Below, in pieces: positions 1 to 36,793 of a stretch of 36,793 nt of DNA; position 1 is the stretch's first letter; every line of letters starts with the position of its first letter. This stretch comes from Bacteroidales bacterium (GTDB taxonomy: Bacteria > Bacteroidota > Bacteroidia > Bacteroidales > VadinHA17), in NCBI GenBank assembly GCA_030692905.1, contig JAUYBT010000168.1, positions 1 through 36,793 on the forward strand, written 5' to 3'. The notes beneath the pieces are model-generated. The model was given only the letters and a program-made list of their open reading frames with translations, did no database searches and was not told where the DNA came from. Made by a program: the position numbers and the translations under genes.

Positions 1-2
1 TT

Positions 3-3000
3 AACGAATATGGACGTGATCTGGCTCAATTCACAGCAGATTATGCAATGAAGAAACTTGCAGAAATTGAGGACTATTTCGATTATACACTCGAGAAAAG
101 ACTGATTTTCATCATCTTCAATAAAAATGCCGAATATAAACAATCTAATATTGGTCTCGTCACCTTTGAAGAGGACAGCTATAATACCGGAGGATTCAGC
201 AGGATAATAAAAAATAAAGTAATGCTTTACTATGAAGGCGATCATGTGGCATTTCAGCGACAGATTGCGTCTGCAATTACTGAAGTGATAATCAATGAAA
301 TGCTATACAACGCCGATGTAAAAGACAGAGTTTCCAGCTCTTCATTAATCTATATGCCTGACTGGTATATTAAAGGGCTCATTAATTATGTAGCATATGG
401 TTGGGATTATGAGGCAGAGAACAGGGTCAAGGATGGCATCAAATCAGGCAAATACAAAAACATTAGCCATCTTGAATATAAGGATGCAATCGATGCTGGT
501 CAGTCTTTCTGGAGATACATCGGAAAAGAGTATGGCGATGCCCTTATTCCAAATATTATCTATCTGACAAAGATTTATAAAAACGTTAATGATGGCTTCC
601 TTTATGTAATTGGAAAGGACCTCAAAGATATACTTAAGGAATGGGGAAAATACTACTTAGATGAGTATTCCGGGGACAGGAATCTTCCTGCTGATGACGA
701 AAACATTATTAGAAAATCAAAAAAGGAACAGATATACCAACAGGTAAAAGTAAGCCCCGGAGGAGATTATATCGCTTATGTTACAAACGATTGGGGAAGA
801 AAACGTATCTGGCTATACAACCAATCAACCGGTAAACAGAAAATTATATTCCGGAAAGAACCTCGATTTGAGCAGGTTACTGATAATACCTACCCTGTGA
901 TTGCCTGGCACCCAAGCGGTAAAATTCTCACCTTTATAAGTGACGAAAAAGCTGACCTGGTCATGTATTTTTACAGGGTCAACGAAAAAACAACCGAAAA
1001 AAGGAACCTCCTGTATTTTGATAAAGTCCTGGATTTTTCCTATTCTCCTGAAGGCTCACGGCTTGCGTTCTCTGCTGTAAAAGATGGTATTACAGATATT
1101 TACATTCACACAATCGCTTCCGGAACAAACGAGCAGATCACCCGGGATGTTGCCGATGATCTTAATCCTTCATTCCTGAAAGATTCCCCAGGAGATATCA
1201 TTTTCTCATCAAACCGTTTATCTGATACTCTTTCAAACACAGCGAGTCCCTTTGAAAAGATGTCGCTTACATTCGATCTTTTTACATACAACTTAACAAA
1301 GAAAAACAATATCCTGGTAAGACTCTCTGAAGGCAAATATACCAACAGGTTTCAACCAACAGGAATAGCAAAAAACAAATTTGCATACATAGGCGATCAG
1401 AATGGGATATTAAACATGTATGTTGCAAAATTTGACAGTTCGATAAGCTATATAGACACAACTACTCATTATAGATATTTCATTAATTCTCTGTCTTTTA
1501 CTAATTATGACCGTAACATTATCGACCAGTCTGTTGTAAATGGATCCAACTCATATGGTGAAATACTATTCAGCAAAAGGAGGTATATTTTAAGGAAAGG
1601 ACTCCTCAGCGAATCAAATCCTGTACCTGCCGGGGAGATTGTGACCAGTACATTCCGGAAAGAGAAAAATCAATTTATCCATAAAGCTGATAGCATTGAA
1701 CAGTTAAGGCAATGGCTTGTTGCTGAAGATAAAAAAAGAAGGGATACTCTTACTAAACCTATCTATGAGTATTACATTAAGAACGAACCTATTGACATAA
1801 ATCATTACATCTTTGAGAAGGAAAAGCAAAACTACTACGCCCAATTATGGCGGAAGGAATATATGGATATCGACCTTGACACAGGGGAGATTGAGCTTCC
1901 TCTGATCAGGATCTATGAGACATCCTTTTATAATAATTATATCGCCAACCAGGTGGACTTCAGTTTCCTCAATAATTCGTACCAGGTATATAGCGGAGGA
2001 GCACCCTATTTTAATCCGGGGGTGAATGTCCTGACAAGGTTTGGAACACTCGATCTGTTCGAGAACTACCGGATTACCGGAGGGTTCAGATTCTCCGGAA
2101 ATTTCGACAGCAATGAATATCTCCTTAGTGTTGAGAATCTTAAAGGAACCTTCGATAAGCAGCTAATTTTCCATAGACAAGCCTACTTTAGCTCAGACTA
2201 CTCAAGCCTTTTCAAAACACATACTCATAATATATATCTCTCTTATTCAAAGCCAATTACGCCTGTCTTAGCACTGAAGGGAACTCTAACATACAGATAC
2301 GACCGGCATGTTTTTCTGGCTACTGATGTGGCTTCACTCAACTATAAAAACTTTTCACAACACTGGGCCGGTCTGAAAGGGGAAGTAATCTATGATAACA
2401 CACGAAGAAGAAGCATCAATATCTACTTCGGGACCAGATTTAAAATTTTCGGTGAATATTATAAAGAGCTGACCTATAAGAAGTCCGACATGATCGTTCT
2501 TGGGGTTGATTTCCGAAAATACACACGGATACACAGAGAACTGATATGGGCAAACAGATTTGCTGCCAGTACTTCTTTTGGCCCCACCAAACTGATCTAT
2601 TACCTTGGCGGTGTTGATAACTGGATGGGCTATTTGTTTAATAAATACCCGATGTTCGATAATTCAATACCTGTTACTCCAAATGTAAACTATGGTTTCC
2701 AGGCTCTTGCAACTAATATGAGAGGGTTTACGCAGAATGTGAGGAACGGAAATAATTTTGCCCTTATAAACAGTGAATTAAGATGGCCTGTAATCAGATA
2801 TTTTGCCGGTCATCCGCTGAGGTCCAATTTCCTCAACAGCCTCCAGATTGTAGGATTCGGTGATGTGGGAACAGCATGGTCGGGAAAATCTCCATGGTCG
2901 GGTGACAATGGTTACGATACTGAAAAAATTATAACCGGTCCGGTAACTGTTACCCTCGATTCGAACAGGGAACCCATTGTTGCAGGATTTGGCGCAGGAG

Positions 3001-3110
3001 CGAGAGCCCAGATATTTGGTTATTTCGTAAGGGCTGACTGGGCCTGGGGGATCGAGAACCATTACCTTTTACCAAAAATATTCTACTTGTCATTCAGTCT
3101 CGATTTTTAA
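3..3110 (+). CDS. Large outer-membrane protein, 5'-truncated by the window: N-terminal peptidase-MA-like region, TolB/WD40-like beta-propeller, C-terminal beta-barrel ending in Phe
   Basis: The frame is open from base 3 upstream of the listed ATG at 48 (NEYGRDLAQFTADYAMKK...). TolB-like motifs include VSPGGDYIAYVTNDWGRKRIWLYN and YSPEGSRLAFSAVKDGITDIYIH. The C-terminus ...IFYLSFSLDF* resembles an outer-membrane beta-signal. Confidence 0.75.
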   Translation, partial: NEYGRDLAQFTADYAMKKLAEIEDYFDYTLEKRLIFIIFNKNAEYKQSNIGLVTFEEDSYNTGGFSRIIKNKVMLYYEGDHVAFQRQIASAITEVIINEMLYNADVKDRVSSSSLIYMPDWYIKGLINYVAYGWDYEAENRVKDGIKSGKYKNISHLEYKDAIDAGQSFWRYIGKEYGDALIPNIIYLTKIYKNVNDGFLYVIGKDLKDILKEWGKYYLDEYSGDRNLPADDENIIRKSKKEQIYQQVKVSPGGDYIAYVTNDWGRKRIWLYNQSTGKQKIIFRKEPRFEQVTDNTYPVIAWHPSGKILTFISDEKADLVMYFYRVNEKTTEKRNLLYFDKVLDFSYSPEGSRLAFSAVKDGITDIYIHTIASGTNEQITRDVADDLNPSFLKDSPGDIIFSSNRLSDTLSNTASPFEKMSLTFDLFTYNLTKKNNILVRLSEGKYTNRFQPTGIAKNKFAYIGDQNGILNMYVAKFDSSISYIDTTTHYRYFINSLSFTNYDRNIIDQSVVNGSNSYGEILFSKRRYILRKGLLSESNPVPAGEIVTSTFRKEKNQFIHKADSIEQLRQWLVAEDKKRRDTLTKPIYEYYIKNEPIDINHYIFEKEKQNYYAQLWRKEYMDIDLDTGEIELPLIRIYETSFYNNYIANQVDFSFLNNSYQVYSGGAPYFNPGVNVLTRFGTLDLFENYRITGGFRFSGNFDSNEYLLSVENLKGTFDKQLIFHRQAYFSSDYSSLFKTHTHNIYLSYSKPITPVLALKGTLTYRYDRHVFLATDVASLNYKNFSQHWAGLKGEVIYDNTRRRSINIYFGTRFKIFGEYYKELTYKKSDMIVLGVDFRKYTRIHRELIWANRFAASTSFGPTKLIYYLGGVDNWMGYLFNKYPMFDNSIPVTPNVNYGFQALATNMRGFTQNVRNGNNFALINSELRWPVIRYFAGHPLRSNFLNSLQIVGFGDVGTAWSGKSPWSGDNGYDTEKIITGPVTVTLDSNREPIVAGFGAGARAQIFGYFVRADWAWGIENHYLLPKIFYLSFSLDF

Positions 3111-3203
3111 ATCCGGCCTGGAAGTTTCGTGCCGGGAACCAGTTACGCAGGAAGATAATCTGTTATATTTGTCATGTTTATTTTTCAATTTAAATAATTA
3201 AGG

Positions 3204-3211
3204 TATTTTTG
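3204..3211 (+). promoter_or_regulatory. Putative Bacteroidota -7 box (TATTTTTG) for the ferredoxin gene
   Basis: Matches TAnnTTTG about 39 nt upstream of the ATG at 3250. Confidence 0.4.
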
Positions 3212-3249
3212 TGAACTTATTATAATTAACCAATCAAAAAATAATCGAA

Positions 3250-3417
3250 ATGGCTTACATAATTAATGATGATTGTACTGCTTGCGGAACATGTATCGAT
3301 GAATGTCCTGTTGAAGCAATATCAGAGGGCGACATCTATAAAATTGATCCGGATGTATGCACTGACTGTGGTGCCTGTGCTGATGTTTGCCCGGTTGAGG
3401 CAATTCATCCTGCATAG
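3250..3417 (+). CDS. 2x[4Fe-4S] bacterial ferredoxin, 55 aa
   Basis: MAYIINDDCTACGTCIDECPVEAISEGDIYKIDPDVCTDCGACADVCPVEAIHPA*, with two CxxCxxCxxxCP motifs. Absent from the ORF track, apparently because it is short. Confidence 0.95.
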   Translation: MAYIINDDCTACGTCIDECPVEAISEGDIYKIDPDVCTDCGACADVCPVEAIHPA

Positions 3418-3439
3418 TATTCCGATTTAAGAAATTGAA

Positions 3440-3468
3440 GGCTGTACCGGAAAATACAGCCTTTTTTA
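3440..3468. terminator. Rho-independent terminator between the convergent ferredoxin and gldB-like genes
   Basis: ggctgta-N8-tacagcc followed by tttttta. Confidence 0.75.
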
Positions 3469-4488
3469 TTGTGGACTATATTTCGCCTTCTCAAGAATAC
3501 CCTGCACATCAAAATCCTTCATCATCTCTTCAATGCTAATTCCTGGGTTTCTCATCATGTATGATTCAACTATCCTGAAACCCAGCCATATAGCTGCTCG
3601 TCCCGGCGATTCATTGGTGAAATAGCTTGTAAACGGAGCTTCTCCTGTGAGTTTACGTATTGTGAACTGATCGCTGTTAAATAACAGATCGTTTTCGATA
3701 AGATATTGCCACATCTGACTTTCATTGTTTTTGCAGAATTTCATCTGGTCTGGTGTAAAGCCAAAGATTATCTCATCAGCAGTCCCAGGCAACGTACATT
3801 TTTCAAAATATTTAAGTTTGCCATTGTGGATCATCTCAGTTATAACATTATCAGCCGGGTATTTAAGTGTTGAAAACTCCCATTCCGAAGCACCCCAGCC
3901 ATACATAGCATCAGGTACAATATTCTCCCTTGTCATTCTGGCTGCAATATACTTGTATATTTCAAGTCTCGGATAATACTCACAGTCAGCCCCAAGATAC
4001 CTGTCCAATCCTATTCCAAGCACGGAATCCCCGGTAATGATACTGTTATTAAATCCTGTGATACAAGTAAACACAGCAGGTACTTTCCACTCCGGGAAAT
4101 AATAGAGATAATGTCGGAAAGCTTCCTGAAGCTCCTCTTCAATTTCCTTAACATCGGGATAGAGCTTCATTGTCAGAGCAAATACATCATTATTTTGTTT
4201 ATCTGTACAAAACCTTACAAGAAAGTCACCAAATGAAGTGTCATTTATATCACCGGTATTAATCACATAGCTGAATAACTGCAGAAACCCGTTATACTTT
4301 TGTTTGAGAGAGGGGACCTTCATTGCAATTTCTTTAGGATTTAATGTGAAAAGATCCCTCTCAAGCCTCTTTATCTCAATTTTTACATTGATGGAGGACG
4401 TATTTACTTTATAATGATTTTTCTTACATGAAGTCATTGCCGGAGCGATCAATAATAAAAAGAAAAATGTGATATATCGGATTCTCAT
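3466..4488 (-). CDS. gldB: Gliding motility lipoprotein GldB-like
   Basis: Signal peptide with lipobox (MRIRYITFFFLLLIAPAMTSC). The central region (FPEWKVPAVFTCITGFNNSIITGDSVLGIGLDRYLGADCEYY) resembles GldB. Adjacent to nadE. The likely start is the internal Met at 4488, not 4524. Confidence 0.75.
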   Translation of the reverse strand: MRIRYITFFFLLLIAPAMTSCKKNHYKVNTSSINVKIEIKRLERDLFTLNPKEIAMKVPSLKQKYNGFLQLFSYVINTGDINDTSFGDFLVRFCTDKQNNDVFALTMKLYPDVKEIEEELQEAFRHYLYYFPEWKVPAVFTCITGFNNSIITGDSVLGIGLDRYLGADCEYYPRLEIYKYIAARMTRENIVPDAMYGWGASEWEFSTLKYPADNVITEMIHNGKLKYFEKCTLPGTADEIIFGFTPDQMKFCKNNESQMWQYLIENDLLFNSDQFTIRKLTGEAPFTSYFTNESPGRAAIWLGFRIVESYMMRNPGISIEEMMKDFDVQGILEKAKYSPQ

Positions 4489-4683
4489 AATGCTCTCTTT
4501 TTTTATGCAGTCAAAAATAAACACTTTTTCGATTATAAGGCAATAATTAATAACGGCACAATAACTTCTCCTATTATTTGTTATTTTTACATGAGATTAG
4601 TCAGTATTGATTGAATTTATTATGAAAATATTTAAACCCGTTCAAAACAAGCTGGTTCTCATCTGACATTAAGGAAATCAAAG

Positions 4684-6336
4684 ATGAAAATCACCGTTGC
4701 ACAGTTGAATTATCATATTGGTAACTTTGAAAGGAATAAGGACCATATCTGTAATGCAATAAGAAAAGCAAAAACAGAAGGGTCCGATCTGATCGTTTTT
4801 TCTGAACTGTGTATCCCCGGATATCCTCCTCTTGATCTGCTCGATCGCCTTGATTTTATTGAAAAATGTAACCTTACAGTTAATGAGATAGCAAATGAAT
4901 GCACCGGCATAGCAGCTATAGTTGGCTCTCCCACCCTGAACAGAAAACCGGAAGGCAAGAAACTTTTTAATTCAGCTCTGCTTCTCTCGGAGGGGAAAGT
5001 TATTTTTTCTTCTAATAAAGCACTGCTTCCAACTTATGATATTTTCGATGAATACAGGTATTTTGAACCTGAGAACCGGTTCTCAGTATTTTCATTCAGA
5101 GGTTTGAGGCTTGCCATCACCATTTGTGAAGATCTCTGGGACGAACAGCCATTCGACAACGAATTTGAAAAAACAAGATTGTACACAGTCTCTCCAATGG
5201 AAGAGCTTGCCAGACAAAATCCTGATATTATAATCAATATCTCTGCTTCACCATTTTCATATTCCAAAATCGAAGCAAAAGAAAACATCTTCAGAGCTAA
5301 AGCCATAAAATATAATATACCTGTTATATCAGTTAACCAGACAGGTGCAAATACAGAGCTTATTTTTGATGGTGCTTCAATAATTGTGAACAAAAAAGGT
5401 GAGATATTTAATCAACTGCCGTTTTTTGAGGAAGCTGTTGAGACTTACTCTTTCGATGATATTAATTCGGGTTCTGCTTTCCGGAAAGATGCCAGACCAG
5501 GGATAGTACCCCTTATGCATAAGGCTCTTGTGACAGGTATACGCGACTATTTTGCAAAGACAAGTTTCAAAAGCTGCATTATCGGGCTTTCAGGGGGAAT
5601 CGATTCAGCCATCTGCCTCTGCCTGGCCGTTGAAGCCATGGGGAATGAAAATGTCAGAGCATTGCTGATGCCCTCCCGTTATTCTTCAGATCATTCTGTT
5701 AAAGATGCTGTGGCTCTTGCCAATACACTGAATGTTCATTATGATATAATAAATATTGAAAGACCCTTCACCGCTTTTGAAGGAGAACTTGCACCTCTGT
5801 TTGAAGGAAAAAACAAAGATGTAACTGAAGAAAACATCCAGGCCCGCATAAGAGCCACGCTTCTTATGGCTGTTTCGAACAAGTACGGTTGCATTTTATT
5901 GAATACATCGAACAAGAGCGAAGCTGCTGTCGGGTATGGCACCCTTTATGGAGATATGGCCGGAGGCTTATCTGTTATTGGAGATGTTTATAAAACTGAT
6001 GTTTACCGGCTTGCAGATTATATTAACAGGAATGGAGAGATCATTCCTGAAAACACAATTAAAAAATTTCCGTCAGCTGAATTAAGACCTGACCAGCATG
6101 ATACAGATTCACTTCCTGATTACAATATTCTGGATTCAATTTTATACCAGTATATTGAATTACAAAAACCCGCCGGACGAATAGTAAGCGAAGGATCAGA
6201 CATGGATACAGTTTTTAAAGTCATCAAAATGATCGACTTCAACGAATACAAAAGATACCAGGCCCCTCCGGTATTAAGAATTTCATCAAAGGCTTTTGGA
6301 GCAGGCAGAAGAATGCCTCTTGTGGCACGGTATTAA
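4684..6336 (+). CDS. nadE: NAD+ synthase (glutamine-hydrolysing): N-terminal nitrilase domain and C-terminal NAD synthetase domain
   Basis: Nitrilase-type motifs (FSELCIPGYPPLDLL, ITICEDLW) and the PP-loop SGGIDSAICLCLA. Confidence 0.95.
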   Translation: MKITVAQLNYHIGNFERNKDHICNAIRKAKTEGSDLIVFSELCIPGYPPLDLLDRLDFIEKCNLTVNEIANECTGIAAIVGSPTLNRKPEGKKLFNSALLLSEGKVIFSSNKALLPTYDIFDEYRYFEPENRFSVFSFRGLRLAITICEDLWDEQPFDNEFEKTRLYTVSPMEELARQNPDIIINISASPFSYSKIEAKENIFRAKAIKYNIPVISVNQTGANTELIFDGASIIVNKKGEIFNQLPFFEEAVETYSFDDINSGSAFRKDARPGIVPLMHKALVTGIRDYFAKTSFKSCIIGLSGGIDSAICLCLAVEAMGNENVRALLMPSRYSSDHSVKDAVALANTLNVHYDIINIERPFTAFEGELAPLFEGKNKDVTEENIQARIRATLLMAVSNKYGCILLNTSNKSEAAVGYGTLYGDMAGGLSVIGDVYKTDVYRLADYINRNGEIIPENTIKKFPSAELRPDQHDTDSLPDYNILDSILYQYIELQKPAGRIVSEGSDMDTVFKVIKMIDFNEYKRYQAPPVLRISSKAFGAGRRMPLVARY

Positions 6337-6392
6337 ACCTGTCTCTGTGATCTTTACAACTACCTGTAATTGAATATGTTAAAAATTGTTAA

Positions 6393-6425
6393 TTTGATTT
6401 TTATTCATTTCTTTTATTACCTTTG
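6393..6425 (+). promoter_or_regulatory. Putative Bacteroidota promoter (TTTG ... TACCTTTG) of the Crp/Fnr gene
   Basis: TTTG at 6393-6396, 21 bp, TACCTTTG at 6418-6425. Confidence 0.5.
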
Positions 6426-6450
6426 GTATGTTATTTAACATAATCAGATC

Positions 6451-7152
6451 ATGCAGTATTTAAACCCGTATATTGAGATATGTCTTGAAGGAACTTCTTC
6501 CATTTTTAAAGGATTAAATCAGAAAGATAAAGAGACGATTGCACAGCATCATACCTTGGCTATTATTAAGAAAGGTGAACTTCTGTTTAAAGAAGGTGAA
6601 AAATCCCGTGGCCTAATCTGCCTGGCTTCTGGAAAAGTGAAGGTTTTCAAAGAGGGAGTTGGTGGAAGAGAGCAGATACTGAAGATGGTGAGACAACAGG
6701 GATTAATTGGTTACAGGGTACTGTTTTCTGACAACATCTGGTCAGTTTCTGCAGCAGCGATTGAAGATTCCGTAATCTGCGTCCTGGAAAAGAACTCCCT
6801 TGTTAAGATACTGAAGAAAAACGCCGACCTTGCTCTGAAGTTTATTAAGTTAATAGCTGAAGAACTTGGGGTTTCGAACAACAGAACTGTATCACTTACT
6901 CAGAAACATATCAGAGGACGTCTGGCCGAATCATTGCTGGTACTGCGCGACACGTATGGTTATGAAGCTGATGGCAAAACCATCCGTGTTTCTCTGTCAA
7001 GAGAGGATATTGCCAACCTTTCTAACATGACAACCTCCAATGCTATCCGCACACTTTCCAGTCTGGCTACTGAAGGTATTATTGGAATTGAAGGAAGAAA
7101 GATCAGTATCCTTGACAACATCAACCTTGAACACATTTGCGAACTTGGCTGA
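6451..7152 (+). CDS. Crp/Fnr family transcriptional regulator
   Basis: N-terminal cyclic-nucleotide-binding-like fold (KGELLFKEGEKSRGLICLASGKVKVFKEG) and C-terminal HTH (LSREDIANLSNMTTSNAIRTLSSLATEGII). Confidence 0.9.
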   Translation: MQYLNPYIEICLEGTSSIFKGLNQKDKETIAQHHTLAIIKKGELLFKEGEKSRGLICLASGKVKVFKEGVGGREQILKMVRQQGLIGYRVLFSDNIWSVSAAAIEDSVICVLEKNSLVKILKKNADLALKFIKLIAEELGVSNNRTVSLTQKHIRGRLAESLLVLRDTYGYEADGKTIRVSLSREDIANLSNMTTSNAIRTLSSLATEGIIGIEGRKISILDNINLEHICELG

Positions 7153-9615
7153 TTATTCCCTGAAAAAGACTCTTTTCACCCGCCCGGGAATTGAGGTAAG
7201 TATCTCATATGGAATAGTCTGACATTTTATCGCTATTTCATCGATTGTAATGTTTTCACCGAAAATCTCAGCTTCATCACCGGTATTTGCATTTAATCCG
7301 GTAATATCTGCCATACACATATCCATACATATATTTCCTATCAGAGGTACTCTTACACCTTTAATATACAGGTTCCCGTTTCTGTTCCCCAGTTTCCTGT
7401 TCAGACCGTCAGCGTAACCAACGGGTAATATTGCAATAATTCTTTCATAGTCTGACGCATCAGCACAGCCATATCCTACAGGCTCGCCAGCCAATATTCT
7501 CTTAACCTGTGATATCCTGGTTTTAAAGCGCCCCGCTGTTCTCAGTTTCAGACCGTCAAAATGGCCGACACCATACATCCCAATACCTGGCCGTACCATT
7601 TCAAATTGATATTGAGGAAAACGTGTAATGCCTGAAGAATTAAGGATATGACGGAGAAAAGTATATCCGGTTGCTTCATGAATCTGAGTAACTGCTTTAA
7701 GAAAAACCGCTACCTGCCGGTGACTAAAATGATCCAGTGCCGGATCTTCACTGGCTGCAAGATGTGAGAAGACTGAAATAATTTTGATACACTCTGTGGT
7801 TTTGATTCTTTCGCCCAGTGACCCGACATCCTCAGGCATGAAACCAAGCCTGTGCATGCCGGAATCAATCTTAATATGAACAGGATAGTTAATCAGACCA
7901 TGTTTTGAAGCAACTTCGGTAAATTTTTCAAATGACGAAAAACTAAATATTTCAGGTTCAAGATTATATTTTATTATTAATTCCGATGCGGAAGGATCCG
8001 GATTCATAACCATTATTGGCAAAGTCACACCTGCGGTTCTCAATTCAACACCTTCATCTGCATAGGCAACGGCAAGATAACTGACCCGGTGGTACTCAAG
8101 TAACGCTGCGATCTCTGCAGGCCCTGCCCCATAAGCAAATGCCTTAACCATTGCCATTATCCGTGTCCCGGGATTCAGATGTCTGCGGAACTCATTCAGA
8201 TTGTGGGAAATAGCATCCAGATTAATCTCAAGGACAGTCTGATGAATCTGCTGTTCAAGCAGTTTACCTATTTTCTCAAACTCGTAGATCCTTGCCCCTT
8301 TCAGAAGAATTATCTCATTTCTGAAGTCACCCCCGTTAAAACAATGGACAAACTCATCAGTTGAATAGAAAAATCGCGCATTGTTTTCAAATAATGAACT
8401 GTTTCTGATAAGAGCTTCCCCTATTCCAATAAATTTATCGATCCCGGTTTTCTGCACCAATCCCGCGACTTCACCATACAGCTCCTCTTCGTCTCTTCCA
8501 CTCTGGACAAAATCGGAAAGGATTAAAGTAGTTTTCCTGCTGTTTTGCTGCTTCAGGTATTCAATGGCCATTCCCAGCGACCCGGGATCTGAGTTATAGT
8601 AATCCTCAATAAGCTGACAATTGTTAATGCCACTCTTCATCTCCATTCTCATTGCCACTGAGACAAGCCCGGCGAGCCCTCTTCCGACAATATCTGCTGT
8701 TGTTCCCATTGCCAGGCAAACAGCAGCCACTGTAACAGCATTCTCAATCGAAGCCCTGTCGCTAAAAGGAATTTCGAAACCATTTGTTTTCCCGTTAAAG
8801 CTCATTTGAATTCCGGTATGGCCTCCGGGTAAAGAGCTCTTTTTAACAAGAATCTTAGCTCCGGTATTTTCGAACGACCAGTCTATCAACCTTTTCAATT
8901 TGAAGTTTTTGTTATTCAGAACCAGTTGCTGAACAAGCTTATGATCGCTGCAATATATTATTAAAGAGGCATTTATAAAAAGATTGAGCTTTTCTGCTGC
9001 CTTTGTCTCATTATCAGGAAAATTCTCTCGGTGGGCATCTCCAATATTTGTCATTACACCAATATCCGGATCAATAACTTTCTGCAGCTTATCCATCTCA
9101 CCGGGTAATGAGATGCCTGCTTCAAATATCCCAAGCTTATATTTCTCATCCAGTTTCCAGACAGAAAGAGGCACTCCTATCTGAGAGTTGTAACTTTTCG
9201 GGCTTCTGATAACAGATGTAGTCAGGCCAAGAATATCTGCGAGCCATTCCTTAACAACAGTTTTTCCCGCACTTCCGGTGACTGCTATTACAGGCGATTT
9301 GAAGGCTTTTCGCTTATAAGAAGCCAGAAGCTGAAGAGCCTCAACCGTGTTTTTAGTTATTATAAAAGCTGCACCGGAGTATCTTTCCGGTTCGTCAGGA
9401 AGCCTTTCAACCACGAAGATCCTGATCCCTGTCTGGTAAAGATTTTTAATAAACTGATGACCATCGTGATTTTTCCCGCTTATGGCAATAAAAACGAGTC
9501 CTTCCGTATAACTTAACTGACGGCTGTCGGTAACAATTTCCGTAACCAGAAGGTCTGATGGACCGATCAGTTTACCGTTTATGATTTCAGCAATATCTGA
9601 TGAGACAATCTTCAC
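7153..9615 (-). CDS. Bifunctional UDP-N-acetylmuramoyl-tripeptide:D-alanyl-D-alanine ligase / alanine racemase
   Basis: N-terminal Mur ligase (VTGSAGKTVVKEWLADIL). C-terminal PLP alanine racemase (RIMAMVKAFAYGAG, RPGIGMYGV, GNICMDMCMADIT). Confidence 0.93.
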   Translation of the reverse strand: MKIVSSDIAEIINGKLIGPSDLLVTEIVTDSRQLSYTEGLVFIAISGKNHDGHQFIKNLYQTGIRIFVVERLPDEPERYSGAAFIITKNTVEALQLLASYKRKAFKSPVIAVTGSAGKTVVKEWLADILGLTTSVIRSPKSYNSQIGVPLSVWKLDEKYKLGIFEAGISLPGEMDKLQKVIDPDIGVMTNIGDAHRENFPDNETKAAEKLNLFINASLIIYCSDHKLVQQLVLNNKNFKLKRLIDWSFENTGAKILVKKSSLPGGHTGIQMSFNGKTNGFEIPFSDRASIENAVTVAAVCLAMGTTADIVGRGLAGLVSVAMRMEMKSGINNCQLIEDYYNSDPGSLGMAIEYLKQQNSRKTTLILSDFVQSGRDEEELYGEVAGLVQKTGIDKFIGIGEALIRNSSLFENNARFFYSTDEFVHCFNGGDFRNEIILLKGARIYEFEKIGKLLEQQIHQTVLEINLDAISHNLNEFRRHLNPGTRIMAMVKAFAYGAGPAEIAALLEYHRVSYLAVAYADEGVELRTAGVTLPIMVMNPDPSASELIIKYNLEPEIFSFSSFEKFTEVASKHGLINYPVHIKIDSGMHRLGFMPEDVGSLGERIKTTECIKIISVFSHLAASEDPALDHFSHRQVAVFLKAVTQIHEATGYTFLRHILNSSGITRFPQYQFEMVRPGIGMYGVGHFDGLKLRTAGRFKTRISQVKRILAGEPVGYGCADASDYERIIAILPVGYADGLNRKLGNRNGNLYIKGVRVPLIGNICMDMCMADITGLNANTGDEAEIFGENITIDEIAIKCQTIPYEILTSIPGRVKRVFFRE

Positions 9616-9618
9616 CTG

Positions 9619-10200
9619 TCACTTATTTAAAGCTGCATTATAGCAATTCCTGCAAAGAGGCTCATAAAGATTTTTTTCACCCAGAAGAACAACCTGTGCT
9701 TCTTCCGATTTTCTGAATGAATACTGAGCCAGGTTGCCGCACCGCATACATATTGCGTGAACCTTTGTAACATATTCAGCAATAGCAAGTAGCGCAGGCA
9801 TCGGGCCAAAAGGTTTACCCATGAAATCCATATCGAGGCCGGCTATCAGAACCCTTATACCATCATCGGCAAGCTTATTACAAACTTCAACTATAGAGTT
9901 GTCAAAAAACTGCGCTTCATCAATACCTGCAACATCTACATCCCCGGCCAGCAATAATATCGCTGAAGGATTGTCGACAGGAGTTGAAATAATTGATTTG
10001 TCGTCGTGTGAAACAACCCTGGTTTCAGAATATCGCTTATCCAGCGAGGGTTTGAAGATTTCAACTTTCAGTCCTGCAAACTGAGCTCTCCTGAGCCTTC
10101 TGATCAACTCTTCCGTTTTTCCTGAAAACATAGAACCAGTTATGACCTCAATTGATCCCCGCTTACCGGTCGCCCTTGTTGAATTTTCAAGAAAGTCCAT
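9619..10200 (-). CDS. tdk: Thymidine kinase (type II)
   Basis: [20 protein letters not shown]-loop, [11 protein letters not shown], and C-terminal Zn-binding cysteines (CMRCG...CRNCY). Confidence 0.95.
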
Positions 10201-10270
10201 CCTGCAATCAATGTCTGTTGTTATAGCGCAAATTGTAGTTTTATTCCGTGATGACTTGTGGAATAATCGT

Positions 10271-10278
10271 TACTTTTG
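10271..10278 (+). promoter_or_regulatory. Putative Bacteroidota -7 box (TACTTTTG)
   Basis: TAnnTTTG match 42 nt upstream of the ATG at 10320. Confidence 0.45.
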
Positions 10279-10319
10279 CAAAATAAGGAAAATGGTTTGT
10301 TAAATTAACATCAAAATGT

Positions 10320-10907
10320 ATGGATTTCAATGCAACCATTGATTTAATTATTAAAGATCTCGATGAAGCGCGCGAAATTATTGATGATCTGAAAAAATAC
10401 CCCGGAGTTCCGGTACTGCAGGTTGAGCTTGCAAAGTCAAAATGCAAGAGTGCCGGAGAGGTTATTGCTCTTCTCAAAAGTCTGAGAGACAATATGCCTG
10501 TTTTAATCACTCCCCCACCGGTTGAAAAAAAGGAGGAATCGAAAAAAAAACCGGAAAAAGCATCCGAATCCGCTATAATTGCTGATAAATTCAGTTATCT
10601 GTCGAACAGGTTCAATGAACAGTTAGGAAGCATGAAGAGCGATGAGGATATATCGGATATCCTGAAGACCAAGCCATTAACCAATCTATCGGAAGCTATA
10701 GGTGTGAATGACAAATTCCAGTTCATAAGGGAGATTTTCGATGGTAATAAAGATGCATACATCCAGGCAATATCACGCCTTGACCATGCTGAAAGTCTTA
10801 AAGATGCCAGGGCTGTTATTATGAGCTATACTGGCGATAGCAATGAAAATGAGGCGGTTAAACAGCTACTCGATCTGGTAAAACGCAAACTTCCTTCAAA
10901 TGAGTAA
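10320..10907 (+). CDS. Conserved hypothetical protein, 195 aa, soluble and largely helical
   Basis: Intact ORF with a promoter-like box and a 3' overlap with rsmI. No family recognised with confidence. Confidence 0.8.
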   Translation: MDFNATIDLIIKDLDEAREIIDDLKKYPGVPVLQVELAKSKCKSAGEVIALLKSLRDNMPVLITPPPVEKKEESKKKPEKASESAIIADKFSYLSNRFNEQLGSMKSDEDISDILKTKPLTNLSEAIGVNDKFQFIREIFDGNKDAYIQAISRLDHAESLKDARAVIMSYTGDSNENEAVKQLLDLVKRKLPSNE

Positions 10908-11571
10908 ACTCTTTCTGGTTCCTACTCCTATCGGTAATCTCAAGGATATTACCTTCAGGGCTTTAGAGATTCTCAGTAGTGTGGAACTTATCCTTGCCGA
11001 AGATACGCGCCAGGCGAAGAAATTACTGAATCATTATAATATTAAAACCCCTCTTCAGTCACATCACATGTTTAATGAACATAAAAGTGTTGAATCGGTC
11101 TGTTCAAAGATTTTATCAGGACAGACCATCGCACTTATCTCCGATGCCGGCACCCCGGGCATTTCCGATCCGGGATTTTTACTGGTAAGAACATGCGTTG
11201 AAAAAGATATCCCGGTAGAGACCCTTCCCGGACCAACTGCACTGATACCGGCACTGGTAAATTCCGGGCTTCCCTGTGACAGGTTTTGTTTTGAGGGGTT
11301 CCTCCCTCCCAAAAAAGGAAGAAATAAGAGAATGACAGGATTAACTGATGAAACAAGAACTATGGTTTTTTATGAATCACCCTACCGTCTTGTAAAAACA
11401 CTTAATGAATTAGCCATCCATTTTGGTCCCGATCGTGAAGCCTGTGTTTCGAGGGAGATAAGTAAGTTGTTTGAGGAGAATATCCGGGGGACTTTATCGT
11501 TTCTATCAGAGCATTACACGAACAAAGCTCCAAAAGGAGAGATAGTTATAATAGTTGCAGGAAGAAAGTAA
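10900..11571 (+). CDS. rsmI: 16S rRNA (cytidine(1402)-2'-O)-methyltransferase
   Basis: LFLVPTPIGNLKDITFRALEIL, LAEDTRQAKKLLNHY, LISDAGTPGISDPGF, ETLPGPTALIPALVNSGLP. Confidence 0.96.
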   Translation: MSKLFLVPTPIGNLKDITFRALEILSSVELILAEDTRQAKKLLNHYNIKTPLQSHHMFNEHKSVESVCSKILSGQTIALISDAGTPGISDPGFLLVRTCVEKDIPVETLPGPTALIPALVNSGLPCDRFCFEGFLPPKKGRNKRMTGLTDETRTMVFYESPYRLVKTLNELAIHFGPDREACVSREISKLFEENIRGTLSFLSEHYTNKAPKGEIVIIVAGRK

Positions 11572-11614
11572 CTTTTTATCACTATTTTCGTTTTACTCTA
11601 AATAGTATTCAAAA

Positions 11615-14332
11615 ATGAAACTTATTATCCGGATAGTACTGTTCATTCTTATTTCAACTCCCCTATCACAGGCACAAATACTTAAAGGAAAGATCACAAA
11701 CCAATCAGGTGATCCCATTCAGTATTCAACAGTTTACATTCAGGAACTTAAACAGGGAACTACTTCCAATACAAAAGGAGATTATGAAATCCGGCTTCCC
11801 GCCGGTAAATACAATGTCATTTACCAGAGTCTTGGCTTTGAGCCTGTATTTGTTAACATTACACTATCAGACAAAACAATAACAAAAGATGTTAACCTGC
11901 CAGTTCAGTATTATGAGATACCTGAAGTTATAATTACGGCTTCCGGTGAAGACCCTGCATATATTATCATGCGGAAAATTATTGGTCTGGCCCCTTATTA
12001 CCTGAATAATGTAAGCTATTATAAAGCAGGAGTTTACCTTAAGGGAAATCTTTTAATCAACAGGATCCCGAAGCTTTTGCAAAAATCTATGAAGATTGAA
12101 ACCTCTCACAACTCTACTACTATTTCTGCCGGTGGAAAACCTGCAAGTGACAAAAGAACATTAAAAGCCGGCGACTCCTTTCTGATGGAATCATTTAATG
12201 AAATTGAATTTACCGCTCCTGACAAATATGTTCAGAAGGTAATTTCTTATAATAGTACCTTCCCTTCAGATGGGGATAATATTTCTCCAATGGATTATAT
12301 TCAGGCAAGTTTTTATGCACCTGTTTTGGCTGAAATGGCAATTTCACCGCTATCACCACAGGCATTTTCACATTACAAATTCAAATATCTTGGAGCATCT
12401 TTGCAAGGGAATTTCACTATTAATAAGATTGAAGTTATCCCTAAACGAAAAAGTCAGCAAGTCTTCTACGGTACCATATATATCATTGAAGATCTTTGGT
12501 GCCTTCACAGTGTTGATCTTGTAAACGACAATATTGCAGGAAAGGTCAGGATCCAGCAACTTTATATCCCGGTGCAGGATGATATTTGGATGCCGGTAAG
12601 TCATAAGTTTGATTTCAATGTCGAATTTTTTGGTTTTAAAGCAGATGTCGGTTATGTTGGCTCTGTAAAATATATTGATGTTAAACCTAATCTGGCACTT
12701 CAGAAACCAAAAACCATATCCACTGATTACACAGGCAGATCCGGAAGGGTTGAAAATACTACCGACACTGTTGTTACAAAGGCAAAACAACAGATTGATA
12801 AAATTCTTGAAAAGGATGAATTATCGAACCGCGATATGATAAGGATTGCCAGGCTCATGGAAAAAGAATCAGAAAAAACTTTGCCTGACAGTACAAGGAA
12901 GAATCTCGAGATAAAGGATAAAACCACCCATATAATTGAAAAAGATGCTGCTAAAAAAGACAGTGCCTATTGGGCTGAGATACGCCCGATCCCTCTTTCA
13001 GACATTGAGATACATACTTTAAAGATAAGTGATAGTACAAAGACCGTTTTGTCCATGAAAGAGCTAAAAAACGACACAATCTCTTCAGAAGGTAAAAAGG
13101 GGGGAAATAAATTCCTAAAAACAGTGCGGCAGATCGGAATGGGGCATACATGGTCCGACACAACCGGATTTAGTTTTACCCATGGGGGTCTGATTGATAT
13201 AAAAAACCTGAGCTTTAATACAGTCGATGGTTTTATTTACGGATTAGATTTCCGCTTTTCAAAATCATGGAAAAACAGTAAGTCCCTCTCAATTTTTCCC
13301 GATATCCGGTATGCGTTCAGCAGAGAACAATTAATGTGGAGGGTCAATGCAAATTACAAGTTTAATGGGCTGAAGCAGAGGCAATTATTCGTAAGGACAG
13401 GTATTACAAGTAAAGACATAAGCAACGGAGGAAGTATCAATACATTATTGAATTCTGAGGCTACCCTGTTTCTGAAAAAAAACTACCTAAAACTTTATGA
13501 ATCAAGATACCTTACTTTTGGTTACATAAGTGAGATCGTAAATGGATTGACTCTGGAATTGAGCACCAGTTATGAAGACCGGAGAGTACTTGAAAATACA
13601 ACAGATTTTTCGTTTATTAAATCTTCGAAAGTATATTCTGATAATATCCCTGTCAACAATTATCTGGCTCCGGGTTCCAATCCGATTAATGTACTACGCG
13701 ATCAGAGACATGCTGACTTTGTGACAAAAGTCACATATACTCCTTTCCAGAGGTACAGGATAAATAAGGGAAACAAGATCCCGAGGGGATCTGACTGGCC
13801 GACTTTCAATCTGACCTGGCAACATGGAATTAATGAGTTCAGTGAAATGACAGACAGGTTTAAACATTACGACATGCTGAAGGCCGAAGCATTCAAAAGC
13901 AAGAGTATAGGAGCATTCAGCAATTTCAGATGGCGAGTCAGGGCAGGGGGATTTCTTGATAACAGAAGTTTAACATTCTATGACTTCTTCCATTTCAACT
14001 CTCAACCATTACCGTTTCTTCTTGATAACTACCAGGATGCGTTCATGATACCCGCATATTATTCCCTTAGCACACCCGAAATTTTTGGTGAAGTCCATCT
14101 GAAATATACTACCCCTTATTTACTTATAAAACTTCTTCCCGGATTAAGCAACACCCTGATGCGTGAAAATATAAGTCTTTCATATCTGGGTTCACGCTAC
14201 CATAAAAACTACACTGAAATAGGGTACAGCATCAGTGAAATTCTCCTCCTGGGAGAGTTAGGAATCTATGTCGGGTTTGAGGATATAAAGTACAAGAGCG
14301 TTGGAGCCAAGCTTGTACTCAGGTTTAACTGA
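11615..14332 (+). CDS. DUF5686 / carboxypeptidase-regulatory-like domain outer-membrane protein
   Basis: Signal peptide, then a CarboxypepD_reg-like domain (LKGKITNQSGDPIQYSTVYIQELKQGTTSNTKGDYEIRLPAGKYNVIYQSLGFE) and a long C-terminal barrel-like region. Confidence 0.85.
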   Translation: MKLIIRIVLFILISTPLSQAQILKGKITNQSGDPIQYSTVYIQELKQGTTSNTKGDYEIRLPAGKYNVIYQSLGFEPVFVNITLSDKTITKDVNLPVQYYEIPEVIITASGEDPAYIIMRKIIGLAPYYLNNVSYYKAGVYLKGNLLINRIPKLLQKSMKIETSHNSTTISAGGKPASDKRTLKAGDSFLMESFNEIEFTAPDKYVQKVISYNSTFPSDGDNISPMDYIQASFYAPVLAEMAISPLSPQAFSHYKFKYLGASLQGNFTINKIEVIPKRKSQQVFYGTIYIIEDLWCLHSVDLVNDNIAGKVRIQQLYIPVQDDIWMPVSHKFDFNVEFFGFKADVGYVGSVKYIDVKPNLALQKPKTISTDYTGRSGRVENTTDTVVTKAKQQIDKILEKDELSNRDMIRIARLMEKESEKTLPDSTRKNLEIKDKTTHIIEKDAAKKDSAYWAEIRPIPLSDIEIHTLKISDSTKTVLSMKELKNDTISSEGKKGGNKFLKTVRQIGMGHTWSDTTGFSFTHGGLIDIKNLSFNTVDGFIYGLDFRFSKSWKNSKSLSIFPDIRYAFSREQLMWRVNANYKFNGLKQRQLFVRTGITSKDISNGGSINTLLNSEATLFLKKNYLKLYESRYLTFGYISEIVNGLTLELSTSYEDRRVLENTTDFSFIKSSKVYSDNIPVNNYLAPGSNPINVLRDQRHADFVTKVTYTPFQRYRINKGNKIPRGSDWPTFNLTWQHGINEFSEMTDRFKHYDMLKAEAFKSKSIGAFSNFRWRVRAGGFLDNRSLTFYDFFHFNSQPLPFLLDNYQDAFMIPAYYSLSTPEIFGEVHLKYTTPYLLIKLLPGLSNTLMRENISLSYLGSRYHKNYTEIGYSISEILLLGELGIYVGFEDIKYKSVGAKLVLRFN

Positions 14333-14337
14333 TTTTA

Positions 14338-15861
14338 TCATGCAAAGGGAGGCTCATCATGAATATCGGACTCTTTATCGAATCCGCCGCCCAGTTTCCT
14401 GAGGTTATCATGATTCATTTTAGAACCAAGGGTGATACTCTGGGAACCATCTCTGAAATCAGGATTGCCATCCATATCAAAATCATCAATATCCACAAAC
14501 TGAGCTTTTTCTTCACGGAATCTCAGTCTTACATCATTTACGGGACCGTTACGGTTTTTTGCAAGGATAATCTCAGCTATCCCTTTGGTTGAGGAACCAT
14601 CTTCGAAAGTTGGGATCCCGAATTTATCTTGTCGGTGAATAAACACTACCATATCGGCATCCTGCTCTATTGCTCCTGATTCACGAAGGTCGGAAAGAAG
14701 CGGACGTTTGGTACCACCTCTCATTTCAACCGATCGGTTAAGCTGGGAGAGAGCAAGTATTGGTACATTAAGCTCCTTGGCAATACTCTTAAGTGATCGT
14801 GAAATATTACTGACCTCCTGTTCGCGGCTGCCGGCATTTTCCGGACCAGACATAAGTTGAAGATAGTCAACAATGACTATATCGAGTTTACGCTGAGCCT
14901 TCAGACGCCGGCATTTTGCCCTGAGTTCAAATATTGAAATTGCCGGAGTATCATCAATAAATATCGGGGCCAGCACCAGCTTTTTAATCCTGGTATCAAG
15001 CTGCTTCCACTCCTCTTCTGAGAGGCGTCCGTTTTTGATCTTATCTCCGGGAATGTCGGTTTCAGCTATTATTAATCTGTTCACAAGCTGAATAGAAGAC
15101 ATCTCGCAAGAGAATATGGCCACATTTTTTCCGTGATCAATAGCCATGTTCCTTGCCATTGAAAGAGCAAATGCTGTTTTTCCCACAGAAGGACGGGCAG
15201 CGATTATAATCAGTTCTGATTTCTGCCAGCCGGAGGTAAGCCTGTCAAGTTTTGTGAAACCCGAAGGTGTTCCTACCAGTGCATCTTCTCTTTTCCCTGC
15301 CTCCTCAATTTCCCTTATTGCTTCCTTAATAACCACGTTGATAGGGGCAACTTCTCTCTTGATGTTTCCTTCAGCTATCTGGAAAAGAGCATTTTCTGAA
15401 TAATCAAGAAGCTCAGTTACATCATATGTGTCGTCAAAAGACCTGGTCTGTATTTCGGTTGATACTCTTATAAGTTCGCGCTGGATATACTTCTGTGCCA
15501 CTATTCTTGCATGGTAGTCGACATTTGCTGCTGAAACAACCTTAGAAGTCAGCTGGGTAAGGTAAACCGGGCCGCCAACACTGTCCAATTCATGATGTGC
15601 CCGAAGTTCTTCAGTAACTGTGTACAGGTCTACCGGATACTCCCTGGTTGAAAGGTCTGAGATAGCTTTAAATATCTTCTGGTGTGCCTCTCTGTAAAAA
15701 CTCTCTGGTTTAAGAATATCAAGAATGGTTATTACTGCTTCCTTTTCAAGCATAACTGCACCGAGAACAGCCTCTTCCATATCGTTTGCCTGTGGTGGTA
15801 CCTTACCAAAATCAGGCAGAATTGTAATAGTGGGCCTTGGGCTATTTCTTTGTTTTGCCAT
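14338..15861 (-). CDS. dnaB: Replicative DNA helicase DnaB
   Basis: PPQANDMEEAVLGAVMLE, RPSVGKTAFALSMARNMA, VDYLQLMSG, LSQLNRSVEMR, SDLRESGAIEQDADMV. Confidence 0.97.
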   Translation of the reverse strand: MAKQRNSPRPTITILPDFGKVPPQANDMEEAVLGAVMLEKEAVITILDILKPESFYREAHQKIFKAISDLSTREYPVDLYTVTEELRAHHELDSVGGPVYLTQLTSKVVSAANVDYHARIVAQKYIQRELIRVSTEIQTRSFDDTYDVTELLDYSENALFQIAEGNIKREVAPINVVIKEAIREIEEAGKREDALVGTPSGFTKLDRLTSGWQKSELIIIAARPSVGKTAFALSMARNMAIDHGKNVAIFSCEMSSIQLVNRLIIAETDIPGDKIKNGRLSEEEWKQLDTRIKKLVLAPIFIDDTPAISIFELRAKCRRLKAQRKLDIVIVDYLQLMSGPENAGSREQEVSNISRSLKSIAKELNVPILALSQLNRSVEMRGGTKRPLLSDLRESGAIEQDADMVVFIHRQDKFGIPTFEDGSSTKGIAEIILAKNRNGPVNDVRLRFREEKAQFVDIDDFDMDGNPDFRDGSQSITLGSKMNHDNLRKLGGGFDKESDIHDEPPFA

Positions 15862-15923
15862 TAATATTATATTGTTGATTTATTGATACTTAGAGATGTA
15901 AAAATTTAATACCCGGGTATTTT

Positions 15924-15931
15924 CAAAGGTA
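15924..15931 (-). promoter_or_regulatory. Putative -7 box of dnaB (TACCTTTG on the minus strand)
   Basis: caaaggta on the plus strand, upstream of the dnaB start at 15861. Confidence 0.5.
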
Positions 15932-15946
15932 TGAATAACCATACTT

Positions 15947-15970
15947 AATAACTTAAAAGGTTAAGTTATT
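15947..15970. repeat. Perfect 10-bp inverted repeat with 4-nt spacer (AATAACTTAA-AAGG-TTAAGTTATT)
   Basis: Read directly in the dnaB-ispE intergenic region. Confidence 0.9.
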
Positions 15971-16072
15971 GTTACAAACAAACAGATGTTAAAAACTTGT
16001 TGAAAAGCTAATAAACGGATCAATGACGACAAATTCAAAACCATGTGGTATTTTTACATCAAATAGAGGAAG

Positions 16073-16891
16073 ATGATCGTTTTCCCAAAAGCTAAAATAA
16101 ACCTGGGGTTGCGAATAACAGGGAAGCGTCCTGATGGCTATCATGACATTGAAACTCTTTTTTATCCTGTCAGGCTGAGTGATGCTCTTGAGTTTGTAGT
16201 ATTATCTGAACCTCTTAAAAAAGATAATCTTATAGTTACCGGTATCAATACCGGGAGCGATCCGGAAAACAATCTCGTTTTAAAAACTGTTAGAAAATTA
16301 CGTGAAAAATATTCATTTCCTCTGTTAAAAATTCATCTTCATAAAGTCATCCCGGTAGGTGCCGGATTAGGAGGGGGATCCTCAGATGCAGCACATCTAT
16401 TAAAAGCTATAAACAGGTATTTCGGGCTTTTAATTGATGAACAGAATCTGAAATCTACGGCTCTGGAACTGGGAAGTGATTGTCCGTTTTTTATCAATAG
16501 CAATCCTGCTTTTGCTTCAGGCAGAGGTGAGGTATTAAAACCCATCAGGCCAGTCCTGACCGGTTACTATATCCTTCTACTCAACCCTGGCATTGGGATA
16601 AATACAAGGGAGGCTTATCAGAATTGCCGGCCTGAACATCCGTCAACCAGCCTTCTTCAGTTGATTGATCATCCGCTTACCGATTGGAAAGAGCTGATGA
16701 TAAACGATTTTGAAGATTATGCTTTTAAAAAATTTCCCCTGATAGGCGAAATTAAAAATGAATTGTACAGTTCCGGTGCACTCTTTAGTTCAATGTCTGG
16801 CAGCGGATCGAGTGTATATGGGATATTTCCTAAGAAATCAAGTGTACCGGATACACTTAAAGATTTTTTAATTTATGAGGGAGTGATGTGA
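16073..16891 (+). CDS. ispE: 4-(cytidine 5'-diphospho)-2-C-methyl-D-erythritol kinase
   Basis: FPKAKINLGLRITGKRPDGYHDIETLFYPV, and the GHMP motif PVGAGLGGGSSDAA. Confidence 0.96.
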   Translation: MIVFPKAKINLGLRITGKRPDGYHDIETLFYPVRLSDALEFVVLSEPLKKDNLIVTGINTGSDPENNLVLKTVRKLREKYSFPLLKIHLHKVIPVGAGLGGGSSDAAHLLKAINRYFGLLIDEQNLKSTALELGSDCPFFINSNPAFASGRGEVLKPIRPVLTGYYILLLNPGIGINTREAYQNCRPEHPSTSLLQLIDHPLTDWKELMINDFEDYAFKKFPLIGEIKNELYSSGALFSSMSGSGSSVYGIFPKKSSVPDTLKDFLIYEGVM

Positions 16892-16948
16892 CTTTTCATC
16901 GAGCAGAGCCATAATGCGCTCGCGGGCTGTTAGTTTTAATTATGAAAA

Positions 16949-18103
16949 CTATTTCGGGGCCATTTTATAAAGCACCAATGCAATTATTGAATAAAGGATG
17001 TTGGGGATCCACATAGCAAGCATCGGACCAAGGTTTCCTTTGAGTGAGAATTGTGAAGCAAACTGCAAAAACAGAATATAGGAGAAACTAAGTATTAGCC
17101 CGGTTCCAATATTCATACCGATACCTCCTCTTATTTTCCTTGACGACAGCGAGACTCCGATAAGTGTAAGAATAAATACAGCAAACGGATTAGCAAACCG
17201 TCTGTGTTTTTCAATGAGGAAAAGTTTCAGTTCATCCGATCCCTGGAGTTGCAACAGGTCGATATAATCCTCCAGTTCACGATAAGTCATTGTCCCGACA
17301 AATCCGGGGTCTCGTGAAAAATCATCGGGATTGATGGTAAGTGTTGTATCAATCTCTCTGCCCTTGGTGATTACCTCCTCATTGTCCTTTATTTCGCGGA
17401 TATAAAAATTAATGGCAGTCCACTTATTTATAATTGTATCGGAAATTATAAGGGTCGTATCGTATATAACTGAAGTTGCTGATAGTTTAGATATAAGTCT
17501 TCCACTATCAATTTTTTCAATTGTGAAATTCTGTCCTCTCTGGCTCAGAGGATTATAGGAACCCATGTAGACATAGATATTTTTAAATACCTGCCTGTGA
17601 ATATTCTCTACAGTTACTTTCCTGGCTGATGAGCGGTAATACTTATCCTCAAAATCCATCCTTATAAGGTTTGATTTAGGAATAACAAAGTTGGTCAGGA
17701 CAAAGGTGAATATCGCTATAACCAGGGCTGAAAGAAAATAGGGCCACATCATTCTTCTGAAGCTCATTCCACAGTTCAGGATTGCGATAATCTCAGTATT
17801 TACCGCCATTTTTGATGTGAAGAAAATAACGGAAATAAAGACAAACAGCGGGGCAAACAATGTGGCAAAATAAGGAATGAAATTCATATAATAGTCAAAG
17901 ACGATAGCCCTCACAGGAGCTTCCTTCTCAATAAAGTTGTCAATTTTTTCAGCGAAATCGAATACAACAGCCAGGATCAGTATTAAGACAAGGCAGAAGA
18001 AGAAAGTACCAAGAAACTTCCTGATAATGTATGCATCAATAAGTTTGATCCTCAGAGAAGCTACAGCCGCTCTGAAAGTGTTTTTATCATTGAGTCTTTC
18101 CAT
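16949..18103 (-). CDS. LptF/LptG family (YjgP/YjgQ) lipopolysaccharide export permease
   Basis: DAYIIRKFLGTFFFCL start and multi-pass membrane organisation with a C-terminal three-TM cluster. Confidence 0.88.
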   Translation of the reverse strand: MERLNDKNTFRAAVASLRIKLIDAYIIRKFLGTFFFCLVLILILAVVFDFAEKIDNFIEKEAPVRAIVFDYYMNFIPYFATLFAPLFVFISVIFFTSKMAVNTEIIAILNCGMSFRRMMWPYFLSALVIAIFTFVLTNFVIPKSNLIRMDFEDKYYRSSARKVTVENIHRQVFKNIYVYMGSYNPLSQRGQNFTIEKIDSGRLISKLSATSVIYDTTLIISDTIINKWTAINFYIREIKDNEEVITKGREIDTTLTINPDDFSRDPGFVGTMTYRELEDYIDLLQLQGSDELKLFLIEKHRRFANPFAVFILTLIGVSLSSRKIRGGIGMNIGTGLILSFSYILFLQFASQFSLKGNLGPMLAMWIPNILYSIIALVLYKMAPK

Positions 18104-19188
18104 TTTTTGAAATTACCTTCTTCAATTTTTTTTCTTGCTTCGCCAACCAGTCTCAAATAAAATGACAGGTTATGTATGCTTGCGATCTGAGCCCCCAGAT
18201 TTTCGCCCGACATAACAAGATGCCTCAGATATGCTTTTGAATAGTAAAGACTTACTGCCGAGGGACCCTCGGGATCTATGGGACTGAAATCATCGATCCA
18301 TTTTCTATTCCTGATATTTATTGTTCCCTCATTTGTAAAAAGCATCCCGTTTCGCCCGTTCCGTGTTGGTATAACGCAATCGAACATATCAATACCCCTT
18401 TCAATAGCTTCGAGGAGATTAACAGGCGTACCTACTCCCATCAGATAACGTGGTTTATCGTCAGGCAGTATTTCATTAACAATCTCAATAATCCTGTACA
18501 TCTCTTCAACCGGTTCTCCGACCGACAACCCTCCGATAGCATTTCCCGCCAGTCCGGATGAAGCAATTTTTTCAGCTGAAATTTTTCTCAGATCATCAAA
18601 TGTCCCTCCCTGTACTATAGGAAATAGGAACTGCTCCTTACCCCATACAGGATCTGTTTCGCGAAACCTTACAACTGCCCTGTCGAGCCAATGATGAGTG
18701 AGAGTGATAGACCTTTTGGCATAGTTGTAATCGCAAGGCCAGGGAGCACACTCATCGAAGGCCATAATTATATCGGCTCCGATAATACGTTGTATATCAA
18801 TAGTATTCTCAGGAGTAAAAACGTGCCTCGATCCATCAATATGTGATTTAAAGATAGCTCCTTCGTCAGTAAGTTTCCTGTTCCCGGTAAGTGAGAATAC
18901 CTGGTATCCCCCGCTATCTGTGAGGATTGGACGATCCCACGACATAAATTGGTGAAGACCGCCTGCTGCTTTAAGAATTTCAGTTCCCGGCCGCAGATAA
19001 AGATGGTATGTATTTCCCAGTATTATTTTTGCGTTAATATCCTCTGAAAGATCACGCTGCAGAATACCTTTTACGGTACCACCCGTACCAACCGGCATAA
19101 AGATCGGAGTAGGAATATCACCATGAGCTGTCTTCAGCAGACCCGTACGTGCCCTGGATTCCTTATCCCTGCTCTCAATTTTAAACAT
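18061..19188 (-). CDS. tgt: tRNA-guanine(34) transglycosylase
   Basis: TPIFMPVGTGGTVKGI, NTYHLYLRPG, DRPILTDSGGYQVFSL, MGVGTPVNLLEAIERGIDMFDCVIPTRNGRNG. Confidence 0.97.
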   Translation of the reverse strand: MFKIESRDKESRARTGLLKTAHGDIPTPIFMPVGTGGTVKGILQRDLSEDINAKIILGNTYHLYLRPGTEILKAAGGLHQFMSWDRPILTDSGGYQVFSLTGNRKLTDEGAIFKSHIDGSRHVFTPENTIDIQRIIGADIIMAFDECAPWPCDYNYAKRSITLTHHWLDRAVVRFRETDPVWGKEQFLFPIVQGGTFDDLRKISAEKIASSGLAGNAIGGLSVGEPVEEMYRIIEIVNEILPDDKPRYLMGVGTPVNLLEAIERGIDMFDCVIPTRNGRNGMLFTNEGTINIRNRKWIDDFSPIDPEGPSAVSLYYSKAYLRHLVMSGENLGAQIASIHNLSFYLRLVGEARKKIEEGNFKKWKDSMIKTLSERL

Positions 19189-19214
19189 ATTATCAGATCT
19201 CTATTTTCGAAGCA

Positions 19215-19222
19215 CAAAGGTA
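19215..19222 (-). promoter_or_regulatory. Putative -7 box of tgt (TACCTTTG on the minus strand)
   Basis: caaaggta on the plus strand, just upstream of the tgt start at 19188. Confidence 0.5.
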
Positions 19223-19425
19223 ATTCATCCGCACGGCCTTATAAAATTATCCTGAATAATTTTTCTTTTGCCGGAAATTAACAGAATAATTAGCTTCAAT
19301 ACATTAATATTCAAACATATATAATGATAATAATTTTTTCATATTACAATAATCAATGATTGTTGAAATTTTTTTTTTGACATTCCGATTATCTTATTAA
19401 TATTGCTGATATATATGGAAGTCAA

Positions 19426-20556
19426 ATGGTGGACCACGATAATGTATTTCTATTAGTCATTTTCTCAGTCTTTGCGTTAGCCGCAACCATTCAGGTGTTT
19501 TATTACCTTTTCTATTACCTTTCTGTTTATTTGTATAAACCGTCCGTTATCAAAACAATTAAAGAACCGGTTTCCATTATTATTTGTGCCAGAGACGAAG
19601 CAGAAAATCTCAGCAATTTTTTACCAGCAGTACTGGAACAGGATTATCCTGATTATGAAGTTATTGTTGTAAACGATTGTTCTGAAGACAACTCCTACGA
19701 TGTACTTGGGAAATATCTGATGCAATATCCACATCTTAAGATATCAACCATCAATAAAGATCCCAAGTTTACTCACAACAAAAAGTTTGCTCAATTTATC
19801 GGAATAAAAGCTGCAAAGAAAGATATTCTGCTCTTTACAGATGCGGATTGCCAGCCAGAGTCGGATAAATGGCTCGAGGGGATGACTTCACATTTTGATG
19901 ACAAAATCTCTTTTGTGCTCGGATATGGTGGTTACCTGAAGGAGAAGGGATTGCTTAACAGATATATCCGCTACGACAGCATGACCATAGCAATGCAGTA
20001 TCTGGGTATGGCTATCCGGGGTATTCCTTATATGGGAGTTGGACGCAACCTGGCATACCGGCGCTCGGTTTTTTTTACTAACAAAGGTTATGGAGCTCAC
20101 AATCATCTTATTTCGGGCGATGATGACCTTTTTGTGAACACAAACGCTTCCGGAAGAAATACATGTGTCGAGTTCAGAAACGGCACCCATACAAGGTCTA
20201 TTCCATGTTCCGGTATCAAAGAGTGGATAACACAGAAAAAAAGATATTTGACAACTGCATCTTATTATAAATTAAGGGATAAACTACTTTTAATTACTGA
20301 ACCGGCAACAAGAATCTTCTTTTATTCAGCATTCATTGTTCTTCTATCCTTCACATTTCTCTGGCCATACGTGTTAGCTGTTTTTGGAATAAGGCTTTTA
20401 ACACAAATTATTATTTTTGCACTTGTTCAGAAGAAATTAAATGAATCAGGATTAATAACATATTCGCTTTTTTTTGATATCTTTTCACCTGTGATAAACA
20501 GCATAGTGTACTTAAGTAACATTTGGAGCAAACCCGGTAAAAACATATGGAAATAA
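19426..20556 (+). CDS. Family 2 glycosyltransferase with C-terminal TM helices
   Basis: PVSIIICARDEAENLSNFLPAVLEQDYPDYEVIVVNDCSEDNS, FTDADCQP, and a hydrophobic C-terminus. Confidence 0.9.
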   Translation: MVDHDNVFLLVIFSVFALAATIQVFYYLFYYLSVYLYKPSVIKTIKEPVSIIICARDEAENLSNFLPAVLEQDYPDYEVIVVNDCSEDNSYDVLGKYLMQYPHLKISTINKDPKFTHNKKFAQFIGIKAAKKDILLFTDADCQPESDKWLEGMTSHFDDKISFVLGYGGYLKEKGLLNRYIRYDSMTIAMQYLGMAIRGIPYMGVGRNLAYRRSVFFTNKGYGAHNHLISGDDDLFVNTNASGRNTCVEFRNGTHTRSIPCSGIKEWITQKKRYLTTASYYKLRDKLLLITEPATRIFFYSAFIVLLSFTFLWPYVLAVFGIRLLTQIIIFALVQKKLNESGLITYSLFFDIFSPVINSIVYLSNIWSKPGKNIWK

Positions 20557-21143
20557 TTCACGGTTTATCTGACAAGGCTAAAAATGATCTGTTACTTGTG
20601 CAAGAGGCCAGGAGAGGTAATGAAAAAGCTTTTGCCAGCCTGATGAACCGATACCGGGATTCAATATATTTTTTGCTCCTCAAAATGGTTAATAACTCTT
20701 CTGATGCCGAAGACCTTACTATTGAAGCTTTTGGAAAGGCTTTCCGAAGTCTTGATTCGTACACTCCGAAATTTGCATTCAGCACCTGGCTTTTTAAAAT
20801 CGCTACAAATAACTGCGTTGACTTCATAAGGAAGAAACAGCTCGCTCCCACTACTTTTGATTATTTGCAGGATAATTTAGACAATGCAACTGTAAATATA
20901 CAATCGGATATGCCGGATCCGGAAGAGTTATTGATTAACCACCAGAAAATAGCCGCCCTGAAAGATATCGTTAGCCAGCTAAAACCAAGATATAAATCGT
21001 TGATTGAATTGCGTTATTATAAGGAGTACTCTTATGAAGAGATTTCTTCAGAGCTCAACCTTCCTATCGGTACAGTAAAAGCACAACTATACCGGGCTAA
21101 AACATTGCTATATAATATATTAATCAAAACAGGTAACAGTTAG
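20547..21143 (+). CDS. ECF-type RNA polymerase sigma factor
   Basis: Sigma region 2 (NRYRDSIYFLLLKMVNNSSDAEDLTIEAFGKAFRSLDSY) and region 4 (ELRYYKEYSYEEISSELNLPIGTVKAQLYRAKTLL). Confidence 0.92.
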   Translation: MEIIHGLSDKAKNDLLLVQEARRGNEKAFASLMNRYRDSIYFLLLKMVNNSSDAEDLTIEAFGKAFRSLDSYTPKFAFSTWLFKIATNNCVDFIRKKQLAPTTFDYLQDNLDNATVNIQSDMPDPEELLINHQKIAALKDIVSQLKPRYKSLIELRYYKEYSYEEISSELNLPIGTVKAQLYRAKTLLYNILIKTGNS

Positions 21144-21766
21144 TGTCAGAAAGTATTTTTAGCTATTTTCCTTTATTGTCCGAAATTCAGAAAGAGAAGC
21201 TGTCGCAGCTAAGGCAGATCTACGACAGATGGAACAGAATGATCAATGTGATATCCCGTAAGGATATGGATAATTTTCTTGTTCATCATGTTCTTTATTC
21301 AATGGCTATAGCAAAAGTCATCTCCTTTTCACCAGGAACAAGGATCCTTGATGTCGGTACAGGAGGCGGATTCCCCGGAATACCTCTGGCTATTATGTTC
21401 CCCGATTCGGAATTCACCCTTCTCGACTCAATTGAAAAAAAGATCAAAGTTGTTACGTCAATTGCTGATGAACTTGGATTGGTTAATGTATTCCCGTCCC
21501 GGAAAAGAGTTGAAGATGAAAAAGGCAAATACCATTTCGTCATAAGCAGGGCAGTTACTAGGTTCCCTCGATTTGTAAGCCTGACTGCAAAAAATATTGA
21601 CAAGTCCGGAAAAAACAACATCAGGAATGGCATTATATACCTCAAAGGTGGTGATCTCTCGCTTGAGCTCGCTCAGTTTCAAAACAGAACAATTGTGTGG
21701 AATATTAAAGACTTTTTCGCTGAATCTTTTTTTGAAACGAAAAAGATTGTATATCTGCCTGTTTGA
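21143..21766 (+). CDS. rsmG: 16S rRNA (guanine(527)-N7)-methyltransferase
   Basis: GTG start overlapping the sigma factor TAG by one base. RILDVGTGGGFPGIPLAIMFPDSEFTLLDSIEKKIKVV. Confidence 0.93.
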   Translation: MSESIFSYFPLLSEIQKEKLSQLRQIYDRWNRMINVISRKDMDNFLVHHVLYSMAIAKVISFSPGTRILDVGTGGGFPGIPLAIMFPDSEFTLLDSIEKKIKVVTSIADELGLVNVFPSRKRVEDEKGKYHFVISRAVTRFPRFVSLTAKNIDKSGKNNIRNGIIYLKGGDLSLELAQFQNRTIVWNIKDFFAESFFETKKIVYLPV

Positions 21767-21815
21767 TTTTTTTGAAAAAAAACATCGCCCCGGTTTTTAT
21801 ATTTCAAAAAAGTAC

Positions 21816-21823
21816 TACATTTG
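21816..21823 (+). promoter_or_regulatory. Putative -7 box of rpmH (TACATTTG)
   Basis: TAnnTTTG match 45 nt upstream of the rpmH ATG. Confidence 0.45.
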
Positions 21824-21867
21824 CAGTCTCAAATAAAACAGTATAGTCAACAAATATAATTGAAAAG

Positions 21868-22026
21868 ATGAAAAGGACATTTCAGCCATCAAGAAGGAAG
21901 AGAGCAAATAAGCATGGTTTCAGGGAAAGGATGTCAACTCCCAACGGAAGAAGGGTTCTTGCTACCCGCAGAGCAAAGGGAAGAAAAAAACTTTCAGTCT
22001 CCACCGAGCTTAAATTAAAAGGATAA
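21868..22026 (+). CDS. rpmH: 50S ribosomal protein L34, 52 aa
   Basis: [52 protein letters not shown]. Missing from the ORF track. Confidence 0.97.
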
Positions 22027-22050
22027 TACACATTCTACAATATCTTCTTT

Positions 22051-22080
22051 AAGGTGCCTTTTATTAGGGCACCTTTTTTT
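22051..22080 (+). terminator. Rho-independent terminator of rpmH
   Basis: aaggtgcc-ttttatta-gggcacctt followed by a T-run. Confidence 0.85.
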
Positions 22081-22119
22081 TGTTTGTTATGAGTCTAGGG
22101 AATCACTAATAATTTACCG

Positions 22120-22277
22120 GGAGATTCCTCACTGGCGCTCGGAATGACAGGGCCTATTTGGGGTAACATAGGGAAGCAGAGGCGGTTTGCGGTGCGAACC
22201 GCCTCTGCTTCCCCCTCACCATATTTAAACTGTCATTCCGAATGGATCCGCCGCAGGCGGAGGAATGAGGAATCTCC
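22120..22277. repeat. Nested palindromic intergenic element
   Basis: Outer arms ggagattcctca (22120-22131) / tgaggaatctcc (22266-22277). Middle arms cggaatgacag (22140-22150) / ctgtcattccg (22230-22240). Inner 20-bp stem gggaagcagaggcggtttgc (22171-22190) / gcgaaccgcctctgcttccc (22194-22213) with one G-T wobble. Confidence 0.9.
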
Positions 22278-22447
22278 AATCGAATGGCAAAATAAAAGAA
22301 ATGAGAGAGAAAATATGAATGAATTTAGGTGCATGATTCCCGATACTCATATTGTTTTATATACTATGGTGGTAGCCACCCGGGCGGCTTTATTCTTTTA
22401 ATCCTCTCCTATTATTCTTAACTTTACCGACCTTATTAAATCATAAT

Positions 22448-23557
22448 ATGAACGACCTTTTAAACCATATTAACGATAAAGACCTCAGGCTGATCGCTGA
22501 TAAAATTGCAGGGAATACCCGCATCACCCCCGAAGATGGCTTATTACTTTATAAAAAAGCCGATCTGGCTTTGCTGGGTCTGCTTGCCGGTATTGTCAGA
22601 AGAAAGCATAACGGCAATTTTGCATATTTCAATCATAACTTTCACATCGAACCTACAAATAAATGCATATATAATTGCAGATTCTGCTCTTATCATAAAC
22701 CTGAGGGAGATCCTGAAAGCTGGGAATATAGTCATGAAGAGATGCTTGACATAGTAAAACGCTTTGATAATAAGAATGTTACTGAAATTCATATTGTTGG
22801 AGGAGTACATCCTTCATACGATCTTCATTATTGGGGACCACTTATTAAAAGAATTAAAGAGCACCGACCCAACCTGCATGTAAAGGCTTTTTCAGCTATT
22901 GAACTTGATTATATGATTACCCGTGCAGGGTGCACAATCGAAGAGGGATTAAAACTTTTAAAGGGCTATGGCCTCGATTCAATACCAGGAGGCGGTGCAG
23001 AAATATTCGATGAAGAACTCAGGAAGATGATTTGCGACGAAAAATCATCATCTGAACTATGGCTGACAATTCATGAGACTGCACACAGGATCGGTATTCC
23101 GTCAAATGCCACAATGCTTTATGGCCACATAGAAACATACAATCACCGCATCGACCACATGGAAAGACTTCGCACTCTCCAGGACAAAACAGGAGGATTC
23201 AATGCCTTTATCCCATTAAAATATAAGAAGTCTAACAACAGTATGTCATACCTGGGAGAAGTGAATATTATAGAAGATCTCCGAAACTATGCAGTATCAA
23301 GAATTTATCTCGATAACTTTCCCCACATCAAAGCATACTGGCCAATGACCGGGAAAGAAATCGCCCAGCTTTCTCTCTCTTTCGGTGTCGATGATATGGA
23401 TGGAACAATAGATGATACCACCAGAATCTATTCGATGGCAGGTTCAAAAGAGGAGAAACCGGCAATGACCACAGAAGAGATTTGTCATTTGATACGCGAA
23501 GCCGGATTCATTCCGGTAGAGAGAGATTCACTCTATAACCCCATTAAAGAATGGTGA
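22448..23557 (+). CDS. mqnE: Radical SAM aminodeoxyfutalosine synthase (menaquinone biosynthesis, futalosine pathway)
   Basis: EPTNKCIYNCRFCSYHKPEGDPESW (CxxxCxxC), EIHIVGGVHPSYDLHYW, FNAFIPLKYKKSNNSMSYLGE. Confidence 0.88.
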   Translation: MNDLLNHINDKDLRLIADKIAGNTRITPEDGLLLYKKADLALLGLLAGIVRRKHNGNFAYFNHNFHIEPTNKCIYNCRFCSYHKPEGDPESWEYSHEEMLDIVKRFDNKNVTEIHIVGGVHPSYDLHYWGPLIKRIKEHRPNLHVKAFSAIELDYMITRAGCTIEEGLKLLKGYGLDSIPGGGAEIFDEELRKMICDEKSSSELWLTIHETAHRIGIPSNATMLYGHIETYNHRIDHMERLRTLQDKTGGFNAFIPLKYKKSNNSMSYLGEVNIIEDLRNYAVSRIYLDNFPHIKAYWPMTGKEIAQLSLSFGVDDMDGTIDDTTRIYSMAGSKEEKPAMTTEEICHLIREAGFIPVERDSLYNPIKEW

Positions 23558-23577
23558 TCTCATTATAATTTTATCAG

Positions 23578-23585
23578 TACCTTTG
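23578..23585 (+). promoter_or_regulatory. Putative -7 box (TACCTTTG) for the PASTA gene
   Basis: TAnnTTTG match 28 nt upstream of the ATG at 23614. Confidence 0.45.
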
Positions 23586-23613
23586 CGTTTTAACTAATGT
23601 TCAATTTGTCAGT

Positions 23614-24465
23614 ATGAGCCTTAAAAATTTTATCCTAAGCAAAGTATTTATTAAGAATCTTGGGTTTGCGATTGTTATTATTGTTGGAGTTGTAATGATG
23701 TTGCTTATATATCTTAATTTCTATACCAGGCATGGACAGGCACGGCCTGTTCCCGATTTTTTCGGGCTTACAACGGAGCAGATGGCCAAACTGGCAAAAA
23801 AGAGCAGACTGAGATATCAGGTCATTGATTCAGTTTACACAACTCTTGTTCCACGTGGGTGTGTTGCTGAACAGAATCCCAAACCAGGATTCAAAGTGAA
23901 GAAATGGAGAAATGTCGTTCTTACAATCAATGCCTTTTACCCTGAAATGGTAGCTATGCCAAATCTTGTTGATCTTCCAAAAAGACAGGCAATATTACTT
24001 ACTGAGAGTTCAGGCCTTGAAATCGGACTTTTAATATACAGACCCGATCTCTCCATTGATGTTGTTATCGATCAACTGTATAACGGGAAAAATATCCCTG
24101 AAGGTGATTCCTTGCAGAAGGGTTCGGTGGTCGATCTTGTTCTTGGCAAAGGATTGAGTAACCAGCGTACTCCTGTCCCGGATTTAATAGGAATGAACCT
24201 TGAACCTGCAAAAAACAAAATTCTTGCCTCATCGCTTAATCTCGGGACATATATTTACGATAATACTATTATTAGTGGGGAAGACACTCTTCACGCTTTT
24301 GTCTATAAACAGAATCCCGAATTTAAAGATTATGCCAGCCTGCAGCTTGGATCTGTCATATACCTATGGCTTACAGTTGATTCAGCGAAACTCCGGGTCG
24401 ATTCAACCCTTATAATTTCCGACACAATCCCTTCTGTTGATCTTTTAAATAAGACATCTGACTAA
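23614..24465 (+). CDS. PASTA-domain membrane protein without a kinase domain
   Basis: Single N-terminal TM followed by PASTA-like repeats (PVPDFFGLTTEQMAKLAKKSRLRYQVIDSVYTTLVPRGCVAEQNPKPGFKVKKW; TPVPDLIGMNLEPAKNKILASSLNLGTYI...VYKQNPEF). Confidence 0.9.
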   Translation: MSLKNFILSKVFIKNLGFAIVIIVGVVMMLLIYLNFYTRHGQARPVPDFFGLTTEQMAKLAKKSRLRYQVIDSVYTTLVPRGCVAEQNPKPGFKVKKWRNVVLTINAFYPEMVAMPNLVDLPKRQAILLTESSGLEIGLLIYRPDLSIDVVIDQLYNGKNIPEGDSLQKGSVVDLVLGKGLSNQRTPVPDLIGMNLEPAKNKILASSLNLGTYIYDNTIISGEDTLHAFVYKQNPEFKDYASLQLGSVIYLWLTVDSAKLRVDSTLIISDTIPSVDLLNKTSD

Positions 24466-24470
24466 ACCTG

Positions 24471-26327
24471 ATGATCAAACAGATAATCTTATATTTGGTT
24501 CTTCTCAATGTTTGTCTGGTTATCTCACCTGCACAGGAAGTTGTTACAGGCCTGCAATCAAATTACAGTATTACAAAAACCAGGGATAATCAGGAAAAAA
24601 ACAAAGGAATAACCACTTCCGGTACCCTGGAACTTCCTCTGTTTGATGATTTTTCAGGGCGATCTGTTTTCCCGGATAGTAAAAAGTGGCTCGACGACTT
24701 TGTATTTATCAACAATACGTACTCCGACCGCCAGATCACTACAGGGATCGCCACTTTCGATGCTCTCGACAATACCGGCAGGCTATATGAGACTGCCTCC
24801 TCATCTGGATTCAAAGCCGACCAACTTACATCTCAACCTGTAAATCTTGATTATAACGCTTCAGAAAATATCTGGCTAAGTTTTTTTTATCAGGCAGGTG
24901 GGTTGGGTGATACTCCTGAAGCAAAAGACAGCATGACTCTTCAGTTTCTTGCACCTGTTGAGAACAAATGGTATTCCGTCTGGAAAGTTGATGGCAATGC
25001 AGATCAGAAGTTCAAACCGGTTATCATCAGGATCGATAAAACCCGTTTCCTTAAGAAAGGATTTCAGTTCCGTTTCATTAACTATGCAAGCCTCAGCCCA
25101 AACCTGAGTGACCCTTCCAGGGTTGGGAATTGTGATATCTGGAACATTGATTATGTTCTTCTTGACAAAAACAGGAATGCCGGAGACACTGTCTTTGCCG
25201 ATGTGGCTTTCAGACTTCCTCTCCGCTCTCTGCTCAAGAGTTATGAGGCAATGCCATGGAGACAATTCAGGCAGATCGAACTCCAGGAGATGGGCTCATC
25301 AATACCCATTCATTACCGCAATAATGATATAATTACCAGAAATGTAACCCGTAATTTTGAGATATGGGATGTTTACAAAAATTCGCAATCCCATTTTTTC
25401 TCAGCCGGCGCAACAAATATCAGTCCTTTAACCAACATCGATTACAACGCTAACCTTGTCTATACTTTCAACACTGTTAATACCGATTCTGCACTGTTCA
25501 GGATTACTTGCTCACTGAAAACAGATGAGTTTGATCCAAAGGGAAACGACACATTAGTCTATTTTCAGAATTTCAAAAACTATTTTGCATTTGACGATGG
25601 GTCATCAGAAGGGGGATACGGAATAAACGGACTTGGTTCAAGAAACGCGATGGTAGCTTACCGGTATGTATCATTCATTCAGGACACATTGAGAGCTATA
25701 AGTATATGCTTCAACGACAGCTATATGGATGCTAACAAAAGAGCATTTGACCTGATGGTTTGGGATAATAACAACGGCATACCCGGTAATGTAATATATT
25801 CCAGGGAAGAGGTTATGGTCGAACAGGGTGAAGCGATTAACGGTTTTTATACCTATAATATTCCTGAAGGGGTTATTGTGAACGACATATTTTATGTTGG
25901 CTGGAAGCAGCGATCAGAAACATTTCTGAATGCCGGCTTTGATATTAACACCCCTCACGCAGGCAGGCAGTTATTCTGGTTAAGTGGTGAATGGCAACAG
26001 TCGCAGGTACAGGGTAGCATAATGATAAGACCTGTTGTAGGTGATCCTCTGAAGATAACTTCAATTAATGATACTTATTACAGGAATAAAAACCTGATCA
26101 GTATATGGCCTAATCCTGCAACTGACTATGTCAATGTTAACCCGGGAGAACTAAAATTATCGGGATTGATCTACATAACAGTAATGGACCTATCTGGTCG
26201 TGAACTGATAAAAGTACCCTTCAGTGAACGGATTGAGATCTCTTCTCTGCATGAGGGCATATACATTATTATTACAAGTATAAATAGCTTACCTGTAGGC
26301 TATAACCGGTTAATTAAAACAAGGTAA
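24471..26327 (+). CDS. Secreted protein with C-terminal T9SS type A sorting domain
   Basis: Signal peptide (MIKQIILYLVLLNVCLVISPAQ). C-terminal SIWPNPATDYVNVNPGELKLSGLIYITVMDLSGRELIKV...GIYIIITSI...RLIKTR. Confidence 0.92.
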   Translation: MIKQIILYLVLLNVCLVISPAQEVVTGLQSNYSITKTRDNQEKNKGITTSGTLELPLFDDFSGRSVFPDSKKWLDDFVFINNTYSDRQITTGIATFDALDNTGRLYETASSSGFKADQLTSQPVNLDYNASENIWLSFFYQAGGLGDTPEAKDSMTLQFLAPVENKWYSVWKVDGNADQKFKPVIIRIDKTRFLKKGFQFRFINYASLSPNLSDPSRVGNCDIWNIDYVLLDKNRNAGDTVFADVAFRLPLRSLLKSYEAMPWRQFRQIELQEMGSSIPIHYRNNDIITRNVTRNFEIWDVYKNSQSHFFSAGATNISPLTNIDYNANLVYTFNTVNTDSALFRITCSLKTDEFDPKGNDTLVYFQNFKNYFAFDDGSSEGGYGINGLGSRNAMVAYRYVSFIQDTLRAISICFNDSYMDANKRAFDLMVWDNNNGIPGNVIYSREEVMVEQGEAINGFYTYNIPEGVIVNDIFYVGWKQRSETFLNAGFDINTPHAGRQLFWLSGEWQQSQVQGSIMIRPVVGDPLKITSINDTYYRNKNLISIWPNPATDYVNVNPGELKLSGLIYITVMDLSGRELIKVPFSERIEISSLHEGIYIIITSINSLPVGYNRLIKTR

Positions 26328-26336
26328 ACACCAAAA

Positions 26337-27371
26337 ATGACGGAAGAAGAATTAGTTGACCAGCAAGAGCTTTTTGAACATCACAGGTTTAAAGCCGATC
26401 CCGGACAATCGCTGCTGAGGATAGATAAATTCCTCTCAGACAGACTCGAGAACATTTCCAGAACACGCATCCAGAATGCCGCTAATGCAGGAAATATTCT
26501 GGTTAACAATAATCCTGTTAAACCGAACTATAAAGTTAAACCCGGGGACATAGTACAGGTAGTTTTGCCGACTCCCCCAAGAGAAATTGAACTTATTCCG
26601 GAAAACATTCCGTTAAATATTGTTTATGAAGATGATGATGTCCTGGTAGTTAACAAAGAACCCGGAATGGTGGTACATCCTGCCTATGGTAATTATTCCG
26701 GCACTTTGGTAAATGCATTGATGTGGCACTTCAGGGATCTTCCCCTTTTTAATACAGGTGAAAGCAGGCCGGGGCTGGTTCACAGGCTGGATAAAAACAC
26801 TTCCGGAATTCTTGTTATTGCAAAGAATGAATTCGCCCTGAACAGACTCTCGAAACAATTTTTTGATCGCACCACCGATCGAAGATATAATGCCCTCGTG
26901 TGGGGAACACCCGACCCGTTTGATGGCACTATTACGGGAAATATCGGCAGGAATATAAAAGACAGGAAGATAATGCAGGTGTTCAAGGATGGCAGTGAGG
27001 GGAAGACAGCAATAACACATTATAAGGTTATTGAGGATCTCGGATATATTTCACTTATTGAATGTAAACTTGAGACCGGTCGTACCCATCAGATCAGGGT
27101 CCATTTCAGTCATATTAAACACCCCTTGTTTAACGACGAGGAATACGGTGGAGATCAAATACTTAAAGGAACGACCTTTACAAAATATCAGCAATTTATT
27201 AAGAATTGTTTTAAGATACTTCCACGTCAGGCGCTGCATGCAAAATCGCTGGTATTCGATCATCCTGTTACCGGGAAAAGACTCTCTTTCGACTCCGATC
27301 TGCCTGACGACATGCAACAGGTAATTGAAAAATGGAGGAAATATATTTCCGGCAGGGATTCCACTCTATAA
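26337..27371 (+). CDS. RluA-family 23S rRNA pseudouridine synthase (S4 domain plus catalytic domain)
   Basis: S4-like N-terminus (LRIDKFLSDRLENISRTRIQNAANAGNILVNN). Catalytic PGLVHRLDKNTSGILVIAKNE and ETGRTHQIRVHFSHIKHPLFND. Confidence 0.95.
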   Translation: MTEEELVDQQELFEHHRFKADPGQSLLRIDKFLSDRLENISRTRIQNAANAGNILVNNNPVKPNYKVKPGDIVQVVLPTPPREIELIPENIPLNIVYEDDDVLVVNKEPGMVVHPAYGNYSGTLVNALMWHFRDLPLFNTGESRPGLVHRLDKNTSGILVIAKNEFALNRLSKQFFDRTTDRRYNALVWGTPDPFDGTITGNIGRNIKDRKIMQVFKDGSEGKTAITHYKVIEDLGYISLIECKLETGRTHQIRVHFSHIKHPLFNDEEYGGDQILKGTTFTKYQQFIKNCFKILPRQALHAKSLVFDHPVTGKRLSFDSDLPDDMQQVIEKWRKYISGRDSTL

Positions 27372-27511
27372 TTATAAGGTAATTTATCTATCTTTCCAAG
27401 CCTAGCGACCTGAGCTACACGCTCCACTCTTCTTCATAGTCGTATAGTCAAAGAGGGATGTTCATAAATACTGAAAACTATTGATTAACAAATAGTTAAA
27501 TCTCATTAACT

Positions 27512-27568
27512 TTAAGAAAAAACCCCGAAAAAGCTCGTAACAGCTAAAAATCGGGGTAATTTTCTTAA
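27512..27568. repeat. Long hairpin immediately upstream of the transposase start codon
   Basis: ttaagaaaaaaccccga (27512-27528) / tcggggtaattttcttaa (27551-27568). Pairs except for a small AT internal loop. Confidence 0.85.
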
Positions 27569-27574
27569 AACACT

Positions 27575-28939
27575 ATGAGAAAAATACGAAAAATTTACGA
27601 GACTACCCAAGAATTTAGCTTTATCTCACCTGAAAAAGAGTTTTCACTCTACTTTAAAGCGTTCCAACAGTCAGAACTTGGTGGAATTTATCAGGCAATA
27701 CCCTGGAATGAACTTGTTAAGAGTTTAAAAATCAGGAAGAACAGAAAAGGACCTGATCCGACATTTAGTCCACAGGGGATGCTTGCCCTGATGTTTTTAA
27801 AGTCATATGTGGGTTGTTCAGACAAGAAACTAATCATCCACCTTAACGGGAATATTCAGTTTCAAATGTTTTGCGGTATTTTCCTTGGTCCTGAGCATAT
27901 TAGCAATTACAAGATAGTCAGTGACATACGCTGTGAACTTTCCAAGAAAATTGACATCAAGGCACTTCAGGGTGTTTTGGCAGGTTCCTGGAAGCCTTAT
28001 CTGAAAGAACCCAATATCATGCTGGAAGACGCAACCTGTTATGAGACTTCCATGCGTTATCCAACCAACGTAAAACTTTTGTGGGAAAGCACAGAATGGT
28101 CATACAAACAGCTGAAGCTTATATGTAAATACCTAAAAATTAGAATGCCTCGAAATAAGTACGAAGAACAATGGAACAAGTATAACAACTATAGCCATAA
28201 GCGGAAGAAGACACATAAGGAAACAGCCAAACGTACCAGGAGCCTGCTCTATTTATTGGAAAAGATACTTGTTTTGCTCAAGGAAATAGAAAGTCAGTAT
28301 CAGCATCAGCTTGATTTGCCTAATAGATATTACACCAATATTAAAATCATTCGCAAAGTTCTAAAGCAACAGCAAGAGATTTTTCAAACAGGCAAGAGTG
28401 TACCCGATCGAATAGTAAGCATATCGAAATCATACATTAGGCCTATTGTTCGGGGCAAAGAAGTAAAAGCAGTTGAGTTCGGAGCCAAAGTGAATATGAT
28501 CCAGTTTGATGGGATCAACTTTATCGAGCATATAAGTTTTAATGCTTTTAATGAGGGGACAAGGCTTGTAAAGTCAATACGTTATGGGAGGAGCTTGTTT
28601 GGCAAGATCACCCATATATCGGCCGATGATATATATGCTACCAATGCAAACCGCAAATACAGTACCTCTGCACACATCGTGACCAATTTCAAGCGTAAAG
28701 GAAGGGCTGGAAAACATGAAGAACACAGGCGGATCATCAGCAGAGAGTTAAGGAAAGAGAGGACAATACGAATGGAAGGCAGTTTTGGAACAGAGAAGGA
28801 ACACTATGGACTTCAGAAGATTAAAGCCAGGACAGAGAAGAATGAAATCCTCTGGATCTTCTTCGGGGTACATACAGCAAATGCTGTTAGGATAGCAAAA
28901 CGTTTAGCTGTCTCAAGGGTCGAACGCATGGCATCTTAG
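27575..28939 (+). mobile_element. IS element transposase (DDE; IS5/IS1182-like, DUF772 plus DDE_Tnp_1 type), intact ORF
   Basis: N-terminal PTFSPQGMLALMFLKSYVGCSDKKLIIHLNGNIQFQMFCGI. Candidate catalytic acidic positions in LEDATCYETSMRYP, HISADDIYATNANRKY and RMEGSFGTEKEHYGLQKIKARTEKNE. IS ends were not resolved. Confidence 0.85.
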
Positions 28940-29122
28940 CAGAGTAAATCCAGAAGTTGCGGTACAACGATTGGGATTATTTTGCCTAATAATCACTCTT
29001 TTGTAAAAAATACAGCTCAAAAACCAATTTGGTTACTGTCAAAATGAAAAATGAGTAAAACTCAAGGTTGTGAATTATACTCATTTCTGAAATTTGTCCT
29101 TACTCCTGAAAATCCCCAAAGA

Positions 29123-29152
29123 GAACAAACGAATGAAGAACAAACGAATGAA
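29123..29152. repeat. Perfect tandem duplication of 15 bp (gaacaaacgaatgaa x2)
   Basis: Read directly. Confidence 0.95.
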
Positions 29153-29162
29153 GAATTTAGAA

Positions 29163-29211
29163 CTTTTGTCTTTTTACTTTTGTCTTTTGTCTTGCCTTAA
29201 GCCCTGAGCTA
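29163..29211 (-). repeat. 7-nt-periodic repeat tract at the 3' end of the TPM gene
   Basis: Minus strand after TAG: GCTCAGG GCTTAAG GCAAG ACAAAAG ACAAAAG TAAAAAG ACAAAAG. Confidence 0.75.
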
Positions 29212-30030
29212 CCAGCTACCTCCGGCGCCGCCACCACCAAAGCTGCCTCCACCGAAACCGCCGAAGCCGCCGCCTCCACCGCCACCACCGGAAAAACCAC
29301 CCCAGCTTCCGCTATGCGAACCTCTTCCCGAATTCATCATTCCGAGAAGTAACCAGAATGGTAATCCGCCGGTACTGATATTTTTATTGTTCGAGCCTAC
29401 TGATTTTCTGGAGATCATTGCTATTATAATGATGATTATAAAAATTATGAGACCAAACGGAACATCTTTACCGGTGCTCTTCTTTGCCTTTTGTCCATAT
29501 TCAGCAGCTGAAAACTCACCTCTTGCCAACGACATGAGGGTATTTGCAGCATTACTAAGCCCGCCATAATAATCTCCGGCTCTGAATGCAGGTAGTATCT
29601 CGTTATCAACTATCTCACCACAGGTTATATCCGGAATTGCTCCCTCGAGACCATATCCCGGAGTAATCTGAACCTCTCCCTTAGAATCAGGAGTTTTAGG
29701 TTTAACCAGAATAAGTACACCATTGTTAAGTCCTTTCTGACCTATACCCCATTTTTCTGCTAAACGTTGTGCATAGTCCGATTTGTCATATCCACTAAGA
29801 GTGGGTACAATAACGATTGCTATCTGTGTTGATGTTGAATCGTTGAAAGCGACCAGCTTCCGTTCGAGCATACTGACTTCTTCTGCTTTGAGCATCCCTG
29901 CAAAATCGTTAACGAGCCTTGGAGGAACAGGCCTGGCAGGGATATCCTGTGAAAATACTCTGTTAATTGAAATAGTGCAGAATAGAATCGCAAGAGTTAG
30001 CAAATACAAATCTTTTCTTTTCATTGTCAT
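29209..30030 (-). CDS. TPM domain protein (YgcG-like) with TM segment and Gly-rich C-terminus
   Basis: Signal peptide, TPM region (VNDFAGMLKAEEVSMLERKLVAFNDSTSTQIAIVIVPTLSGYDKSDYAQRLAEKWGIGQKGLNNGVLILV), and C-terminal GGFSGGGGGGGGFGGFGGGSFGGGGAGGSW. Confidence 0.92.
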   Translation of the reverse strand: MTMKRKDLYLLTLAILFCTISINRVFSQDIPARPVPPRLVNDFAGMLKAEEVSMLERKLVAFNDSTSTQIAIVIVPTLSGYDKSDYAQRLAEKWGIGQKGLNNGVLILVKPKTPDSKGEVQITPGYGLEGAIPDITCGEIVDNEILPAFRAGDYYGGLSNAANTLMSLARGEFSAAEYGQKAKKSTGKDVPFGLIIFIIIIIIAMISRKSVGSNNKNISTGGLPFWLLLGMMNSGRGSHSGSWGGFSGGGGGGGGFGGFGGGSFGGGGAGGSW

Positions 30031-30479
30031 TACTCCCCCTTAATTTTATCGAATGAAATCTCATCGGACAGTTCGTTTACATCATCCTTGCTATAAGGGA
30101 AGTGAGTCTTAAGCTGTTTCCCGGCAAGCATAATCCCTTCTGCAAGTCCTTCTGTGAATTTCCCTTCTCTGAAATTTTTCTGAAGAAGTGTGCTTATCTC
30201 ATCCCAAAAACCGGCAGGCACCTTTGCATTAATACCTGCATCACCGATTATGGCGAACTTTCTGTTACTGACAGCAAGATAAAACAGGACTCCGTTGCGT
30301 TCAGTTGTTTTATGCATTCCGAGCTTTTTGAATACCCATGATGCTCTGTCGAGAACATCGCCCGTAAATGAGGTTTCGATATGAACTTTTATTTCGCCCG
30401 AGGTTTCTTTTTCAGCTTCTTTAACAGAAGCAAGAATCTGAGCCTGTTGTTCTTTCGTAAAGAACGATGAAGCTTTCAT
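30030..30479 (-). CDS. TPM domain protein, short cytosolic form
   Basis: FFTKEQQAQILASVKEAEKETSGEIKVHIETSF...RNGVLFYLAVSNRKFAIIGDAGINAKVPAGFWDEI. Confidence 0.88.
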   Translation of the reverse strand: MKASSFFTKEQQAQILASVKEAEKETSGEIKVHIETSFTGDVLDRASWVFKKLGMHKTTERNGVLFYLAVSNRKFAIIGDAGINAKVPAGFWDEISTLLQKNFREGKFTEGLAEGIMLAGKQLKTHFPYSKDDVNELSDEISFDKIKGE

Positions 30480-30499
30480 TTATACTGTATGAATAAAAA

Positions 30500-31102
30500 T
30501 TAAAACTTAACTTCCGGTGCCTTTTCAGCACCTTCAACAGCCTCAAAATAAGGCTTAGCCTGAAAGCCAGACATACCAGCGAGGAAGTTCTGAGGGAACC
30601 GTTTAATATAAGTATTATATGATAAAGCCACTTCATTGAACTTTCTTCTTTCAACTGAAATCCTGTTCTCTGTACCTTCAAGTTCCACCTGTAGATCTCT
30701 GAAATTCTGAGTTGCTTTAAGTACCGGATATTGCTCAACGACAACCATCAACCTTGAAAGAGCTGAAGAAACCTGTCCCTGAGCCTGCTGGAACTGTTGC
30801 ATATTTTCTGCAGTCATTTTTGTAGGATCGATTGTTACGGATGTTGCTTTCGATCTGGCTTCGATTACTTGTGTCAGCGTAGTCTGTTCAAAATTTGCAG
30901 CGCCCTTAACTGTATTGACAAAATTGGGAATCAGGTCGGATCTGCGCTGGTATGCTGTTTCAACATTTCCCCACTGACTTGTTACCCCTTCGTTCATTGT
31001 AACCATTCTATTATAAACTTTTGTGCCCCAAAGCACAATACCCAGAACAACCAGGGCCAGGAAGCCCACTATAATAATTGTAATTAAACAACCTTTTTTC
31101 AT
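30500..31102 (-). CDS. LemA family protein
   Basis: Single N-terminal TM (MKKGCLITIIIVGFLALVVLGIVLWG) then VYNRMVTMNEGVTSQWGNVETAYQRRSDLIPNFVNTVKGAANFEQTTLTQVIEARSKA. Start chosen at 31102 because a TACCTTTG box overlaps the ORF-track start at 31129. Confidence 0.93.
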   Translation of the reverse strand: MKKGCLITIIIVGFLALVVLGIVLWGTKVYNRMVTMNEGVTSQWGNVETAYQRRSDLIPNFVNTVKGAANFEQTTLTQVIEARSKATSVTIDPTKMTAENMQQFQQAQGQVSSALSRLMVVVEQYPVLKATQNFRDLQVELEGTENRISVERRKFNEVALSYNTYIKRFPQNFLAGMSGFQAKPYFEAVEGAEKAPEVKF

Positions 31103-31126
31103 TATTATGATTTTTAAAAATTTCTC

Positions 31127-31134
31127 CAAAGGTA
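31127..31134 (-). promoter_or_regulatory. Putative -7 box of lemA (TACCTTTG on the minus strand)
   Basis: caaaggta on the plus strand, 25 nt upstream of the 31102 start. Confidence 0.5.
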
Positions 31135-31183
31135 ATACATATGGTTGATTATTCCATTATTCGATTTAATCCGCATTATTGAT

Positions 31184-31191
31184 TATTTTTG
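31184..31191 (+). promoter_or_regulatory. Putative -7 box of ddl (TATTTTTG)
   Basis: TAnnTTTG match 23 nt upstream of the ATG at 31214. Confidence 0.4.
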
Positions 31192-31213
31192 GGATATTAA
31201 ACTTTGACAAACA

Positions 31214-32182
31214 ATGAGAACCATTGCAATAGCAGCAGGGGGCGATTCCTCTGAATTTGAGGTTTCTGTGAAGAGCGCCAATGAAGTTAGTAAAGTACTA
31301 TCATCCAGATATATAATTTATATTATTTTGATTCGTGGAACAAACTGGTACTGGGAAGATCAGAAGGGACGTTATCATAATATTGACAAGAATGATTTCA
31401 GTCTTGTTACCGACGAATACAGGATAAGGTTTGATGCAGTATTCATTGCAATACACGGTACTCCGGGTGAGAATGGCTTACTACAGGGATATTTCGATAT
31501 GATGGGTATTCCTTACACAAGTTGCGGTGCATTTTGTTCCACCCTTACATTTAATAAACAGGCATGCAAACTCTTTCTGAAAGAGTATAAGATACCGATG
31601 ACCGATGCCATTCTGATAAGAAGAAGTGATAAGACAGACATAAAAAACATTATTAAACAGATTGGGCTTCCCTGTTTTGTCAAACCGAACAACAGCGGTT
31701 CAAGTTTTGGTGTAACCAAAGTGAAGAAAAAGGAGAAGCTACTATCTGCTATTGAAACCGCCTTTAAGGAGAGCAATGAGGTGATGATAGAAGCATTTAT
31801 GGATGGAAGAGAGGTAGCATGCGGGGTTGTCAAAACCAGGAACAAAGCCATAGTTCTTCCTGTAACTGAGATTATAAGCAAAAATGAGTTTTTCGATTAC
31901 GAAGCAAAATATACTCCCGGAAAATCAGATGAGGTCACCCCTGCCGATATGCCTGCGGTTGTTACTGACGAGATTCAGAGATTAAGCTCCCTTGTTTACG
32001 ATCTTCTTGGTTGTAAGGGAATTGTAAGGGTTGATTTTATTGTAATCGGCCAGCAACCATATTTTCTTGAGATTAATACAGTTCCCGGGATGACAGAAGA
32101 AAGTCTGGTTCCGAAACAGGCAGCGGCAGCCGGAATTGCACTCGAAGATATATATTCGATGGTTGTTGAGGATCTGTTCTGA
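31214..32182 (+). CDS. ddl: D-alanine--D-alanine ligase
   Basis: IAIHGTPGENGLLQGYFDMMGIPYTSCG, CFVKPNNSGSSFGVTKVK, VDFIVIGQQPYFLEINTVPGMTEESLVPKQA. Confidence 0.96.
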   Translation: MRTIAIAAGGDSSEFEVSVKSANEVSKVLSSRYIIYIILIRGTNWYWEDQKGRYHNIDKNDFSLVTDEYRIRFDAVFIAIHGTPGENGLLQGYFDMMGIPYTSCGAFCSTLTFNKQACKLFLKEYKIPMTDAILIRRSDKTDIKNIIKQIGLPCFVKPNNSGSSFGVTKVKKKEKLLSAIETAFKESNEVMIEAFMDGREVACGVVKTRNKAIVLPVTEIISKNEFFDYEAKYTPGKSDEVTPADMPAVVTDEIQRLSSLVYDLLGCKGIVRVDFIVIGQQPYFLEINTVPGMTEESLVPKQAAAAGIALEDIYSMVVEDLF

Positions 32183-32188
32183 ATAATT

Positions 32189-32251
32189 GCACAGGGCACA
32201 GGGCGCAGAGCGCAGAGCTCAGGGCGCAGGGCTCAGGGCAAAAGACAAAAG
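32189..32251 (+). repeat. 7-nt tandem repeat tract: (GCNCAGR)x7, GCAAAAG, ACAAAAG
   Basis: gcacagg gcacagg gcgcaga gcgcaga gctcagg gcgcagg gctcagg gcaaaag acaaaag, starting 7 nt after the ddl stop. Confidence 0.9.
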
Positions 32252-32339
32252 TTGACCACAAAAAATCCTCTCCCTGGAGGGGTAAGGGGTGGGTTTCTTA
32301 TTCCAAAATTTGTTACTAATCTAATTGATTAAAACGAGA

Positions 32340-32372
32340 CCTGCCGCGAATTAAAACCGGCAGGTTTTTTAT
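32340..32372 (+). terminator. Rho-independent terminator downstream of ddl
   Basis: cctgccg-cgaattaaaac-cggcagg followed by tttttt. Confidence 0.8.
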
Positions 32373-32394
32373 TTTCCCTGGAGGCCAGGATTAC

Positions 32395-32450
32395 AAGCTC
32401 TTTTGCAATTTTTGCTAGTTTGTAGGCTTTTGCGAATTGCAAATGTGCTT
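32395..32450. repeat. Imperfect inverted repeat (16-nt arms, 14/16 paired, 24-nt loop)
   Basis: aagctcttttgcaatt (32395-32410) versus aattgcaaatgtgctt (32435-32450). Confidence 0.8.
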
Positions 32451-32488
32451 ACACCAGTCCGTTGGAATAGGTGCTGTTGCGTAGTTTT

Positions 32489-33784
32489 TTATTTTTTAGT
32501 CAGTTTGTAGTTGCCTGTGTTTTCATTTTTTGTCACTGAATAACCGTCTTTAAGTTCCAATGTCCAACCGTCTCCGCTTATATTTTTATTCTCATTCTTT
32601 ATAGGAATGGTTACTGAAATTTTGTCCCAATTAGAACTCATTAATGCTCCGTTCTCAACTGTAAGTATTCCCCAGTTGTCAGTAACTCTAATATTCGGAT
32701 AAACTGTTCCCTTGTCTTCGATAGGCATAATATTTCTTGGGTCAAATGATACATTCATCTGCTCAAATTGGATTACAAGATGAGGTTGGTCAATAAATTT
32801 ACTTTTGTATTCAGCAATCAGTTTTTTTGTTTTTTCTTCTCTTGTTTTTTCTTCTGAAATAATTACCTCTCCGTTGTATTGATTTAAAATTAAGTCAGTC
32901 GTTTTCTTTAAATCATTCGGTAGTGATATGTCAAATGCCTTTATAAAATAGTCAGTCAGGTTTGTTTTAATTGTTATTTCTCTGTTCCAACCTTTTTTTG
33001 TATTGACAAGTAAGTAACCGTAGATAGGAATTGTTTGATAAGCAAATGAACGAACAAATGTAGGGTTGCTCAAAAAAGAATTTATGCTTTGCACAAAGTG
33101 TTCGGTAGATTGTTTTTTATTTCTCCTGCTAATTACCGAACCTGTGTATTCAGCAATTCCTTCATTTAGTTCTAATAAGTTTTCGGTAGTGTCTGCTCCA
33201 GGATAAAGCGAATATCTATATTTCCTAAAAGTCAGGGCATTAGTTAGATGCGTTTTCCGTTCAATTTCATTGGTTGTTTGTATAGTCTTTTTTAATGCTT
33301 CTAATTCTAAACGCAAATAAATTCTTCCATCCTTTTGGTCAAGGTGATTATTTTCAGTATTGAATAGTTTGAAACCTAATGACGGTTGACTTACGTGAAA
33401 TAACTCGTGGGCAAGTAAATTTAATCTGTCCTGTTTATTGACTGGTAATGGAAGCATAATCATAGCCCAACGTCTGCCGTTCCAATTGATCGCTGTGTTT
33501 GCAATGTTAATTTCGTTTGGTAAAATTCCAGAAAAAATTTCACCAACTTGCTTGAGAATACCAGCCGTGTCGGAAAAGTTTGCAAATAGTTGTCTTGTAT
33601 TAGGATTGACTAAAAGTATTGGTCCATATAAATCTGTCGCCCACATTTGTTGATGTTTGTTTGCCTCAACTTTAATTTCATTGAAATAGGTTGCAATACT
33701 GTCCTGAAAGGTTGAAATTTTCTGTCCAAACGATGATTGAATGAACATAAAAATCAATGTCGTGATGTAAAATCTTTTTATCAT
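32489..33784 (-). CDS. Secreted gluzincin-like zinc metallopeptidase of unknown family
   Basis: Signal peptide (MIKRFYITTLIFMFIQSSFGQ), LLAHELFHVSQPSLGF (HExxH), then LLELNEGIAEYTGSVISRRN (EGxAEY). Confidence 0.7.
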   Translation of the reverse strand: MIKRFYITTLIFMFIQSSFGQKISTFQDSIATYFNEIKVEANKHQQMWATDLYGPILLVNPNTRQLFANFSDTAGILKQVGEIFSGILPNEINIANTAINWNGRRWAMIMLPLPVNKQDRLNLLAHELFHVSQPSLGFKLFNTENNHLDQKDGRIYLRLELEALKKTIQTTNEIERKTHLTNALTFRKYRYSLYPGADTTENLLELNEGIAEYTGSVISRRNKKQSTEHFVQSINSFLSNPTFVRSFAYQTIPIYGYLLVNTKKGWNREITIKTNLTDYFIKAFDISLPNDLKKTTDLILNQYNGEVIISEEKTREEKTKKLIAEYKSKFIDQPHLVIQFEQMNVSFDPRNIMPIEDKGTVYPNIRVTDNWGILTVENGALMSSNWDKISVTIPIKNENKNISGDGWTLELKDGYSVTKNENTGNYKLTKK

Positions 33785-33849
33785 ATCGTTGTCTTTTTAA
33801 AATTACGCAACGTATATGCAAGGCGTAGTAAATAACTACTCATATAGAT

Positions 33850-34266
33850 CTATTTCTCCCTATGAAATAACATATTCAGAGCCCTGTCGAACAGTGTAAG
33901 TATCAGAATCCCAATAAAAACATATATCAGCAACCCAGGGAGATTAAAATTAAAGATTGATGTAAGATTAATCTCGGGCAAAGAAACCTTAATATTTTTA
34001 ATAAGTTCTACCACCGGAAGTGCTGATAAATCAGTTTCACTTCCGGGAATGAGAAAAGCCGCAACTATCAATAAAATTGTAATAGCGGCAGAAATTACAG
34101 GGACAAGGTTTTTATTCCGTAACCTGCCGGCAGCCTTCAAAAGTGCGGCCTCGAGTTGAATGCGCATCATTACTTTTGAAGTAAATCCTTCAGGGGCTTT
34201 TTCAATCCTTTCAGGATTAATATACTGCTTTAGAAGATCTTCCTTATATTTTTCCTGTTTATTCAT
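33850..34266 (-). CDS. Small membrane protein following the ECF sigma factor, candidate anti-sigma partner
   Basis: Soluble N-terminus (INPERIEKAPEGFTSKVMMRIQ) and two TM segments, directly downstream of the sigma gene. Confidence 0.6.
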   Translation of the reverse strand: MNKQEKYKEDLLKQYINPERIEKAPEGFTSKVMMRIQLEAALLKAAGRLRNKNLVPVISAAITILLIVAAFLIPGSETDLSALPVVELIKNIKVSLPEINLTSIFNFNLPGLLIYVFIGILILTLFDRALNMLFHREK

Positions 34267-34304
34267 CAGTTAATAATTTATTTGTTTAAGGTCTGATGGA
34301 ACCA

Positions 34305-34361
34305 CACATGATTGAAAATGAAATATTCTCAATAGTGATTGTAATTTTGATCAATCATGTG
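34305..34361. repeat. 11-bp perfect inverted repeat spanning the sigma factor 3' end
   Basis: cacatgattga (34305-34315) / tcaatcatgtg (34351-34361), 35-nt loop. Confidence 0.85.
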
Positions 34362-34937
34362 GGTTTCATGATATATTAATTTTTTCTTTTCAACCTTTTC
34401 AATTATTTCCAACATCTTCTGCCTCGCCCTGAAAAGCTTCACTTTAATATTTGATTTGCTTATTCCGGTTAAATCCGATATTTCATCGGTACTCATCTCC
34501 TCATAATAGTAGAGACTTATTAATCCTCGTTCTTCTTCGTTTATTTTCTGCAGGGCAAAGTTAATCAAAGAACTTCTGTATTCCTTTTCTGCCTCTTCCT
34601 CGCTTGTGTTGTTCCCTATAAAATCTGTAGCATCAGCCGGAAAATCCTCAAGGGAAAGGACTCCTTTTTTCTTAATTCGTACATGCGAAATCGCAGTATT
34701 ATAAACTATCCGGTAAAGCCAGGTGGCAAAACTACTTTTCATTTTAAACCCTTTCAGTGACCTGTAAACTTTTAAAAATGAATCCTGTGCAACCTCTTCA
34801 GCCTCTTCATGGTTGCCGCATATCCTGAAAGCAAGGTTATATGCTTTATTCTTATGCCGGTCGACTATATAACTGAAAGCATTACTCTTTCCGGCCAACA
34901 CCTGCTCTATATATAATATGTCGCCTTTATAATCCAT
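34329..34937 (-). CDS. ECF-type RNA polymerase sigma factor
   Basis: Region 2 (AYNLAFRICGNHEEAEEVAQDSFLKVYRSLKGFKMKSSFATWLYRIVYN) and region 4 (LYYYEEMSTDEISDLTGISKSNIKVKLFRARQKM). Confidence 0.95.
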   Translation of the reverse strand: MDYKGDILYIEQVLAGKSNAFSYIVDRHKNKAYNLAFRICGNHEEAEEVAQDSFLKVYRSLKGFKMKSSFATWLYRIVYNTAISHVRIKKKGVLSLEDFPADATDFIGNNTSEEEAEKEYRSSLINFALQKINEEERGLISLYYYEEMSTDEISDLTGISKSNIKVKLFRARQKMLEIIEKVEKKKLIYHETHMIDQNYNHY

Positions 34938-35073
34938 TCTGCCTGTTTGACGAGTAAAGTTATGAATTGGTTACCGGAATAAATAAAATAATTATTAATC
35001 ATTTTTTTGTAACCGGGTTCCGGGAACTATAGTCTAAAGGTGCAAAAAGAGTTTTTAACCAATAATTAAAGTC

Positions 35074-35418
35074 ATGGAAACATTAGTTGCTTTTATCGCA
35101 TTATTCGCTACAGTATTTGGCATTATGTATGTTCACTACACAACACGTAACAAAGAAAGATTGGCACTCATTGAGAAAGGTGCAGATGCCAGCCTGTTCA
35201 ACACGGGTAAAGAGGGGCATAAATTTACATTTGCCTGGGGTAAGTTGACTCTGAAGATCGGAATGCTTTTTATGGGCATTGCATTAGGTATAATGGCAGG
35301 GGCAATTCTTTCCTACGCCGGGGTACTTGATGAAGATGCTAATTACCCGGCAATGATCTTCTTCTTCGGCGGACTCAGCCTTGTATTGTTTTATGTTATT
35401 GACAGAAAAAACAAATAA
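35074..35418 (+). CDS. DUF6249-like small membrane protein
   Basis: Three hydrophobic segments with an ERLALIEKGADASLF motif, divergent from the sigma factor. Confidence 0.8.
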   Translation: METLVAFIALFATVFGIMYVHYTTRNKERLALIEKGADASLFNTGKEGHKFTFAWGKLTLKIGMLFMGIALGIMAGAILSYAGVLDEDANYPAMIFFFGGLSLVLFYVIDRKNK

Positions 35419-35431
35419 CAAAAGACAAAAC
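35418..35431 (+). repeat. Two-unit 7-nt repeat (ACAAAAG ACAAAAC) overlapping the TAA
   Basis: Read directly, same motif as 29163-29211 and 32238-32251. Confidence 0.6.
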
Positions 35432-35440
35432 TTGTAATAG

Positions 35441-35467
35441 GGACATACAATGGCATGTCCTTTTTTA
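35441..35467 (+). terminator. Rho-independent terminator
   Basis: ggacat-acaatggc-atgtcc followed by tttttta. Confidence 0.75.
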
Positions 35468-35568
35468 TTTAAACAAAATGAAGAATATAATTGTTCTCAT
35501 AACTGGTTTATTTTTGGCTGAATGATGCAAAGCTAAAAATAATCAATAAGAGGGATTGATAATTTATA

Positions 35569-35576
35569 TACTTTTG
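35569..35576 (+). promoter_or_regulatory. Putative -7 box (TACTTTTG) upstream of the 33-codon ORF and the transaldolase
   Basis: TAnnTTTG match. Confidence 0.45.
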
Positions 35577-35601
35577 CCACGAAATAATTAAGTGATTTGA
35601 T

Positions 35602-35703
35602 ATGCCGTTAATGAATGATCACGCAGAAGTTAAGAAATCCGGACTTAAAGTATTTCAGCAACCAACAGCTGATGAACTGCTTTATTCGTCGAAAATAAAA
35701 TGA
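35602..35703 (+). CDS. Short ORF, 33 aa, possible leader peptide or gene remnant
   Basis: MPLMNDHAEVKKSGLKVFQQPTADELLYSSKIK*, between the promoter-like box and the transaldolase ATG. Confidence 0.3.
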   Translation: MPLMNDHAEVKKSGLKVFQQPTADELLYSSKIK

Positions 35704-35734
35704 ACTAGTTGAAACCTTACCAATAATTAAAACC

Positions 35735-36793
35735 ATGGCTGACTTAAATACCAGAATTAGCGATTTTCTTTGGAAGAATCTTAGTGAAAAACATGTTACA
35801 GGGAAAAAAGATCCTTTCTGGGAATCATTACGGAATACGGGTACAGAACTCTGGTTGGATACCGGTGATGTGGAAGAGGCTGAAGCTAACTGGACAGCCG
35901 AAATGAGCGCGTTGACAACCAACAATACGCTGCTTAACAATGAGATACAAAAGGGCATATATGATGTTTTTATCTCCGAAGCAAAAAGTATTGTAAGAGA
36001 TCTTTCTCAGGAGGACAGGGTTAAAGAGATAGCTTTTATTTTAAACGCACGGCATGGTTTAAGGCTGGCTTCCAGGTTCGGAGGATACGTGAGTGTTGGA
36101 CTGCATACTGATATCGCTCATGATATTAAAGCTATTCAGTATTATGGAAAAAGATTTCACGAAATATGTCCGGAACAGTTTATAGTTAAGGTTCCATATA
36201 CTGCCGAAGGTTTGATCGGAGCCAGGCTTCTTAAGGATTCGGGTGTTAAAATCAATTTCACACTTGAGTTCAGTGCCCGTGAGAACGTGCTTGTTACGAG
36301 AGTAGCCAGACCTGACTACCTTAATGTTTTCCTTGGGAGGATTGGCGCTTATATGATTAACAATAAACTTGGCGACGGCTCCGGGGCAGGAGAGATGGCT
36401 GTTATCTCATCACAGAACTGGGTGACAGGCCTGTCCGCTGAGAATCCATGGCAAACAAAACTTATTGCAGCAAGTTTGAGAAATTACAACCAGCTGGAAC
36501 TTCTGGCAGGAACAGATGTTTATACAATGCCTCCGAAAGTAGCCGCTGCCGGACGAAAAGAGTTAAGCGGAAAATTCTCATCCCATACTCATGAAAACTA
36601 TGACGTAAGTCTCTATGATTCAGCAAAAGGAGCTCACATTGAAAAATTCTGGGAAGTTGATAACAAAGTACTTAGTCTTGCAGAAAGGCTCGCCTCTAAA
36701 GTGCCTTCCACCGGTTCCGAATTGATTCGCATAGCTCATGAAGAAGGTTGCGAAGATATGTTCCCTTCACTGACAAAAGAGGAAAAAAGTTTC
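35735..36793 (+). CDS. Transaldolase family protein, 3'-truncated by the window
   Basis: MADLNTRISDFLWKNLSEKHVTGKKDPFWESLRNTGTELWLDTGDVEEAEANWTAEMSALTTNNTLLNNEI...VKVPYTAEGLIGARLLKDSGVKINFTLEFSARE. Open to the window end. Confidence 0.8.
   Translation, partial: MADLNTRISDFLWKNLSEKHVTGKKDPFWESLRNTGTELWLDTGDVEEAEANWTAEMSALTTNNTLLNNEIQKGIYDVFISEAKSIVRDLSQEDRVKEIAFILNARHGLRLASRFGGYVSVGLHTDIAHDIKAIQYYGKRFHEICPEQFIVKVPYTAEGLIGARLLKDSGVKINFTLEFSARENVLVTRVARPDYLNVFLGRIGAYMINNKLGDGSGAGEMAVISSQNWVTGLSAENPWQTKLIAASLRNYNQLELLAGTDVYTMPPKVAAAGRKELSGKFSSHTHENYDVSLYDSAKGAHIEKFWEVDNKVLSLAERLASKVPSTGSELIRIAHEEGCEDMFPSLTKEEKSF

Follow-up and report, generated by a model that had tools for sequence, protein, structure and literature searches.

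An Isolated Candidate Gene Cassette and an Integron-like Array System with a XerA-type Recombinase in Bacteroidota

The window, the 36,793-nucleotide stretch of a Bacteroidales contig analysed here as a whole, contains a gene that is probably a single, isolated and, as it appears, partly decayed cassette from a Bacteroidota mobility system that resembles integrons. Among bacterial devices for collecting single genes, integrons are the principal one known, and they are reported to be rare in Bacteroidota. We lean towards the view that Bacteroidota have a gene-capture system of their own, apart from IntI integrons, which employs a XerA-type recombinase with HARP-like modules (HARP-Int), and that the window gene is a stray cassette of it. 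This system is apparently undescribed and phylum-wide. A search of the open-access literature returned no description of HARP-Int arrays.

The Window Gene and Its Boundaries

The features of the locus are as follows.

31214..32182, plus strand: ddl (D-Ala-D-Ala ligase), left neighbour; homology with relatives ends at the ddl 3' end
32337..32373, plus strand: terminator-like stem GACCTGCCG..CGGCAGGTTTTTTATT, past ddl and external to the cassette, read from sequence
32393..32454, minus strand: SH, an imperfect hairpin of 62 nt, GTGTAAGC-ACATTTGCAATTCGCA...CAAAAATTGCAAAAGAGCTT, recognised by a covariance model and by recurrence in other genomes
32476..32488, minus strand: candidate arm at the cassette end, AAAACTACGCAAC, which includes TACGCAAC at 32476-32483 and is complementary to the start arm
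32489..33784, minus strand: cargo gene for a 431-aa putative secreted zinc metallopeptidase, a single ORF with HELFH and NEGIAEY motifs
33799..33811, minus strand: candidate arm at the cassette start, GTTGCGTAATTTT, which includes GTTGCGTA at 33804-33811; from the pair search and the array-like arm pattern
33812..33847, minus strand: foldable upstream flank with a weak fold, ending ...CATATAC immediately before GTTGCGTA, from sequence reading
33850..34266, minus strand: putative anti-sigma/membrane protein, right neighbour, 94% identical in nucleotides to genome G466, the match stopping at 33850

The HELFH and NEGIAEY motifs are situated at residues 126 and 207 of the product, for which Pfam and NCBIfam contain no family. 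The initial annotation described the unit as a single ORF of low GC bounded by an exact 8-bp inverted pair, and both points hold: the GC content is 33.1%, the minimum among the window ORFs (mean of the others, 40.2%), and the pair is present at 32476-32483 and 33804-33811. There are exactly two copies of GTTGCGTA in the window, on the plus strand at the first position and on the minus strand at the second, where 0.34 are expected; this number was reached in 3 of 100 shuffles. When the gene flanks were shuffled, an exact 8-bp inverted pair of any kind, lying at most 60 nt from the start and stop, had a probability of P=0.048, and a pair of the GTTR type P=0.0014. Of the 29 window ORFs, no other has a GTTR-type pair. 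Judged by the two shuffle probabilities, the pair is by itself suggestive and nothing further.

The extended arms, GTTGCGTA-A-TTTT and AAAA-C-TACGCAAC, are complementary at 12 of 13 bases, with the single mismatch after the eighth base. They consist of a core, a bulge of one to three bases and a short second stem, a pattern common to true array cassettes, and the window gene has the complementary GTTRnnnnn...nnnnnYAAC arms around one gene by which HARP-Int cassettes are recognised. A complete attC-like hairpin after the YAAC is absent at the window: SH alone follows TACGCAAC, at a distance of ~20 nt, and TACGCAAC has no GTTR-terminated partner. On the other side, the flank upstream of the gene terminates in GTT without a YAAC partner. 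The tacgc/gcgta dyad noted there by the initial annotation is present at 33804-33827, although TATATG..GTAGT..ACTAC..CATATA at 33812-33847 forms a better structure locally, itself weakly stable. This flank may be left over from the 3' side of the target site of the cassette, and the homology with G466 stops at its outer edge (33850).

Recurrence of the flanking motifs around unrelated ORFs, a check suggested by the initial annotation, was seen for the GTTR...YAAC arms and for SH, but not for TACGCAACGTATATGCAAG, which is unrepeated in its own genome. Likewise, ACGTATATGCAAG shows no enrichment in the phylum. The exact window flank motif has one copy in its own genome and none in viral contigs, and across the phylum its matches are intragenic and at chance level.

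A MITE, a REP element of the IS200/RAYT type or a pdif (XerC/XerD) module, all of them mobile elements of other kinds, would likewise have short inverted ends and palindromes, and a DDE transposase gene (DUF772 / DDE_Tnp_1_2) lies at 27575-28939, 3.5 kb away from the candidate cassette. Such an origin is nevertheless hardly credible, as the ends of the units described below are specific to each cassette and complementary within it, rather than common between copies; the unit contains no transposase, and a reading of the boundary against the dif consensus finds no 28-bp dif-like ends.

Cassette Arrays in the Genus

Arrays of single genes separated by attC-like hairpins of the form TAAC-ACGGACAATAAAGG...CCTTTATTGCCGGGCC-GTTA were found in G406:C5:700-8610 and in G398:C15. 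The G406 array extends over ~8 kb of unrelated genes, each of which begins with GTTAnnnnn and finishes with nnnnnTAAC; its cargo includes HepT/MNT and HigBA toxin-antitoxin pairs, an outer-membrane beta-barrel protein, methyltransferase-like and YdeI-like proteins, and others. The tandem single-gene cassettes beside an integrase that define an integron are seen in related genomes, and the window has one gene. The arrays also contain YAAC...GTTR hairpins in which the positions after GTTR deviate from RRY (for example, GTTGCGT and GTTAGCC). The earlier suggestion of a geometry resembling that of integrons, but lacking their GTTRRRY core, is supported. The accompanying idea of a cassette system other than classical integrons is largely borne out by the HARP-Int arrays of the genus, and is qualified at the window by the missing attC-like site.

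Complementary cassette ends follow from the presence of GTTRnnnn at one end and of nnnnYAAC plus a hairpin at the other, and are seen in the window as GTTGCGTA/TACGCAAC. Among 17 cassettes, 5.06 of 6 variable arm positions match, against 2.92 of 6 (sd 0.31, maximum 4.06 over 5000 shuffles) when the ends are shuffled between cassettes. The test is not circular, because the sites were chosen by the hairpin and the AAC/GTT core and the arms were not used. The stem halves vary jointly as well, as in GGTATGG/CCATACC and CAATAAAGG/CCTTTATTG.

The attC-like sites were counted in 62 genomes of the genus by the 5' arm AACACGGAYRRTA, with the reversed pattern as control. The arm outnumbers the control by 88 to 1 in G396, 30 to 0 in G398 and 22 to 2 in G460. 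Many of the arms in G396 and G398 (up to 88 per genome) lie on short contigs; the arrays appear to break assemblies, so that these counts are lower bounds. Genomes with HARP-Int contain 267 sites versus 51 for the control, whereas those without it show no excess (37 versus 39; p=0.001).

The homologue search in relatives provided a direct connection between the window gene and an array. A homologue with 44% identity is an unambiguous cassette in the array of G406:C5, flanked by GTTAGCGTT/AACGCTAAC arms, with a long imperfect hairpin after it. Nearer homologues, with 53-54% identity and a GC content of 39-40%, have no recognisable cassette flanks, and the gene family is therefore not restricted to cassettes.

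One cassette of G406 (L045) contains TAAACATAAC three times (1925-1937, 2761-2773 and 3452-3463), each time behind a gene or a spacer, a pattern suggestive of cassette fusion with loss of the intervening hairpin.

The HARP-Int Recombinase

HARP-Int, found via partial matches to the integron integrase model TIGR02249, is a tyrosine recombinase of 500-540 aa that heads the arrays; in every linked case inspected the array is situated downstream of it on the same strand. The core-binding and catalytic domains are XerA-like (best folds 5hxy, 4a8e and 2a3v) and the catalytic residues RKHRHY are invariant. The N-terminus is predicted to comprise two tandem beta-beta-alpha-beta-beta-alpha modules, and a shorter form of ~390 aa has one N-terminal module. 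In a Foldseek comparison, the top match of the N-terminal module was the HARP domain of SMARCAL1 (4o66), a weak one (probability 0.63, E 0.29), and the XPB structure 2fwr was at rank 7. The Pfam HARP family (PF07443) gave no match above the gathering score; its matches, with E-values of 0.01-0.1 (best 0.013), reach 12-15 bits versus the 25-bit cut-off, and with these sub-threshold scores the designation HARP-like is put forward as a hypothesis. The predicted topology of the tandem modules is similar to that of SMARCAL1 HARP and of XPB 2fwr. In contrast to SMARCAL1, HARP-Int has no helicase and its modules are fused to a recombinase, with sequence similarity below threshold.

The gene is present in 38 of the 62 genomes of the genus, and in 35 of 396 genomes sampled across the phylum, belonging to 22 of 172 genera. 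The initial annotation had recommended a search for a tyrosine recombinase, which the genus thus answers. The genome of the window has HARP-Int too, as a contig-end fragment: the N-terminus (KNVIVERAIHDGESRVALRFPYDTELISVVKGFPGARWSNKMKCWHIPDSSDAITLL) is located at G000:C42:9-173 and the remainder is cut by the contig end.

A classical-integron cassette, that is, a CALIN with IntI elsewhere or missed, is a very improbable reading. It has in its favour the YAAC...GTTR core, hairpin sites, single genes and toxin-antitoxin cargo, together with the nearest structures to the catalytic domain, which are those of XerA and IntI. Against it, TIGR02249 found no integron integrase above its cut-off in any of the 62 genomes of the genus. 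The partial matches of HARP-Int span ~2-180 and 240-315 of the profile and leave out ~181-240, which contains the IntI-specific insert, a part described as essential to integron function (PMC8138268). Moreover, GTTRRRY is not kept, and the array lies downstream of the integrase gene on its own strand. The HARP-Int arrays are integron-like, as far as anatomy shows, without being IntI integrons, since the defining IntI integrase was searched for and not found.

The SH Hairpin

The initial annotation pointed out an imperfect hairpin at 32395-32450, which a covariance match of 75 bits and its recurrence in other genomes substantiate; the window copy was itself part of the training set of the model. 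Compensatory changes are found at 11 of 15 pairs, with a covariation score of 0.473 versus 0.163 after shuffling, and these values are biased towards structure by the fitting of the alignment to the model. Rfam gave no match for SH. The element is present in 34 of 62 genomes of the genus and in 68 of 396 Bacteroidota genomes (48 of 172 genera). It shares its strand with the upstream ORF in 30 of the 35 cases where one was found, often no more than 20 nt past the stop, and the genes beside it are of many kinds, among them those for TonB-dependent receptors, restriction enzymes, a DNA methylase and a peroxidase. Some SH pairs bracket a unit of 1-8 kb, for example a Fur-like regulator and a peroxidase between 4575 and 7411 of L101.

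In the arrays, a YAAC core is frequently found 50-160 nt beyond SH. Most cassettes have SH before the YAAC, whereas at the window SH comes after TACGCAAC, on the unusual outer side. The foldable structure past the stop had been compared with an integron-type site; it is a conserved hairpin, but of a second type distinct from the attC-like sites. The candidacy of the window hairpin as an attC site was dropped, SH lying 50-160 nt ahead of the YAAC and having conserved loops of its own. SH may be an RNA end structure or a second recombination site.

In 10 of the 11 cases in which SH and HARP-Int lie within 30 kb of each other, SH is downstream of HARP-Int and shares its strand, an arrangement with a chance of ~8e-6 if side and strand are assumed to be random. 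It is this linkage that connects the sequence of the window itself with the cassette system. The gene might alternatively be an ordinary horizontally acquired or lineage-specific one, the 8-bp pair being coincidental and SH being a common Bacteroidota terminator or stabiliser that is frequent in arrays by chance. The location of SH close behind ORF stops agrees with that account, as do the P of ~0.05 for any exact 8-bp inverted pair, the lack of a complete attC at the window and a flank motif that is unique within the genome. We consider it unlikely in view of the P=0.0014 for a GTTR-type pair, arms that are bipartite as in true cassettes, the same-strand linkage of SH downstream of HARP-Int and the homologous gene that is a cassette.

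The Locus in Its Genome

Homology with G466 around the window gene is limited by 32178 and 33850. A comparison with sister strains for an empty site between ddl and the sigma-factor genes, proposed by the initial annotation, proved inapplicable because ddl adjoins an oxidoreductase gene in relatives and the anti-sigma-like gene adjoins clpS; no empty site of a simple kind between these genes exists in the relatives compared. The different placement of both neighbours indicates that the locus is a rearrangement breakpoint or an assembly misjoin, and misassembly at the ddl/anti-sigma junction is possible, as the breakpoint falls within a fragmented assembly of 258 contigs. Most likely, the window locus would represent a stray insertion or a remnant left after rearrangement between sites. 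The genome has six SH copies in all, one of which (G000:C77) is followed by an attC-like site whose terminal GTT is apparently mutated.

Comparison with Known Systems and Proposed Mechanism

Classical integrons, with IntI and attC, and the Vibrio superintegrons with VCR resemble the HARP-Int arrays in several respects. Both consist of single genes, promoter-poor in integrons and putatively so here, separated by imperfect YAAC/GTTR hairpins, with complementary cassette ends and an array headed by an integrase; both carry toxin-antitoxin genes and cargo of no assigned function, and some of each are plasmid-borne. They differ in the recombinase, HARP-Int being XerA-like, lacking the IntI insert and possessing one or two HARP-like N-terminal modules, and in the core consensus, which is GTTRNNNN in place of the integron GTTRRRY. 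Unlike in classical integrons, the integrase and the array of HARP-Int systems are on the same strand. The sites in the genus are often 110-400 nt long, in contrast to classical attC, and, to the extent of the sampling, the system is confined to one phylum.

The IntegronFinder 2.0 survey reported a single complete integron from Bacteroidetes proper, that of Salinibacter ruber (PMC9024848). Some of the compact HARP-Int sites might register as attC in that program. CALINs are clusters of attC sites lacking an integrase, whereas HARP-Int arrays possess a recombinase, albeit a non-IntI one. The XerA/Xer enzymes (5hxy, 4a8e) and the simple tyrosine recombinases of PMC8138268 share the core-binding and catalytic domains and RKHRHY with HARP-Int, which adds the HARP-like N-terminus and goes with cassette arrays.

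In the proposed mechanism, HARP-Int would bind one folded strand of the attC-like hairpin made by the YAAC...GTTR arms and would cleave at the GTT core. Circular cassettes would then be excised from, and inserted into, the arrays downstream of the HARP-Int gene, and the HARP-like modules may recognise the folded cassette sites. This raises the question of whether a HARP-like module can substitute for the IntI insert in the recognition of folded recombination sites. If the proposal is true, integron-like capture has at least two recombinase solutions, and toxin-antitoxin, restriction and enzyme genes would form a mobile pool on which Bacteroidota of many habitats could draw. A widespread system would also explain gene flow in Bacteroidota that current integron searches would overlook.

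Arrays in Other Families and on Plasmids

GTTR-started arrays are also present in genomes of other families (G274, G313 and G186). In G186, the ~75 kb after HARP-Int contain 75 plus-strand and 9 minus-strand ORFs, the arms are complementary at up to 17 of 19 bases, and a GTTR start immediately follows HARP-Int with no YAAC ahead of it. A mobilizable plasmid of Pontibacter kalidii and a Chryseobacterium plasmid show the same organisation, in which HARP-Int precedes small genes on its own strand that are accompanied by attC-like sites; the Pontibacter sites are compact (~55-60 nt) and the exact arms on the two plasmids are 8-10 bp long. Across these loci, 7 of 17 cassette starts have a partner downstream that matches at 6 of 6 positions, versus 9 of 550 in the background.

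The Chryseobacterium plasmid (NZ_CP041688.1; L390, 16278-20060) additionally contains an IS110 element and a group II intron within the cassette array. In classical integrons, IS elements and group IIC introns target attC sites, and the insertions in L390 are reminiscent of these.
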